A DNA stretch of 64,000 bases, from contig NC_019702.1 of assembly GCF_000317085.1 (NCBI RefSeq), positions 898,394-962,393 of the forward strand, given 5' to 3'. Origin of the DNA: Synechococcus sp. PCC 7502 (GTDB lineage: Bacteria; Cyanobacteriota; Cyanobacteriia; Pseudanabaenales; Pseudanabaenaceae). Below are positions 1 to 64,000 of this stretch, in pieces (position 1 is the first letter of the stretch; the number at the start of each line of letters is the position of its first letter). Both the position numbers and the translations under genes were made by a program. The notes beneath the pieces are model-generated. The model searched no databases, was not told the DNA's origin, and saw nothing but the letters and a program-made list of their open reading frames with translations.

Positions 1-1074
1 AGTTCCTTCTAAAGCACTAATTGCCGTGAGAATATCCCGATCGCTAACAAAACCTAAGTGACCGATGCGAAATACTGAACCATTGAGATGATCCTGACCA
101 CCTGCCATGACAATATCAAAATGCTTTTTAATTGTGGAACGGATTTTTTCAGCATCAGGTGTGGCGATCGCTGTAATAGAGGGACTTGCGTAATTATCGG
201 CACCAGCATATAAGCTCAAACCTAGTGCCTTAGCCGCCGCACGGGTAGCATTACGATGGCGTAAATGACGGGCAAAAATATTTTCTAATCCTTCCGCCTC
301 CATGATCTTTAATGCTGCTTGCAGAGCCACAACCATATTCACGGAAGTTGTAAAAGGGGTGCTATTTTTCTTAGCATCTTTGCGAGCTTTGCCTAGGTCT
401 AGGTAATATTTAGGCAAATCAGAGGCTTTATAGGCTTCCCATGCCTTATCACTCACCGCCACAAATCCTAATCCCGGTGGAATCATATAACCTTTTTGGG
501 AACCAGAGGCAACCACATCCAAACCCCAAGCATCGATGGGAACATTGATCGCTCCTAGGCTGGTAACGGCATCGACTATGATTAATGCCTTGCCATGATT
601 TTTAACATGACGATTAATGGTTTCCAAATCATTGAGAACACCCGTTGAGGTTTCACTATGGGTAATAATTACCGCCTTAATCGATTTTTCGGTATCGGCT
701 TCTAAAATGACTCGAAATGCCTCTGGATCGAGGGGCTGTCCCCATTCTGCCTTGACTCGTTCGGTCTTAATCCCGAAGGCATCACAAACTTCACCCCAAC
801 GTTCGCCAAATTTGCCATTTTCGCCGACCAGAACGCGATCGCCCTTGGACAAGAAATTAATAATTCCTGCTTCCATTGCCCCTGTGCCACTGGCGGTCAA
901 AATCAACACATCATTTTCCGTTTGATGGAGCCACTTCAGCTTTGCTGTGACATCTGCCATGATTTTGGTGAAATCGCCGCTACGATGACCGATAGGAGAC
1001 TTAGCCAGAGCCAACAGTACTCTTTCGGGTACAGGCGTAGGACCTGGAATCATCAACATTAACTTGTCTTCCAT
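1..1074 (-). CDS. Class V aminotransferase (serine/alanine-glyoxylate type), 3' end cut by window
   Basis: PLP-dependent class V aminotransferase of the alanine/serine-glyoxylate family, which in cyanobacteria moves amino groups to glyoxylate in photorespiration (older name: small subunit of soluble hydrogenase). The ATG at 1074 opens a frame of 358 codons that is still open at base 1, so only the last few tens of residues are missing. The N-terminus carries the family motif PGPTPVP (residues 10-16); HSETSTG lies at 139-145, the cofactor-binding Asp at 168 (IVDAVTS) and the Schiff-base Lys at 194 (GSQKGYM). It is the first visible gene of a minus-strand run, separated by about 250 bp from the broken restriction gene upstream of it. 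Confidence 0.9.
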   Translation of the reverse strand, partial: MEDKLMLMIPGPTPVPERVLLALAKSPIGHRSGDFTKIMADVTAKLKWLHQTENDVLILTASGTGAMEAGIINFLSKGDRVLVGENGKFGERWGEVCDAFGIKTERVKAEWGQPLDPEAFRVILEADTEKSIKAVIITHSETSTGVLNDLETINRHVKNHGKALIIVDAVTSLGAINVPIDAWGLDVVASGSQKGYMIPPGLGFVAVSDKAWEAYKASDLPKYYLDLGKARKDAKKNSTPFTTSVNMVVALQAALKIMEAEGLENIFARHLRHRNATRAAAKALGLSLYAGADNYASPSITAIATPDAEKIRSTIKKHFDIVMAGGQDHLNGSVFRIGHLGFVSDRDILTAISALEGT

Positions 1075-1322
1075 GAATTTCGGGTTATAACTTTTTTATT
1101 TATTCAGATAATGTATTTTAAATCGCTTACGCTCAAGTTGAATGAGTAATCAAAATTTCTTACTAAACTACGGGACTAAATTACGATCCTAGGTTTTGGA
1201 GTTTGCGATCGTTAAGATTTAATACAGCCTTTTAATGATTTAGGAATGGCTACGTTGGGCATAGCCCTAAACATCAGTGCCACCTGTACCCCGAATGGAA
1301 TTATTAATAATCTGGAAATCTC

Positions 1323-2585
1323 TTACACAAAAAAGTCTGACCTCCAAATATGAACTGCTCGTTGTGCTAAGTATCTTTGCCTTGTAGTAAGTGTATTTGG
1401 GTGCCATTCTTCAGCCAAAACATTTTTTGTTAGTGTGTAAACGCTCTGCTGATAAACCGTTCGCTTGATTGGATAAAGCTCATTTCCTACTTGACGATTA
1501 AGATGAGGCTCCAAAGGAGTTAGGTTGCCAATGCGGTACACCATTTCTTCTATTTGAGCATCATTGAAGCTCTGCCGCCATTCACTACCTGGCGATTCAG
1601 GTAAGATATGTTCAATAGAAAAACTATCTTCATTGACCTCTATATGTGACGCATCTAACTCAAGCTTGAACAGAATATATCGTACTAACTTCTTCTTTTG
1701 TCCTTTTGTAGAGATTGATAGTAAAGAGAAGTCTTGTAAAAACTTTTCATCCGAAACGTAAACTGATCTGAGGTTGTCAAAAACCTGTCTGGGATTGATT
1801 ATTTCACCATTTGTAATTGCAATTGCAACCTTGCTATAAAGTGTCTCTAATTCATTAGGATTTAGACTACTAACAATGGTATAGCGGAAAGAAAGTACAC
1901 ATACAAGTTTTAATAAGCGAGTAAAGTTTTCGCGAGAAAACCTTGCGTATGCAGAAAATAGAGATGGATAAGCTTGCTTGACCCTAAATAGCTCAAGTTC
2001 ACGAATATAGGGCTGATTCTCTGGAGTATCTCGCCAGAACTCGTCATTAGAATTACTCAGAGCAATAAAAAGATTGCTGTAATTTTCCAGTTGATCAAGT
2101 AATTCAAATGCTTGTTGAGCATTCTTCACAGACTCACGAACAAGTTTAAATAGTCGTTCACGTCTCACACGAGTTTGTTTAAGGCTAAGGTAGTAACGGA
2201 GAAACTCAGGAAATTTCTCCATTTGTACCGTACTGATAATTCTTCTCCATTGCCTTTGTGCCTCTTGTAGATCGTCTGGTCCTTGAAACAGGGAAAACAG
2301 GTAATTCTTGAGTAAATCTGTGGAACTTAATTCTATACCTCTAGCATTCAATGTCTCAAACACTGTATAAGCATTCAATTCATCCTCAACGTTAATCTGA
2401 ATAAAAAGTAGTCTTTGAGCAACGGTATCTGTTAAAAATTCAGTCAGCATTTCCCCATTCTGGACAACATCTTGAAGTTCCTCTAAATGATTTGAGAAAT
2501 ATTCAAACGCCTGCCAGAGTAATTGGTTAGATGTTGAAAGCGATCTGATATTAAGTGGCTTTCTAAGATTAATCAAATTGCTTTG
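1323..2585 (-). pseudogene. C-terminal part of GmrSD-like DUF262/DUF1524 protein, split by IS1
   Basis: This is the distal part (420 codons) of a gene whose N-terminal part lies at 3474-3914. The frame runs out of the IS end as FYQSNLINLRKPL and reaches a stop at 1323. Near the C-terminus it shows the DUF1524 HNH-like core: SIEHILPES, then RIGNLTPLEPHLNR and a conserved KRTVYQQS stretch. Proteins with DUF262 plus DUF1524 are GmrSD-type modification-dependent (type IV) endonucleases or related defence proteins. Removing the IS and one 8-bp target copy joins the two parts in frame into 567 residues, a usual length for the family. The fragment alone has no NTPase-like DUF262 domain and is probably not functional. 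Confidence 0.88.
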
Positions 2586-2593
2586 ATAAAAAT
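2586..2593. repeat. IS1 target-site duplication, copy 1 (copy 2 at 3474-3481)
   Basis: ATAAAAAT flanks the element directly on both sides (2586-2593 and 3474-3481). Both copies are identical, which indicates a fairly recent insertion. Confidence 0.93.
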
Positions 2594-2602
2594 GGTAGTG
2601 CG

Positions 2603-3421
2603 TCAAAGTAAAGTAGAGTAGGTGCAAATATTATCCCAAGTCCACTTTCTATTGGTTAAATTAGCTCTCTGGGCAGCAGTTGTCTTTTTTCGAGAGTGAA
2701 TCCATATCCAATTAAAAAATGTGACTAATAATCTGACTGCTATTTCAGTCCACTCCCATAACTTGCTGAATTTATGCTGTCGTCGATGAAATCTACCTGT
2801 CTGTTGCCTTAAAATACCATTCGTCCTCTCTATTCTTTGAGTGCGATCTTTGCCGATATAGTGTTCTACATATTCTGCCAACACTCTCTCATATCCTCCC
2901 CACCCATCAGTATTCCAATGCTGGCAATCGGTCTTTCCTAACTATCTCCTCAATTAATTCATCCGTATGTTTTCCTACTCTTGCCGCTAAAATCAATCCA
3001 CTATCATTACCTATGCTTACCCCAATCCAACAGTCTCCTGACTCAAGTTCTGTTGGTAAGCAGTTTTTCTGTTTTTTCCTACGAATGACCACATTTCATC
3101 ACTACTGATTTCTTCTGTCTCTACTGCTTTAACTTCTTGGTTATGAACCATTTGGGCTTTCTGTGAGGCTTGTCTAATTATGCTAACCACTGTGTTATAT
3201 GCTAATCCACTCAATCTTGCTATACCTCGTAAGCTTACTCCTTCACTTTGGCTTTGCAGGACTAAATGAATCTTTTCTGCATCTATATGCCGATGATAGT
3301 AAATCGTATCCAAGGTCTCCACAAATGTCTTCTTACATTTAGGACATTCATACCTGACGTTGCCTTTGCTGGTTGTACCATGTCCATAAACTTTATGATG
3401 TCCACACAATAGGCATTCCAT
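2603..3421 (-). pseudogene. IS1-family transposase InsA-InsB', frameshifted
   Basis: InsA starts at 3421 and has an N-terminal zinc ribbon (Cys3, Cys6, Cys26, Cys29) followed by a helix-turn-helix (GVSLRGIARLSGLAYNTVV). At SSDEMWSFVGKN the frame reaches the heptamer AAAAAAC (3071-3077); a -1 shift there gives KQKNCLPTELESGDCWIGVSI, the start of the DDE domain. A second break lies near 2935-2945: the frame reads EEIVRKDRLPALEY and stops, while the next frame carries KTDCQHWNTDGWGGYERVL and runs to 2603. Compared with normal InsB a few residues (the usual STEG-like link) are missing, so a small deletion that changed the frame is likely. The programmed shift is a normal IS1 feature; the second break is not. 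Confidence 0.85.
3071..3077 (-). other. Programmed -1 frameshift heptamer of IS1
   Basis: On the minus strand the heptamer A-AAA-AAC is read as GGA AAA AAC in the insA frame. A tandem -1 slip leads to CAG AAA AAC TGC, the frame that encodes the transposase DDE region. This is the same heptamer used by classical IS1. Confidence 0.8.
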
Positions 3422-3473
3422 GTCTTTATCTACTATCTCTTTTCTCTATACTACCTCATCTTGATGCACTACC

Positions 3474-3914
3474 ATAAAAATCATTATTATTTTCGTTCAA
3501 AAGCAGCTTACTTGAGTAACGAAGAGAACGTGGATCTCTATCGCTAAGATAAGTACGTTTGAGAATTTCTTGTCGTTCTTGATTAGCCTCCTTTTGCACT
3601 TCTCGCTCTACTAATTTTTGAATCTTATCAATAATAGCGATCCCCATAATACTGAGAGTGGCTAACCTTTGTTGCCCATCTATAATCGTAAACGCTTTGT
3701 CTGAAGTGTTAGAGCTTTGCAGAACAAGCGCACCCATATAATGGCTAGAATCATGGTTTATATGGAGTCCTAGAATATCTTGCCAAATATCCTCCCAATT
3801 TTCCTCATTCCAAGAGTAATCACGCTGGAAAGGTTGCACTCGGTAAATCTTGCCATTACCGATCAAATCGCCGAAACTGGTAGTGCGTGTGTCCAACAGA
3901 TTAATTCGAGCCAT
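3474..3914 (-). pseudogene. N-terminal part of GmrSD-like DUF262/DUF1524 protein
   Basis: The ATG at 3912-3914 starts a DUF262 (GmrS/ParB-like) domain: VQPFQRDYSWNEENWEDIW around residues 27-44, YMGALVLQ at 59-66 and the signature IIDGQQRLATLSIM at 77-90. Codon 147 (NNNDFY) lies directly on the IS1 target site, and the reading continues into IS sequence for a few codons before a stop. The start codon overlaps the last 14 bases of gshB, so the intact gene was probably translationally coupled to gshB. As it stands only the DUF262 half would be made. Confidence 0.88.
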
Positions 3915-4875
3915 AAGTACTTCTTTCGCCCAGCCATGTAATCACCTGATCCGCCAGTCTTGTACCATTAAGCCGATCGATTTCTCTGATGCCCGTTGGA
4001 CTAGTAACATTTACTTCCGTGAGGTAGCCCCCGATGACATCAATTCCCACGAAAATCAAGCCATCTTTTTGTAAAACAGGAGATAGCTCGCGGCAAATCT
4101 CTAGCTCCCTTGGGGTAATCTCAATTTTTGCCACACTACCCCCTGCTGCCATATTGCCCCTAAATTCTCCCGAACTAGGAATCCGATTCACTGCGCCAAT
4201 GGGTTCGCCATTTAATAAAATAATGCGCTTATCTCCTGCTTGGGCGGCGGGTAAATACGCCTGTACCATGACGGGAACTTTGCCAAATTTGGTACTGATT
4301 TCGATGAGGGAGTTAAGATTGCGATCACCTACAGTGGCAAATAAAATTCCTTCTCCACCCTTGCCATCGAGGGGTTTGATTACAGCCTCGCCCTTTGCTT
4401 GGATAAATTCTTTAATTGTAGATTTGCTACTAGAAACAATGGTCTCTGGGGTGCAACTAAATTGCAAAGCGTAAACTTTTTCATTGGCGGAGCGAATGCC
4501 TTTAGGAGAATTAACAACTAGGGTACGACTCGGATCGACGTAATCCAAAATATATGTGGCATAGATATATTCCACCGTAACAGGCGGATCGGGGCGCATC
4601 CATACCACCTGCATATTTCCCAATGGTTGATAGGAGCCTAAATCTTCCTGATACCAAGGGGTTTGGGTATTCCATTTGCCATTGATTAATTCAACGGGAT
4701 AGATATGTACTGGCTCTAAAAATGCTTGAGCTTTGCCATTGACAATACTCAAAGATTCTTTACTAGTTACAAATACCTGATGCCCCTGCCCACAGGCTGC
4801 TTCCATCAATGCCACACTGGTATCGTGGGTGGGATCGAGCTTATGGATGGGGTCGATGATAAAAGCCAATTTCAT
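3901..4875 (-). CDS. gshB: Glutathione synthetase
   Basis: ATP-grasp enzyme that joins gamma-glutamylcysteine and glycine to glutathione in the cytoplasm. The protein is 324 aa from ATG 4875 (MKLAFIIDPIHKLDPTHDTS, the typical GshB start); the frame is open further upstream, but that part reads antisense-like and runs through the preceding gene. Recognisable blocks are VWMRPDPPV, VNSPKGIRSANEK, the ATP-grasp loop KPLDGKGGEGI, RIILLNGEPIGAVNRIP and the C-terminal EVNVTSPTGIREIDRLNG. It follows the pentapeptide gene by one base and overlaps the start of the DUF262 gene, so the three formed one transcription unit. Confidence 0.95.
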   Translation of the reverse strand: MKLAFIIDPIHKLDPTHDTSVALMEAACGQGHQVFVTSKESLSIVNGKAQAFLEPVHIYPVELINGKWNTQTPWYQEDLGSYQPLGNMQVVWMRPDPPVTVEYIYATYILDYVDPSRTLVVNSPKGIRSANEKVYALQFSCTPETIVSSSKSTIKEFIQAKGEAVIKPLDGKGGEGILFATVGDRNLNSLIEISTKFGKVPVMVQAYLPAAQAGDKRIILLNGEPIGAVNRIPSSGEFRGNMAAGGSVAKIEITPRELEICRELSPVLQKDGLIFVGIDVIGGYLTEVNVTSPTGIREIDRLNGTRLADQVITWLGERSTYGSN

Positions 4876-4876
4876 A

Positions 4877-5374
4877 TTAATCTTCACATTCCAAGGTTTC
4901 TCTGGTGTCTCTCCCTGTAACTGGGTTAGTACCCTTAGCCACTTTACATAGCAGTGATCGAGTAGTGTTGCGGAGGTCAACATCGGAAAAATCGGCACCA
5001 TCAATTACCGTCCCCACAAAGGAAGTGCCATAGACAAATGCCCCTTCTAGTACAGCATTGGTTAAATTAGCTCCATTCATTCTGGCTGTATCTAGGGTGC
5101 TATACCGCAGATCCGCTCCCGTGAAATCCGCAGCAGTCATATTGGCACCAAATAGACTAACTCCCGCTAGATTGGCATTGCGAAAATTAGCATTGTGCAG
5201 ATCGGTTTTGTTAAATTGTGATCCCTGTAGCGCTTGCCCCGAAAAGTCTGCTCCCGCAAGAATGCGCTTATCAAAATCTTCGGCATACACAGGATTAATA
5301 TTTATATTTAATGCGATCGCTAAGACGACCAAAAGTAACGCTAATATCCTAGTCAAAAATGAGTTTAAGGGCAT
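4877..5374 (-). CDS. Secreted pentapeptide-repeat protein
   Basis: 165 aa. Residues 1-31 are a signal peptide with a long hydrophobic core ending in PVYA before EDFDKR, so the mature protein should be in the thylakoid lumen or periplasm. Residues 37-135 are A(D/N)LxX pentapeptide repeats forming a right-handed quadrilateral beta-helix; the C-terminal tail contains two Cys (SLLCKVAKG and ETLECED) that could form a disulfide. Similar small lumenal pentapeptide proteins are common in cyanobacteria and plant thylakoids, function unknown. It ends one base before gshB and is probably co-transcribed with it. Confidence 0.85.
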   Translation of the reverse strand: MPLNSFLTRILALLLVVLAIALNININPVYAEDFDKRILAGADFSGQALQGSQFNKTDLHNANFRNANLAGVSLFGANMTAADFTGADLRYSTLDTARMNGANLTNAVLEGAFVYGTSFVGTVIDGADFSDVDLRNTTRSLLCKVAKGTNPVTGRDTRETLECED

Positions 5375-5403
5375 AGTTAAAAGTATCTGCTAATACTGTT
5401 ATT

Positions 5404-6432
5404 TTATCGCCAAATCAGCATGGCATCACCAAAGGAATAGAATCGATAATCTTGGGCGATCGCTTCTTTGTACAAGTCTAATAATTTCTCTCTGCTATTT
5501 AAAAAAGAAGCAACCAACATCATCAAACTGGACTTGGGTAAATGAAAATTGGTAATTAGTCCATCTAAAACCTGCCATTCATAGCCCGGGTAGATCATTA
5601 ATCCTGTTTTACCTTTATAGGGCTGGAGCTTAGTTGTTTCCAAGGAACGGGCTGTCGTGGTACCAACCCCAATAATTCTGCCACCTTTTGCTTTAGCTGC
5701 TTGAATGGCGGCGATCGCGGTGGGGGAAACTTCGATCCATTCTTGGTGTAAATTGTGCTGGGTAATATCCTCGACTTCTACAGGACGAAAGGTGCCAACC
5801 CCAACATGCAGGGTGATGTAGGTATGAGCAACTCCTATATTGATTAATTCATCTAGTAATCTTTGGGTAAAATGTAGTCCTGCGGTGGGTGCGGCGATCG
5901 CTCCTTGGGTTTGGGCATAAATGGTTTGATATTGATCGGGTGTGGATTGCGAGTTAGTAATGTAAGGTGGTAACGGAATTTCTCCCAGTTCTGCCAGCAT
6001 TTCCGTAAAGGTTTGGTCTGGGGGCAGTTCAAATAATAATTCTCTACCTTTAGTCACCTCATCTGTTCTAATTACTCTGGCTTTGAGGCGATCGCTAAAT
6101 CTAATTTCACTACCCACAGGTAAACGCTTACCCGGTTTTACCAATGCTAACCACCGATTTAAACCCACAGGTTCGATTAACAAAATTTCGACGGCAACAC
6201 CGTTAGGTTTTTGTCCATATAAGCGGGCGGGAATGACCTTAGTATTATTTAAAACCAATAAATCATGGGGACGCAGTAATTGGGGTAATTCATAAAAATG
6301 TCGATGCTCAAGATTACTAGCACCAACTACCATTAACTTTGAAGCATCCCTAGGCACAACTGGATTTTGGGCAATGCGATCACTTGGTAGCTCATAATTG
6401 TAATTACCAAGGTAAAGGTCAGAATCTATCAT
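5404..6432 (-). CDS. queA: S-adenosylmethionine:tRNA ribosyltransferase-isomerase
   Basis: Makes epoxyqueuosine in tRNA (wobble position of GUN anticodons) by transferring the ribosyl group of SAM to 7-aminomethyl-7-deazaguanine. 342 aa, normal length. Family signatures are YELPSDRIAQNPVVPRDASK at 14-33, the NNTKVIPARL block, AAPTAGLHFT, LHVGVGTFRPVEVEDI and, near the end, YEWQVLDGLITNFHLPKSS. ATG at 6432 is the first start after an upstream intergenic of about 265 bp; it may share a transcript with the pentapeptide gene and gshB downstream (gap 29 bp). Confidence 0.96.
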   Translation of the reverse strand: MIDSDLYLGNYNYELPSDRIAQNPVVPRDASKLMVVGASNLEHRHFYELPQLLRPHDLLVLNNTKVIPARLYGQKPNGVAVEILLIEPVGLNRWLALVKPGKRLPVGSEIRFSDRLKARVIRTDEVTKGRELLFELPPDQTFTEMLAELGEIPLPPYITNSQSTPDQYQTIYAQTQGAIAAPTAGLHFTQRLLDELINIGVAHTYITLHVGVGTFRPVEVEDITQHNLHQEWIEVSPTAIAAIQAAKAKGGRIIGVGTTTARSLETTKLQPYKGKTGLMIYPGYEWQVLDGLITNFHLPKSSLMMLVASFLNSREKLLDLYKEAIAQDYRFYSFGDAMLIWR

Positions 6433-6696
6433 TTAAGTCTATAAAGGCTATTGAGCAGAACTTGGTTTTCGTGGGATAAGAGATGTGAGAGTATCAATGC
6501 TTGAATTACTAAGTATCATGGAACATAGAATTAGCAGATATAATGGGGTTATAGCAATAGAAATTTACACATTGCTGACAAGAAACAGTGGTATATAAAG
6601 AGTAAGGCATAAACAAATTTTAAGTTTGGGCTAACTTAATCAGCCGAATTACAGACAAATTACAGTCATTCTAAAAAATCTCCAGAGACATTTCCA

Positions 6697-6912
6697 ATGC
6701 AATATTTAATGACGGATCTTCATCAGCGATTTATCGGATCACTAAATCGTAGTACTCCCCTTGTGATTGGTGAGACTCTTGAAGTTGGTGAACCCGACTC
6801 AGTTAAATCCTATACCGTGGTCAGTATTGATGCCTCCCGTAGTCGTGATCAAAATGTTAAATCTGTAACCGTAATCGTTAATTCCCTCTCTTCAACTAAA
6901 GCTGTGGAATAA
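6697..6912 (+). CDS. Small hypothetical protein, 71 aa
   Basis: I do not recognise this family. The frame encodes a soluble-looking 71-aa protein (two beta-strand-like stretches: PLVIGETLEVGEPD and VKSVTVIVNSLSS) with an ATG at 6697 and a second ATG four codons later. A weak purine-rich stretch (CCAGAGAC) precedes the start. It stands alone between divergent queA and the convergent peptidase gene, and no other reading frame occupies the place. The well-formed composition (balanced charged and hydrophobic residues) supports a real gene, but there is no motif. Confidence 0.5.
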   Translation: MQYLMTDLHQRFIGSLNRSTPLVIGETLEVGEPDSVKSYTVVSIDASRSRDQNVKSVTVIVNSLSSTKAVE

Positions 6913-6949
6913 AGTGGAATAAACATAAGGAATGGAGTCGCAGTATAGA

Positions 6950-8692
6950 TTATTCACCCAACCATCCCCGTAAATTCTCCTGCTGGATTAAGTTAGGTTT
7001 TTTGATCTGAGAGACCAAAAAGCGATCGCATCTAGGATTTTCTAACTTTAAAAGCACTTGTTTTAACTGATCTTGTTTAAATAGGGTAATCGTAATTTCC
7101 GTATTTGCTTGGAAGTCTTGGAGGCGATCGCTAAAGGATTCAGGGGTAACTCGAAAGTTATTGATTGCTAAAATTTCATCATTGGGATCAATTCCTACCA
7201 GTTGAGCAGGAGAATTTGCATCCACAGATTTAACCACAGCCGTACCATTGTTAGAACGCACGGATATACCCGTATAAACTGACTTTTGGGCATAGCCAGA
7301 ATATAACTCTATCCCAAACGGCTCAAAGTAGTAGTTATAATCTAGCTCATCGGTCGTATAGATATGTTTTTCTAGGAAATCCTGAAGATTACTACCCGCA
7401 ACGGTGGCAATGACTTCATATAAATCTGCTTCGGTGTAGCCAATTTCAGCTTCACTATTAAGATTACCATCCGGATTACCAAACTTCTGCCACAGCGATC
7501 GCATCACATCATCTAAAGAACGGGCATGGTTACTAGAGATACGAATGGCTAAGTCCAGCAGCAGTGATACTAATTCACCTTTTAGATAATAGGAAATTTG
7601 ACTGTTAGGGCTATTGGCATCAGGGCGATAGAGCTTAATCCAAGTATCAAAACTAGATTCATATAGTGACTGCACCTGCCGACCAGGGGTATTTTGCAGC
7701 CTTGTAATTGTTTCGCCCAAATTTTTCAAGAACTGTTCTTTGCCATAAACTCTTGCCCTGAGTGGGATAATCTGGTCATAGTAGCTAGTTGCACCCTCGG
7801 CAAACCACAAAGAGGTCGTATAGTTTTCTTGATCGTAGTCATATTTCTCTAATGCTTTTGGTCGAATCCGTTTAACATTCCAAGTATGGAAAAATTCATG
7901 GGCAACAAGATTCATAAACTTCAGGTATTGATCGCCCCGAAAGTTAAACCTTGGATAGATTAAAGAACAGCAATTGCGATGCTCTAACCCCCCGTAGGCA
8001 TTGGATAGGTGCAGAATAAATACATAGTGATCGTAGGGCAGTCCACCAAATAAATCAGCTTCAGTGGTAATAATTGCCTTAGTGTCCGTTTCAACCTGAG
8101 CCATATCCAGATTGCCTTCACCCCAAATAATAAGCTCATGGGGCTTACCTTGGACTTCAAACTTGACTTGGGTATGTATGCCAATTTCAAAGGGACTATC
8201 CGCTAAAGTATCGTAGCGATCGGCAAAAAAGACAGATGGCTGATACTCAAAATGCGGTAAGGCTGTGGCAATTTGCCAGTTCTCACTCGGTAATACTATC
8301 TCTACGGTAAAAGAATGATCCTCGTGGTGGGGAACAAACATAAACGTAGCTGCGCCATTAAAATAGCCGTGACTAGCATCTAAATGATTGGTACGAACGG
8401 TTAGCTCATGAGCAAAGATTTGATAACTAATTTGGCATGGTTGCTTAGAGGTGTGAACTCGCCAATGATTTTTGGTGATTTTTTGCCAGTTTAAGTTTTT
8501 ACCATCAAGATTGATCGCATTAAAATTTTGAAGATGTTTGGCATATTCCCGCACTAAATAGGAACCAGGAGACCATACGGGTAGGTGTAAATCTATAAAC
8601 TCCTCTATCCATTCGGAAATAGTTAACTGCACATTGAATAAATGATTTTCTGGTTGCGGCATGGAAACCACATACTGCCAAGGCTGGGACAT
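6950..8692 (-). CDS. M61-family metallopeptidase with PDZ domain
   Basis: Zinc aminopeptidase of the M61 (glycyl aminopeptidase-like) family. From ATG 8692 it has 580 aa; an in-frame TTG six codons upstream (8710) is possible but overlaps the preceding stop. The N-terminal beta domain begins YVVSMPQPENHLF. The zinc site is VAHEFFHTWNVKRIRP (HEFFH at about 265-269) with the third ligand in LWFAEGATSYY. The C-terminus has a PDZ domain (GTAVVKSVDANSPAQLVGIDPNDEI...), about residues 475-560. No clear signal peptide, so probably cytoplasmic. It lies 14 bp behind the pentapeptide gene at 8707-9558, as part of the same minus-strand operon. Confidence 0.92.
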   Translation of the reverse strand: MSQPWQYVVSMPQPENHLFNVQLTISEWIEEFIDLHLPVWSPGSYLVREYAKHLQNFNAINLDGKNLNWQKITKNHWRVHTSKQPCQISYQIFAHELTVRTNHLDASHGYFNGAATFMFVPHHEDHSFTVEIVLPSENWQIATALPHFEYQPSVFFADRYDTLADSPFEIGIHTQVKFEVQGKPHELIIWGEGNLDMAQVETDTKAIITTEADLFGGLPYDHYVFILHLSNAYGGLEHRNCCSLIYPRFNFRGDQYLKFMNLVAHEFFHTWNVKRIRPKALEKYDYDQENYTTSLWFAEGATSYYDQIIPLRARVYGKEQFLKNLGETITRLQNTPGRQVQSLYESSFDTWIKLYRPDANSPNSQISYYLKGELVSLLLDLAIRISSNHARSLDDVMRSLWQKFGNPDGNLNSEAEIGYTEADLYEVIATVAGSNLQDFLEKHIYTTDELDYNYYFEPFGIELYSGYAQKSVYTGISVRSNNGTAVVKSVDANSPAQLVGIDPNDEILAINNFRVTPESFSDRLQDFQANTEITITLFKQDQLKQVLLKLENPRCDRFLVSQIKKPNLIQQENLRGWLGE

Positions 8693-8706
8693 AATTTTAA
8701 CTATTC

Positions 8707-9558
8707 TCAAGCATGAATTGAACCATCTGGCATTACTGCCCCAGATAAATCAGCGTTAGTTATATTTGCCCCCGTAAGATCAGCTGATGTTAAGTTTGCC
8801 CCTACTAGGCTTGCTCCTACCAAGTTAGCGTTACTGAGGTCGGCAGCATTTAACTTGGCATTACTCAAATCAGCATTAGTTAAATTAATACCCCTTAAAA
8901 CTGCCTGACTCAGGTTTGCCCCCGTGAAGTTTGCCAAATTGCCATTAGCTCCAGTCAAAATAGAGCCTCTGAGATTAGCATCCCTCAGAGTTGCCCAGCG
9001 CAAATTTGCATTAGTTAAATCCGCATCACTAATATTCGCCGTATCGAGATTAGCCTCGGTAAAACTAGCATCAGATAGATCCGCCTCAGCAAGGGTGGCT
9101 TGAGTTAGAATTGCTAGGGATAAATTAGACTTATATAAAGACGCAGACCTAAGGTTAGCGGCGGTAAGATTGGCACCACTCAGATCAGAAGTACTAATGT
9201 AGGCATTCCCCAAATTTGATTCTTTCAGTACAGCTCCCCGTAAACTGATCCCACTTAAAATGCTACTACTCAGATTAGCAAGGGTGAAGTTGGTACCACT
9301 GGCTAAAGCTTCACTCAGATTGGCTCCATTTAACTGAGCAGAATTAAAATTGGCTCCAACTAAATTAGCTTTATGCAAAACAGCCCAATTCAGAATGGCA
9401 CTGGCAAGATTAGCTTTACTTAAATCTATTTTTGCTAAAAATGCCCTAGTTAAATCAGCACCACTTAGATCAATTAAAGAAACCGTATGCAAGCTGCGCC
9501 AATTATTCCACTCAGTAGCGCCTCTAAGAATTATGCTAAGTTGTGATTTATCTGACAC
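8707..9558 (-). CDS. Pentapeptide-repeat protein with WNxWR N-terminus
   Basis: 283 aa, with almost the whole chain (from residue 30) made of A(D/N)LxX pentapeptides, about 45 of them, giving a long right-handed beta-helix. No signal peptide or membrane segment, so cytoplasmic. Starts at GTG 9558 with no clear Shine-Dalgarno. The first 25 residues (LSIILRGATEWNNWR) match those of the neighbouring gene at 9634-10473 (LFAILQQGATVWNAWR), and both end in xMPDGxIH, so the two are paralogues. Function unknown; pentapeptide proteins of this cytoplasmic type have been tied to DNA-mimicry (MfpA/Qnr) in other bacteria, but nothing here shows that. Confidence 0.85.
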   Translation of the reverse strand: MSDKSQLSIILRGATEWNNWRSLHTVSLIDLSGADLTRAFLAKIDLSKANLASAILNWAVLHKANLVGANFNSAQLNGANLSEALASGTNFTLANLSSSILSGISLRGAVLKESNLGNAYISTSDLSGANLTAANLRSASLYKSNLSLAILTQATLAEADLSDASFTEANLDTANISDADLTNANLRWATLRDANLRGSILTGANGNLANFTGANLSQAVLRGINLTNADLSNAKLNAADLSNANLVGASLVGANLTSADLTGANITNADLSGAVMPDGSIHA

Positions 9559-9633
9559 GGCTATTTGGGGTTGGAGAAGGTAGTAATTACTTTAGTTAGC
9601 ATAATACCCCAAGCGTATAGGTTTAATTAATTA

Positions 9634-10473
9634 CTAATTATGAATTTTACCATCGGGCATAATTGTGCCACTGAGGTTAGCTCCACTGGTATAGGCGGTT
9701 AAAAAAAGTGCAGATGTCAAGTTAGCTTCGGTTAAATTAGTTCGAGCCAGACTAGCAAAACTTAAATCCGCATTACTAAGGTTGGCATTACTAAGATTGG
9801 CATTATTAAAATTGGCTTTTGTTAAGTTGGTTCCACTTAGATCGGCTCCACTTAGATCGGCTCCACTTAGATCGGCTCCAACTAAGTTTCCACCCGACAG
9901 ATTAGCTTTAACTAGTTTGGATTCAGTTAGGTTAGCATTACTAAAATTTACTTTGACTAAATCAGCATTAGTTAAATTAGCTTTAGTTAGATTTGCACCT
10001 TCAAGGTTGCTATTAGATAAAAATGCTTTGATTAAGGTTGTTTCACACAAATTAGCACTACTTATATCTGCCATACTTAAGTAGGCTTCATTTAAGTTTG
10101 CTTCACTGAGATTAGCACCGACTAAATTGGCTCCACTTAAAATGGTACTACCCATGTTTGCCCTTAACAAATTTGCTCTTGATAGGTTTGATTCACTAAG
10201 ATTGGCACCGATTAAATTGGCAGTGGAGAGATCAGCCGCACTAAGGTTGGCGCAACTCAAATTAGCCATACTTAAAATCGCCATTTTCAGGTTTGCTTCT
10301 CCTAGAAAAGCTTTGTAAAGATTTACCCCACTGAGTCGGGCAGTACTGAGGTTAACATCAAAAAATTTTGCTTCGCTCATATCAATGTAGGTGAGGTGGC
10401 TATTTTCCTCACGCCAAGCATTCCATACGGTTGCTCCTTGTTGTAGTATCGCAAAGAGTCGTTTATTTGCCAT
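9634..10473 (-). CDS. Pentapeptide-repeat protein, paralogue of the next gene
   Basis: 279 aa from ATG 10473, no signal peptide. Residues 1-30 carry the same LxxGATxWNxWR cap as the protein at 8707-9558; the rest is pentapeptide repeat, including three successive LSGAD units coded by near-identical 15-bp DNA (about 9838-9882), a sign of recent repeat expansion. It ends IMPDGKIHN like its paralogue. Placed 75 bp upstream of that gene in the same orientation, most simply a tandem duplication. Confidence 0.85.
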   Translation of the reverse strand: MANKRLFAILQQGATVWNAWREENSHLTYIDMSEAKFFDVNLSTARLSGVNLYKAFLGEANLKMAILSMANLSCANLSAADLSTANLIGANLSESNLSRANLLRANMGSTILSGANLVGANLSEANLNEAYLSMADISSANLCETTLIKAFLSNSNLEGANLTKANLTNADLVKVNFSNANLTESKLVKANLSGGNLVGADLSGADLSGADLSGTNLTKANFNNANLSNANLSNADLSFASLARTNLTEANLTSALFLTAYTSGANLSGTIMPDGKIHN

Positions 10474-10534
10474 TTGCAGTTCCCTAATTGTTAATTACAT
10501 TGTATGTATTTAGAATCAGTCTAAGCATAGATGT

Positions 10535-11329
10535 CTAGTTACTTCTGGGTATCTCCATGCGGGCAAAGCCAATTAGCTGCAATTGTGAATCTGTAACTTC
10601 TAGTTTTAAGATGCGTGCATATATACCTGATGATTCCAATGCACTAAAATCTAGGAGTTTATTTATGCCCTGTGCCAAGGTATTGGTAATTTGCTCTGGA
10701 ACTTTGATGCCTTGGAGGTTGATTGTGGGTGATAGTAGCTCGATACGGGTGCTATCCACCAGAGCAATCTTTGCCTCGATCGCAATTTCTAGTCCAGATT
10801 TTGGGTTGCTAACGGGCTGAAGGGTGGCATTAACGCGCAGACGGTTATCTTCTAAAAAGGTGACTTCGGGATTAACTAAATCAAATTCCTCAGCCCTGGT
10901 ATTATTCCCTGTGGTGGGAGAAAGACTGAGTTTAATACCTTGAAAGGATTTGCTAATAGTGGGCGATCGCAGTGCCTGATTAATATCTGCGGCTTTTAAG
11001 ATTACCCTTACGGCGGCTTGGGCGGGAGCAACTAGCTTTAACTGTCCAGACTGGAGGAAAGCAGGATCAATACTAATGGGGTCAGATTCTAGATCAACGG
11101 TATCAATGCGGAGAAATGAGGATAGATAAATACCTCGACCAGCAAGGCGCACTCGATCAATTCTGCCCTGAAGTAGTTGATAGTTGGGAGTATTATCTAG
11201 TCTGACTTCCAGTTGATCCGCTCGTACTAGTTGTCCCCGTAGCGCATCAGTAATCAGGCGATCGATCACAACTCCGGGCGCACCTGCTACTCCTAATAAA
11301 CCCGTAAGAACTGCTGCAAAAATTTCCAT
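10535..11329 (-). CDS. DUF2993 (LmeA-like) protein
   Basis: 264 aa, ATG at 11329. The sequence FAAVLTGLLGVAGAPGVVIDRLITDALRGQL followed by VRLDNTPNYQLLQGRIDRVRLAGRGIYL is typical of cyanobacterial DUF2993 proteins, which belong to the LmeA-like/TULIP-like lipid-associated group. The first 22 residues are hydrophobic and act as a membrane anchor or uncleaved signal. Function in cyanobacteria unknown. It may begin the minus-strand run of pentapeptide genes and the M61 peptidase (gap 61 bp to the next gene). Confidence 0.82.
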   Translation of the reverse strand: MEIFAAVLTGLLGVAGAPGVVIDRLITDALRGQLVRADQLEVRLDNTPNYQLLQGRIDRVRLAGRGIYLSSFLRIDTVDLESDPISIDPAFLQSGQLKLVAPAQAAVRVILKAADINQALRSPTISKSFQGIKLSLSPTTGNNTRAEEFDLVNPEVTFLEDNRLRVNATLQPVSNPKSGLEIAIEAKIALVDSTRIELLSPTINLQGIKVPEQITNTLAQGINKLLDFSALESSGIYARILKLEVTDSQLQLIGFARMEIPRSN

Positions 11330-11445
11330 GATAGTAGCAAGTAAAATCGCTGAACTTAAGATCGCTGAACTATAGTCTATCCTTTGATGGGGTTTTCTGT
11401 TAGATTTTTAGAGTCAGAATAATCCCACTCTAATATCACTCTACT

Positions 11446-12543
11446 TTGGTATCTGCCCCCCGTCTCAAGTTATTAGTCTTAGTTATTGCTAGTGGTTGCA
11501 TTGCGATCGCCATCTGGGGTTTAGTAAGCGGCAGTCGTCAATGGGTTTTACCTGCCATTGGGGTAGCTAGCGTAATTGTATTACCGATTTTGATCCCTGC
11601 GATTGGTAAAGGCTTAGCTAACTCTCCTCTAGGTAAGCATTGGGATGTGAGTTTGGCGGCGGCGATCGCTTCGGCGGGACTAGTAATATTTGGCACCTTG
11701 ACTAAGCTGGATGATGCCTTTTGGATTTGGTTTAATGGGTTGCGTTGGGATGCGCTCGGTGCCGTGGGGCAGATTTTAATTGCGATCTTGGCAGTGTGGG
11801 TGGCATGGCGGCAAAATGAGATTTCCGAAAAACTAACGGGACAACAAAACTCAATTACCCAGCAGCAAACCATAGATACTTATTTTCAGGGTATTTCGGA
11901 CTTGATTTTAGATGCCCAAGGACAAATGGAAGACTGGCCCCTAGAACGGGCGATCGCCCAGGCAAGAACTTCAGCCTTGTTAGGTAGTTCCGACGCTGAC
12001 GGGAGAGCTAAAATTATTCGATTTTTGTCCAGTGCAAATTTACTAGCTCCTTTGAAACGGGATGGTTTATTAGGGCGGGCGATTTTAGATGGCTCTGGGG
12101 GCTATGTGGTGGATTTAGAGCATGGGGTGCGGGTAATTAACTTGGGATTAATGTTGGCGGGCAAGGATATTAGCAATTCCGATCTACGCTATGTGGATTT
12201 GACGGGGGCAAATTTTATTAAAACTAACTTCAGTGGCTGTAATCTGACGGGGGCAAATCTGTTTGGGGCGATTTTATGTCGTGCCAATATGCGGAATACG
12301 GACTTAAGTAAAGTTAGTTTTTTCTGTGGTGATATTGCTACTGCTTCCCCCCGCGATCGCCAACATCTACCTAATTTTGTTACGGGTGAATATACTGGGG
12401 CTGTGGTCGAAGAAGCAGATTTTAGCTATGCTAAAGACCTATCTGATGAAAATCGCCAATATCTTTGTGCATGGGGTGGAAGTAAAACACGGCGGACAAT
12501 TGCAGGAGGATGCCAAGGTGTACCAAATCGGTTGGGTAGGTAA
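11446..12543 (+). CDS. Membrane-anchored pentapeptide-repeat protein
   Basis: 365 aa with TTG start at 11446; no better ATG/GTG lies near. Four hydrophobic segments lie in the first 125 residues (LLVLVIASGCIAIAIWGLV, VLPAIGVASVIVLPILIPAI, LAAAIASAGLVIFGTL, AVGQILIAILAVWVAW). A soluble helical region (about 126-240, ISEKLTGQQ... LAPLKRDG) is followed by about eight pentapeptides (NSDLRYVDLTGANFIKTNF...). The layout, membrane domain plus C-terminal pentapeptides, is common in cyanobacteria without known role. Its last 26 bases overlap the start of the next gene. Confidence 0.82.
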   Translation: MVSAPRLKLLVLVIASGCIAIAIWGLVSGSRQWVLPAIGVASVIVLPILIPAIGKGLANSPLGKHWDVSLAAAIASAGLVIFGTLTKLDDAFWIWFNGLRWDALGAVGQILIAILAVWVAWRQNEISEKLTGQQNSITQQQTIDTYFQGISDLILDAQGQMEDWPLERAIAQARTSALLGSSDADGRAKIIRFLSSANLLAPLKRDGLLGRAILDGSGGYVVDLEHGVRVINLGLMLAGKDISNSDLRYVDLTGANFIKTNFSGCNLTGANLFGAILCRANMRNTDLSKVSFFCGDIATASPRDRQHLPNFVTGEYTGAVVEEADFSYAKDLSDENRQYLCAWGGSKTRRTIAGGCQGVPNRLGR

Positions 12544-12883
12544 GGGTTTAGTTATCGGTTTATGTTTAATGGGCATATCTTTGCCTGCGATCGCTGAAAC
12601 TTCAGTAAGTCCATCTGGTTCTAGTATTACTAACGATGCTAACAATATAAAAAATAATGAAGACATACCCGAAGAGGTGTTACGCACAGAAATTTATACG
12701 GAAGCCCGATCGCCAGTAGATGGGAGTTTACTAAGTGCGGCTGAATATATTGAACTAGGTGAATCTTTAAAGCAATCGATTGAGAATATTCCACCCAGAT
12801 TTTTGGTGTCTGACAAACTGCAATATTTAATTGATTTGTTAAAGCTGCGCAAGCTAATTCGGCAGGTTGTGCCTTTTTTCTAA
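12518..12883 (+). CDS. Small secreted protein, conserved-hypothetical type
   Basis: The start is chosen at GTG 12518 because a full AGGAGG (12504-12509) lies 8 bases ahead; the frame extends further upstream but there it runs antisense-like through the preceding gene. The 121-aa product begins with a signal peptide (GKGLVIGLCLMGISLPAIA, cleavage before ETSVSP), a low-complexity Ser/Asn linker, then a compact helical region (EEVLRTEIYTEARSPVDGS ... KLQYLIDLLKLRKLIRQVVPFF). I do not recognise a domain. It is coupled to the pentapeptide gene upstream by a 26-bp overlap. Confidence 0.7.
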   Translation: MYQIGWVGKGLVIGLCLMGISLPAIAETSVSPSGSSITNDANNIKNNEDIPEEVLRTEIYTEARSPVDGSLLSAAEYIELGESLKQSIENIPPRFLVSDKLQYLIDLLKLRKLIRQVVPFF

Positions 12884-12915
12884 AGGGAAAGCTACAGGAA
12901 GATTTTACTATGGTT

Positions 12916-14154
12916 TCAAGCCAAAATATACTTGGCAATGCGTTGGGCGGCTCCCGCTTCTCCCATGCGTTCTTTCCCATTAATTACAGCAATTTGAAAA
13001 TAATCAGGGTTATTCAGCAGTAGGGCGATCGCTTCATTAACTTGGGTGGGATTTTCCACTAAGATTATCGACTGTCCTAATAATCTGGCTTGATCTCGGG
13101 CAAAACTGGGCGTAAATTGCGGACCTCTACCCATAATGGTAATTACAGGCTTACCTAATCCGACTAATTGTTCCGTGGCAGTACCAGCCATCGCCAAGCC
13201 CAAGTGCGCTAAATGCAAACAATCCCCATATCCTTGGGTGACTAAATGCAGTTTGGCAAGATTTTGGACATAGGTATGCAGATCGAGCTGTAGCCAGCCC
13301 TTTTGGATTAATAGTTCTCCTAATTTTTCTAGGGCTAAATCAGGGGCGATCGCCGCTAAAAAGTTAATTGGTTCAGTCAGTTTTCGCATAATCCCTTGAA
13401 TTGCTACTAAAAGCGTAGCCCAGTTTTCATAAGCCTCTGGGGTGCGAGAACCGGGTAAAATTGCCATGACCCATTCTTCAGACTTAATCCCTAAATCTAA
13501 GCCCGAAGGCTCTAGTCCATCCATCATCGGATTACCCAAATACTGCACAGGTAACTTAAATGAATCTTGCAAAAACTCGGCGGTGAGTTGATCCCGTACA
13601 AATGCAGCTTTACAGTGACGATTGGAGATTAGTGATCGCTCCCACGGATAAAAAGTAGAACCACCCAAGGGTTTAGGAACATTTGCTAATTTGCCATGGC
13701 GATCGCGCCAGTAATATTCAGATTTTGCCGTGGCTATAAATACATAATTACAACCGCCCTGCCAAGTGGGTAACCATGCCAAAACTAAAGGTACAATATC
13801 TCCGACAGCAAGGATAAGTCTTTGGGGATTTTGACAAGACCATCGCCAAATTAGTTGTAACTGCCGCCAAGTTAGTCCAATTAATCCGCCCCGTATATCC
13901 TTTAAAAGCTCTTTACTATCCATACGGCTAAAGCCCCCCGTCGGTAATTTTTGCGTAATTGGTAATTTGGGGTTAACTTCTGTAGCGATCGCAATCTGAG
14001 CAGACCGATAGGCATGACCAACTCCAACTAGGGGCAGGGCGGTAATTGATAGTCGTTTAGGTTTGAGTGCTGATAATTCCGTACAAACACGAGCGGCAAT
14101 TTGATCTTCCCCATGTCCATTGCTGACACATAAAATTTCAGTTATTTCCGACAT
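12916..14154 (-). CDS. Lipid-A-disaccharide synthase-related protein
   Basis: 412 aa, ATG 14154. It has the GT-B-like layout of LpxB relatives: an N-terminal VSNGHGEDQIAARV, central AILPGSRTPEAYENWATLL, and a C-terminal TATEQLVGLGKPVITIMGRGPQFTPSFARDQ. This cyanobacterial group (lipid-A-disaccharide synthase-related) is separate from true LpxB; the substrate is unknown, and many cyanobacteria also have a genuine lpxB elsewhere. It converges with the small secreted protein gene (32 bp between the stops). Confidence 0.85.
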   Translation of the reverse strand: MSEITEILCVSNGHGEDQIAARVCTELSALKPKRLSITALPLVGVGHAYRSAQIAIATEVNPKLPITQKLPTGGFSRMDSKELLKDIRGGLIGLTWRQLQLIWRWSCQNPQRLILAVGDIVPLVLAWLPTWQGGCNYVFIATAKSEYYWRDRHGKLANVPKPLGGSTFYPWERSLISNRHCKAAFVRDQLTAEFLQDSFKLPVQYLGNPMMDGLEPSGLDLGIKSEEWVMAILPGSRTPEAYENWATLLVAIQGIMRKLTEPINFLAAIAPDLALEKLGELLIQKGWLQLDLHTYVQNLAKLHLVTQGYGDCLHLAHLGLAMAGTATEQLVGLGKPVITIMGRGPQFTPSFARDQARLLGQSIILVENPTQVNEAIALLLNNPDYFQIAVINGKERMGEAGAAQRIAKYILA

Positions 14155-14185
14155 TTATTTTAGGCTTTAAGATTTTAGGTTTTAA

Positions 14186-14224
14186 TTTTTGATCTTGATT
14201 TTTGATCTTGATTTTTGATCTTGA
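14186..14224. repeat. 13-bp tandem repeat, three copies
   Basis: The unit TTTTTGATCTTGA is repeated three times without a mismatch (14186-14198, 14199-14211, 14212-14224), followed by a partial fourth TTTTT. It lies in the leader region between two divergent genes. No coding function. Confidence 0.9.
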
Positions 14225-14273
14225 TTTTTAATACTGAATATTAATTCTGACAGTCTTTTGTCGGTTTCTGTAC

Positions 14274-14424
14274 TATAGCAATCCTAAACGGATTGAGTAG
14301 GTGGGGGGTGAAACCATTTCACAAATCACTTGTGACCAGCGTGGTTCAAATCTAAAAACTCTCCTAAGCTAGAAACCTTGTGGGGGGGGTGAAACCATTT
14401 CACAAATCACTTGTGACTGCTATA
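14274..14424. mobile_element. MITE-like repeat element with internal hairpin duplicate
   Basis: The segment is bounded by near-perfect inverted ends TATAGCAATC (14274-14283) and GACTGCTATA (14415-14424), 9 of 10 matching. It holds two copies of a 36-38 base unit, at 14301-14336 and 14380-14417, differing only in the G-run (6 versus 8 G). Each unit has two overlapping hairpins: GTGAAA-CCA-TTTCAC and TCACAA-ATCAC-TTGTGA. No ORF is present. Together with the 13-bp repeat this explains the 440-bp gap between the LpxB-related gene and the HPPD gene; otherwise I see nothing in that gap. Confidence 0.6.
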
Positions 14425-14595
14425 CAGTTGAGATTGAATGAATTGATATTTTGCAGGCTTTTTATACCTTAGAACGGACAAGCTACCATTAGAATACAAG
14501 CTAGGACTGTATATCACCTAAGCCCAAATATCCCAAATATAGGATTAAGTCAGGAATAAGCCCAAATATTGCCTCTGAAAAGTTCTAAGAGAATT

Positions 14596-15501
14596 ATGAA
14601 ATCGACAAATTTACTGTATATTCACCATGTCAATTTCTATGTTCAGGATGCAGCTTTTTGGCAGAAGTGGTTTGAATTTTGCTTAGACTTTCAAGCGATC
14701 GCCACCACAGATAGTAATCACACGCACACGATCATCCTCCAACAGGAAAAAGTCCAAATCCGAGTTTCTCAGGCATTAAATCGGCATAGTCCCGTAGCAA
14801 AATACCTAGAAAAGCATCCCCAAGGCATTGGTGAAATTGGCTTTGCGGTCAAAGAACCGGCACCTAATTTAATCCCACCGTGGGGAGATATCATACATAC
14901 CTTTGTGCCATATTCAACTGTAATTGAGCAAAATCAAAAAATTTACCAAAATCAAGAGTCTAGTAATTTATTTACAGCGATCGATCATGTCGTGGTTAAT
15001 GTTGCTGAAATATCCTCCACCGCAGCTTGGTACGAAAATATGGGTTTACACCAAGGCGATCGCTTTACAATTCAAACTCCATATTCTGCCCTGCGTAGTG
15101 TAGTTATGAAATCAGTAGATCATGATCCAACTCACCCGATTCAAGTTCCGCTTAATGAGCCATCCACACCCAATTCCCAAATTCAAGATTTTCTAAATTA
15201 TAATAACGGCGCAGGAGTTCAACACTTAGCCCTACTGACCGATGACATTTCCGCCACTGTCGCTAAATTAAAGCAACGGGGCATTGATTTTTTAGAAACA
15301 TCACCACCAATTTTAATCGAACGGCAAAATATCATTTCAGGACAGACCTTGATGCAAATTTTTACTAAGCCCATATTTAATGAACCAACTTTCTTTTTAG
15401 AAATTATCCAACGCCAAAATCTTGCCCACGGGTTTGGAGAACGAAATTTTCAAGCACTATTTGAAGCAGTAGAACGGCAACAACTTCTTAAAACTGCTTA
15501 A
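14596..15501 (+). CDS. hppD: 4-hydroxyphenylpyruvate dioxygenase
   Basis: Non-haem Fe(II) dioxygenase of the vicinal oxygen chelate fold, converting 4-hydroxyphenylpyruvate to homogentisate for tocopherol synthesis. Start set at ATG 14596 (MKSTNLLYIHHVNFYVQDA); a TTG nine codons upstream is in frame but less likely. 301 aa, shorter than the usual 340-380. The iron ligands are all visible: His in IDHVVVNV, His in GAGVQHLALLTDDI, Glu in FFLEIIQR. The C-terminus GFGERNFQALFEAVERQQ is the HPPD hallmark. The shortening is in the N-terminal non-catalytic VOC repeat, typical of cyanobacterial forms. Confidence 0.92.
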   Translation: MKSTNLLYIHHVNFYVQDAAFWQKWFEFCLDFQAIATTDSNHTHTIILQQEKVQIRVSQALNRHSPVAKYLEKHPQGIGEIGFAVKEPAPNLIPPWGDIIHTFVPYSTVIEQNQKIYQNQESSNLFTAIDHVVVNVAEISSTAAWYENMGLHQGDRFTIQTPYSALRSVVMKSVDHDPTHPIQVPLNEPSTPNSQIQDFLNYNNGAGVQHLALLTDDISATVAKLKQRGIDFLETSPPILIERQNIISGQTLMQIFTKPIFNEPTFFLEIIQRQNLAHGFGERNFQALFEAVERQQLLKTA

Positions 15502-15543
15502 AGTCTATATTTGAGGTGATCTAAAGGTGAGTTGATCTAATAT

Positions 15544-16167
15544 CTAATACAAAAGAATCAACCGCAGCAGGTAAGAGAGTAAAGCCGTAGTGCAAACTAT
15601 TAAGAACTGCCCAGGTATTTTTTGGACTGAATACTGCATCAGGTTTTCAGCAAAAGGGAAAGGATCATCTGAAGTACCAGTTAATAGTCCCAGCAAGATC
15701 AGATAGATTGCGCCCACAAGGTGAATGACGATTAATCCTAACGTACAAATTAGCGTGAGTTGAGTGAGAGTAACTTTACCCTTGCCCTTAAATGCTAGAA
15801 ATCCACAAAGATAGCCCGCAGGCACAAATCCTAAGAGAAATCCAAAGGCAGGCGATCGCCAGTAGTTAATCCCACCACCTTGGAAAAATACCCCATAGTC
15901 CGTTAGTCCCAGAAATAAATACATAACTTGGGCAAACATCCCCGCATTCTTCCCTCCAACACATCCCGTAAGTAGGACAGCCCCAATTTGTAAGCTGACA
16001 TTAATTGGTTGAATTGCTAAATTGCCACCAATGATATAGCCCTGTAAAAACGTCGCCCCCGTTGTTAGGAATAGTCCTATTACTGCCCACAGGGTTTGGA
16101 GAAGATTTTGCACAGAAAAATTATTAACTACTGAAACTTTATTTGAGACTTTCACATGATAGTTCAA
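15544..16167 (-). CDS. bioY: BioY-type biotin transporter (S component)
   Basis: Substrate-binding membrane subunit of the ECF biotin transporter. 207 aa with six hydrophobic segments; the family motifs are GGKNAGMFAQVMYLFLGLTDYGVFFQGGG (around 70-100, given here in part) and the PAFGFLLGFVPAGYLCGFLA segment. Start TTG 16167 is taken from the longest frame; a GTG four codons inside (16155) is an alternative, and no good ribosome site decides. No ATPase or T component is adjacent, so it works alone or with shared ECF modules. Transcribed with tsaD upstream (51-bp gap). Confidence 0.9.
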   Translation of the reverse strand: MNYHVKVSNKVSVVNNFSVQNLLQTLWAVIGLFLTTGATFLQGYIIGGNLAIQPINVSLQIGAVLLTGCVGGKNAGMFAQVMYLFLGLTDYGVFFQGGGINYWRSPAFGFLLGFVPAGYLCGFLAFKGKGKVTLTQLTLICTLGLIVIHLVGAIYLILLGLLTGTSDDPFPFAENLMQYSVQKIPGQFLIVCTTALLSYLLRLILLY

Positions 16168-16217
16168 CTCAGATTTTTTAGAAATTTTACCTACAACCTA
16201 AACCAGACCCCATAGAT

Positions 16218-17243
16218 TTAGTGTATGGCTTGATACAGGCTTTGACTCTCGGTGATGTCCATACGAGCATACGATCGCAAACTTAAATCCGAAACCTCTC
16301 CCCGTTTTAGGTGCATTGCGCCAGCACAACCAATCATAGCGGCATTATCTGTACATAAAACCAAGGGCGGAAATACTAGGTGCAGATTGTGAATTTGTGC
16401 CAGATGATTTAAATGCGATCGCAACGCTGAATTAGCAGCAACCCCACCTACAACCACGATCGTACCTAGATCATTTTCTACAGCACAGTTAATTGCCCTT
16501 GTACTTAAAGCCAATGCCACGGTTTCTTGAAAACTAGCAGCAATATCCGCCACAGGAATCTCTTCTGTAAATTTTTCAGTTTGGCGCAGTACCGAAGTCT
16601 TTAAACCACTAAAACTAGAATCGTAGGGAAAATTAGGAATATGTCCTTGTGGAAACTTAAAGGCTTTGGGATTTCCTTGTTTTGCCACCTGATCAATAGC
16701 AGGTCCACCAGGATAACCTAGTCCCAGTAGCCGAGCCACCTTATCAAAAGCCTCTCCCGCAGCATCATCACGGGTTCTACCCAAAACTTGGTATTGTCCG
16801 TAGTCTTTTATTAAAATTAAACTGCTATGTCCACCCGATACTAATAAACATAAAAATGGTGGTTCTAGGCTTGGTTCCGCTAAGAAGGCAGAAAAAATAT
16901 GTCCCTCTAAATGATGTACGCCTATTAGTGGTTTCTGATGAATTAAAGACAGAGTTTTAGCGGCGGTCATGCCAATCATTAATGAGCCAATTAGTCCGGG
17001 GGCAGCAGTTACAGCAATGCCATCTATTTCATGCCAAGTTAATCCTGATTCCTGATATGCCTGAGCGATCGCATAATTAATTGTCTCCAAATGATTCCTA
17101 GCCGCAATTTCTGGTACTACTCCACCAAACTCCGCATGAATTTTAATCTGGGAGGTAATGATGTTACTAAGAATCTGGCGATCGCTCACCACTGCGACTG
17201 CGGTTTCATCACAACTGGTTTCAATTGCTAATACTGTAGCCAT
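16218..17243 (-). CDS. tsaD: tRNA threonylcarbamoyladenosine transferase TsaD
   Basis: Kae1/Qri7-type ATPase that places the threonylcarbamoyl group on A37 of ANN-reading tRNAs. 341 aa, ATG 17243, standard length. Starts [19 protein letters not shown]; metal ligands His111 and His115 in [12 protein letters not shown]; phosphate loop [27 protein letters not shown] and the C-terminal [13 protein letters not shown] and [15 protein letters not shown] are all intact. Divergent from the DUF29 pseudogene. Confidence 0.97.
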
Positions 17244-17472
17244 GCTATTAAGCTTTTAAAATATAGATACTACATTAGACTATTGTGACAGTAACTATTT
17301 ACAAAGCACCTCAACTGCATAAACGCGAGAAATTTCGGCAAAATGGTTTTCAGGGTGTTAGTCAGGGATACATTTCAGGGCGATCGCTAATGATAAAGAT
17401 TTTACACCTATGGCATGGTAGGTCTGGTTTGTTATGGGTATGTATCTGTAAAGTATTGCAGGCTTGAACATA

Positions 17473-17958
17473 ATGCTTGATTCCAAGCTGGAACTGTCAG
17501 TAAAAACTAGTCCTGATTTAGCTACTGATTTATATGAAGTTGACTTTTATACTTGGACACAGGAGCAGTCAGCACTATTAAGGCAAGGTCAATGGCAATC
17601 CTAGGACATAGAGAATTTGGTGGAGGAAATTGAGTCATTGGGTAATCAGCAAAAACAAGAACTTCGCAATCGTTTGGGTGTTTTGATCGGACATTTACTG
17701 AAGCAGGAATTTCAACCCCAATTGCGCGGTAAAAACTGGCGGTCAACCATTATCGAACAACTGGATCGCATCACACTGCATTTAAAGGAAAATCCCATCT
17801 TAAAGCCCTATCTCAATCAAGCCATAATTGATGCCTATGAAATAGCTCTTGCTTTGGCTGTGCGAGAAACACCTCTTGATTATCCAGACTTACCCTCAGA
17901 TTGTCCCTATGCGACTAACCAAATCCTCGAACCACAATTTCCAGAAAATTTGCAATGA
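17473..17958 (+). pseudogene. DUF29 family gene with in-frame TAG
   Basis: The frame from ATG 17473 reads MLDSKLELSVKTSPDLATDLYEVDFYTWTQEQSALLRQGQWQS, then a TAG at 17602-17604 (codon 44), then DIENLVEEIESLGNQQKQELRNRLGVLI on to the stop at 17956-17958. This is a full 161-residue DUF29 protein (the YxxDFYxW motif, DxxNLxEEIExLG, and a C-terminal FPENLQ-like end) with one codon changed to stop; intact relatives have Leu at this position (LDxENLVEE), so a single TTG or TTA change explains it. Restart at TTG/GTG behind the stop could make a truncated protein. DUF29 function unknown. Confidence 0.82.
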
Positions 17959-18229
17959 CACTAACTTTTTTACAATCTTTCTAACGCCAGATTAGAAATT
18001 GGATCGGTGGGATAAGGCGGGATTACTAGAAAACAGATGGGATAAGGGTTTTGATTTTTGGAGCCAAAATCCAACGCATCGCTGCAATCCATGTTGGGAA
18101 TTTGTTTAGGACAATTGCTAGGACATTAAAAACTTATCATAAATAACCTTTGCTTACCCTAGACCGCCATAATGTGATCGCTTGAAATGCTTACCGAATA
18201 TTTGCTTTAAAAGACTTGATATAAACTAA

Positions 18230-18303
18230 TAGCAGCACCCGGAATTGAACCGGGGACCTACGGATTATGAGACCGTCGCTCTAACCAACTGAGCTATGCT
18301 GCC
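18230..18303 (-). tRNA. tRNA-Met (anticodon CAT)
   Basis: 74 nt cloverleaf on the minus strand, 5' end at 18303. Acceptor GGCAGCA/TGCTGCT, D arm GCTC/GAGC, anticodon loop CTCATAA, T arm CCCGG-TTCAATT-CCGGG. CCA is not encoded. The anticodon loop equals that of elongator tRNA-Met; a tRNA-Ile2 (lysidine-modified CAT) is the alternative. The anticodon stem closes with a T-T pair. Confidence 0.9.
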
Positions 18304-18523
18304 GCAAAAATAACTTTAATTTAAGTTGGGATAGTATCATAAACCATATCATAGCCTATTGAAAAATATACTTTAGGAGGAAGTAAACTTTTTTTCTAAA
18401 AGTAGTTTGTCAACCAGTTAAATTTTTGATATTGGCTGATTAGGAATTTATTTAAGAATTTAAGGCAGCTTTTCTAGTTAGTAATGCTACGATAATTAAC
18501 GCTGTATTTTTTAACTTAAAGTC

Positions 18524-18823
18524 GTGGCAAATATCAAGTCTTCAGCAAAACGTGCTCAAATCAGTGAACGAAATCGTTTGCGTAACAAATCCTATAAGTC
18601 TGCTGTCAAAACTCTCATGAAAAAGTATTTTGATGCAGTGAATAACTACCAAACTGCTCCTGGGGAAGAGTCTTTGGAAACCGCAAACACTAAACTGTCT
18701 CTAGCATTTAGCAAAATTGACAAAGCTGTCAAAAATGGTATTCTGCATCCTAACAATGGGGCGCGTAAAAAGGCAAGATTAGCAAAAGCCTTAAAAGCTG
18801 TACAACCTCAACCAGTTTCGTAA
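18524..18823 (+). CDS. rpsT: 30S ribosomal protein S20
   Basis: Primary 16S-binding protein of the small subunit. 99 aa, starting at GTG 18524: (M)[22 protein letters not shown], the universal S20 start. The middle has LMKKYFDAV and the C-terminal [20 protein letters not shown]. The GTG start agrees with the usual autogenous control of rpsT, in which a poor start codon is read only at low S20 level. A 7-bp palindrome AGATTAA-AA-TTAATCT follows the stop at 18826-18841 but without a T run. Confidence 0.97.
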
Positions 18824-18869
18824 ACTCAGATTAAAATTAATCTAATCAACTATATACATAGCAAATCAA

Positions 18870-19118
18870 ATGCCTGATCCTACTGGGAAAGATGAATTTC
18901 TGTATCCTACAGGTCGATTTTATGGAGATTTTTCGCCAGAGAAGCTCTTATTTGATGCGAATCTTCAAGAATTTAGTCATAGAGTCACAATTATATGTGC
19001 TTTGGAAAATGGGGGTAAAATTCCCCCGATTGAGGCATATAAGCAGATTAAGTTACTTTGGAAGCAGCTAAAAGTCTCAAAGAATAATTTGCTAACTGAT
19101 GATGAAGATGAACTTTAG
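18870..19118 (+). CDS. Small conserved-type cyanobacterial protein, 82 aa (DUF7219-like)
   Basis: Begins MPDPTGKDEFLYPTGRFYGDFSPEKLLFDANLQEFSHRV and continues with ICALENGGKIPPIEAYKQIKLLWKQLKVSK, a pattern I associate with small cyanobacterial proteins of the DUF7219 kind: an acidic, soluble, mostly helical protein. No catalytic motif. It follows rpsT by 46 bp in the same direction and converges with hisA. Function unknown. Confidence 0.72.
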   Translation: MPDPTGKDEFLYPTGRFYGDFSPEKLLFDANLQEFSHRVTIICALENGGKIPPIEAYKQIKLLWKQLKVSKNNLLTDDEDEL

Positions 19119-19135
19119 CTGAACTATACCTAAAA

Positions 19136-19906
19136 TTAGGCGATCGCAGTTCCTAGCTCTGGAGGAACATCTTGCCATCTGCCATTACCTACGGCTCTAA
19201 TTGCTTGTTTTAGATCGATACTGCCTGTATATATTGATTTGCCTAAAATTGCCCCAGTCACTCCTAACGGTTCTAGGCTCATAACACCAAGTAAGTCACT
19301 AATTGAACTAATACCACCAGAAGCGATAACTGGTACATTTATGTTTGTCGCTAAATGCGCTAGTGCTTCCAGATTTGCGCCTTGCATCGTACCATCACGA
19401 TAGATGTCGGTATATATAATTCCAGCCACGCCGATATTAGTCATGCGTTTTGCTAATTCTGTTGCCACTACTTCAGATGTTTCTAGCCAACCCCTAGTCG
19501 CCACCTTGCCATCACGGGCATCGATCCCCACCAAAATTTGTTCTGGGAATTCAGCACAGATATCAGCAACTAGTTGAGGTTTTTCTACGGCGACTGTCCC
19601 GAGAATTACCCGACTAACTCCAGTTCCTAGGACTGCCAAAATGCTATTTCGATCGCGCAAACCGCCGCCAACTTGGACATGGATAGGAATTGAGCGGGCG
19701 ATCGCTTCTATAATTTTTAGATTTTTAGGTTCCCCTTCCCTTGCTCCATTTAAATCAACCACATGAAGGTATTTTGCGCCCTGACTATACCATTGCTGCG
19801 CTACTTCCACAGGATCATCACCAAATATTTCTGATTGCTGATAATCGCCTTGATATAGCCTGACACAATGCCCATCTAATATATCGATCGCCGGAATTAC
19901 ATCCAT
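19136..19906 (-). CDS. hisA: HisA, phosphoribosylformimino-AICAR-P isomerase
   Basis: Fourth step of histidine synthesis (ProFAR to PRFAR); the product is used by HisF-HisH, and hisH lies at 51522 in this window. 256 aa, (beta/alpha)8 barrel. Catalytic Asp8 ([20 protein letters not shown]) and the second Asp in [16 protein letters not shown] (about 130). Phosphate loops VQVGGGLR and IASGGISS are intact. Single gene, converging with the 82-aa gene. Confidence 0.97.
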
Positions 19907-20160
19907 CTTTACTTCTTTCCTTGATCCAGAGTGAACCGCACTACTTTGTTCTAATTCTTGATTAAAAATTTGATTAGAAAGCAGTATTTTATTGTAGCCA
20001 GATTTAGAGCCAAGCGTCTTGATTTAGTTGAGATATTTTCGATATTAATGAAGAAATTATTAAAACTTCCTAGGGACTCCTTAATATCTCTTAGTATGTG
20101 ACCGTATGATTACTCATAGCTGTGTAATAATTCTTAGCCTAACAATTTTAACTTTTGCGA

Positions 20161-21090
20161 ATGCTTGAATCCTTTAGCTCTGAACGGTCACTAGATTCAA
20201 ATTCCCCTAATCTTCTAGTTTATATTCGGCGTTTAGTGATCTTAATGGCGATCGCTACGCTGTTTTTAATGGCATTAGGTAGTGCTACTAGAGTCATGAA
20301 TGCAGGTTTATCCTGCCCTGATTGGCCCCTATGCTATGGCGAGTTTGTGCCTACGGAGCAGATGAACTTACAGGTTTTTTTAGAGTGGTTTCATCGCTTA
20401 GTTGCCTCCAGCCTTGGGTTTGCCTCAATTATTCTCGCAGGCTCAACTTGGTGGTTTCGTAAATCTTTACCCCAATGGTTACCTTGGTTTGGTCTGGGAG
20501 CCTTAATTCTAGTAATTATCCAAGGAGCTTTAGGAGCTTTTACTGTCACTGAGTTACTCCGATTTGATATTGTCACCGCCCACTTAGGCACGGGGTTATT
20601 ATTTTTCTCTACACTAACGGTGGGTGCTAGTGCCTTATTTCCCTATAAGCCTGATGGCAATTCGGGTAAATTACCTTGGTTTAGTCTTGTCACAGCGATT
20701 TTAATCTATGGTCAAAGCATTCTAGGCGGATTAGTTGCTTCCCAGTGGGCATTGCATCAATGTTTGGCATATTCTAATAGCTTATGTGCGGTTATGAATA
20801 ACCACTTATTAGGCATAATTCCAGTCTGCCTATCGGTCTTGGCTATTGGGTTTTGGTGCGCTTACAGTAAAAGTATTGACTCTACAGTTAAAGCTATGGG
20901 TGCAGTTGCCGTAGTTTTTTTATTTATGCAAGTGGCGATCGGCTTTGCTACCTATAAATTACACCTGCAAGTTGAGCCGTTAACAGTTGCTCATCAATCT
21001 GTCGGAGCTTTATTACTGGGGAGCATGATTATCCTGACGGTTTTGGGATTTCGCAGTCAAAATCATTCGGTTTCAGTTATTTCCAGTTAA
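20161..21090 (+). CDS. ctaA: Heme A synthase (CtaA/COX15)
   Basis: Oxidises the C8 methyl group of heme O to give heme A for cytochrome c oxidase. 309 aa from ATG 20161 (an in-frame TTG lies 2 codons upstream). Eight transmembrane segments; the heme-ligand histidines are visible in FLEWFHRLVASSLGF, VTAHLGTGLLFF, MNNHLLGIIP and VAHQSVGALLLG. It precedes ctaB by 41 bp. Confidence 0.94.
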   Translation: MLESFSSERSLDSNSPNLLVYIRRLVILMAIATLFLMALGSATRVMNAGLSCPDWPLCYGEFVPTEQMNLQVFLEWFHRLVASSLGFASIILAGSTWWFRKSLPQWLPWFGLGALILVIIQGALGAFTVTELLRFDIVTAHLGTGLLFFSTLTVGASALFPYKPDGNSGKLPWFSLVTAILIYGQSILGGLVASQWALHQCLAYSNSLCAVMNNHLLGIIPVCLSVLAIGFWCAYSKSIDSTVKAMGAVAVVFLFMQVAIGFATYKLHLQVEPLTVAHQSVGALLLGSMIILTVLGFRSQNHSVSVISS

Positions 21091-21131
21091 ACAGAGCAAT
21101 AATTTAAAAATAAGCTTTAGGAGTTTGATCG

Positions 21132-22088
21132 ATGCAAAATATAACCTATGCTGACCGTCGCAATCGGGACTTGTCAGAAATAGTACAAAGCTACTTTCAA
21201 CTCACCAAACCTCGAATTATAGTTTTATTATTAATCACCACCGCAGGTGCAATGTGGATTGCCAGTGCAGGCAAGGTTGATCCCCTATTACTATTAGTCA
21301 CTGTATGTAGTGGAGCATTAGCTGCCGCCAGTGCCAATACCATTAACTGTATCTATGATCGAGATATTGATTATGTGATGGAGCGGACTCGCAGTCGTCC
21401 TTTGCCTTCGGGTCGAGTTAGTCCTAGGGATGCTTTAATCTTTGCGATCGCCCTCGCCCTAATTTCCTTTAGTTTGCTCTATGTATTTGCAAATTTATTA
21501 GCAGCAGGCTTGGCAATGTCTGGGATTGCAGTCTATGTAGGGGTTTACACGATCTGGCTGAAGCGTTCTAGCACCCAAAATATTGTAATTGGTGGGGCAG
21601 CAGGTGCCATTCCACCTTTGGTTGGTTGGGCAGCAGTTACAGGTGAACTGAGTTGGGCAGCATGGGTATTATTTGCGATCATTTTTGTCTGGACTCCTCC
21701 CCACTTTTGGGCTTTAGCATTAATGATTAAAGATGAATATGCCAAGGTTGGTGTACCCATGTTACCTGTGGTTGAAGGCTGCGAATCTACCAGTTGGCAA
21801 ATCTTGGCTTACACAATTTTATTAGTGCCAGTAACTTTACTGCTAGTTTATCCTTTGCACGTTATGGGTGCTGTTTACGGAATTACTGCTGTCAGCTTAG
21901 GTATAGTGTTTATTTTTAAGGCGATAAAGCTAATCAAAAATTCTAGCGATCGCCTTGCTGCCCGTGATGTATTTAAGTATTCCATTCTTTACCTAATGCT
22001 GCTATGTATTGCCATGGGAGTAGATAGTCTAGCGGTAACTGATAATTTACTAACTTACTTGGGCAGCAAGATTACTGACTTGATTTAA
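21132..22088 (+). CDS. ctaB: Heme O synthase (protoheme IX farnesyltransferase)
   Basis: UbiA-family membrane prenyltransferase adding farnesyl to protoheme. 318 aa, ATG 21132 with TAGGAG about 9 bases before. Motifs: [17 protein letters not shown], the Asp-rich [21 protein letters not shown], and the second loop with [20 protein letters not shown]. Nine or so transmembrane helices. It acts just before CtaA; the two form an operon, but the oxidase genes (ctaC/D/E) are not in the window. Confidence 0.96.
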
Positions 22089-22235
22089 TATCTGCAACCA
22101 CAAATTAGGAAAAAGCTTAAGGAAATAGAGCAGGATTTAGTACTCTTAAATTTTGTGATCTAGAATTACCTAGTCATTACCTAACATTTTTGTCCAATAT
22201 CCTTAAACATACATAACTTAAAGAACAGCAGAGCT

Positions 22236-24821
22236 ATGCAGCCAATTCGTACATTTAACGTCACCCCTGCCATTCCAGAGAAGCTAGAACCTCTAAGAAA
22301 GCTGGCATATAACCTTTATTGGAGTTGGAACGTCGAGATCAAAGATTTATTTCGCCGCCTTGATCCAGAGCTTTGGGATGCAACCCGCCATAACCCTGTG
22401 TTAATGCTAGGTACAATTAGTCAAGAGCGTTTGCAAGCTGCCACCGAAGACGATGGGTTTGTGGCACAAATGGAGCGTTCTGCCCAACAACTAGATGATT
22501 ATTTGGCACGGCGCACTTGGTATGCCCGTCATCGTTCCTGTGAAGCTGCTCCTACGGAATGCTATGCCTACTACTCCGCCGAATTTGGCTTAACGGACTG
22601 TTTACCGATTTATTCTGGGGGCTTAGGCATTTTAGCGGGAGATCACCTTAAGTCTGCTAGTGATCTCGGCTTACCCTTGGTGGGTGTCGGTTTGCTCTAT
22701 CAAAAAGGCTACTTTGCCCAATACCTAAATCCCGATGGTTGGCAACAGGAACGGTATCCGATCAATGACTTTTTCAATATGCCCATTCATCTAGAGCGTA
22801 ATCCTGATGGCTCGGAACTGCATATTAGTGTCGATTATCCCAACAGTAATGGCAATGGGTTTAAACCTGTCTATGCCAGAATTTGGCGCATTCAGGTCGG
22901 TTCGGTACCTTTGTACTTAATGGACACAAACATTGAACCCAATAACCAAGAAGATCAAGATATTACCGATTATCTTTACGGTGGCGATATAGATGTCAGA
23001 ATTCGCCAAGAAATGATGCTGGGAATCGGTGGCACCAAAATGCTAGAAGCACTAGGACTAAAACCAACCGCCTATCACATGAACGAGGGTCACGCTGGCT
23101 TTTTATCTTTACAGCGTTTGACAAGCTTAATGCTAAATGATGGCTTGAACTTTAAAGAAGCAGCCCAAATGGCACAATCGACCCAGATTTTTACAACCCA
23201 CACTCCAGTACCTGCGGGGATTGATTTATTTCCTGCTGATAAGGTTTGGTACTACTTAGGCAATTATTGCGATCGCCTGAAAATTTCCAAAGATGACTTT
23301 TTAGCCCTGGGCAGACTTAATCCTCAGGATCACAATGAGCCGTTTAGTATGGCAAACTTTGCGATCAAAATGGCAACCTATATTAATGGGGTAAGTAAGC
23401 TACACGGAGCGGTATCTCGCCAAATGTTTAATGGACTGTGGGATCAGCTACCAACGGATGAAGTCCCAATTACCTCTATTACCAATGGGGTTCATGCCCG
23501 CACTTGGGTACAGGAAGATACGCAAACCCTCTATGATCGCTATTTTGGACCTAGTTGGTCATCAGCCGATCCAGAGGATCAAAAAATTTGGGATCGCATC
23601 TCCACTATTCCCGATGAAGAGTTATGGCGGAATCACCAAAGAGCCAAGGCAAGATTAGTCGTATTTGCCCGTGAGCGGTTAAAAAAGCAGCTAAGTAAGT
23701 GGGGAGCATCATCGGCGGAAATTCAAGAAGCAGGGGAGGCACTAGACCCAACCGCCTTAACCATTGGCTTTGCAAGAAGGTTTGCCACCTATAAACGGGG
23801 AACTTTATTCCTGTTAGATCGAGATCGGATTAAGAAATTACTCTGCGATCGCACCCGTAAGCTCCAATTCATCATTGCTGGTAAAGCTCACCCTAAAGAC
23901 ACTCCGGGTAAAGAACTAATTCGAGATATTGTGCGTTTCAGTCGTGAACATGATGTCCGTCACAGTATTGTCTTTATTGAAGATTATGATACCTATGTAT
24001 CTGGTTTGATGTTGGCTGGTTGTGATATTTGGCTAAATACACCTTTGCGTCCCCGTGAAGCATCTGGTACCAGTGGTATGAAAGCAGCAATGAATGGTTG
24101 TGCCAATATGAGCGTCCTCGATGGTTGGTGGGATGAGGCAGACTATGTTAAAACTGGTTGGCCCATTGGCTTAGGCGAAGAATATGATGACTTGTCTTAT
24201 CAAAATCGGGTTGAATCTAATGCTATTTATGAACTTTTAGAAAAAGATGCTCTGCCTTTGTTCTATAACCGCACTGAAGATGGGGTTCCTAGAGGTTGGG
24301 TGGCAAAAATGAAGGAAGCTATTCGCTTAAATACCCCTTTATTTAATACTGCCCGTATGGTTAGAGACTATGCGATCGAGGCTTATATTCCCGCTAGCGA
24401 TCGCTTTGTTCAACTCCATGATGATCATTATGCAAAAGCCAAGGAATTATCAATCTGGAAACAAAAACTGGAACAGCAGTGGCATAGTGTAGCAATTACT
24501 TCCATCGATATTTCTGAAACCTCAGAAGTTAGGGTTAACCAGCCGATCGCTGTCAAAGCTCAAGTATATTTGGGCGGATTGACCTGTGATGATGTCCAAG
24601 TTGAACTTTATCAAGGTGAAGTTGCCGAAAATGGTCATATTGTCAAAGGACTGGCAACAGCAATGACCTTGGAAACCTGTTCTACTGATGGATACGGGGT
24701 TTATCTAGGCGAAACTAGCTACACAGGTAGTGGCTTGCATGGTTTAGCTTTACGGATTTTACCTAAGCATCCTAGCCTAGCAAATGCCTACGAACCTCGT
24801 TTAATTCAATGGGCTAAATAA
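22236..24821 (+). CDS. glgP: Alpha-glucan phosphorylase
   Basis: Degrades glycogen to glucose-1-phosphate. 861 aa, of the alpha-glucan phosphorylase group that differs from the plant/animal glycogen phosphorylase core (begins FNVTPAIPEKLEPLRKLAYNLYWSWN). The PLP Lys is residue 616 in ASGTSGMKAAMNG; other landmarks are YSAEFGLTDCLPIYSGGLG, YHMNEGHAGFLSL, and GFARRFATYKRGTL. C-terminal part (from about 745) is the beta-rich tail of this family. Single gene with its own promoter region; a strong hairpin follows at 24855. Confidence 0.95.
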   Translation: MQPIRTFNVTPAIPEKLEPLRKLAYNLYWSWNVEIKDLFRRLDPELWDATRHNPVLMLGTISQERLQAATEDDGFVAQMERSAQQLDDYLARRTWYARHRSCEAAPTECYAYYSAEFGLTDCLPIYSGGLGILAGDHLKSASDLGLPLVGVGLLYQKGYFAQYLNPDGWQQERYPINDFFNMPIHLERNPDGSELHISVDYPNSNGNGFKPVYARIWRIQVGSVPLYLMDTNIEPNNQEDQDITDYLYGGDIDVRIRQEMMLGIGGTKMLEALGLKPTAYHMNEGHAGFLSLQRLTSLMLNDGLNFKEAAQMAQSTQIFTTHTPVPAGIDLFPADKVWYYLGNYCDRLKISKDDFLALGRLNPQDHNEPFSMANFAIKMATYINGVSKLHGAVSRQMFNGLWDQLPTDEVPITSITNGVHARTWVQEDTQTLYDRYFGPSWSSADPEDQKIWDRISTIPDEELWRNHQRAKARLVVFARERLKKQLSKWGASSAEIQEAGEALDPTALTIGFARRFATYKRGTLFLLDRDRIKKLLCDRTRKLQFIIAGKAHPKDTPGKELIRDIVRFSREHDVRHSIVFIEDYDTYVSGLMLAGCDIWLNTPLRPREASGTSGMKAAMNGCANMSVLDGWWDEADYVKTGWPIGLGEEYDDLSYQNRVESNAIYELLEKDALPLFYNRTEDGVPRGWVAKMKEAIRLNTPLFNTARMVRDYAIEAYIPASDRFVQLHDDHYAKAKELSIWKQKLEQQWHSVAITSIDISETSEVRVNQPIAVKAQVYLGGLTCDDVQVELYQGEVAENGHIVKGLATAMTLETCSTDGYGVYLGETSYTGSGLHGLALRILPKHPSLANAYEPRLIQWAK

Positions 24822-24854
24822 AGTAGTTAATTAGTTTAGTTAATTAATTCATGT

Positions 24855-24885
24855 CCCCTTTCCTAAAAATTACTTAGGAAGGGGG
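24855..24885. terminator. Hairpin between convergent glgP and dcd
   Basis: 12-bp stem CCCCTTTCCTAA / TTAGGAAGGGGG with one G-T pair and a 7-base loop, placed centrally between the two stop codons. No clear T run on either side, so it may be a stability hairpin or a weak bidirectional terminator. Confidence 0.6.
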
Positions 24886-24904
24886 ATATTGCTTAAATAC
24901 AGGT

Positions 24905-25486
24905 TTAAACACGGGCGATCGTGACTACTTCCGTTTGATCTTGGTACTTACCCTGACGGGATTGATAACTGACTGAGCAGGGTTCACCTTCTAGGAATAG
25001 TAATTGCACAATGCCTTCATTGGCATAAACCCGACAATCAGCACTGGAAGAGTTAGAAAATTCTAGAGTTAAATATCCGCGCCAGCCTGCTTCCACGGGG
25101 GTAATATTAGCGATCACTCCTACCCTTGCCATAGTGGATTTTCCCATACAAATAGCAGTAATGTTATCAGGCATTTCCAAACGTTCCAAAGCAACACCTA
25201 AACCGTAGGAGTGGGCAGGCAGGATAAAAAAAGCATCTTTACCGTCTGTGTGGAGTTTGGCAGTTTCCAGATTATCGGGACTAAATCGTTTGGGATCGAC
25301 GACTGTACCAGGTATATGCCTAAATATTCTAAATTCCTTGGGACTCAGGCGAATATCATAGCCAAAACTACTTAGACCATAGGAAATCACAGGATGACTA
25401 TCTACAGAGCGTACCTGTGAGGGTTGAAAGGGTGTAATCATTCCTTTCTCAGCCATTTCTTTGATCCAGATGTCATTCTTTAACAT
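24905..25486 (-). CDS. dcd: dCTP deaminase
   Basis: Converts dCTP to dUTP on the way to dTTP. 193 aa, trimeric dUTPase-like fold. Motifs: SYGLSSFGYDIRLS, FFILPAHSYGLGVALERLEMPDNI, the catalytic-region CMGKSTMARVGVIANITPVEAGWRGYLTLEFSN (quoted in part: GKSTMARVG, PVEAGWRG). Start ATG 25486. Bifunctional dCTP deaminase/dUTPase is an alternative which the sequence cannot settle. Confidence 0.94.
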   Translation of the reverse strand: MLKNDIWIKEMAEKGMITPFQPSQVRSVDSHPVISYGLSSFGYDIRLSPKEFRIFRHIPGTVVDPKRFSPDNLETAKLHTDGKDAFFILPAHSYGLGVALERLEMPDNITAICMGKSTMARVGVIANITPVEAGWRGYLTLEFSNSSSADCRVYANEGIVQLLFLEGEPCSVSYQSRQGKYQDQTEVVTIARV

Positions 25487-25655
25487 AGTCGTTGATTGCT
25501 TATCCTGATGATTGTAGGTAAATTTTATTGGTTATCCTGAGCTTCTAAGCTTACAGTTAAGAATGGAATTACGGCAATAATTAGTGCCAGTAAATCTGGA
25601 GTGAAGCTCTGTAATAATTAGATCAAGCTTGAGCGATCGCTTAGAGGTAGAAACT

Positions 25656-26231
25656 ATGGAAAGTCTGACTATTAGCATAGATACAATTATTGATCTTAGT
25701 GACGACAAGCTGTTTGAACTGTGTCAGCAACACTCTGAACTTAGATTTGAACGCAATGCTCAAGGGGATTTGGCAATTATGGCACCTGAAGGAAGTGATA
25801 CGGGCAGAGTTAGCTTTGAGTTAAGCGGACAGCTTTGGAATTGGAATGAAAGGAAAAAACTTGGTGTAGCATTTGGTACTTCCGCAGGTTTTATTTTACC
25901 CAATGGTGCCATGCGATCGCCTGATGTGTCATGGATACTCAAAGAAAGATGGGAAGCATTAAGCCCAGCACAACAAGCAAAATTTGCCCCGATCTGTCCA
26001 GATTTTGTGATTGAGTTAATGTCCCCTAATGATAATTTGATAATTACTCAAACAAAGATGAAGGAATATCAGGATAACGGCACAAGACTGGGTTGGTTGA
26101 TTAATCGCAAGGATCGGCAAGTGGAAATTTATCGCTTTGGTCAATCGGTGGAAATTCTGGAAAATCCTAATTCCCTCTCGGGAGAAAATGTCCTGCCTGA
26201 ATTTAGCTTAAGTCTTGAGACGATTTGGTAA
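25656..26231 (+). CDS. Uma2 family (DUF820) putative endonuclease-fold protein
   Basis: 191 aa from ATG 25656, preceded by GAGGTAG; an in-frame TTG at 25629 is rejected. PD-(D/E)XK nuclease fold as in the very abundant cyanobacterial Uma2 proteins: RNAQGDLAIMAPEGSDTG, the Asp in AMRSPDVSWILKERWEAL, the Glu in CPDFVIELMSPNDNL, and the Lys in TKMKEYQDNGTRLGWLI, followed by DRQVEIYR. Probable function unknown; many copies per genome. Three bases ahead of the DUF362 gene, likely operon. Confidence 0.87.
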   Translation: MESLTISIDTIIDLSDDKLFELCQQHSELRFERNAQGDLAIMAPEGSDTGRVSFELSGQLWNWNERKKLGVAFGTSAGFILPNGAMRSPDVSWILKERWEALSPAQQAKFAPICPDFVIELMSPNDNLIITQTKMKEYQDNGTRLGWLINRKDRQVEIYRFGQSVEILENPNSLSGENVLPEFSLSLETIW

Positions 26232-26234
26232 ATA

Positions 26235-27056
26235 ATGGCTTCATTAAATCTGAAATCTCATTTGCAATTTCAAAGGGATCAAGCGGTTAATGTTGCGGAT
26301 ACTAAAGATTTTGTTTATGCCCCTCCCCAACAAGCGATCGCTGCTAAAAGAATACTAGTTAAACCCAATTTAGGCTACCCTAATAAAGCACCAGTCACTG
26401 TGAGTATAAAGGTATTAGCAAAGGTCTTGCAGGGATTACGGGCAGCAAGTCCAGATGCAGAAATTCTGATTGTGGAAGGGGTATGTTCGGCTTTGTCTTT
26501 ACGGGAAATATGCGATCGCCAAGGGGTAGGAAATTTACTAGATGAGGGAATGCAGGTTTTAGATGCGGATACATTGCCCTGTAAGGAATATCAGAATTTG
26601 CAGCCTAATCCTGTACGATTTAAAACTATGCTTGCACCTACTCTATTAGAGGAAGTAGATTGTCGGATTACGGTGGGGGCATTTAAGCGCACCATTCTCA
26701 AAGATGAGCCTTTAATTTCCGCTTCCTTAAAGAATTTGTATGGCTTATTTCCCCGATCGCACTATAAAGCTCGCAGTCCTAATTCCCGTGGGCAGTTGCA
26801 TCGTCCCAGTGTGTCGTTAATTTTACAGGATGTGTATTTTTGTATTGGGCATTTATTTGATGGGGCTGTGGTAGATGGCGATCGCAAGCTGGAAAGTCTC
26901 GATTGGAAGCCAGATAAAGGGAAATCAGTAGAGTTGGGTAAGGTATTTTGGGGCAATGATCCGATTAGTGTGGATCGTAAAGCCTGTGAACTGGGGGGTG
27001 AAAAGATTCCGAGTTATTTAGAGGCGATCGACAATTTGAGGCAAAAGTTAAATTAG
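26235..27056 (+). CDS. DUF362 domain protein
   Basis: 273 aa, ATG 26235. DUF362 proteins share the pattern KPNLGYPNKAPVTVSIKVL near the N-terminus, VDCRITVGAFKRTILKDEPLISASLKNLYGLFPRSHYKAR (quoted in part: ASLKNLYGLFPRSHY), then GAVVDGDRKLESLDWKPDKGK. No Cys-rich ferredoxin domain, unlike longer DUF362 proteins. Function unknown. Overlaps nothing and follows the Uma2 gene directly. Confidence 0.82.
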   Translation: MASLNLKSHLQFQRDQAVNVADTKDFVYAPPQQAIAAKRILVKPNLGYPNKAPVTVSIKVLAKVLQGLRAASPDAEILIVEGVCSALSLREICDRQGVGNLLDEGMQVLDADTLPCKEYQNLQPNPVRFKTMLAPTLLEEVDCRITVGAFKRTILKDEPLISASLKNLYGLFPRSHYKARSPNSRGQLHRPSVSLILQDVYFCIGHLFDGAVVDGDRKLESLDWKPDKGKSVELGKVFWGNDPISVDRKACELGGEKIPSYLEAIDNLRQKLN

Positions 27057-27153
27057 TTAAATTATTAGAGCGATCGCAGGTTTGCCTTAACTTCTCCTTA
27101 AGCCAGTCCCTCAGCTTTCTATGCTATCTTCTTGCTAATTCTAGAAAGAACCT

Positions 27154-29406
27154 ATGTATCAATTCCAGATTCGAGCATATACACAGATCGGAGAGGCGAT
27201 CGCTGTAGTTGGTTCCACAGAGGAGTTAGGGAACTGGGATGTGGCAAAAGCTATACCTCTAACTACGTCCAAGGCAGAATATCCCCTTTGGCAAACACCA
27301 CAAAAAATCAGCTTTGCAAAAACAGCTAATATTAACTACAAGTATCTACTGCTTAAGCCAGATGGTAGTGTAATTTGGGAAAACTGGGGTAACAACCGAT
27401 GGCTGCCTGCGGATACCGATCGGGTAACTGTAGTCGATGATGGTGGGTTTGGTTATATTCAGCCCTATCCCTTTGGTTATGAATTAAATCCTGCAAGTGT
27501 AAATTTAAATCACCCCCAAAATCAAACGGGCTTAAAAATCGTAATTATTGGTAGCTCAGTCGCCCAAGGGCATAAGGCATGGTTAATGCAAGGTTGGGCA
27601 GCACTTTTAAGCGATCGCCTAACCAAAGATTATGGACATAAGGTGATCAATGTATCCGAAGCAGGGGCAAATGTAAGTAGAACGATCGCCCGATTTTCCC
27701 AAGTAGTAACGCCCGCATCCCCAGACATCGTGATTACTGCCCTATCCCTTGGCAACGAAGGCTTTGCCACCTGTCCTCCCCAGCAACGACGCACCATTAA
27801 AAGAAAGTTTGAATCGGGATTACAACAACTCATAAAAATGACCCAAGCGATCGGAGCCATGCCTATCCTTGCGGGAATCTATCCCCACGGTGAATATGAG
27901 AGCGAACATCGACAAATGCTCTGGGAAACCCATCGACGGATGTTAAATTGGGGCGTACCTGTTTTAGATTGGCTGGCAGCAATAGAAGACGGGCAAGGAC
28001 GTTGGCAATCTGGCATATCCTTCGATCCCGCCCATCCCAATAGCCTTGGTCATCAGAAAATGTATGCGGCGATCGCTCCTCAAGTTCCCAATATTTTTGC
28101 CATAACCAAAGCTCAAATTCAGGAAACCATCAAACGCTGGCAACAGCAAACTGATATTTATCTGGATCGCAATGGCTTTCGGATATTTATTGAAGATGAG
28201 CAGATCAGAATTATTAATCCTAGTCAGTATGAATATGCGATCGCTCCCTATTGGCAAGAACTCCAAACTGCATTTCAATCCGCATTACAAACTCAAGGGC
28301 AATTAATACTTGGAATTTACCTTGCTGATCCATCTGAAAACTTTCCGACCACACCCTATTTATATATTCAAGAAGATGGCAGCATCGATACCACCGTTAA
28401 AATTCCCGCCCATGCCGATCTAACCTATAGCTCCGCTTTCAATCATTTTACTTCAGCCCCATCCACAACCAAGATTTTATGTCAAGAGGGTGATCTAGGC
28501 ATTTTTAAAATCAGCGATCGCTACCTGTGGATTATTAATGAATCCGAACATCAATATAATATTCAACCGATGTGGCAGCAGGTACGCACAGCATTAATGG
28601 CTCTACCCCAGGGCGTTTACATCGACCGCTTTAATCCCGATACTCCCTTTCGCACCTTAATGATTGGCAAAGATGGGTTGGAAAGTCGAGTTAAGGTTCC
28701 CCCCAAGTCTGCTTTGTTTTTTAGCTATAAATGTGACCTGTCCGATATTAAACGGGTGGCAATTCTTCCCCTAGGCGATCGCTGCGCTGTAAGAATGATG
28801 CTCTATAAAATGGAATATGATGGTCCCGCTTTTCCCTTTGATCTGACCCGTAGCACTAAAATTTCTGATGTTGCTGATGCGATCGCTACAGGATTTGAGG
28901 ATATGTGGAATCCCCAATATCTGCATTATAATCCCGCTCAAAACCGCATTTATCACTCTAAATGGCAGGGTTTATCCTTTGCCCACGAAGTTGAAGCAGA
29001 CGAAGACCCAGTTCGGGATATGACTCCCATTTACAAAAGGATGCAAACTCGTTACGCAGCTAGGTCTAAGCGGTTTTGGTACACCCTCAATCACTGTGAT
29101 CAAGTTCTATTTGTCCGCACTGGTGTATGCGATCGCCCTGGGGTTATAGATTTAGTCGAGAAACTCAAAACCAAGTGCCATATCAATAATCGGGACAAAC
29201 CCTTTCAACTTTTACTACTTTCGCCCCAGTCCAGTCACGAGTTTGCAGGCTTAGATCATGTCTTACATTACAATGTGGAATTTAACCCCGATCAAATGTA
29301 TGACAACCTTGATCATTGGCTGTACTGCACCAAAATCATGCACAACATTTTAGAATCCCTTAATATTTCTAGTAAAAATCTATTCTGGTGTCCACCGTAT
29401 GTTTAG
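27154..29406 (+). CDS. Three-domain protein: CBM20 + SGNH hydrolase + DUF1796
   Basis: 750 aa, no signal peptide. Residues 1-90 are a starch-binding CBM20-type domain (YTQIGEAIAVVGSTEELGNWD, VIWENWGNN). Residues 125-310 are an SGNH/GDSL esterase: IIGSSVAQGH with nucleophile Ser134 or Ser135, SLGNE (block III Asn201), and DPAHPNSLGH with Asp291/His294. Residues about 310-525 contain two related beta-rich repeats (RIFIEDEQIRIINPSQYEY... and GIFKISDRYLWIINESEHQY...), unrecognised. From 525 on is DUF1796, a putative papain-like Cys peptidase domain (LPLGDRCAVRMML, FPFDLTRSTKISD, HYNPAQNRIYHSKWQGLSFAHE). The combination suggests action on a glycan-acyl substrate; function not known. It is the first gene of the glycan block. 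Confidence 0.8.
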   Translation: MYQFQIRAYTQIGEAIAVVGSTEELGNWDVAKAIPLTTSKAEYPLWQTPQKISFAKTANINYKYLLLKPDGSVIWENWGNNRWLPADTDRVTVVDDGGFGYIQPYPFGYELNPASVNLNHPQNQTGLKIVIIGSSVAQGHKAWLMQGWAALLSDRLTKDYGHKVINVSEAGANVSRTIARFSQVVTPASPDIVITALSLGNEGFATCPPQQRRTIKRKFESGLQQLIKMTQAIGAMPILAGIYPHGEYESEHRQMLWETHRRMLNWGVPVLDWLAAIEDGQGRWQSGISFDPAHPNSLGHQKMYAAIAPQVPNIFAITKAQIQETIKRWQQQTDIYLDRNGFRIFIEDEQIRIINPSQYEYAIAPYWQELQTAFQSALQTQGQLILGIYLADPSENFPTTPYLYIQEDGSIDTTVKIPAHADLTYSSAFNHFTSAPSTTKILCQEGDLGIFKISDRYLWIINESEHQYNIQPMWQQVRTALMALPQGVYIDRFNPDTPFRTLMIGKDGLESRVKVPPKSALFFSYKCDLSDIKRVAILPLGDRCAVRMMLYKMEYDGPAFPFDLTRSTKISDVADAIATGFEDMWNPQYLHYNPAQNRIYHSKWQGLSFAHEVEADEDPVRDMTPIYKRMQTRYAARSKRFWYTLNHCDQVLFVRTGVCDRPGVIDLVEKLKTKCHINNRDKPFQLLLLSPQSSHEFAGLDHVLHYNVEFNPDQMYDNLDHWLYCTKIMHNILESLNISSKNLFWCPPYV

Positions 29407-29419
29407 TTAGCAAGTTTAG

Positions 29420-30574
29420 TTAACTTAATGTCTGGGTAAATAATTCCCATTGCTCTTGCACATAAACCTTAAATTCCTGTCTAAATCTTTCAGGAGAAAA
29501 TCTGAGGGCATTGTTTCGGCAATTTTCAGATGTAATGCGATCACTATTTTGGCTAAATTCCCTAACTGCTATTTTTAAGCTTGCCACCGACTGCTCATGA
29601 AAAAATACCCCCGTGGGCTGATCAGTATGCAAACCTTGAATCGTTTCTAAAGCTCCGCCCCGACCAAAGGCAATCACAGGTGTCCCACAGGCTTGAGCTT
29701 CAACTACGGTAATACCAAAATCCTCTTCAGCAGCAAATACAAAGGCGCGAGATCGCTGCATATAATCTCGTAATACCTGCGGTGGCTGATAACCAATCAA
29801 AGTAATATTCGGACAATTACTGGCTAGAGCCTGAATTTTTGCTAAACCCGCTCCATCTCCAATCACAATTAGGTTTTTGTCTGGCATTTGGGCAAATGCC
29901 TCTACAATCAAATCCACCCGTTTATAAGGCACAAATCTGGCTGCTGTTAAGTAAAAATCTTCCTTGGGTAATACCCCAATTTGAAAATCCTCCACATTTA
30001 CAGGGGGATAAATCACATGTGCTTCCCGCCGATAAACCTTATAAATTCTGCGGGCAATAAACTTTGAGTTAGCAATAAATCCATCAACACCATTAGCAGT
30101 GCGTACATCCCACAGCCTGATCTGATGTAAAAACCAGCGAGCCAGCCAGCTTTTTAAGCCCTTTTCTAAATTTGCCTCTCGTAAGTACTGATGCTGCAAA
30201 TCCCAAGCATAGCGAATTGGTGAATGCACATAGGAAATATGCAATTGATTCGGACTGGTTAAAACGCCCTTAGCCACCGCATGGGAACTAGATAAAACTA
30301 AATCATAACTAGATACATCCAACTGCTCAATGGCGATCGGCATTAAGGGCAGATAGAAACGATATTTAGTTTTCGTAAAGGGTAGTTTCTGAATAAAGGT
30401 AGTCTGAACAGATTTGTCTTGAATGAATCCTTTTAATTCCTTTGGCAAAAATTCTACTACAGCAAACACATCTGCTTGGGGAAATATCCGTAAAATCTGC
30501 TCTATTACCCGTTCCGAACCAGAATAATCCACCAACCATTCATGGACTAATGCCACCCGCAGTTTATCTAGCAT
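29420..30574 (-). CDS. Glycosyltransferase family 4
   Basis: 384 aa GT-B glycosyltransferase. N-terminal LRVALVHEWLVDYSGSERVIEQIL; acceptor-domain SYVHSPIRYAWDLQHQYL; donor domain with TAARFVPYKRVDLIVEAF, VIGDGAG and the EX7E region FAAEEDFGITVVEAQACGTPVIAFGRGG. Substrate cannot be read. Convergent with the three-domain protein (13 bp) and divergent from the methyltransferase. Confidence 0.9.
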   Translation of the reverse strand: MLDKLRVALVHEWLVDYSGSERVIEQILRIFPQADVFAVVEFLPKELKGFIQDKSVQTTFIQKLPFTKTKYRFYLPLMPIAIEQLDVSSYDLVLSSSHAVAKGVLTSPNQLHISYVHSPIRYAWDLQHQYLREANLEKGLKSWLARWFLHQIRLWDVRTANGVDGFIANSKFIARRIYKVYRREAHVIYPPVNVEDFQIGVLPKEDFYLTAARFVPYKRVDLIVEAFAQMPDKNLIVIGDGAGLAKIQALASNCPNITLIGYQPPQVLRDYMQRSRAFVFAAEEDFGITVVEAQACGTPVIAFGRGGALETIQGLHTDQPTGVFFHEQSVASLKIAVREFSQNSDRITSENCRNNALRFSPERFRQEFKVYVQEQWELFTQTLS

Positions 30575-30781
30575 GGGATAATTTTATCTAAATTGCTCTA
30601 AGTAGATTTATTGTTCTTATAGCACTTTTAGATCAAATTCACTACAAGGAAAGGGACACAGGGTGTATCCCTGTAATGGTTTTAGCTGTGGGGCAACTGA
30701 TCAAAATATACTGCAAGGCTGAATATTTATTTGATAGGATGTAAGCAATTTATTTTAGCCTTATTTGTGGTGATTCATAAA

Positions 30782-32116
30782 ATGTCCAGCAGCCAATCGG
30801 ATTTATTAGAGAAAATTCGCCAACAATTTGATAGTAGTCCCTACCCTCGCATTCCCTTAGATAAATCTCCTAAAGACAATCCTATTGCGTTATATATTCA
30901 TAACTTAGTTACCTCTTTTTATCTAAGAGATCAAAGGGTTATAGATACTAAAGGAAAAGTTATATTAGATGCTGGTTGTGGTTCTGGTTATAGGTCACTC
31001 ATCTTAGCTGAAGCTAACCCCGGGGCAAAGATAGTCGGAGTAGATATATCCTCAGAGTCCGTTAAATTAGCAGAGCAAAGATTAAAACATCATGGTTTTG
31101 ATAATACTGAATTTTACGTTTTATCTTTAGAAGATATATCTAGTTTGGGCTATCAATTTGATTACATTAATTGTGATGAATTATTATATCTTTTCCCCAA
31201 TCCTGTAGAAGCACTGAAAGCAATGCGATCAGTACTGAAATTGGATGGAATCCTTCGTACTAACTTGCACAGTTCCTATCAGCGATCTAATTTTTTTAGG
31301 GCACAAAGCTTATTCTCCATGATGGGTTTACTTGATAGCAATCCAGAAGAAATGGAAATAGAAATTGTGGTAGACACAATGGAGGCTTTAAAAGACGATG
31401 TATTACTTAAAATTCAGACATGGAAGAACTTAAACTATTCCCTTGAGAATAAAGAGGGAATTCTGATGAATCATTTATTCCAAGGGGATAAAGGCTACAC
31501 TATTGCTGATATGTTCTCATTTTTAAGAGCGTCCAACTTAGAGTTTATCAGTATGGTGAACTGGCGAGAATGGGACTTTAGAGATCTATTTAAAGATGCA
31601 AATAATTTACCAGTTGTTTTAGCAATGGGGCTAGAAGATATGAGTATAGAGGCTCGACTTCAACTATACGAAATTTTGAATCCAATTCACAGGCTTTTAG
31701 ATTTTTGGTGCGGACATCCCCAACCCTCATCTAGTTTTATTCCCTTTACTAATTGGACTGATAATGACTGGCATTGCGTTAAGGTCTATCTGCATCCTCA
31801 GCTACTGACCGAGAATTTTAAACAGATTTTGGGTACATGCATCAGGGAATGTAAACCTCTTTATCTAAATCAACTTTTTTCTACTCACAAACAAGTAGTA
31901 ACCCTAGATAGTTCAATTGTTAGCAGCCTATTACCTCTATTAGAAGCACCCCAAACCATCGATTATTTAGTAGTAAGATGGATGCAAATTAGACCCATAG
32001 ATCCTTTGACCTTAGAGGCTACTGAACCCGAAACAGCTTTTAATTTAATAAGAGATATTATTAAATTAATTGAGAATCTTGACTATCTTATCCTAGAACC
32101 TCAGGAGCGCATCTAG
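30782..32116 (+). CDS. SAM-dependent methyltransferase with C-terminal extension
   Basis: 444 aa. Start at ATG 30782 (MSSSQSDLLEKIRQQFDSSPYPRIP), 17 codons behind the longest frame's TTG. Class I Rossmann motif VILDAGCGSGYRSLILAE with acidic VGVDISSESVKLAEQ; then FDYINCDELLYLFPNPVEALKAM. Residues from about 250 are an unrecognised helical domain, which ends with an RDIIKLIENLDYLILEP stretch. Its TAG stop shares the CTAG palindrome with the stop of the neighbouring OGT-type gene on the other strand. Confidence 0.83.
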   Translation: MSSSQSDLLEKIRQQFDSSPYPRIPLDKSPKDNPIALYIHNLVTSFYLRDQRVIDTKGKVILDAGCGSGYRSLILAEANPGAKIVGVDISSESVKLAEQRLKHHGFDNTEFYVLSLEDISSLGYQFDYINCDELLYLFPNPVEALKAMRSVLKLDGILRTNLHSSYQRSNFFRAQSLFSMMGLLDSNPEEMEIEIVVDTMEALKDDVLLKIQTWKNLNYSLENKEGILMNHLFQGDKGYTIADMFSFLRASNLEFISMVNWREWDFRDLFKDANNLPVVLAMGLEDMSIEARLQLYEILNPIHRLLDFWCGHPQPSSSFIPFTNWTDNDWHCVKVYLHPQLLTENFKQILGTCIRECKPLYLNQLFSTHKQVVTLDSSIVSSLLPLLEAPQTIDYLVVRWMQIRPIDPLTLEATEPETAFNLIRDIIKLIENLDYLILEPQERI

Positions 32117-33927
32117 GAATGGCAGTAAATCTTCCACATTTGCTGATACGCATTTTCCATATCTTTAGTAAACTGCTTAGCATCCCAAAGTGGGGAGCTC
32201 TTGCGAGATTCCTTTAGCTTCCAAAATACTTGTTTACGTAGATTCTCATCCCTACCCAGCCTAATTCCCCACTCTACATACTCCTTATCCGTCCAGGCAA
32301 TTCCTTCCGTAATTCCAGCATTCATCATCATCGTGTAGCTATTGCGAGCTGCGAATTGCTGACCTACTTTTGTGACCATCGGGATACACATCCATAATGT
32401 TTCCATAGTTGTAGTTGCACCATTATAGGGATAAGTATCTAGCACCACATCAGCTATATCTAAATTTGCCCGATGTTCGAGTACTCCCTTGGTCATAGGT
32501 AAAAATCTCAGGCGATCTCTATCAAGTCCAACCTCCTCACCAATTTCGTAAAAAAGAGTTTTTAGTGTTTCTTGATTTGCTGTACCTTTTATGATTAAAA
32601 AACTATGGGGAACTGCCTTAATAATTTGCAATTGCAGTTTTATGGTGTCGGGATGTCGTTTATACCCACTCTGGGAAGTAAAATAAACTATGGCACCTTC
32701 GGGAATATCGAGTAGACTGCGGTGAATCGTGGGGAATAATACCTCAAAGCCATCCACAGCTATGTAAGTATTAGGCAGTCGCCAGATTTTCTCGGCATAG
32801 TAATCCTGCGCATGATCTGGTAGCACGTAAGGGTCAGCAATAAAGTAATCAATACTTGGAACCCCTGAAGCATCCATGCCCAACCAAGTAACTTGAATGG
32901 GTGCGGGTTTGAGTGCCATGACTTGACAGCTTAAATCTAAAGTATTGCTATCAAGGTCAACCAATATATCAATGTCGTCATCATTAATTTGTTTGGCGAT
33001 CACCTCGGCTTCAAATCCCATTTGATAAACTTGATCACAGTGGGAAGCTATCTTATCTCTGATCGCATCAATGTCTGGCTTATCTGCCACAAAGTAGCCA
33101 TATATCTTAAACTGTTCACGATCGTGATGCTGAAATATCCACCGCGCCAACCAACCCACAGAATGGCTCCGCAAACAATGGGAAAGATACCCAATTTTTA
33201 AAGGTCTATCCTCTAGGGTTGTTGATTTGGTGTGGACATAACTCTCTAACTCCCTTGTCAGGGTTTCCGCACAAAATTGTGATAGCTGATTTTGGATAGT
33301 ACGATTTTTTAATGGTTCATCTCGAACATAGGATAGAAAAAAAGTCGAACTATATAATCTATTCACTAGAGAGTTAGGCAATATCTTAGAATGAGTTTTT
33401 ACCAAGTTTTGAATAAAATCTATTTGCAAATGCCCAACCTCAAAAATTCTTGTCCAATCATTACCATCTTTAAGTAAGGCATTTTGAATCAGAAAATTAG
33501 CAAAAATTTGATCAGCCAAGTTATCAGATAGCTGACTATAGACTTCAGCCGTAGCAATACATTCACTATGTTTAGAATCAAACAGCAAAAATCGAGATAA
33601 ATCTCTCAATAAATCTAAACTTTCTGGCTCTAAATCCACTGCCACCCGAAGTATATCCGTAGCAATATCTAGCCTATTCAGCCTCAGTCCAAACTCCCTA
33701 GCCACATTACCCAAAAATCCTGTTAGCTCCTTGGTACTGGGATAACTCTCATCAATGGTTAGCCACCAGGTCATCTGCGCCTCATCAGGCTCACCTTGAA
33801 GTAAATAGCATAAACCTAGATACCAGTATGAGATTTTAGTTTCAGGCTCTAAATCTATAACTTCTTGAAATAATTCTGCTGCGTCTGCAAATTTATTGAT
33901 ATAAAAAAGATCAACCGCCTTATCCAT
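32113..33927 (-). CDS. TPR + SPINDLY/OGT-type O-linked glycosyltransferase, copy 2
   Basis: 604 aa from ATG 33927, which overlaps the stop of the upstream copy by 8 bp (the ATGGATAA arrangement); an upstream TTG within that gene is rejected. Residues 1-240 are TPR-like (MDKAVDLFYINKFADAAELFQEVIDLEPE..). From 243 the GT41 domain starts: LKIGYLSHCLRSHSVGWLAR, followed by PAPIQVTWLGMDASGVPSIDYFI, IADVVLDTYPYNGATTTMETLWM and RNSYTMMMNAGITEGIAW. GT41 enzymes in plants and bacteria are GlcNAc- or fucose-transferases acting on Ser/Thr; the present substrate is unknown. Similar to the upstream gene over the whole GT domain. Confidence 0.87.
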   Translation of the reverse strand: MDKAVDLFYINKFADAAELFQEVIDLEPETKISYWYLGLCYLLQGEPDEAQMTWWLTIDESYPSTKELTGFLGNVAREFGLRLNRLDIATDILRVAVDLEPESLDLLRDLSRFLLFDSKHSECIATAEVYSQLSDNLADQIFANFLIQNALLKDGNDWTRIFEVGHLQIDFIQNLVKTHSKILPNSLVNRLYSSTFFLSYVRDEPLKNRTIQNQLSQFCAETLTRELESYVHTKSTTLEDRPLKIGYLSHCLRSHSVGWLARWIFQHHDREQFKIYGYFVADKPDIDAIRDKIASHCDQVYQMGFEAEVIAKQINDDDIDILVDLDSNTLDLSCQVMALKPAPIQVTWLGMDASGVPSIDYFIADPYVLPDHAQDYYAEKIWRLPNTYIAVDGFEVLFPTIHRSLLDIPEGAIVYFTSQSGYKRHPDTIKLQLQIIKAVPHSFLIIKGTANQETLKTLFYEIGEEVGLDRDRLRFLPMTKGVLEHRANLDIADVVLDTYPYNGATTTMETLWMCIPMVTKVGQQFAARNSYTMMMNAGITEGIAWTDKEYVEWGIRLGRDENLRKQVFWKLKESRKSSPLWDAKQFTKDMENAYQQMWKIYCHS

Positions 33928-36124
33928 TATGAATTTCCCACATTTCCTTAAGTGCTGTTTCAAATTCCCTAGTAAACTGTCTTGCATTCCATAGAGGTGA
34001 AGTTTTACGAGACTGCTTGAGTTTCCAAGCTACATCACGGCGCAAATCTTCCTCTAAGCCAAACCTTACTCCCCACGCTACATATTCTTCAGGAGTCCAA
34101 GCAATCCCTTCTGAAATTCCCGCATTCATCATCATAGTATAACTATTCCTTGCCGCAAACTGCTCTCCCACCCTAGTCACGAGGGGGATACCTGACCACA
34201 GTACCTCCATAGTTGTAGTTGCGCCATTGTAGGGATAAGTATCTAGTACCACATCAGCAATGGGCAGATTACCTCTATGTTCGTTTTCCTCCCTCGAATA
34301 TGGTAAAAATCTCAACTGGTCACGGTTTACACCCTCTAATTCAGCCATTTCATAGAAGAAATCTTTAATAGAATTTTGATCTGATAATCCCTTTATTAAA
34401 AAGTAGCTGTTGGGAACCTGCTTCAAGATTTGCATTTGCAAGCGCACAGTTTCGGGATGCCGCTTATCACTTTTTTGGGAACTAAAATAAATAATCCCAT
34501 TAGCGGGAACTTCTAACTGTTCTCGCGTTAGGGTGGGGGAGCTGGCTTCAAAGCCATCCACGGCTAAATAACAATGGGGCAATCTCCAGATTTTTTCAGT
34601 GTAATACTCTTGAGCATTATCTGGTAAAACAAATGAGTCGGCAATGTAGTAATCAATTGCTGGTATGCCCGAAGCATCCCAACCCAACCAAGTTACCTGA
34701 ATTGGAGCAGGCTTCAATGCCACTAACATGGTACATAAACCTGATGTAGTACTTTCTAGGTCGATCAAAATGTCGATCTCATCGCGATTGATTTCTTCCG
34801 CAACCCGAAAATGATTGCCCCAATACTCAACATGATTTCTAAATACTTTGTGCATCATGCCCACATACCATTCCTGTAAAAAGTCTCTACCTTCGTAGTA
34901 TTCAGGGAAATAGCCATAGATCTCAAACTGCTCCCGATCTAAATACTGAATCAAATACCTTGCCAGCCATCCTACCGAGTGCAGGCGTAGAGTTGTAGAT
35001 AGAAAACCAATTTTAAGTTTGCGGTGACCAATTATTGAGTTTTTAGCCAAACGCCGTTCTAGTTGCCTTGCTTGAAACAATTGGGTAAGTTCTGATTTAA
35101 GTACCTGTATGTTAGCCTGAAATAGCTGAGAAATCTGGTTTTGCCAAGATCGAGTAGGGCGGGGAGTATCACTAAAGTAAGGAGCAAAAAAGGCTGAAAG
35201 CATAATAAAGGATAATGGTACTTCGGGGATATCTCTAGAAGCTTCTTTAATAACCTTAGCAATTAACTTTTTATGATCTTCAAATACTCGTTCTGCATCC
35301 TGCCACTTACCACCAGATCTTAGAAGCGCACCCAGTAATAAATGGTTGGCAACAACATGATTATTTAAGCTTGCTTGATTTTTTACCAGAAATTCCTTTG
35401 CCTCCCGAATAGCCATTTGATGAGAGTTAATTTTTAATAAGATTTCAACCCGAGTGGTAAATATACCCAAAATTTCGAGACAGCCCGTTTGGAGTATATC
35501 TAGTAGTGTTAATGCCAAATCCTGACGAAATCGGTTTATATAACCGATAATTACATTAACAAACGCTTCTTTTTCCCGAATCTGTGGAAAAGACCAACTA
35601 ATAAATTCAAATTTTAAATCTTCAGCTAAAACTGAGCATAGAATATTTTGATATAACTGCAATAATAAATTCTTGGCTGTAGGATCGGAGTTAATCCTGT
35701 CCATACTGCCTTCAATAACAGATTCTAGGTTTAACTCTGCATAGGTTTCGGTACTTACCAGCCTCAGGGGTAGGTACAAATAAAATGACTGTACGACATT
35801 ATTAAGATCTTCGGGAAAAAGTTGACGGAAAGCTTTACGAATATTTAAAGCGACTTGATATTCCTTGATTTGCTCTTGGCGATCAGCTTCATCATTAAGG
35901 ATTGTTTGTAAATCTTTGGTAAATTGTACGGGATCGGATGCTTCTTTTAATCCACAAGCCCATGTATCCAGTGCATGTTCTTGCTGCTCGAGAAATATAT
36001 ACGCTAACCCTAGATATTGATAGTTGTTGGATAAACCCAAATCATCTTCTAGAAATCGTTCAAGGCGATTAACAAGTTCGGCGTAGTCATTATCAGACTC
36101 TGTAATTAAATCTTCCCAAGTCAT
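33920..36124 (-). CDS. TPR + SPINDLY/OGT-type O-linked glycosyltransferase, copy 1
   Basis: 734 aa from ATG 36124 (MTWEDLITESDNDYAELV); the frame's TTG at 36172 is rejected. Residues 1-365 are TPR-like helical repeats; at about 370 begins LKIGFLSTTLRLHSVGWLARYL, then APIQVTWLGWDASGIPAIDYYIADSFVLPDNAQEYY (quoted in part), FSSQKSDKRHPETV, IADVVLDTYPYNGATTTMEVLWSGIPLV and RNSYTMMMNAGISEGIAW. Followed by its paralogue with 8-bp overlap. The pilin genes lie upstream, after a 500-bp gap. Confidence 0.87.
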   Translation of the reverse strand: MTWEDLITESDNDYAELVNRLERFLEDDLGLSNNYQYLGLAYIFLEQQEHALDTWACGLKEASDPVQFTKDLQTILNDEADRQEQIKEYQVALNIRKAFRQLFPEDLNNVVQSFYLYLPLRLVSTETYAELNLESVIEGSMDRINSDPTAKNLLLQLYQNILCSVLAEDLKFEFISWSFPQIREKEAFVNVIIGYINRFRQDLALTLLDILQTGCLEILGIFTTRVEILLKINSHQMAIREAKEFLVKNQASLNNHVVANHLLLGALLRSGGKWQDAERVFEDHKKLIAKVIKEASRDIPEVPLSFIMLSAFFAPYFSDTPRPTRSWQNQISQLFQANIQVLKSELTQLFQARQLERRLAKNSIIGHRKLKIGFLSTTLRLHSVGWLARYLIQYLDREQFEIYGYFPEYYEGRDFLQEWYVGMMHKVFRNHVEYWGNHFRVAEEINRDEIDILIDLESTTSGLCTMLVALKPAPIQVTWLGWDASGIPAIDYYIADSFVLPDNAQEYYTEKIWRLPHCYLAVDGFEASSPTLTREQLEVPANGIIYFSSQKSDKRHPETVRLQMQILKQVPNSYFLIKGLSDQNSIKDFFYEMAELEGVNRDQLRFLPYSREENEHRGNLPIADVVLDTYPYNGATTTMEVLWSGIPLVTRVGEQFAARNSYTMMMNAGISEGIAWTPEEYVAWGVRFGLEEDLRRDVAWKLKQSRKTSPLWNARQFTREFETALKEMWEIHNG

Positions 36125-36602
36125 GATTAGCTCAGTGTGTGAGGGTAGGTTACTAATAATACCAGACTTCAAAATTTAGCTTTGTAGCCCCAGATATTAA
36201 TTGATATCCTCTCCCGATTTATTGGGGATTCCTAAGATTCAGAATGCCTACAAAGTTTAAGACTAGACAACTAAGGATTAATCTTGGCGAAATTACGACC
36301 ATACTAATCATACTTATATTCAAGCTGTCTGACCAATTTCGACAAACTAGCATCACTTATGTCAAAAGCAAGTTTGTGATCTTTAACCATATTCTTCATA
36401 GACAAGTTTTTGATCGCAATCGTTTGGTTTTTATGTGTCAATCGAATACAAATAGTCAGCCTGTGGAGAACATCATTACGATCATCGCTAATTTCTGCTT
36501 GTTCTACATTATTGTATGAAGTATTGACGGCAATTCATCTCACTGATTTATCGGTAGTCCTCTTCCAGAAAAAATAAACTGAAAATTACGGTTTCAAAAA
36601 TA
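36125..36602. other. Gap with no convincing gene
   Basis: About 480 bp between the OGT-type gene start and the pilin terminator. A frame of 91 codons at 36244-36519 (+) exists, hydrophobic and without a ribosome site or recognisable motif; I do not accept it as a gene. The left part must hold the promoter of the OGT pair. Confidence 0.5.
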
Positions 36603-36637
36603 TAAAAAACCACCGCAGTCATCATAACCGCAGTGGG
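36603..36637 (-). terminator. Rho-independent terminator of pilin gene 1
   Basis: On the minus strand CCACTGC / GCGGTGG stem (7 bp, one T-G pair; 36636-36630 and 36616-36610) followed directly by TTTTTTATATTTTTG. It lies 34 bp downstream of the pilin stop at 36670 and is the clearest terminator in the window. Confidence 0.85.
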
Positions 36638-36669
36638 CAGAAGTATTAGATTATCGCAGTCAACTAAAC

Positions 36670-37332
36670 CTAGCTGATAGGAGACCAACCAGTAGAGGTG
36701 TCAGTGTTACCTACGCAAGTAGGAGCAGAATTAGTAGCAGTGGTAGCAAAAGCAGTGTAGGTAAAATCTGTAGCTTTGGATATAGCGTTTACACCTGCAG
36801 TATTTTGTTCACAAAGGATTGAAAGAGTAGATGCATCAGTAGATTTGTCAGGGGTTACTACGTTTACAACCCCAGCGTAGGCTTTAAGAGGTGCACCTGT
36901 AGCCGCAGATGCAATGGTATCTGGGCTGGTGGTAGTAATGTTTCCAGCAACGGCATTAGTCCCAGCTAGAGGTAACCCAAATCCGTATACCTGTTGACCC
37001 GTCACGCCTTTACCGTAGGTTAAACGGTTGACTCCATAACCATAGTTAGGGGTATTTTGAGGAATGCCAACGGCTAAGTTAAGCAAGTTAGGGGCAAACT
37101 GTTGCTTTTCTAGGTAGTATGCCTGTTGAGCGCGGTTGATGGAACCAACATAGTTTTTAGCTTCAGATTGACGAGCTTTGTTGGCTTGGTTTAGGAAGGA
37201 AGGTAGTGCAATAGCAGCAAGAATACCGATGATGATGATTACGACGAGAAGCTCAATTAAGGTAAAACCCTTTTCAGAGTCTTTTTTGCTGAGCATGTGT
37301 TGAATTAGTTTTGCTTTGAATTCAGATCTCAT
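36670..37332 (-). CDS. Type IV pilin (PilA-like), copy 1
   Basis: 220 aa pre-pilin. A 21-residue leader (MRSEFKAKLIQHMLSKKDSEK) is followed by the prepilin peptidase site G/FTLIELLVVIIIIGILAAIALPSF, with Glu5 of the mature protein. Then comes LNQANKARQSEAKNYVGSINRAQQAYYLEKQ, the cyanobacterial pilin signature, and a C-terminal globular domain with two Cys (SILCEQNTAG and SAPTCVGN), suggesting a disulfide. Upstream ATCAGGACAAAAATC is the ribosome site. Major-pilin type; assembled by type IV pilus machinery elsewhere on the genome. Confidence 0.93.
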   Translation of the reverse strand: MRSEFKAKLIQHMLSKKDSEKGFTLIELLVVIIIIGILAAIALPSFLNQANKARQSEAKNYVGSINRAQQAYYLEKQQFAPNLLNLAVGIPQNTPNYGYGVNRLTYGKGVTGQQVYGFGLPLAGTNAVAGNITTTSPDTIASAATGAPLKAYAGVVNVVTPDKSTDASTLSILCEQNTAGVNAISKATDFTYTAFATTATNSAPTCVGNTDTSTGWSPIS

Positions 37333-37542
37333 GATTTTTGTCCTGATTTGATAATTTAAGGATTGTTGAAAGTTTGGGGAACTTTTTCAGTCGCTTTCTC
37401 AACTTACCCTGATTCTTTCAATTCCATATCACTAGTCCTAAAAATTTTTCAAATCGCTCTGAACCTAAACGCATTGGATAAATTCTTTACTTAAAAATCT
37501 TCATTTATAGAAGGACGATCAAAAAATACGGATAAAGAATAG

Positions 37543-38193
37543 CTAATTTATAGGTGACCAACCAGTGCTACCTGAAGTTATACAGGTAGGTCCGCTAGTG
37601 GTAGAAGTATTGACAAAGGCAGTGTAGTTAAAATCTGTAGCTGAAGAGGGGTAGTCAACTCCAGCAACATTTTGCTCGCAGAGCACCGATAAAATAGCCG
37701 AATCAGTTGCCCCAAATAGATTTGCGACGATCACTACACCAGCGTAAGCTTTAATAGGCGCACCTAGGGCAGCGAAGTTTATAGTATCTGGATTAGTGGC
37801 ACTACCAGGAACAGCATTGGTACCGCCGTTAGGTAGTCCAAACCCATAGACCTGTTGGTTAGGAACACCTTTACCATAGGTCAGACGGTTGACTCCGTAG
37901 GCATAGTTCGGGGTATTTTGATTAATGCCAACATTGAGGCTGGGAAAGTTAGGGGCAAATTCTTGTTTTTCCAGATAGTACACCTGTTGAGCGCGGTTGA
38001 TTTCGCCAACGTAGGTTTTTGCTTCGGACTGGCGGGCTTTGTTGGCTTGGTTGAGAAAAGCAGGGAGGGCGATCGCAGCCAAAATACCAATGATAATAAT
38101 GACAACGAGAAGTTCGATCAAGGTAAATCCAATTTCAGAGTCTTTTTTGTTAAAGTTGGTTTGGAGTAGTTTTCGATTAAATTCAGTTACCAC
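37543..38193 (-). CDS. Type IV pilin (PilA-like), copy 2
   Basis: 216 aa. Starts at GTG 38193, chosen because it aligns residue for residue with copy 1 (M-V-T-E-F-N-R-K-L-L-Q-T-N-F-N-K-K-D-S-E-I-G/F) and because the upstream ATCAGGGCAAAAAA matches the leader of copy 1; an ATG 13 codons further up is less likely. Identical core IELLVVIIIIGILAAIALP, the same NKARQSEAKTYVGEINRAQQVYYLEKQ and Cys pair in the C-terminal domain. The two genes are 210 bp apart, a tandem duplication with divergent C-terminal domains. Confidence 0.92.
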   Translation of the reverse strand: MVTEFNRKLLQTNFNKKDSEIGFTLIELLVVIIIIGILAAIALPAFLNQANKARQSEAKTYVGEINRAQQVYYLEKQEFAPNFPSLNVGINQNTPNYAYGVNRLTYGKGVPNQQVYGFGLPNGGTNAVPGSATNPDTINFAALGAPIKAYAGVVIVANLFGATDSAILSVLCEQNVAGVDYPSSATDFNYTAFVNTSTTSGPTCITSGSTGWSPIN

Positions 38194-38420
38194 TTTTTTG
38201 CCCTGATATACGAAAGTTAATAATTTGGTCATTTTTCAGTCTTTGCCTCAACATACCCCTATTTTTTGTCAATGCTATCTTTCAGAATTATTAATTTTTG
38301 CAATCAATAAAAATTAGTAATTGCTTAAAAACAAATCTACATAATTAATTTAATCTTGATAAATCTGAGGTTTTGGTGCTAACCTTATAAAGCGCAAAAA
38401 TAGCGTAAAGCGCAAAAACA

Positions 38421-38493
<73 letters not shown>

Positions 38494-38549
38494 TAACTAA
38501 ACACTAGATGTAGTAAGAATTACAGGAAATAAACATTAGATGTAGGGGT

Positions 38550-38594
38550 GTCCTATGATGTCCTACACTGTCTTATTGTCCTAAAGTGTCCTAA
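38550..38594. repeat. Five 10-bp-spaced GTCCTA repeats
   Basis: GTCCTA occurs at 38550, 38560, 38579 and 38589, with a variant GTCTTA at 38570, giving spacings of 10, 10, 9 and 10 bases, about one helical turn. It lies 57 bp behind tRNA-Phe in a region without genes. Function unknown; possible iteron-like protein-binding array. Confidence 0.7.
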
Positions 38595-38713
38595 AAGTGT
38601 GTAGCGATGCACTGGATTTTGGATCCAAAAATCAATATTGAAATTTCGGCATTTTAATTACTCAATCCATCAATAAAACCAGATTACTGTCCCCTCAGTG
38701 TCACAGGTACCAC

Positions 38714-38926
38714 CTAACCCACAGCCAAATCTTTAACAAAAATCTGCCTAGCATAACCCTCTCAGCCATCGGCAAGGACAGTTTTTACTAATCCCGTAAC
38801 AGCATCCTTACCCGCATAAATACTAACTACAGCAGGATTACTAGCAACCTCCGTACTAATTCTATTTGCAGTGCGAGTGCAGTCATTCCTAAGCCTAATT
38901 CTTTGGGCGATTTCTTTGTAATCCAT
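38714..38926 (-). pseudogene. Phage-like small protein, in-frame TGA
   Basis: From ATG 38926 the frame reads MDYKEIAQRIRLRNDCTR... PAVVSIYAGKDAVTGLVKTVLADG, then TGA (38762-38764, codon 55), then EGYARQIFVKDLAVG and the true stop at 38714-38716. I do not recognise the family with certainty, but the style suggests a short structural protein of a prophage or mobile element. One Trp (TGG) to TGA change would give exactly this break. The ATG lies 3 bases behind the stop of the fragment upstream, as in a phage operon. Confidence 0.55.
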
Positions 38927-38928
38927 AA

Positions 38929-39141
38929 CTAAGGACATGTAGGGGGCAGGTTTTTATCAGGAAGAGAATCAAGCGGTGTGACTGTAAAGTTTTTAACCGT
39001 AAATCTTACTGATTGCGGTGTACCTATAATCGGGTCAAATTCTGATCTTGCATCAAGCGTAATCACGACACCATCAGCCGTATATTCAAGATATTTGGAG
39101 TATGACGCTTCTCTAGTATAAGGATAGCCGATCGCTATATA
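38929..39141 (-). pseudogene. Phage-like protein fragment, truncated at its 5' end
   Basis: 70 codons reading IAIGYPYTREASYSKYLEYTADGVVITLDARSEFDPIIG... to the stop at 38929-38931, with a strongly protein-like composition. The frame runs into the left end of the IS5-family element. On the other side of the IS the matching sequence is only a few bases and then the stop of tal, so the gene's 5' part is missing, not just displaced. Remnant of a decayed element. Confidence 0.5.
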
Positions 39142-39188
39142 GAGCCTGTTTCATATCTATTATGAGCAAGATGTATGATGCTTAGAAA

Positions 39189-39500
39189 ATGCTAAATCCA
39201 TACTCAAGTAGCCTAACAGATAAAGAATGGGAAATTATAGAACCATTGCTCCCAAAGAAAAAGCAAACTAGACCGCCAACTTGGACAAAAAGACAAATTT
39301 TAGACGGCATACTCTACCAACTCAAAAACGGTTGTAATTGGCGAGATATGCCCCGAGACTTACCACCATTCTCTACAGTCTATCGATACTACAAGGAGTG
39401 GAAAGATACAGGTACATTTACTGCGATTATGGAAACCTTGCATTCAACAGCCCGTGAACAGTCAAAAAAAATCAAAATGGACAACTTTAATCATCATTGA
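39189..39500 (+). CDS. IS5-family transposase, N-terminal ORF
   Basis: 103 aa frame from ATG 39189: LTDKEWEIIEPLLPKKKQTRPPTWTKRQILDGILYQLKNGCNWRDMP (the DUF4096-type domain of IS5-family transposases, quoted in part). The frame passes through eight consecutive A (39464-39471 region) and then continues as MDNFNHH to a stop. The DDE half is in the +1 frame. Confidence 0.85.
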   Translation: MLNPYSSSLTDKEWEIIEPLLPKKKQTRPPTWTKRQILDGILYQLKNGCNWRDMPRDLPPFSTVYRYYKEWKDTGTFTAIMETLHSTAREQSKKIKMDNFNHH

Positions 39501-40038
39501 CTCACAAGCAGTGAAAAATACTTGTAATGCAAGTATAGAATCCAAGGGCTTCTGCTCCTACAAAGCAACTAACGGGATCAAAAGACATTTAGCCGTTGAC
39601 ACTCTGGGATTTCCTTTCTTTACCTATTTAACAAGAGCAAATGTATCAGATGACCAAGGACTGATTGAGATGTTAACGATTAACATTGATTACTTCAAAT
39701 CGAAACCAGATGACATTACGCTAACTACGATATTGCTGGATAGTGGTTATCATATCGAGAAACTGATCCAAGAACTAGAGAAGATATATCCTGAGATTAT
39801 GACTAAGATTAGGTTTGAAATTTCTCCTAAGGTATCAAAGCAACAGAAGGCAGAAAAAGGTCTGTCTGGGTTTGTAGTTGTGCCGACAAGGTGGGTAATT
39901 GAAAGGTCAAATGCTTGGGTTGAAAGATGCAAAATCTTAGTTAAGAACTTTGAGAGAACTCTCGTTAATGCTACAGCTAAACTCAATCTTTGCTTTATTC
40001 GTTTGATGCTAAAAAGAATTGCTACTCATGAGATATGA
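39454..40038 (+). CDS. IS5-family transposase, C-terminal (DDE) ORF
   Basis: The coding sense begins around the A-run and continues KWTTLIIIDSQAVKNT, first catalytic Asp in IIDSQ, second in LLDSGYH, third Glu in VVVPTRWVIERSNAWVERCK. ATG 39454 is not a proven start; the two ORFs are probably joined, because deleting one A from the 8-A run fuses them. Expressed only by frameshift (ribosomal or transcriptional slippage) or else already broken. Confidence 0.8.
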   Translation: MNSQKKSKWTTLIIIDSQAVKNTCNASIESKGFCSYKATNGIKRHLAVDTLGFPFFTYLTRANVSDDQGLIEMLTINIDYFKSKPDDITLTTILLDSGYHIEKLIQELEKIYPEIMTKIRFEISPKVSKQQKAEKGLSGFVVVPTRWVIERSNAWVERCKILVKNFERTLVNATAKLNLCFIRLMLKRIATHEI

Positions 40039-40056
40039 AACAGGCTCTATACAGAC

Positions 40057-41193
40057 TTAAGCAGCAGTAAGCTGATTTACCTTAGTTTCTAAGGATGCTA
40101 TCAAAGAAGCAAAGGGCTTCACAAACTTATCAACACCCTCGGTTTGGAGTTCCATCATAATTTGGTCGAGGTCGAGACCGACAGCTTTTACTTGATCAAT
40201 TACTTTATAGGCAGCATCAATATCTATCTCAATCCGATCTTCAATATCGCAGTGATCGATACAGGCGGCGATGGTTTCAGGAGGCATAGTATTTACGGTA
40301 TTTTCGCCAACTAGATTGTCCACATACATCACATCACTGTAGGTAGGATTTTTGGTACTGGTACTTGCCCAAAGTAAACGCTGTTCTTTCGCTCCTTTGG
40401 CTTTGAGGGCTTGCCACCGATCGCCTGCATAGATTTCCTTATATTTTTGGTAGGCAATTTTGGCATTAGCGATCGCCACTTTTCCTTTAATTGCCGATAA
40501 CTTAAAAATTTCCGATTCATCAGTTGTAGCTTTAATCTTGGCATCTAATAAAGCATCAATTTTGCTATCAATACGGCTTAAAAAGAAACTAGCAACCGAG
40601 GCAATTTGTGAGATATCTCCACCTGCGGATACACGAGCTTCTAAACCTTCAATAAATGCCCAAGCGGTTTTCTCATAATCAGAAACTGAAAATAGCAAAG
40701 TCACATTTACAGGAATACCTTCGGCAATTACCTTAGCGATCGCCCCGAATCCAGCATCAGTCCCAGGAATTTTAATCATAATATTGGGACGCTTAAGGGT
40801 ATTCCAAAATCTCAAAGCTTCAGCGATCGTACCTGCGGTATCATGTGCCAGATTTGGGGAAACTTCAATGGAGACATAGCCATCTTCGCCCTTGGATTCT
40901 ACAAATACTGGTTTGAGAATATCCGCAGCATTCTGAATATCCTCGAAAACTAAGGATTCATAAATATCATTAATAGATTTACCAGTTTCAATTCCCGCCC
41001 TAATAGCACTGTCATAAATAGCATTCCCAGCGATCGCTTTCTCAAAAATCGCAGGATTAGAAGTAATGCCCCGAATACCTTGGGTTTGCACCATTTCTGC
41101 TAATTGTCCCGATTGGATGATGTCTCGACTTAGATTATCCATCCATACACTTTGTCCATGTTCGTGTAGCTCTAGCAAGTGATTAGTAGTCAT
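40057..41193 (-). CDS. tal: Transaldolase
   Basis: Pentose phosphate/Calvin-linked transfer of dihydroxyacetone units. 378 aa, the longer bacterial tal group: HGQSVWMDNLSRDIIQSGQL, GIRGITSNPAIFEKAI, the Schiff-base Lys in NIMIKIPGTDAGF, and NVTLLFSVSDYEKTAWAFIEGLEA, VASFFLSRIDSKID. ATG 41193. Its stop lies 6 to 9 bp from the end of the IS5-family element, which probably replaced the normal terminator. Confidence 0.94.
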   Translation of the reverse strand: MTTNHLLELHEHGQSVWMDNLSRDIIQSGQLAEMVQTQGIRGITSNPAIFEKAIAGNAIYDSAIRAGIETGKSINDIYESLVFEDIQNAADILKPVFVESKGEDGYVSIEVSPNLAHDTAGTIAEALRFWNTLKRPNIMIKIPGTDAGFGAIAKVIAEGIPVNVTLLFSVSDYEKTAWAFIEGLEARVSAGGDISQIASVASFFLSRIDSKIDALLDAKIKATTDESEIFKLSAIKGKVAIANAKIAYQKYKEIYAGDRWQALKAKGAKEQRLLWASTSTKNPTYSDVMYVDNLVGENTVNTMPPETIAACIDHCDIEDRIEIDIDAAYKVIDQVKAVGLDLDQIMMELQTEGVDKFVKPFASLIASLETKVNQLTAA

Positions 41194-41344
41194 AGTTTTA
41201 AGCCCTGTAACTCTTAAATGAATGTAATTCTTTATGCTAAATTTTTAGACTTTAATCGAAATTATATTTGTAGATACTTAACTTATCCTAAAGGTTGTTT
41301 AAGGAAGTACCTAAAACTTTCAGAATAATTATAGAAAGACATAC

Positions 41345-43468
41345 CTATGCCACTCGATAACTAAAACCAATAGTTGCCCAATTACCCACGCCTAGTACCC
41401 AAGCATCTTCCGTACTGGTTTCATAATTAGAATCTTGATTATGTAAATCTGATAGTAAAGCCTTTGCCACTGACAGAGGATCACTCACATTGACAAGCCC
41501 TGTGGGAGACTGACGGGAAAATCGATCTAAAAGGCTGAGGGTCTGAGACAAAGGCGATCGGCTGGCGATAATTTGCACATCTACTAAACCTTGGGGGGCG
41601 GAAACAGTCCATTCAAAGGGGGTAATTGGCTCTGGAATAATCAGGGTTTGATGGGGGGGAATATTACTATCATTGGCATAGGGGCTTGTAACAAAACTGG
41701 GAGTCATGACTTTTCCCCTAGCATCAAAGGTAAAAATGACGATATGCACCAGTTCATCGGTTAAGTTTTCCAACCTACAAGATAGGCGATCGCCCACAGT
41801 AAGACATTTATTAAAGAAGGCAGACTCTTGGGATTCAGTAGTTCGTAAATTAGTAGATTGATAGGCAACCATTTTGATACGATTACTCGAAGTTGCTTCT
41901 AGGCTAACCTTTAGGTTTAAAAGCGAAGAGTTTTGATTAGTAGTTGCATGAATAAGTTTGGCAGCTAAAAAGCTTTCAAGCTGAGGCTGCAGTCGCCGAA
42001 TAGCTGTACCTACGGATTCTCCCACAGCCCCAAACGACCCCAAAATTGGCGATCGCCCTACCGAAAATAAACCATAACTGGAAGCTTGATAGCCAAATAA
42101 ACAGTCTGCATATTGTTCAGTAGCATTAACCCCAATAACAAATGGTAAAGCCGACAAAGCACTGGTAGCATCTATGCGCTCAATTTTTGAAAGCTCTGCA
42201 TCTAAAGCCACAACCAACTTGAAATTATGGGGTAAAACTCTAATCGTTTCTTGCAGCAGCATATCAGGTTGTAAAACTTGCCCTAGGGTCATAGCCTCAA
42301 CTTTTGCGGTTAGACCATTGTGGGATTTGACCTTAACTAAACTAGTTACATTGGCGTTAGAGTCATCAATGATACTAAACACGGAACCAATACCATAGTT
42401 CTCCAAGGACGTAAGGGGAATTCCACCTAGCCAAGCCTCTCCTGTATGGCGATCGCTACTCACTGTTTGAATAAAAGCATCTGCTGATTGATCATTACGC
42501 TTACTAAATAGGTCGCCAAGGTCATAGTTAGATAAGATTTTTAGTTGTTTGGCTTGTACTTCTTTTTCCGCAGAATTTAATTCTTTGACTGGTAAAGCCA
42601 GATGATCGGAGGTATTAACTACATTACCTAAAACCGTATATAGAGAAGTTCCAGAAGTCATTTGCCATAGCTGCTGCGTCAAAGTATAGGTAAACAAGCC
42701 ACTACTAAATCCATTCCAGTTAGCATCCACACAGACTTGCTCATTAGTTGCCGCTTTCAGCAAGACTATAGGTTTAATTGGTTTAGTTGGGCTGGGTATA
42801 TCAGGAAATTTATCAGCAAATTCGTCTTGTAAAGCTAGTTCCTCTGGACTAAGTTGCCATTCTTTGCGGGTTGGTCTTGCTCGAATCCGAAAATTACCAA
42901 GGATGGGATTTCCTAAACTACTGTAACCTGCATCCAAAATACAAGTGATTTTATCTGCGGCGATCGCCCGTAATAGCAGTAAAAGACTTGGGATTGTAAT
43001 ATCATTTACGGTTTCATTGGCGGCGGCAAAACTACCATCCACAGGAACTAAAGATGGTTGAGCCTGAACTTGGGAACCATGCCCACTAAAATGCACGATG
43101 ACTACATCACCAAGAAGTGCTTGGGAAATTAAATGTGACCTAATGCCATCAATAATATTTGCCCTAGTAGCTTGGCGATCGCTCAGGATCAGAATATCTT
43201 TAGGGTTAAATCCAAACCGATGGATTAACAGTTCCTTTTGTAGTTCTACATCATTGACACAACCGCGCAGGGGTAACCATTCATTTTTGGCATCGTACTG
43301 ATTAATCCCCACAAGTAATGCCAGTTTGCGTCTAGTTTTCTGCCCTAGGTTCTGAGCATATTTGTCCGCAGCCCATGCCACTTGGTCTGCATATTGATCG
43401 ATAGTAATTTGACTGCCTATAAAGCCAGCGATAATACTCTGCAACAACTGTCTTCGTGCAAGTTTCAT
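41345..43468 (-). CDS. Orthocaspase (metacaspase-like, C14) lacking the catalytic Cys
   Basis: 707 aa from ATG 43468, supported by AGGA in the right place; a GTG nine codons upstream is in frame. The N-terminal KLARRQLLQSIIAGFIG resembles a Tat-type signal. The p20-like caspase domain follows: LALLVGINQYD, VNDVELQKELL, and the catalytic His in VIVHFSGHGSQV (His about 130). The Cys motif, normally DxCHSG, reads CILDAGYSSLGN, so the nucleophile position is Gly (about 181) and the next His is Tyr. The long C-terminal part (about 320-700) is beta-rich. Probably a pseudo-protease with a binding or regulatory role. Confidence 0.87.
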   Translation of the reverse strand: MKLARRQLLQSIIAGFIGSQITIDQYADQVAWAADKYAQNLGQKTRRKLALLVGINQYDAKNEWLPLRGCVNDVELQKELLIHRFGFNPKDILILSDRQATRANIIDGIRSHLISQALLGDVVIVHFSGHGSQVQAQPSLVPVDGSFAAANETVNDITIPSLLLLLRAIAADKITCILDAGYSSLGNPILGNFRIRARPTRKEWQLSPEELALQDEFADKFPDIPSPTKPIKPIVLLKAATNEQVCVDANWNGFSSGLFTYTLTQQLWQMTSGTSLYTVLGNVVNTSDHLALPVKELNSAEKEVQAKQLKILSNYDLGDLFSKRNDQSADAFIQTVSSDRHTGEAWLGGIPLTSLENYGIGSVFSIIDDSNANVTSLVKVKSHNGLTAKVEAMTLGQVLQPDMLLQETIRVLPHNFKLVVALDAELSKIERIDATSALSALPFVIGVNATEQYADCLFGYQASSYGLFSVGRSPILGSFGAVGESVGTAIRRLQPQLESFLAAKLIHATTNQNSSLLNLKVSLEATSSNRIKMVAYQSTNLRTTESQESAFFNKCLTVGDRLSCRLENLTDELVHIVIFTFDARGKVMTPSFVTSPYANDSNIPPHQTLIIPEPITPFEWTVSAPQGLVDVQIIASRSPLSQTLSLLDRFSRQSPTGLVNVSDPLSVAKALLSDLHNQDSNYETSTEDAWVLGVGNWATIGFSYRVA

Positions 43469-43782
43469 TGCTATATTCCTAGATTTTATAGGCACAATTT
43501 GTTGACAAACTTTAGTCTATCTTAATTAATCTGCTAGCTAGTAACATTTTCCTAATGCCCTACCAATCATCTACCTAATGATCTAAATGATGTAACCTAG
43601 CAATTACTTGACAAGGCAGCAAATAATACCTGAAGTAGCTTAAACCCTAAAATTTCTCTACTAAATTTCAGTAACTAAATTTCTCTATAAGTATTGCAAA
43701 AATGATATTTCAAAATGGGAATTGCTGTGACAAGATTAAATACCTAGATAAAATATCTAAATAAAATATAGGTAAAATTCAA
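43469..43782. other. Upstream regions of orthocaspase and pheS, no gene seen
   Basis: AT-rich 314-bp gap between divergent genes; it includes an A/T-rich stretch with repeated TAAAATAT near 43750. No ORF or recognisable element. Confidence 0.5.
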
Positions 43783-44790
43783 ATGACTGCTGATTTAGAT
43801 AACTTAAAACTCAAACTCCAATCTTTATCTACCGATGCCGCCGCTGCCGTGGCAAAAGTGGAAACAGCAGAACAACTAGAACAGGTTAAGGTAGAGTTTT
43901 TAGGCAAAAAGGGTGTTTTACCGCAACTGTTAGGAGGAATGGGTAAGCTTTCACCTGAAGAACGTCCCCAAATCGGAGCGATCGCCAATGAAGTTAAGCA
44001 GTCTTTACAAAATCAGCTAGAGGAAAAGCGGGTAGCTATTCAGCAAGCAGAAATCATTGCCCGACTAGAATCAGAAACCTTGGATGTGACAATGCCCGCA
44101 GTGATTCGATCTCCCCAAGGTAGGATTCATCCATTACAAAGCACCATTGACAGAGTGCTAGATATACTAGTAGGGTTAGGCTTTACCACCGCCGAAGGCC
44201 CCGAAATCGAGACAGATTACTATAATTTTGAGGCTTTAAATACGCCTGCTGACCATCCCGCCCGTGATATGCAGGACACGCTCTATTTAAATAATGGTAA
44301 GCTCCTACGGACGCAAACCTCTTCTGTGCAAGTGCGGTACATGGAAGCGAATGAGCCACCGTTTCGGATTGTCTGCCCTGGTGGTCGAGTCTATCGCAAG
44401 GATGAGGTTGATGCTACCCATTCCCCGATTTTTCATCAAATGGAACTTTTGGCAGTGGAAGAAGGTTTAACCTTCGGTGATCTGAAAGGAACAGTTAGAA
44501 CTTTATTAGAAGAATTACTAGGCGATCGGGCAGTGAGATTTCGTCCCAGCTATTTCCCGTTTACAGAGCCATCGGCAGAGGTAGATGTGGAGTGGAATGG
44601 ACGTTGGCTAGAAATTGGTGGCTGCGGCATGGTTGATCCAAACGTATTCAAGTCCGTGGGCTATGATCCAGAGGTTGTATCAGGTTTTGCCATGGGGTTT
44701 GGTGCTGATCGCATTGCTATGGTGCTACACCAAATTGATGATATTCGCCGACTATTTACCAGTGACTTAAGGTTTTTACGCCAGTTTTAA
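43783..44790 (+). CDS. pheS: Phenylalanine-tRNA ligase alpha subunit
   Basis: Class II synthetase subunit charging tRNA-Phe (a tRNA-Phe gene is at 38421). 335 aa: coiled-coil N-terminus, then [45 protein letters not shown] (motif region, quoted in part), [28 protein letters not shown], motif 3 [35 protein letters not shown] 43783. The beta subunit is not adjacent. Confidence 0.96.
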
Positions 44791-44854
44791 CTCAAAAGCA
44801 ATCAAAAGAAATTAGGGGAGATTTTAGCAATAAATTTCCATACAAAAGTTTCAC

Positions 44855-44885
44855 AAAAAAAGGAGGCATCTGCCCCCTAGTTTTT
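44855..44885. terminator. Bidirectional terminator between pheS and hli
   Basis: Stem AGGAGGC/GCCCCCT with one mismatch, flanked by seven A on the left and five T on the right, so it can act for the plus-strand pheS and for the minus-strand hli. Placed between the two stop codons. Confidence 0.75.
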
Positions 44886-44916
44886 CAATTTCAACCTAAC
44901 TTTTCGATCTAACTAC

Positions 44917-45129
44917 TTACAATGAACGAATTAAGCTAATTAAACCTTGATCAGCACCGTACTCAATTACTAACAGCAATACAAAACCGATCATAGCGAA
45001 GCGACCATTCCATTTTTCAGCAAATTCGGTAAAGCCAACTCTGGATTCTTCATCTACATAAACAGGAGGCTCGTAGGCAAAGTTGTTTAATAAACCACGA
45101 TCATCGATTACTGTAGTACGTTGTGCCAT
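44917..45129 (-). CDS. High-light-inducible protein (one-helix CAB/ELIP/HLIP)
   Basis: 70 aa. The chlorophyll-binding helix is EFAEKWNGRFAMIGFVLLLVIEYGADQGLI, with the conserved ExxNxRxAMxGF pattern. Thylakoid membrane protein for photoprotection and photosystem II repair. Start ATG 45129, with AAAGGA before it. An HLR1 match lies 36-53 bp upstream of the start, so induction by high light through RpaB is likely. Confidence 0.92.
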   Translation of the reverse strand: MAQRTTVIDDRGLLNNFAYEPPVYVDEESRVGFTEFAEKWNGRFAMIGFVLLLVIEYGADQGLISLIRSL

Positions 45130-45164
45130 GTTCTTAAATCCTTTTTAGAAATTTGTTTTAACCT

Positions 45165-45182
45165 TATGTAAATTATTGTAAC
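45165..45182 (-). promoter_or_regulatory. HLR1-like RpaB-binding site of the hli gene
   Basis: Read on the minus strand GTTACAATAATTTACATA, a full match to the HLR1 consensus (G/T)TTACA(T/A)(T/A)NN(G/T)TTACA(T/A)(T/A). It ends 36 bp ahead of the start codon and probably overlaps the -35 region, which would fit repression in low light. A further half-site TTTACATT lies a few bases upstream (about 45195). Confidence 0.8.
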
Positions 45183-45282
45183 AAACTATTGCTTGAATGT
45201 AAAGTAAGATTTTCAAAGTAAGGATAACCTTAATTACCTGAGAAAAAAGTAAACAATTTAGCAAAGTTAATCCAAATTTACT

Positions 45283-46164
45283 TTAAACCAAGGTATCTCC
45301 GATTTTAGTCCCATCATGAAACGCCGCAAATAAAACTGAGGTCGTTTTACCCCAAGCGATCGCCCCATTCACATCAATGCAAATTGCCCCAAAGTCTCGG
45401 TTTCTGGATTCAGCCTCTGCAAAGGATTTATCCACTGCTGTTTGTAAGCTCATACCATCGGTAACTCTGACTACAATTTTTGCTGCCAAGCACTCATCAA
45501 TAATATCTTCCCCCACGCCTGTACAACTTACTGCTGCTGTTGCTGTCGCATAGTTACCTGCGGGCATTGCCGAATCACTAACTCTGCCAATGCGCTCAAA
45601 TCCTCTTCCCCCTGTGGATGTACCTGCACAGAGTTTCCCGTTTTGATCTAATGCCACCACACCAATTGTTCCCATTGCTACATCTGCCATTTTTCGAGAA
45701 AAATTAGTTTTACGTTCTTCGATCCATTCGTATAAGCGTTGATCGGTTAGGGGATTATAAACTGGTATGCCTAATTCCCTAATTAGTTCGATGGAGCCTT
45801 GATCAGAAAGCACCCGATCATCGGAAGTTTGTAGTGCCTGTGCCAGATAAATCGGATTTTTGACCCTAGCTGTATTAATCACTCCGCTAAAGCTTTGGCG
45901 ATCGCCATCCATAATCGAAGCACTCATACGAATCTGTCCATCGGATTGTAAAACTGAGCCAGTACCAGCATTAAACCGAGGATCATTTTCTAAGAGTTCA
46001 CACCCTTTGACTACAGCAGCGATCGCACTTTCACCATTTAAGAGCATTGGGTAAACCGCATTGAGAACAGCATATAAGGACTGACGCACTGCTTCTAAGC
46101 CCCCTTTACTTTCCACTGTACTGCCTGCCCCGCCATGAATAATGAGTTTCGGTTGAATCGCCAT
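45283..46164 (-). CDS. Isoaspartyl peptidase/L-asparaginase (Ntn hydrolase)
   Basis: 293 aa of the plant-type/EcAIII group. It cleaves beta-aspartyl dipeptides (as from cyanophycin) and asparagine after autoproteolysis; the nucleophile is the Thr in VAMGTIGVVALD. Also visible: LIIHGGAGS, FNAGTGSVLQSDGQIRMSASIMDG and GTSTGGRGFERIGRVSDS. Start ATG 46164. Single gene. Confidence 0.92.
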   Translation of the reverse strand: MAIQPKLIIHGGAGSTVESKGGLEAVRQSLYAVLNAVYPMLLNGESAIAAVVKGCELLENDPRFNAGTGSVLQSDGQIRMSASIMDGDRQSFSGVINTARVKNPIYLAQALQTSDDRVLSDQGSIELIRELGIPVYNPLTDQRLYEWIEERKTNFSRKMADVAMGTIGVVALDQNGKLCAGTSTGGRGFERIGRVSDSAMPAGNYATATAAVSCTGVGEDIIDECLAAKIVVRVTDGMSLQTAVDKSFAEAESRNRDFGAICIDVNGAIAWGKTTSVLFAAFHDGTKIGDTLV

Positions 46165-46298
46165 AGATTAGATAAATTAGATTTAATTTTTAATTAGTGA
46201 TTTTTTAATTAGTGTAAATCTAAGTTATACCAAACTTGACGCTACCTTACTTTTAGATATGGCAGAGATATAGCCAATCCCGTTTAGTTCGTTAATAT

Positions 46299-47645
46299 TT
46301 ACTGCTGCCTTAAAAGTAGCTCGGAGCTTTGGGATTGATTATTTTCGCGATTAGTTGCTGTCATCCGCACCCGATAACGAGTCCCTGAGGTTAGATTGCT
46401 AGACCCAGGTATATTGACGTTAAATCGCCCTCTTTGATTAGCACGAACTGTGTTATTGAATATGGGCTGAGAAATATCGATAATTCCACCCACAGACCTA
46501 AGAGCCTCAACTATTACACGCACATTGGCATTGGGAAGAGTTTGTCCAACGAGATTAACAGGTAGGTTGATGAAGTCATTGTTATTGACATTGGTAATTT
46601 GCGGCTGTAAAGTCCCATAATTATTATTGCCAGGGTTGTTATCAGGGTAATTATTGGTATTAATGGCGATCACCTGATTTAGTTCTTGGGTAATAGGTCT
46701 TATTCCTTGTCTAGAAATAGTTGCCACTAGTTTGGCTCTTGTTTGCCCATTTTGACCATCATTGCGCCGAATTGTATAGCGTCCTTCATACACACCACTA
46801 TCAATTTCATTCGTAGAGATAGGGTTATTTTGATTTAGTCCGACCAGTGTGAAGCTAGCAGTAGCTCTTGGTGTAGCATAGATGGTTACCACTAGTTCAT
46901 CCCCAGCAGATAAAACTTGGCGAGAGTTGATATTAGTTTCAATTCTGTTGATATTTAAGTTAGATGTTACAGGCACAGAACTAGAGTCTAATGTCCCAAT
47001 GGTAATTGCTGGTAAATTGCGATCGCCCAATCGGAAAATAGTTTGATAGATCAAGGCAGCAACTTCCCCACGGGTAGCTAGGTTATTGGGGGCAATGCGG
47101 CTGGAATCAGGGAAATTAGCAATAATTCGGGCGCTAGCGGCTTTGGATACACTATCTGCTGCCCAATCAGGAACGGCATCGCGATCGGAATAGCGGTTAA
47201 GTTCATTGGGGTTAGGGCTAAATCTATTGCCCAGTGCCTTTGCCAAAATCACTAAAGCTTGAGCTCTCGTAATCCGATCTTCAGGGCGGAAGGTACCATC
47301 GGGAAATCCAGTTACTAAGCCAGAATTACTCACTGCACTAATGGCAGAACTTGCCCAATAATTCGGGGAAACATCGTTAAAATTACTGTTATTTGAGCTA
47401 GAAGATAGGTTAAAAGCTTTAACAGCGATCGCCGCAAACTGCGCCCGGGTAATATCTGCACTTGGCTTAAACGTCCCATCGGGAAATCCACCGATAATAC
47501 TGCGATCGGCTAAGGAAGTGACGTACTGTTCTGCCCAATATCCTCGAATATCATTAAAGTTAGAAGATTGAGCTAAGACTTGGGGTACATACATTAATGC
47601 CCCTAGGGTAGAGGCTGCTAAGATGCTGTTGCTAAATTTAGACAT
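46299..47645 (-). CDS. S-layer homology (SLH) domain protein
   Basis: 448 aa with an N-terminal signal peptide (MSKFSNSILAASTLGALMYVPQVLAQ). Three SLH repeats occupy about 30-200: FNDIRGYWAEQYVTSLADR / GGFPDGTFKPSADITRAQFA, the second FNDVSPNYWASSAISAVSNS / GFPDGTFRPEDRITRAQALV, and the third with YSDRDAVPDWAADSV. The rest (210-448) is beta-rich, with an Asn-rich linker (YPDNNPGNNNYG). Likely periplasmic/outer-layer anchored; function unknown. Confidence 0.87.
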   Translation of the reverse strand: MSKFSNSILAASTLGALMYVPQVLAQSSNFNDIRGYWAEQYVTSLADRSIIGGFPDGTFKPSADITRAQFAAIAVKAFNLSSSSNNSNFNDVSPNYWASSAISAVSNSGLVTGFPDGTFRPEDRITRAQALVILAKALGNRFSPNPNELNRYSDRDAVPDWAADSVSKAASARIIANFPDSSRIAPNNLATRGEVAALIYQTIFRLGDRNLPAITIGTLDSSSVPVTSNLNINRIETNINSRQVLSAGDELVVTIYATPRATASFTLVGLNQNNPISTNEIDSGVYEGRYTIRRNDGQNGQTRAKLVATISRQGIRPITQELNQVIAINTNNYPDNNPGNNNYGTLQPQITNVNNNDFINLPVNLVGQTLPNANVRVIVEALRSVGGIIDISQPIFNNTVRANQRGRFNVNIPGSSNLTSGTRYRVRMTATNRENNQSQSSELLLRQQ

Positions 47646-47961
47646 AGGTTTAAGAAATTTTTTGCTAATTTTTTACTAGAAAGATGAATGAATAAACGTA
47701 AGCGCGCTGATCTTCACATTTACTGGCACTGGCTTAAATTTAACTAAAAATTTAACTAAGGACTTAAAGGTACTGACTTATAGTGACTGAATGTAGTTCC
47801 CTGTGGGTGTTATTCGTATCTCTTCCTAGGGAAAGTTTAAGGTACGGGGATATGTAAACTTGTGTATCCATAAGCTTATTCAAACAACACAGAATGATAG
47901 TGTTCATAAATTAAACTCATAAATTATTAATTAACTATTTAAGCTAACTATTCAAACAAAT
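47646..47961. other. Gap, no gene seen
   Basis: 316-bp divergent promoter region between the SLH and TMEM14-like genes. No ORF of note; a near-palindromic CTTCCTAGGGAAAG lies at about 47822. Confidence 0.5.
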
Positions 47962-48264
47962 ATGAACTTAAGTGTAATTGCCACAATTGCCTATGGTGTG
48001 CTTGCGATCGCTGGTGGGGTCATGGGCTATGTTAAAAGTCAAAGTCAGGCTTCTTTAATTTCAGGCATTATTAGTGGTGCCTTGCTTCTAGTTGCGAGTA
48101 TAGTGCAGTTAAGTGGGCAGGATTGGGGTAAGTATTTAGTCGTGGCGATCGCGGCTGCATTGGTGGTGGTATTTATCGTCCGTCTTGCTAAAACTCAGAA
48201 GTTTATGCCCGCAGGTATAATGATCATTGCTGGTGTGGCAACGTTAGGGGCAGTACTGCTCTAG
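47962..48264 (+). CDS. TMEM14-family small membrane protein
   Basis: 100 aa, three or four membrane helices with the Gly-rich IAYGVLAIAGGVMGYVKSQSQASLISG start and AKTQKFMPAGIMIIAGVATLGAV end that define the TMEM14/UPF0136 family (FAX-like fatty-acid exporters in plastids). Function in cyanobacteria not settled. It precedes menF by about 40 bp. Confidence 0.87.
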   Translation: MNLSVIATIAYGVLAIAGGVMGYVKSQSQASLISGIISGALLLVASIVQLSGQDWGKYLVVAIAAALVVVFIVRLAKTQKFMPAGIMIIAGVATLGAVLL

Positions 48265-48304
48265 GTTGTTGAATAGAAGAATTTTCAGTAGGACGTTGGG
48301 CAAA

Positions 48305-49747
48305 ATGCGATCGCTTGATTTAACACCTATTTCACAGGCGATCTCTTATACCCTTAGTCAAGCTAAATCCCTAGGTCAGTCCGTAGTATTGTCCTATTCT
48401 TGGGACTATGGTGAATCTGAGCAAACTTCTGCTGATGCTCTGTTAGCTATGGCTGGAGTCGGAGAATATAAATTTTATTGGCAACAGCAATCCTTAACCC
48501 TAGCAGCGATCGGAGTAGTCGCCCAACTCGAACTAACGCCTAATCTTAATAGGTTTGAAGCAGCACAGTTATTTTGCCAGAACTATCTGAATCATTCTGT
48601 AACTAGAGGTGAAACCTGCCTAGGCTATATTCCCACCTATGCCTTAGGAGGATTTGCCTTTCACGATCACTCCCAAAATAGTTGGCAGGGGTTTCCCAAT
48701 GCTAGGTTGTTTATCCCCCAGTGGTTAATCCAAAAGCAGGATAATTCACCCTTAGTTATTACCTTAAATTGTTGTATTTATCCCCATGATGATTTCCATA
48801 AATTAGAAAAACTAATCTGTCAGAGGGTTTTAGAATTTCCTAACCTAGGGGAGAGCGACACAAGTGCTAATAACCACCAACCAAACTCTAATTCCGATCA
48901 GAACCCAGTGCAGAGTCTGGAGGAGGTCACAGGCGATCGCCCTTGGACAGAAATTGTCGAACAAGCAGTGAATCTAATTAAGAAAGGAAAATTAGAAAAA
49001 ATTGTACTGGCAAGAGCCTTAGATGTTCATTCGCTGGCGCATCCAATCGAAGTATTGAATTCCTTACGATGTAGCTATCCTGAGTGCATTTCTTTTTTAT
49101 TAAATTTTGGGATGACTAGCTTTGTGGGGGCAACGCCAGAAATATTATTGCAGTTTCAAGGTGATGACTTTGGTAATTTACAACTTAAAAGTGATGCGAT
49201 CGCTGGCTCAACCCGCCGAGGATTATCCACATCTGAAGATATACTTTTAGGAAATTTGCTCCTTGCAAGTTTGAAAGATCGCTACGAACATGAAATTGTG
49301 ATCAGATCAATATGCGATCGCCTGCAAAACCTAGGTGTGGACTTACAACCATTATCACCACCCCAACTAAAGCGATTAAGAAATGTGCAGCACCTTTATA
49401 CGGAAATTAAAGGCAAATTAGCGGATTGCCCTTGGCTCAAAAGTTTTGAAATTTTAGGTCAGCTTCATCCCACAGCCGCAGTAGGAGGAGAACCTCAAGA
49501 TATATCCGTCCAGTTAATTCAGGCTTCCGAAGCTTGCGATCGCGGTTGGTATGCAGCTCCGATCGGGTGGGTTAATAGCAATGGTGCAGGCGTATTTGCC
49601 GTGGGTATTCGTTCAGGCTATATTAACGGTGAGACTGCTCGTATTTATGCAGGGGCGGGAATAGTTGCCGATTCTGATATTGCCTCGGAACTGGGGGAAA
49701 CGGCGATTAAGTTTGAGGCTTTGTTACGAGCGTTAAAGTTCTCTTAA
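48305..49747 (+). CDS. menF: Isochorismate synthase
   Basis: 480 aa from ATG 48305; a TTG 13 codons upstream is rejected. Chorismate-binding fold: KGKLEKIVLARALDVHS, FVGATPEILLQFQ, DAIAGSTRRG, KDRYEHEIVIRSI, QHLYTEIKGKL, LHPTAAVGGEP and YAGAGIVADSDIASELGET. First step to phylloquinone (photosystem I). Overlaps the convergent transglutaminase gene by 15 bp. Confidence 0.92.
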   Translation: MRSLDLTPISQAISYTLSQAKSLGQSVVLSYSWDYGESEQTSADALLAMAGVGEYKFYWQQQSLTLAAIGVVAQLELTPNLNRFEAAQLFCQNYLNHSVTRGETCLGYIPTYALGGFAFHDHSQNSWQGFPNARLFIPQWLIQKQDNSPLVITLNCCIYPHDDFHKLEKLICQRVLEFPNLGESDTSANNHQPNSNSDQNPVQSLEEVTGDRPWTEIVEQAVNLIKKGKLEKIVLARALDVHSLAHPIEVLNSLRCSYPECISFLLNFGMTSFVGATPEILLQFQGDDFGNLQLKSDAIAGSTRRGLSTSEDILLGNLLLASLKDRYEHEIVIRSICDRLQNLGVDLQPLSPPQLKRLRNVQHLYTEIKGKLADCPWLKSFEILGQLHPTAAVGGEPQDISVQLIQASEACDRGWYAAPIGWVNSNGAGVFAVGIRSGYINGETARIYAGAGIVADSDIASELGETAIKFEALLRALKFS

Positions 49748-51322
49748 AATCTTAAAGCGCACATGGTTTAAAGCTAACTCGCCAATAGAGAAGGGTTGAG
49801 GGCGAATCGTTTCAAAGGTAACACCTTTACCAATTTCCACATGGTACCAAGGTAATCCCATAAACCAACGGGTAGGGTAGGGGCGATCGCCAGTATCATC
49901 AGGATTAGATTCCATCGGCAACCAACCAATACCAGGAATATAAAACTCTACCCACACATGATTGTAATACTGCACTAAAGGTATATTCTGCTGATCGGCA
50001 ACGGGCGGGCATTTATATCTGCCTACGGTGCGACAGGCAATTCCATTCAGACGAGCTAATGCTAAAAGTAAACCCACATACTCTCCACAGGAGGCTGTTC
50101 CTCTGGCAATTACTTCATCGGGGGTACTAATGTAGGGAATCATGCGATATTCCAACTTATCGTACACATATTCCCGAATCAGCAGCATCTTTTTTAAGAT
50201 ATTATGCTCATTGCCCACTGCTTCCCTTGCCGCATCTTTGATTGCCTGTATATCCATCCCCAAGCCATCATCATCAATTAAATATTCCGCTTGTAGTTCG
50301 GGCGATAGCGGCGGGGCATTATCAACTTCATCATAATTAATTTCGTATTTAATCCCTCGCAGTTCTAGGGTTGCCTTCCAACCAAACATTCTTGCTTCTT
50401 CAGCTCGCAGTTCCCCAATCTTAAATACGGCAATTCTCTGCCCATTCACTATATTTTCTTCAAAGGGCATGCCGATCGCTTCGGTGGAAATCACTTTTTG
50501 CCGATCAGTATCATCGGGTAAGGCAATCCGCCAAGTCAGATTATGCACATCTTGGGGGTCTTCACAGGCGGTTTCCTCTAAGTAGATCATCTCCACCAAA
50601 TAGCCATTGGAGAGCGTGTAGCGAGGTTTACCGTGATGGGGAATAATTTCTAAGCGATGAATAAAGGTGCGATCGCGAATCGCCACAGACAAAGGAATCG
50701 GATCATTGGGATTATCCCGAATATAATGTTCATCACCCGTATAAACCACATAGGGTTGATCACCGTGAAAGGCAATCCCCAAAGGATTCGCAAAGGGAGT
50801 CAAGGCACGTTGCTTAATTTCCCCTGTTTTAGTATCCATGCAATAAACTGTTTCTTCTTGGCGATCGCACACCCACAGATCACCATTATGAATGGTTAAT
50901 CCTTCTTCCCCAATTCCTGGTGCATCAATGACACGAATCAAGCCCCTAGTAGCACGACCAAATACAAAAATTTTATTAACCGCATGGGAACTGACATATA
51001 CGGCGCCATCGGATACGGCAATCCCATGAATTTCCTCTGGCAGTTGGATAAAGGGCTGTAGGTCAAAATCATCCATGTTGCAGTAATAGATGGTATTACC
51101 TTGAGCCAACCATAAAATCTCACCCGTAATTGCTATACCTGTACCATCGGCAAAGAGTTTGGAATTATAGACATTCAGAATCGTCGAACCTTCAGTGCGG
51201 GGATCAATTTTCAATAAATGCCCCTGATAAGCATCTAGAGCGATCGCATAGTCAGACTGCCACACCAAACCATAGAGAGTATAGGCACCAACAGGATGAA
51301 TTACGGAAGGTAAACTTACCAT
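49733..51322 (-). CDS. Beta-propeller-like + transglutaminase-core protein
   Basis: 529 aa, no signal peptide. Residues 1-260 read like a beta-propeller (repeated GDLWVCDRQEETVYCMDTKTGEIKQ and similar strands), and 310-510 form a transglutaminase-like core: Cys in RGTASCGEYVGLLLALARLNG, His in VQYYNHVWVEFYIPGIGWLP, Asp nearby in MESNPDD. Such proteins are usually proteases or peptide-cleaving hydrolases; substrate unknown. ATG 51322; ends inside menF. Confidence 0.8.
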   Translation of the reverse strand: MVSLPSVIHPVGAYTLYGLVWQSDYAIALDAYQGHLLKIDPRTEGSTILNVYNSKLFADGTGIAITGEILWLAQGNTIYYCNMDDFDLQPFIQLPEEIHGIAVSDGAVYVSSHAVNKIFVFGRATRGLIRVIDAPGIGEEGLTIHNGDLWVCDRQEETVYCMDTKTGEIKQRALTPFANPLGIAFHGDQPYVVYTGDEHYIRDNPNDPIPLSVAIRDRTFIHRLEIIPHHGKPRYTLSNGYLVEMIYLEETACEDPQDVHNLTWRIALPDDTDRQKVISTEAIGMPFEENIVNGQRIAVFKIGELRAEEARMFGWKATLELRGIKYEINYDEVDNAPPLSPELQAEYLIDDDGLGMDIQAIKDAAREAVGNEHNILKKMLLIREYVYDKLEYRMIPYISTPDEVIARGTASCGEYVGLLLALARLNGIACRTVGRYKCPPVADQQNIPLVQYYNHVWVEFYIPGIGWLPMESNPDDTGDRPYPTRWFMGLPWYHVEIGKGVTFETIRPQPFSIGELALNHVRFKILREL

Positions 51323-51521
51323 TACTTACAAAATTTAACTACAAATTTAACTAGAATATTGAGCCAATGGAGGCATATTAGCATTACCGTTCCCTATAAA
51401 TTAGCTCGGATCATACTTTCTTAGTATTGTGATTTAAGACGATCTGGATAGGTTTTTGTAACAGCACCGCCTAGAATTTAGAGAGAACTGGAATTACTAA
51501 AATTAAATTAATAAAACTAAC

Positions 51522-52148
51522 GTGACTGCGATTGCTGTAATTGACTATGATATTGGCAACCTGCATTCTGCTTGCAAGGGCATAGAAAAGGCGGGGGCAG
51601 AGCCAATTATTACTTCTGACCCTAAAATAATTGCCAATGCTGATGGTGTAGTCCTGCCTGGAGTAGGTGCATTTGATCACTGTATGCAAAACCTCCGAGG
51701 ACACAATTTAGAGTTGCCAGTTAAAAATGCGATCGCCTCTGGCAAGCCATTTCTAGGAATTTGTGTCGGTATGCAAATTCTATTTGAAGGTAGTGAAGAA
51801 GGACAAGAATCGGGCTTAGGCATAATCTCAGGTAGGGTGCAAAGATTTAAAGCTGAACCCCAAATTACGATTCCCCACATGGGTTGGAACCAATTAAACA
51901 TCACTCAGCCCAATTGCCACCTGTGGCAGGATTTACCCAAACATCCGTGGATGTATTTTGTCCATTCCTATTTTGCTGTACCAAGTGATATTTCTGTAGT
52001 TGCCGCATATACCCAGCATGGGAGTCAAAACGCCACCGCAGCGATCGCTATAAATAACCTAATGGCAGTACAGTTTCATCCCGAAAAATCCTCTGAAATG
52101 GGAATCAAGGTACTTAGTAACTTTGTAGATTTTGTCCGTCAGCAATAA
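51522..52148 (+). CDS. hisH: Imidazole glycerol phosphate synthase glutaminase HisH
   Basis: Supplies ammonia to HisF in histidine synthesis. 208 aa from GTG 51522. Catalytic Cys81 in FLGICVGMQILFEG, and His186/Glu188 in VQFHPEKSSE. DYDIGNLHSACKG start typical. It is separated by 30 kb from hisA, so histidine genes are dispersed. Confidence 0.96.
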   Translation: MTAIAVIDYDIGNLHSACKGIEKAGAEPIITSDPKIIANADGVVLPGVGAFDHCMQNLRGHNLELPVKNAIASGKPFLGICVGMQILFEGSEEGQESGLGIISGRVQRFKAEPQITIPHMGWNQLNITQPNCHLWQDLPKHPWMYFVHSYFAVPSDISVVAAYTQHGSQNATAAIAINNLMAVQFHPEKSSEMGIKVLSNFVDFVRQQ

Positions 52149-52196
52149 TTCTCTTGCACTTCCCGTATTTCATTAGTTATTAAAAATACTAGTGAA

Positions 52197-52838
52197 TTAC
52201 TGATGGGAAAATAAATCCTCATAACCCAATAAATCTAGCTCAACAAGGGTATGCAGGTAGCCAAAACTCTTTTGTGCCAACTCATAGCGACCTTCACGCA
52301 CTAGCATCTTAGTTAATTTATTTTTAACTGAGACTAAGTAACGCACATCATTGGCGGCATATTTTAATTGCTGATCAGAAAGCTCGTAGGTACTTCCCCA
52401 ATCTGAAGAACCAGCACTTTTATCTAATTCAATTTGCTCTAGTTCTTTGACTACTTCCTTTAGTCCGTGGCGGCTGCTATAGGTACGGGCAAGTTTACTA
52501 GCAATCTTTGTACAGAAAATAGGATTAGTAGTGATGCCTAAGTGGACTCTAAGAGTACAGATGTCAAATCTGGCATAGTGAAATACCTTGGTGACATTAC
52601 TTGCTTCCATAAGCTGCTGAATCAGCGGTGCCGACTTAATGTTCTGTGCTAATTCTTGAGAAATGCGTACCACTGTCACATGATCTTGATCATCACAAAT
52701 CTGGATTAAACACAATCGATCGCGGCGGGGAATTAATCCCATAGTTTCCGTATCTACAGCGATCGCCTCACAATTTAGATAGTAATTAAGGGTATCAAGA
52801 TTAATATCGTTATCAAAAACCTGAAAACTTGGAATCAT
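52197..52838 (-). CDS. RNase D-like 3'-5' exonuclease
   Basis: 213 aa with only the DEDD exonuclease domain: VDTETMGLIPRRDRLCLIQICD (DxE), FHYARFDICTLR, and YAANDVRYLVSVKNKL. No HRDC domain, as is typical for cyanobacterial RNase D-like proteins. Role in tRNA/RNA 3' processing is inferred from the family. ATG 52838. Confidence 0.88.
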   Translation of the reverse strand: MIPSFQVFDNDINLDTLNYYLNCEAIAVDTETMGLIPRRDRLCLIQICDDQDHVTVVRISQELAQNIKSAPLIQQLMEASNVTKVFHYARFDICTLRVHLGITTNPIFCTKIASKLARTYSSRHGLKEVVKELEQIELDKSAGSSDWGSTYELSDQQLKYAANDVRYLVSVKNKLTKMLVREGRYELAQKSFGYLHTLVELDLLGYEDLFSHQ

Positions 52839-53036
52839 ATAAGAAAATATAAAAAGCTGGAAATTTGTAAATACCAGAGTTAAATGCCTGAGCTAGAGTA
52901 TCTACGCTAGTAAGTATCCTCCATTAAATCACTACTAATGCCTCTGATGTTCAAAAGTAGTTAACTATCTGCCATAACAAATCAAACGCTCGTCCGCCCT
53001 GAAAATAAAGATTCGGGATATTTTCCAAATTTATCC

Positions 53037-53558
53037 CTACCAACCCATTGAACTGCGATCACCCTTAAAAGGACCAACAATATCACTGGTAATCCAACCG
53101 CCATAAAATCCCCCTGGTTGCGGTGTAACTTTCTCTCCGTTTACATAACAGCCATCCATCGGGGCGGGGTAGAAAGCAATGTAATCTTTAATACTGCTAA
53201 ATGCTTCTGTGGGTTCGGGATAGCTCCATGCTACTTTTTCGAGGAGTTTACCGTTAACTTTAACGCTGTAGTAAATAGCAAGTCCTTTCCATTCACAAAA
53301 ACTTGTCCCTGATGCTGGGATTACGTACTCCATAACAATATCTTCAGGCGAAATGTAGTACACAGGCGGATGACTTGTTTCTAGGACTCGTTTAGCTTTA
53401 TTTGTCTTGGCGATCACTACCCCATTACAAACAATTTCAATGAGCTTTGATGTATCTTCTAATCGAGGTGGACGGGGATAATCCCACACTGATTCCTGTC
53501 CTTGCTGCGGTGGAATGGGTATGGGTTTATTAACTATTTGATTAAAGGGATTAAACAT
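53037..53558 (-). CDS. DUF427 domain protein
   Basis: 173 aa. DUF427 core: VVIAKTNKAKRVLETSHPPVYYISPEDI, CEWKGLAIYYSVKVNG, and YPEPTEAFSSIKDYIAFYPAPMDGCYVNGEKV, with the PQPGGFYGGWITSDIVGPFKG end. Soluble, cytoplasmic. Function not known. Follows the Kir channel gene by 29 bp on the same strand. Confidence 0.88.
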   Translation of the reverse strand: MFNPFNQIVNKPIPIPPQQGQESVWDYPRPPRLEDTSKLIEIVCNGVVIAKTNKAKRVLETSHPPVYYISPEDIVMEYVIPASGTSFCEWKGLAIYYSVKVNGKLLEKVAWSYPEPTEAFSSIKDYIAFYPAPMDGCYVNGEKVTPQPGGFYGGWITSDIVGPFKGDRSSMGW

Positions 53559-53587
53559 AATGTCACCGTATTTTTCAGAATTTACAA

Positions 53588-54499
53588 CTAGATTTTGGTA
53601 GCTGCAGGAGTAATCTGGTGAAATAGCCTATAGTCAATCGATCGCCCACCATCGGGCAGTTTTGCTAAAATATCCACAAACCTCATATTCCAAGCAATCT
53701 CATCACAAATAAAGGAATGGCGCGCATAAATAGTCTGGGCAAAGGTTTCGTCTATACCTGTTAGGGTAACGATAATTTCGGCATCGACTTCCTGTAAAGT
53801 TTGGGTCGTAAATCCATGCAAGGGACTGGTTTCATCAATAATATGCATTGCCATCCAAGTCAAAGAAAAAATTGGTGTTTGGCTGCGGGTTAGCTTTAAA
53901 TCATAAAATCTCCGCATAGTTGAACCTTCATCACTAATCTCATCTCTGAGTAAAACTGCCCAAAGTTTTGCCTCTAAAATTGTATTTTGACGTTCGTTAG
54001 CAGCCCTAAACATCAAAGTTGGTAAGCCATTATAATTAGTAATTACTGCCACTTGGCTAAATAAAATTCTGGATGTGGGTCGGGCAAATCGGGCAAACAT
54101 CAGTCCAGTTGCCATGGCTACGGTAATCAAGCCAACTAAAGCCTCTACCACCACTATCACATTGGCATAGACCGTACTGGGATAAATGGAGCCATAGCCA
54201 ATAGTTGCCATAGTTTGAACACTAAAAAAGAAAGCATCTCCAAAGGAATTAGGCACAGCATTTTTAAGACAGTCACCACCAGCAAGATAAAGCAAGGCAA
54301 AACCTGCATTAATCGCTACATAGCCTACACAAATTAAGCTAACTAACCATAGCCAATGAATTGTCAATAGTAAATGATAAATGTCTCGCCAATAGGAATG
54401 CTCACTACCCAAACGAATTACGTTTAAGGCAGGACTTTGCCTACGTTTTACCAGTCGAGGACGCAGGTTAGGAGGTTGGGATTTATGTACGGAAGCCAA
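53588..54499 (-). CDS. KirBac-type inward-rectifier potassium channel
   Basis: 303 aa with TTG start at 54499 (no ATG nearby). Two membrane helices enclose the pore with filter TIGYG (99-103: QTMATIGYGSIYP). After FARPTSRILFSQVAVITNYNG follows the cytoplasmic Ig-like beta domain characteristic of Kir, with LKLTRSQTPIFSLTWMAMHIIDETSPLHG and YARHSFICDEI. Plasma-membrane K+ flow, inferred from KirBac relatives. Confidence 0.92.
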   Translation of the reverse strand: MASVHKSQPPNLRPRLVKRRQSPALNVIRLGSEHSYWRDIYHLLLTIHWLWLVSLICVGYVAINAGFALLYLAGGDCLKNAVPNSFGDAFFFSVQTMATIGYGSIYPSTVYANVIVVVEALVGLITVAMATGLMFARFARPTSRILFSQVAVITNYNGLPTLMFRAANERQNTILEAKLWAVLLRDEISDEGSTMRRFYDLKLTRSQTPIFSLTWMAMHIIDETSPLHGFTTQTLQEVDAEIIVTLTGIDETFAQTIYARHSFICDEIAWNMRFVDILAKLPDGGRSIDYRLFHQITPAATKI

Positions 54500-54716
54500 G
54501 ATATGAACTAATAGAGACTTGATAAATTTATAAACTGAACCAATATAGGAATAGAGAGAATACCCAGCTTTTTTTAATCTTGCAGGTAAAAATACAACCT
54601 CTTAAGTAGCTGATAAATAGCTTAAAATTACACCTCAGCCTTTTTTTTACTTTTGTTTAATTTTCAATTTTTGTTCAATTTTATCCAAAATTTTAATTCT
54701 TTATTAAATTCACACC

Positions 54717-56228
54717 ATGTATTGTGACTATTTAGTCCAAATTCTCACCGCCCGTGTTTATGATGTTGCCCAAGAGACTCCTTTAGAATATGCTGCCAAC
54801 CTTTCCACTCGACTAAATAATCGACTGTTACTGAAGCGGGAAGATATGCAGTCGGTTTTTTCCTTCAAATTGCGGGGAGCATACAACAAAATGGCAAAGC
54901 TATCGCCTGAATTACTGGCAAAGGGAGTGATTGCGGCATCGGCGGGGAACCATGCCCAAGGGGTAGCACTAGGGGCAAAAAGACTGGGAACAAAGGCAAT
55001 AATTGTCATGCCCGAAACCACGCCAGATGTAAAGGTCAATGCGGTCAAGTCCCTTGGTGGAGAGGTAATTCTGCATGGGGATAGCTTTGATGATGCCTAT
55101 GGCTATGCGCGTAAATTAGAAATACAAGAAGGTTTAACTTTTATTCATCCCTTTGATGATCCCGATGTGATTGCAGGACAAGGCACCATTGGTATGGAAA
55201 TTCTGCGCCAGTGTCAGCAACCGATCGCTGCTATTTTTGTGGCTATTGGTGGCGGTGGCTTAATCTCTGGTATTGCGGCATACGTGAAACGATTACGTCC
55301 AGAAATAAAAATTATCGGTGTAGAACCTGTGGATTCCGATGCCATGAATCAATCTCTCAAGGCAGGACACCGAGTCCGCTTAAATCAGGTGGGGCTATTT
55401 GCCGATGGTGTGGCGGTCAAAGAAGTGGGAGAGGAAACCTTTCGTCTGTGTCAGCAGTATGTGGATGAAGTGATGCTAGTGGATACCGATGATACCTGTG
55501 CGGCAATTAAAGATGTATTTGAAGATACGAGATCAATTTTAGAGCCTGCTGGAGCTTTAGCGATCGCTGCGGCGAAGATGTATGTGGAACGAGAACAAAT
55601 TCAAGGACAAACTCTAATTGCTGTTGCCTGTGGTGCCAATATGAACTTTGATCGCCTGCGGTTTGTGGCAGAACGTGCCGAATTTGGGGAACGGCGAGAG
55701 GCAATTTTTGCCGTAACTATTCCAGAGACTGCGGGGAGCTTGCGTAAATTTTGTGATTGTATTGGCAAGCGTAACATGACCGAATTTAACTATCGCATTG
55801 CCGATGCTGAAACCGCCCATATTTTTGTGGGAATGCAAATTGTTAACCGTGCCGATGCTAAAAAAATTGTGGAAACCTTTGAAGCTAATGGGTTTAAAAC
55901 CCTTGACTTGAGTGATGATGAACTGACAAAACTGCACTTACGTCATCTAGTTGGTGGGCGATCGCCCTTAGCTAGTAATGAATTACTCTATCGGTTTGAG
56001 TTTCCTGAACGTCCGGGCGCATTAATGAAATTTGTCGGCTCCATGAGTCCCAATTGGAATATCAGTCTATTCCACTATCGTAATAACGGTGCAGACTACG
56101 GCAGAATTGTGGTGGGTATTCAAGTTCCCCCAGATGAAATGACCGAGTGGCAATTATTTCTAGATCATCTGGGCTATCGCTACTGGGATGAAAATAAAAA
56201 TCCTGCCTATAAGCTATTTTTGGGCTAG
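54717..56228 (+). CDS. ilvA: Threonine ammonia-lyase, biosynthetic
   Basis: 503 aa. First step of isoleucine synthesis (threonine to 2-oxobutanoate). The PLP Lys is in VFSFKLRGAYNKMAK; ASAGNHAQGVALGAKRLG, AIFVAIGGGGLISGIA and EPAGALAIAAAK are intact. Two C-terminal ACT-like regulatory domains (about 330-415, 420-503: FEFPERPGALMKFVGSMSPNWNISLFHYRN) indicate feedback control by isoleucine. ATG 54717. Confidence 0.96.
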   Translation: MYCDYLVQILTARVYDVAQETPLEYAANLSTRLNNRLLLKREDMQSVFSFKLRGAYNKMAKLSPELLAKGVIAASAGNHAQGVALGAKRLGTKAIIVMPETTPDVKVNAVKSLGGEVILHGDSFDDAYGYARKLEIQEGLTFIHPFDDPDVIAGQGTIGMEILRQCQQPIAAIFVAIGGGGLISGIAAYVKRLRPEIKIIGVEPVDSDAMNQSLKAGHRVRLNQVGLFADGVAVKEVGEETFRLCQQYVDEVMLVDTDDTCAAIKDVFEDTRSILEPAGALAIAAAKMYVEREQIQGQTLIAVACGANMNFDRLRFVAERAEFGERREAIFAVTIPETAGSLRKFCDCIGKRNMTEFNYRIADAETAHIFVGMQIVNRADAKKIVETFEANGFKTLDLSDDELTKLHLRHLVGGRSPLASNELLYRFEFPERPGALMKFVGSMSPNWNISLFHYRNNGADYGRIVVGIQVPPDEMTEWQLFLDHLGYRYWDENKNPAYKLFLG

Positions 56229-56505
56229 GGTACTTAGTTAAATATCAACATTTACAGATAAACTTAAGCGATTGAGACGCTCCCAACTTGATGATTCCAA
56301 CTTATTCTCAGCTTATAGAGTTGGGAAAAATTTGAAAACTCTGCTAATCTTCTGAGTAAAGAAATAAATAAAGATTTGTTCTAAAGATTTACTTTACTAT
56401 TGGCATCCTAATATATAGCTGTCTAATATCTAAGTTGGGAATCTCGTAAGGAAGTCTGCATTTAGTCTAAATTAGCTAGTATTAATTTCTCCCGCAACTG
56501 AGTCG

Positions 56506-57297
56506 ATGACTAAAATTTTTGCTTTTACCAATAATAAAGGCGGTACAGGTAAGTCAACCCTATGCTCTAATACTGCTCACTTCACAGCATTAACTGGTGC
56601 AAAGGTTCTAGTGATTGATATGACTTCTCAGACTACCTGTAGCAGTTTGTTTTTAGGAACAACTAAGGGCTTAGAAGAAAGTGAAACTGTCCTAGCATTT
56701 CTCAAAAAGCGACCAGATCGGCATATTGAAGACCTAATTTTTGAAAGCAAAAAAGGACTTGATATAGTATCTTCCCATGTGTCTATGGCAGAAGCAGTAG
56801 CACAACTATCAGCAATGCAAATGGGTAAGGAAGGAGTCTTAAAGCGGGAAATTGAGAGAATTAAGGAACATTACGACTATATTTTTATTGATAGTCCCGG
56901 CGATCTAAACGAACTAACCGCCAATGCCCTTGTACCTGCAACGAAGGTATTTATTCCCACAAGGCTTAATCGCACTGATTTTCAATGCACTGAAACTACT
57001 ATTAGCTTTATCAAAGAGGCGGAAAATTTTATTGGCGTGCGGGAAGTAAAGGTCATAATTAATATGTTAGACGATCGCTACCTAGCAAATGGGGTATGGT
57101 CGAACTCACATACAGGGGCTTTATACAAGCAAGCTCAAAGTGCCTTTGCCCATATTTTATCTCCAGTTACGATTCCCGACAGTACTGATATTCGTACAGC
57201 GTTCGATCGCGGGTTAACCGTAATAGAATATAAACCAGGTGAGGTGGCAGCAAAACGCATTCAAGAATTAGTGAATAGGGAGGTCATCGGTGACTGA
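56506..57297 (+). CDS. ParA/MinD-type ATPase
   Basis: 263 aa. Deviant Walker A KGGTGKST at 11-18 (with the signature Lys), VLVIDMTSQTTCSSL, switch II-like FIDSPGDLNELTANALVPA, and HILSPVTIPDSTDIRTAFDRG. ParA-type ATPases bind DNA as ATP dimers and move cargo. It overlaps the coiled-coil gene by 8 bp, which suggests that the coiled-coil protein is the partner/adapter. Carboxysome McdA of beta-cyanobacteria differs: it lacks the signature Lys, which is present here. Confidence 0.9.
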   Translation: MTKIFAFTNNKGGTGKSTLCSNTAHFTALTGAKVLVIDMTSQTTCSSLFLGTTKGLEESETVLAFLKKRPDRHIEDLIFESKKGLDIVSSHVSMAEAVAQLSAMQMGKEGVLKREIERIKEHYDYIFIDSPGDLNELTANALVPATKVFIPTRLNRTDFQCTETTISFIKEAENFIGVREVKVIINMLDDRYLANGVWSNSHTGALYKQAQSAFAHILSPVTIPDSTDIRTAFDRGLTVIEYKPGEVAAKRIQELVNREVIGD

Positions 57298-58186
57298 ATC
57301 TAATTTGGCGGCTAATCTTTTTCCCAGCGAAGTGTCTCACACTCAACTTAATCATGGTGATAATTTTGAAGTTAATGGCTCTCAAGTTAACAGTAATCCT
57401 ACACCCGACTTAAATCATCAAGAATTAACAGAATTAATTGCTCTCCGTCAAGAAGTAGCTCACCTCCAGCAAAGGTGCCGAGACCATGAGCAAGATCAGC
57501 AACAAAGGCTAACGGAATCAGAGCGGCTGCATAGAGAAATCAAGCATCTGAAATTGGAACTTAACCATACTGAGGCTACGGCAAAAGAACTACAGCGATC
57601 GCTCCACAGTCAACTTCAACACTCATGGGAACAACAACAGCATGATTTAATCACGTCCTTTGCCAAATTACGGGCGATCGACCAGGAACGACTAGCGCAT
57701 CAGGAACAGCAAATTCAAGAACTTAATGAACAGAAACTACTCCTAGAGGCAAAGCAACTGGAGCTAGAGAATAATCTGGAAACAGCATTGTTAGAAATGG
57801 CACAAAATACTAAAACTCTGCAAAAATTACAATCTAGTCCTAGCAACTCCCACCGTGAACAGACCCGAAATATTTCTTTGCAATCGGTACTAGAGCAATC
57901 AATTAGAAGCTTGCAAAACGAATATACCAACTCCCAAAATCGGATCAAAGAATTAGAACATCAAATTGGGGAACTACAGGAACAAATCTTACAACAATCT
58001 GGACAAGCCATAGAGTACGAAGCCGCTGTCCAACATTGGCGAGAAAAATCTCTAATTCATCAAAACCATGCTATTCAGCTAAGTACTGCCCTCGAACGAT
58101 TTATAGATGGTAAGGATATTCCTAAAATTATCGAACCGAATAAAGTGGACTTACCCTCATTTTTAATCAGACAGAGAACTGGCTAA
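57290..58186 (+). CDS. Coiled-coil partner of ParA-type ATPase
   Basis: 298 aa from GTG 57290, inside the end of the ParA gene. A short disordered N-terminus (Asn/Ser/Gln-rich), then a coiled coil from about 40 to 265 rich in Leu, Glu and Gln (QEVAHLQQRCRDHEQDQQQR...), and a short conserved-looking tail LERFIDGKDIPKIIEPNKVDLPSFL. No Trp at the C-terminus and no ParB fold. Likely adaptor for the ATPase; cargo not known. Confidence 0.78.
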   Translation: MTESNLAANLFPSEVSHTQLNHGDNFEVNGSQVNSNPTPDLNHQELTELIALRQEVAHLQQRCRDHEQDQQQRLTESERLHREIKHLKLELNHTEATAKELQRSLHSQLQHSWEQQQHDLITSFAKLRAIDQERLAHQEQQIQELNEQKLLLEAKQLELENNLETALLEMAQNTKTLQKLQSSPSNSHREQTRNISLQSVLEQSIRSLQNEYTNSQNRIKELEHQIGELQEQILQQSGQAIEYEAAVQHWREKSLIHQNHAIQLSTALERFIDGKDIPKIIEPNKVDLPSFLIRQRTG

Positions 58187-58206
58187 CTATATTTATCAGG
58201 GATTTA

Positions 58207-58698
58207 TTAGCGATAATTATTAAATTGAAGGGCAGTGGGAAAGTCTTGGGCTTTCAGAAGTTGCATAACTGCTTGTAATTCATCTTTGGACTTAGAAGTT
58301 ACTCGTAAGGAATCCCCTTGAATTGCGGCTTGAACCTTGGGAAAGTTATCTCTAATCAGTTTAGAAATTTTTTTGGCTAAATCCTGCTCAATTCCTTTTC
58401 TGAGTTTAATGACTTGAACTATGCGATCGCCACTGGCTGATTCAATTTTGCCATAGTCGAAGATTTTCAGAGATAAATTTCGTTTAATTGCCTTAGATTG
58501 TAAAACATCATGGACGGAGGTTAGGGTAAATTCACTATCAGTTTTAATGGTGATACTATCTGGTTCTAGGTTTATTTCTGTACCTGTGTTTTTGAGATCA
58601 TAGCGGCTAATAATTTCTCGTTTACTCTGATCGATCGCATTAACCATTTCCTGATATTCAAATTCACTAACCACATCAAAGGAAAAACTTGTTGCCAT
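58207..58698 (-). CDS. YajQ-family nucleotide/c-di-GMP-binding protein
   Basis: 163 aa with the standard YajQ sequence: [84 protein letters not shown] (quoted in part). The family binds c-di-GMP in Xanthomonas; the cyanobacterial role is unknown. ATG 58698. Convergent with the coiled-coil gene. Confidence 0.92.
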
Positions 58699-58994
58699 AG
58701 ATAGATTTTTTTTAATAGATTTTTTATTTAATTATTATTTAGTTATTAGATGCTTAATTTAGAATTGTAGTAAGAACTTAATATAACATTTAATTTTTTT
58801 AATTTTTTCAATCTGATGCTTACTCAGACATTTTGATTGCACTTTTAGCATGATCCCTAGGTATGGAGCTAATTTAATTAACTTATTCAATTTAAGATGA
58901 TATTAATGAAGGCTGCACTGCAAGAAAAGCTGTAAAATCAACGAAATGTGGGAAAGCAGAACTTATTTATACTGCCTACTGATTACTTAAACCT

Positions 58995-60302
58995 ATGAAT
59001 AATTTTGCCACCGCCACTTTATCCAATAAAGGATTTACTAAAGGTTCACCCGTAGGAGCTTTGCAGCATTTTTGTAGCAATCAAACTTCTGGGAGACTAC
59101 AGGTGGTATGGCGAGATGTAACTTGGATTATTAGGCTTGAAAATGGCAAGATTACCTATGCTCGACATTCAGTAGAGCCGTTTGATAATTTAATTTGTCA
59201 TCTGCGGCTGATGAGTTTTGAAGTTCCCAGTTTGACTAAGGAATTTCGCTCAAGGGTTTCAGAGTTGTTTGAAGATGTCAGTGTAGCTAAACAAGAATTA
59301 CTAGACACGGAAGAAATTACCTACCAATGTAATGAATATGAAGCTTTATGCTGGTTGCTAAATCAAGGGCATCTTACACCTGAGCAAATGAAAGTAATGG
59401 TACAAAGAATGACCAAGGAGTCGTTAGAGCTATTATTTTGGCTGGATGAAGTTAACTATAAATTTAGCGATCGCCTTGATATTCCCCAGAGTCTTTGTCA
59501 TTTAGAATTATCAGCCTTAATTGCTCATACTCAACAACGCTATCGGCTTTGGCAATTTTTATCACCCCAAGTTTGGTCTCCCTATCAACGTCCCTATTAC
59601 TTTGGACAGAGTAAGAAACAAAAAGAATTGCTGCCAGAAATGAAGTTGCAGGAAAAATTCAGCACGATCTTGAAGGGCTTTAGTTTCCGTCAACTGGCAA
59701 TTTTAATGAAACAGGATGAGTTAAAAATTGCTGGGGGATTACTCCCGTACATGGCAGAAGAGGTGGTGGTATTGAGAGACCCTCAAGCTCCCTTTGATAA
59801 ATTACCCCGAGTTCCCGCAGAGTTACCTTCGGTTTTGGTACAGGCGATCGCTACTAAATCTGCACCGACAACTGCACCCATAGGCGAAAAGCCCGAACCT
59901 GTTGCGAATTTGATCAAAGATATTAAAGTTGAAGAAACCACCTATACGATCGCCTGTGTGGATGATAGCCCTACGGTTTTAACGGAAATTGGTAGATTTT
60001 TAAAGGACTCCAACCTCAAGTTCTTTGCTATTAATGATTCACTTAAAGCTCCGATGCAAATTCTTAAACTTAAGCCTGATCTGATTTTGCTGGATGTGAA
60101 TATGCCTAAAATTGACGGCTATAAGCTCTGTAGTTTACTCAGAAATAATCCTGCCCTTAAAAATGTGCCTATTATCATGGTGACTGGTAATACGGGAATT
60201 ATTGATCGGGCAAAGGCTAAAATTGCTGGCTCCACCGACTATTTAACTAAACCATTTACCCAAGAAGGCTTACTCAAAATGGTATTTAAGCACTTATCTT
60301 AG
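58995..60302 (+). CDS. PatA/PixG-type response regulator (DUF4388 + REC)
   Basis: 435 aa. N-terminal DUF4388 domain (GSPVGALQHFCSNQTSGRLQVV, IIRLENGKITYARHSVEPFDNL), helical middle part (130-300), and C-terminal receiver domain with DDSPTV and the phospho-acceptor Asp367 in ILLDVNMPKIDGY, then TGNTG and the KPF Lys. This is the PatA/PixG/TaxP1-type regulator of cyanobacterial phototaxis and pattern systems. Next gene: CheW, 36 bp behind. Confidence 0.9.
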   Translation: MNNFATATLSNKGFTKGSPVGALQHFCSNQTSGRLQVVWRDVTWIIRLENGKITYARHSVEPFDNLICHLRLMSFEVPSLTKEFRSRVSELFEDVSVAKQELLDTEEITYQCNEYEALCWLLNQGHLTPEQMKVMVQRMTKESLELLFWLDEVNYKFSDRLDIPQSLCHLELSALIAHTQQRYRLWQFLSPQVWSPYQRPYYFGQSKKQKELLPEMKLQEKFSTILKGFSFRQLAILMKQDELKIAGGLLPYMAEEVVVLRDPQAPFDKLPRVPAELPSVLVQAIATKSAPTTAPIGEKPEPVANLIKDIKVEETTYTIACVDDSPTVLTEIGRFLKDSNLKFFAINDSLKAPMQILKLKPDLILLDVNMPKIDGYKLCSLLRNNPALKNVPIIMVTGNTGIIDRAKAKIAGSTDYLTKPFTQEGLLKMVFKHLS

Positions 60303-60337
60303 GTTTTAGTGGATTAGGGAAAAACAGAGAAAAACCC

Positions 60338-60754
60338 ATGACTGATTTTCTAGAGGTTCGAGTTGGTCAAAGTTTGCTCTTGTTACCCATAACTTGTACC
60401 CAAGAGGTCTTAAATATTCCTGCTAGTTTAATTGTTCCCGTACCTAATATGCCATCTGCGGTTTTAGGAATGCTGAGTCAGCATAGCCAAGTTTATTGGA
60501 CATTCGACTTAGGGGTAATTTTAGGCTTGCCCGCCCTTGGTAATCTCTCTAGGTATGCGGTGATTATTATCGTTAGTGAAAATCGGGTCATGGCGATCGC
60601 TACGGAAACCATCAACGGCATTCATAAATTATCCACATCAATTAAATTAGACAATAAAGCACAGGAAACAACTAAATTAGCTCCCTATCTTGATGGTTAT
60701 ATAGATAATTGGCTGGTATTAAATCCTCAAGCTCTTCTCAAGTCTGTAATTTAG
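60338..60754 (+). CDS. CheW-like adaptor protein
   Basis: 138 aa CheW fold: VGQSLLLLPITCTQEVLNIP, MPSAVLGMLSQHSQVYWTFDLGVILGLP and SENRVMAIATETINGIHKL. Couples receptors to a CheA-type kinase. Normally such clusters contain pixH-, pixJ- and pixL-like genes; here only the regulator and CheW are present, so the kinase and receptor must lie elsewhere. ATG 60338. Confidence 0.9.
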   Translation: MTDFLEVRVGQSLLLLPITCTQEVLNIPASLIVPVPNMPSAVLGMLSQHSQVYWTFDLGVILGLPALGNLSRYAVIIIVSENRVMAIATETINGIHKLSTSIKLDNKAQETTKLAPYLDGYIDNWLVLNPQALLKSVI

Positions 60755-60767
60755 ACTGAATAATCAT

Positions 60768-61205
60768 CTAAAAGTCATCCAAAAATGATGAAATGGCAAC
60801 CATTGCGCGATCACAAATTTCTTGTTTATCCACCATTGCCTGAAGTGTACGAGCATCATACTGTCCCTCATTAACTTCCAATGAAGCTTGGTTAATAGCC
60901 TGACGATAGCCACTCTCTAAGGATTCTCGTAACTCTTGGTCATTTAGATACGTTCCCTTTGAATTAGGTCTTGCGTTCAGGTCTTGAATTTCCAAAACTG
61001 CGTTGCGGATTGATACATCCCAAGAACGAGTTGTGCGATTTTCGACTTTTTGCTTAATCAGATGCAAAAGCAAAATAATGCCATAGCTACGAATTTTATT
61101 GAGAATATCTTTTCTGCTCATTTCTTCCATTTCATCAATCATCAGCATGGCACTAGATATATTACCTTTCTGTAGCAATGTGCGTAATTCTATTAGTTCT
61201 TCCAT
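60768..61205 (-). CDS. DUF29 family protein
   Basis: 145 aa: MEELIELRTLLQKGNISSAMLMIDEMEEMSRKDILNKIRSYGIILLLHLIKQKVENRTTRSWDVSIRNAV (quoted in part), AASLEVNEGQYD-like end; a shorter DUF29 subgroup than the pseudogene at 17473. No known function. ATG 61205. Confidence 0.8.
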   Translation of the reverse strand: MEELIELRTLLQKGNISSAMLMIDEMEEMSRKDILNKIRSYGIILLLHLIKQKVENRTTRSWDVSIRNAVLEIQDLNARPNSKGTYLNDQELRESLESGYRQAINQASLEVNEGQYDARTLQAMVDKQEICDRAMVAISSFLDDF

Positions 61206-61265
61206 AATGATTTTTTATTGTTTTTGGTTGCTCTACCTTAGTTCTATTTTCACAAATTCTAAGGT

Positions 61266-63536
61266 TTATATTTGGCAGATTGATATAGCACTGAGTTCAT
61301 TTTTCCTGCCAAACAGTGCCTTGGGTTTAACTAAACTACGAAATAGTAACCACAAAGAAGCAATTTCACTGGGATTATTTTGGTGTTTCCATTGTCCGGG
61401 ACGACAGAATAGCATTTCCACTAGGCAGCGATGTTGGGTCAGGCTCACTTGATTAAAGGCAACTTTGATCACTGGGAATCCTCCTTCTAGGCTGGTTTTA
61501 TAGACATAGGCATTTAACTTTAAGCTTTCTTCCATAATCTCTAGGTTGACCTCGGTTTCTGCTTGAATCCCACTTTGAGTCAGGACAATTTCTGCCCCTA
61601 CCTCTGAAATAATGGCAGTAGTTCCCCAAAAGTTGCGATCGCCCACTTGAATTTTGACGACCCGCCGCAGATCAAACCACTCATATAAATTGGGTTTAGG
61701 TACGTCTAGCATCACCAACAGGGCAATGCCCAGCAGCACAAGGTTATAGGTACTCCATAGCCATCCCAAATTTAAGCCTTTAACCTGATCCGTAACGTCA
61801 TAACTAGATAATTCCATCACGCACATGCCCAAGTTAATCCATAAACTCACGGCTGTAGCAATAAATACGATCACCAAGGGGGATGCTAACGTCCAATTAA
61901 AACTAAGGCGATCGCGATTAGTACCTTTGGGGGTGACCTTAAACCCCTTAGAAAAGGGCTGAAATAAAGTTTGAATTACGGTAGCGGCAAGGGGAAAACA
62001 CAGCACCACATCATAAATATCTGATAAAAAGGCAGAACGACTATAGTTACTCAGCCATGCAAATACTGTTAAGTTGACAATATATAGAGGGAGGAAATAA
62101 TACAAAATTTCATCGGTGCTTGCTCGCACAGGAATCACGCCGATAAAAGCCGTAGCCAAAGGAATAAGTAAAAATCCTACCCTAGACAGGCTGGTAAACC
62201 AATGCAGAATTCCTGTCAGGTGCGAAATGCGTTGTAATGGTCGTAAGCCAGCGATCGTCAGGGGGTTTTCCTTAATAAAAAATGCTTGCAATGTTCCCTG
62301 CGCCCACCGCAGTCTTTGGGTAGCTTGAGCCCCCATATCATCAGGAGCAGCCCCAGCACTGAGTTTTTCATCTAAATAAATTAAGCGATACCCTTTACCC
62401 GATAGGCTAATAGCCGTGAAGTAATCTTCGCTGAGGGAACTAGTCACAAATTCACCCCCTGAACTTTGCAATGCCGATCGCCTCATCACAAAAGAAGTCC
62501 CAGCACAAACCACGCTGTCGGTACCATCTCGTACGGGTTGAATCTGGCGATAAAATGCCTCTTGTTCGGGTACCAAAATATTTTCTAAGCCTAAATTGCG
62601 GGCAATGGGATCAACACTATAAAAACTTTGGGGGGTTTGCACTAGGGCAGTATTGTGATCTTGGAAAAAGCCAACGGTGCGGGTTAGGAAATTACGGGTG
62701 GGGATAAAATCAGCGTCAAAACAAACAATTAGCTCCCCATTGGTGCGGGCGATCGCATGGTTTAAGTTACCAGCTTTAGCATGTTGATTATCAGGGCGAG
62801 TTATATACTCACATCCCAATTCCATCGCCAAGGCTTTAATTTCGGGACGGCGGGTATCATCCAGTACATAGATGGTTTTGCGATCGTAGTCTAATGCCTG
62901 ACAGCCAATAATAGTGCGCCGCAGAATAAACTCTGGCTCGTTATAGGTAGGGATCAAAATATCAACACTCGGCAGATACTCCTTCCTTTCAACTGCTTGA
63001 GCCATGAGATCAGCTTGATGACGGCGGTCCTTGGTGCGAACCATTAAAAATAATTGCAACACCCCGTTAAAAATCGTCAGCATTTCCAGTATAAATAACC
63101 CCACACTAAACACACTATTGGTTACGTCAGACAGGTTAAGTGTAGAGAGCGATCGCCAAACCACATACCGAAACGTCAAGATTAACAACAGAGCAACCAC
63201 TAAAAATCTTGACCAAGCTTGAGGCTGAGGCGAAATTTTCGTAATACTAAAAGCAACCGCAAACACACCCAAGGGTAATGCCACCACTGGTTGAGAAAGC
63301 GTATATAGGGTGGTCATGGGTAGCTGTAGCCAAGCTGGGCGATTAATCGGCAGTAACTGCATCTGCTCCATAATCGTATGCAGTGAACCCTGACTGGTAA
63401 ACCAAGCTGCCACAACGCCACCACAAATAACAACGATCGCCAACATTAACAAACTAGCGGTGGGTGGACGAAAGGATAATCTTGGATCAACAACAAATGC
63501 TTTGGATGGTTGAGTATTAATATTTAATTGTTTCAT
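61266..63536 (-). CDS. Cellulose-synthase-like GT2 glycosyltransferase with C-terminal PilZ-like domain
   Basis: 756 aa. Two N-terminal helices, then the GT2 domain: VDILIPTYNEPEFILRRTI, YVLDDTRRPEIKALAMELG, CFDADFIPTRNFLTRTVGFF, SLSEDYFTAISLSG and the processive-enzyme signature QRLRWAQGTLQ (QxxRW). Several helices follow, then from about 640 a PilZ-like domain (RRVVKIQVGDRNFWGTTAIISEVGAEIVL). In that domain the c-di-GMP motifs RxxxR and (D/N)xSxxG are degenerate (RRVVK, IISEVG), so binding may be weak or lost. BcsA-related family, likely beta-glucan or other exopolysaccharide synthase. ATG 63536. Confidence 0.9.
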   Translation of the reverse strand: MKQLNINTQPSKAFVVDPRLSFRPPTASLLMLAIVVICGGVVAAWFTSQGSLHTIMEQMQLLPINRPAWLQLPMTTLYTLSQPVVALPLGVFAVAFSITKISPQPQAWSRFLVVALLLILTFRYVVWRSLSTLNLSDVTNSVFSVGLFILEMLTIFNGVLQLFLMVRTKDRRHQADLMAQAVERKEYLPSVDILIPTYNEPEFILRRTIIGCQALDYDRKTIYVLDDTRRPEIKALAMELGCEYITRPDNQHAKAGNLNHAIARTNGELIVCFDADFIPTRNFLTRTVGFFQDHNTALVQTPQSFYSVDPIARNLGLENILVPEQEAFYRQIQPVRDGTDSVVCAGTSFVMRRSALQSSGGEFVTSSLSEDYFTAISLSGKGYRLIYLDEKLSAGAAPDDMGAQATQRLRWAQGTLQAFFIKENPLTIAGLRPLQRISHLTGILHWFTSLSRVGFLLIPLATAFIGVIPVRASTDEILYYFLPLYIVNLTVFAWLSNYSRSAFLSDIYDVVLCFPLAATVIQTLFQPFSKGFKVTPKGTNRDRLSFNWTLASPLVIVFIATAVSLWINLGMCVMELSSYDVTDQVKGLNLGWLWSTYNLVLLGIALLVMLDVPKPNLYEWFDLRRVVKIQVGDRNFWGTTAIISEVGAEIVLTQSGIQAETEVNLEIMEESLKLNAYVYKTSLEGGFPVIKVAFNQVSLTQHRCLVEMLFCRPGQWKHQNNPSEIASLWLLFRSLVKPKALFGRKNELSAISICQI

Positions 63537-63647
63537 TGTCTCAATCTGGCAATTACGTTATTGATTCAGCAAAATAGACTTAGCAAACTAGATCACGAAC
63601 CCTAATCACATTATGGATGTTAGAACCCAAATTAGCCAATAGGGTTC

Positions 63648-64000
63648 CTAGTTCCATACCACAGCAACCAAAATAATTAACCACACACAGATTAAAGCCA
63701 AAGGCAAAAAAGAAGTAGGAAAGTTGCCAAAGGAATGCTGCCACTCGGTTTGTCTAACTCCTAATTTATAAAATCTATCTTCGCCATGTTCTAGGGACAA
63801 AGCATCTTCTAGGGAATTACGGATATTTTTGAGCCGATTAATTACCGAACGTGCGGCAAAAATCGCTGCGATCGCAAATAAACAGCTTAAAATTCCGATC
63901 GATGGAATTAACAGTCGCAATAGGTCTATAACTTTTCGCATAGAGTGATCTACGGAACTATTGGCACTCGCAGCTACGGCTGTAAACAGAAATGATTGGG
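63648..64000 (-). CDS. Small two-helix membrane protein, 5' end beyond window
   Basis: The frame from ATG 63941 gives 97 aa: two membrane helices (VIDLLRLLIPSIGILSCLFAIAAIFAA and FLPLALICVWLIILVAVV) around a polar middle (NIRNSLEDALSLEHGEDRFYKLGVRQTE). The frame is open to the window end (reading SFLFTAVAASANSSVDHS before the ATG, no other start codon), so the true start may be further upstream; the preceding residues look like a signal-peptide end. Upstream of the GT2 gene on the same strand, maybe its partner. No family recognised. Confidence 0.55.
   Translation of the reverse strand, partial: QSFLFTAVAASANSSVDHSMRKVIDLLRLLIPSIGILSCLFAIAAIFAARSVINRLKNIRNSLEDALSLEHGEDRFYKLGVRQTEWQHSFGNFPTSFLPLALICVWLIILVAVVWN

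Follow-up and report, generated by a model that had tools for sequence, protein, structure and literature searches.

The window, a stretch of 64,000 nucleotides from Synechococcus sp. PCC 7502, contains on its forward strand (27154..29406) a gene for a 750-aa protein in which a CBM20 starch-binding domain, an SGNH hydrolase-fold domain, two beta repeats and a DUF1796 domain follow one another in this order. The protein is tentatively read as a cytoplasmic acyl-ester enzyme tethered to alpha-glucan, most likely an acyl-CoA-dependent acyltransferase analogous to the mycobacterial OctT, and there is very probably a functional link between genes of this type and a gene for an AMP-forming acyl-CoA synthetase (ACS). 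The single domains are known; their CBM20-SGNH-DUF1796 combination and its link with ACS appear undescribed.

Domain architecture

The reading frame is intact, starts with ATG and is given here with its stop codon included. The three domains had been proposed by a sequence-only reading and were confirmed by Pfam, each above its curated cut-off, whereas the sole match of the 750-aa protein in NCBIfam was a weak one to TesA. The full-length colinear orthologues described below rule out a mis-joined frame. In its own genome (3.58 Mb, 3 contigs) the gene is single of its kind and contains both the sole CBM20 and the sole DUF1796. The AlphaFold2 model of the whole protein had a pLDDT of 78.7 and that of residues 331-750 one of 88.1. 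Residue conservation was counted in 77 full-length sequences. Met1 is identical in 77/77 and opens directly into the first strand of CBM20. A signal peptide is therefore not plausible, in agreement with the earlier reading, and the protein is likely cytoplasmic.

The CBM20 domain comprises residues 1-101 (27154..27456, forward strand) and was identified by Pfam CBM_20 at residues 3-88 (E 2e-23, 82.3 bits against a cut-off of 23.3). When the model was compared with solved structures, its fold match was 2z0b (Z 13.6, rmsd 2.2 over 98 residues). Starch-binding site 1, which we take to be formed by Trp, Lys, Trp, Glu and Asn, corresponds by alignment to the glucoamylase starch-binding domain 1ac0 to Trp28, Lys63, Trp75, Glu76 and Asn81. 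Trp28, Trp75 and Glu76 are each present in 77/77 sequences, Lys63 in 74/77 and Asn81 in 75/77; Trp46 of this region is also invariant (77/77). Ten other cyanobacterial CBM20 domains (L187-L196) are all C-terminal in GH13 amylase-like proteins of ~620-690 aa, the opposite order to that of the window gene.

The SGNH/GDSL domain comprises residues 126-318 (27529..28107, forward strand), with Pfam Lipase_GDSL_2 at residues 132-301 (E 6e-17, 63.1 bits against a cut-off of 32.9). The SGNH set had been described as intact, and it held: Ser134, Gly171, Asn201, Asp291 and His294 are each identical in 77/77 orthologues, including the Ser and His singled out for checking. By fold, the domain matches carbohydrate esterases and TesA (Z 14-16.6 over 165-186 residues); among the former, acetyl-xylan esterases rank first with Z 16.6, and TesA follows at Z 14-15. 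In sequence the closest relative is TesA, both in NCBIfam (E 1.6e-6) and in PDB (E 3.9e-6), with a score of 28 bits against the 270 bits required by the TesA equivalog NF007819.

The two beta-rich repeats, seen earlier as joints between the domains, are real and mutually homologous by profile-profile comparison (probability 97.5%, E 8e-12). Repeat 1 comprises residues 331-427 (28144..28434) and lies outside Pfam families; repeat 2 is a beta-sandwich of residues 428-527 (28435..28734), both on the forward strand. Fold comparison pairs repeat 2 with domain C of GH13 alpha-amylases and CGTases (Z 7-9.1, rmsd 1.9-3.4, ~80-90 residues), and the 50 matches listed are all GH13-family enzymes. This likeness to domain C is a fold-level lead from a model, as Z values of such size can mean a mere common arrangement. 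Searches of the repeats against Pfam at E 10 and by profile against PDB gave chance-like matches only. Comparison with domain C profiles of GlgB, amylases and GH13-CBM20 amylases was no better than with shuffles, with the exception of a weak colinear alignment to one amylase pair (4.8% against a shuffle maximum of 3%).

The DUF1796 domain comprises residues 531-750 (28744..29403, forward strand), with Pfam PF08795 at residues 537-688 (E 1e-9, 38.6 bits against a cut-off of 23). This is the most conserved region of the protein, with 35% invariant columns, the linker and repeat 1 being the least conserved. Cys544, whose conservation was to be checked, is present in 77/77 sequences, as are Asp563 (in Pro-Phe-Asp563), His601 and His611; Cys544, Asp563 and His611 are common to stand-alone DUF1796 members, as read by eye. 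The nearest fold matches are giant-virus models annotated as 'papain-like cysteine peptidase' (E 1e-6), and one further giant-virus match is annotated as a glycosyltransferase. The earlier description of the domain as Cys-peptidase-like follows Pfam's guess. The giant-virus matches carry this annotation; no papain-like entry was among the listed PDB fold matches of the larger models within which the domain was queried, an absence of little weight for the domain by itself. A literature search for DUF1796 and PF08795, with subscription journals largely outside its coverage, found no paper. In two small-genome members of the phylum (L121 and L122) the domain is fused, as judged by eye, to glycosyltransferase-like sequence, N-terminal in the former and C-terminal in the latter.

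Distribution and history

Of 386 genomes sampled across the phylum, 27 (~7%) gave a match to the gene, in 24 of them a single full-length colinear one. Exceptions are G143, with the gene as two adjacent frames; G151, with two matches within a single 741-aa frame and a diverged linker; and G167, with only an 85-aa C-terminal remnant (G167:C3:6269096-6269299, L027). The orthologues are 50-63% identical to the window protein and span nine families; the same domain order does occur elsewhere among cyanobacteria. A scan of the genomes of 84,980 species by peptide patterns, which may miss distant relatives elsewhere, identified 63 loci, all cyanobacterial by title and mainly from Nostoc-type organisms, Calothrix, Dolichospermum, Microcoleus, Tychonema and Oculatellaceae. 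The architecture had been called unusual, and this was supported; no paper on the CBM20-SGNH-DUF1796 order was found in the literature searched, and a search for CBM20 with GDSL in cyanobacteria, with the same limited coverage of subscription journals, returned nothing relevant.

A stretch of ten A marks the junction of the two frames of G143 (L106, 9255-9420), so that true fission is no more probable than slippage or an error in the homopolymer; natural fission was set aside as evidence. Near-identical copies of the locus on two contigs of a Nostoc assembly (WHI; L034 and L035) are probably assembly redundancy.

In the gene tree the window gene is placed with Nostocales and Microcoleus genes and not with genus g2, a member of the same family as the window genome; the group enclosing it has a support of 99/98. 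The ACS of the same genome is placed likewise in the ACS tree, with weaker support. Lateral transfer of both genes is possible from these trees, in which the window gene has long branches.

Association with an acyl-CoA synthetase

One recurrent neighbour of the orthologues, the AMP-forming ACS, was identified in 46 of the loci retrieved. Its closest solved structures are malonyl-CoA synthetases (MatB/ACSF3-like), and it misses the NCBIfam cut-off for malonyl-CoA synthase (NF005702) with 391.9 against 558 bits. Orthologues of ACS, defined by E below 1e-150, are at least 64% identical to the query, the next paralogues reaching at most 40%. Among 373 genomes of the phylum, 17 have such an orthologue, and each of the 17 also carries the window-type gene. 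Seven carriers of an intact gene lack an ACS orthologue (G193, G282, G346, G177, G332, G286 and G131). Groups that mix genomes holding both genes with genomes holding neither include g8, g15, f6 and f13. Counted by genus, the co-occurrence in the phylum sample has p ~1e-14, a value that ignores kinship.

In 145 genomes of Nostocaceae, 27 hold gene and ACS; an intact gene without ACS was identified in G483 alone, and ACS without the gene in G414 and G442, both assemblies of hundreds of contigs or more. G167 contains the remnant only and no ACS, which suggests joint loss; all the others have neither. The Fisher test gives p 7e-26, which also ignores kinship and is inflated by shared ancestry. 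By coordinates, gene and ACS lie within 3 kb of each other in 20 of the 27 Nostocaceae holding both. Three arrangements are found when G143 is counted: most pairs are convergent, a tandem with the gene followed by ACS is present in G427 (33 bp gap) and G398 (163 bp gap), and in G143, from another family, ACS is directly upstream of the gene on the same strand. In the window genome ACS shares 73% identity with the query and lies ~1.8 Mb from the gene. Protein distances of gene and ACS correlate (r 0.94 over 48 pairs), as shared species history would also produce. No other conserved neighbour was found around ACS in ten genomes.

The window itself holds glycogen phosphorylase, GT4 and TPR-glycosyltransferase-like genes, named by eye and partly by NCBIfam search. 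The sequence-only reading had placed the gene near other sugar enzymes; these are present, but none of the window neighbours recurs near up to 91 other loci, the first 28 with flanks of ~1.5 kb only. The proximity of glycogen phosphorylase is therefore no evidence, and a genome-context reading based on glycogen phosphorylase, a DUF362-like gene and GT4 was rejected. At 32113-36172 on the reverse strand, two adjoining large frames have, by eye, TPR-like N-termini and similar glycosyltransferase-like C-termini; they overlap slightly and are apparently a tandem duplication.

Proposed function and alternatives

Acyl-ester chemistry directed at alpha-glucan is the probable, still putative, activity of the protein. 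Given such chemistry and the link with ACS, transfer is slightly favoured over hydrolysis, because the gene and ACS together would suffice for acylation. In the proposed mechanism ACS would turn a free carboxylic acid into acyl-CoA; CBM20, perhaps along with the domain C-like repeats, would hold glycogen or maltodextrin; and Ser134 of the SGNH domain would take the acyl group and hand it to a glucan hydroxyl. DUF1796, through Cys544 and His611, would be a second likely catalytic site, possibly for the reverse (deacylating) step or for another glycan-modifying step. This scheme agrees with the earlier suggestion that the protein processes an acylated glycan or polymer in the cytoplasm, and the conserved CBM20 site 1, the fold of repeat 2 and the co-inheritance of ACS make that suggestion more specific.

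Against acyl transfer, hydrolysis is the commoner activity of SGNH domains, and carbohydrate esterases rank first among the fold matches of this one. A close rival, possible in our estimate, is an alpha-glucan deacylase, in which CBM20 would dock on glycogen, the SGNH domain would hydrolyse acyl esters and ACS would recapture the acid, perhaps malonate. The esterase matches at Z 16.6 speak for it, a salvage role suits MatB/ACSF3-type enzymes, and a carbohydrate-binding module joined to an SGNH esterase counts in its favour because this plan is common among carbohydrate-active enzymes. However, deacylation would require an acyl-adding enzyme that should be co-inherited too, and no conserved neighbour besides ACS was found. 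The preferred transfer reading also has to face the seven intact-gene carriers without it, the two Nostocaceae with ACS alone and the distance between the two genes in the window genome.

The sequence kinship with TesA would fit an acyl-CoA thioesterase or lysophospholipase localised to glycogen, with CBM20 merely positioning the enzyme; this is unlikely, as the matches are weak and far under the TesA cut-off, carbohydrate esterases rank slightly higher by fold, and DUF1796 and the repeats are left unexplained. About equally unlikely is that DUF1796 is the main Cys enzyme, modifying glycan or protein, and that the CBM20-SGNH half is accessory: the high conservation of DUF1796, the glycosyltransferase-like fusions of L121 and L122 and the giant-virus match annotated as glycosyltransferase agree with it, but the SGNH catalytic residues are equally invariant and so the CBM20-SGNH half is also under catalytic constraint. 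The patchy distribution might be expected of a chance or inert fusion without dedicated function, a reading already disfavoured by conservation and highly improbable with invariant active sites and at least half of the residues identical across nine families.

Cyanobacteria store carbon mainly as glycogen, and the literature searched contained no account of its acylation. A conserved glucan-binding acyl-ester enzyme co-inherited with ACS would be a pointer to acylation of this kind, and would give a functional handle on DUF1796.

Comparison with known systems

The closest CBM20 fold match, 2z0b, is human GPCPD1, an intracellular protein that likewise bears CBM20 on a non-amylase; unlike in the window protein, its catalytic domain is a glycerophosphodiesterase. 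The SGNH carbohydrate esterases, such as PbeAcXE (7toh) and Axe2, and TesA share the fold and the catalytic residues of the SGNH domain, but act on xylan esters or acyl-CoA and do not contain CBM20 plus DUF1796. Other DUF1796 (PF08795) proteins, those of phylum family f31 as well as the giant-virus ones matched by fold, share the motifs G-x-x-C, P-F-D and H-D/E; they are mostly of ~250 aa, stand-alone or joined to glycosyltransferase-like sequence, and are without CBM20 or SGNH. The MatB/ACSF3-type malonyl-CoA synthetases are the closest solved relatives of ACS, yet ACS is below their curated cut-off.

The nearest precedent for the preferred acyl transfer is OctT (Rv2418c), an SGNH-annotated cytosolic sugar octanoyltransferase of the mycobacterial methylglucose lipopolysaccharide pathway, which moves octanoyl from CoA to glucosyl acceptors; its description also made clear that SGNH annotation does not tell hydrolases from transferases (PMC4555173). 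The likeness is a mechanistic analogy: both would be SGNH-annotated, cytosolic and acyl-CoA-using, with alpha-glucosidic acceptors, in OctT en route to an intracellular alpha-glucan. The acceptor of OctT is (di)glucosylglycerate, CBM20, repeats and DUF1796 are not described for it, and it is reported only in Actinobacteria (PMC4555173), whereas the window family is cyanobacterial. It is conceivable, and we put it forward as a speculation, that ACS and the window protein form a two-gene system that acylates intracellular alpha-glucan in some cyanobacteria, perhaps reversibly, tuning glycogen turnover or solubility; if true, this would be the cyanobacterial counterpart of the mycobacterial acylated polysaccharides.
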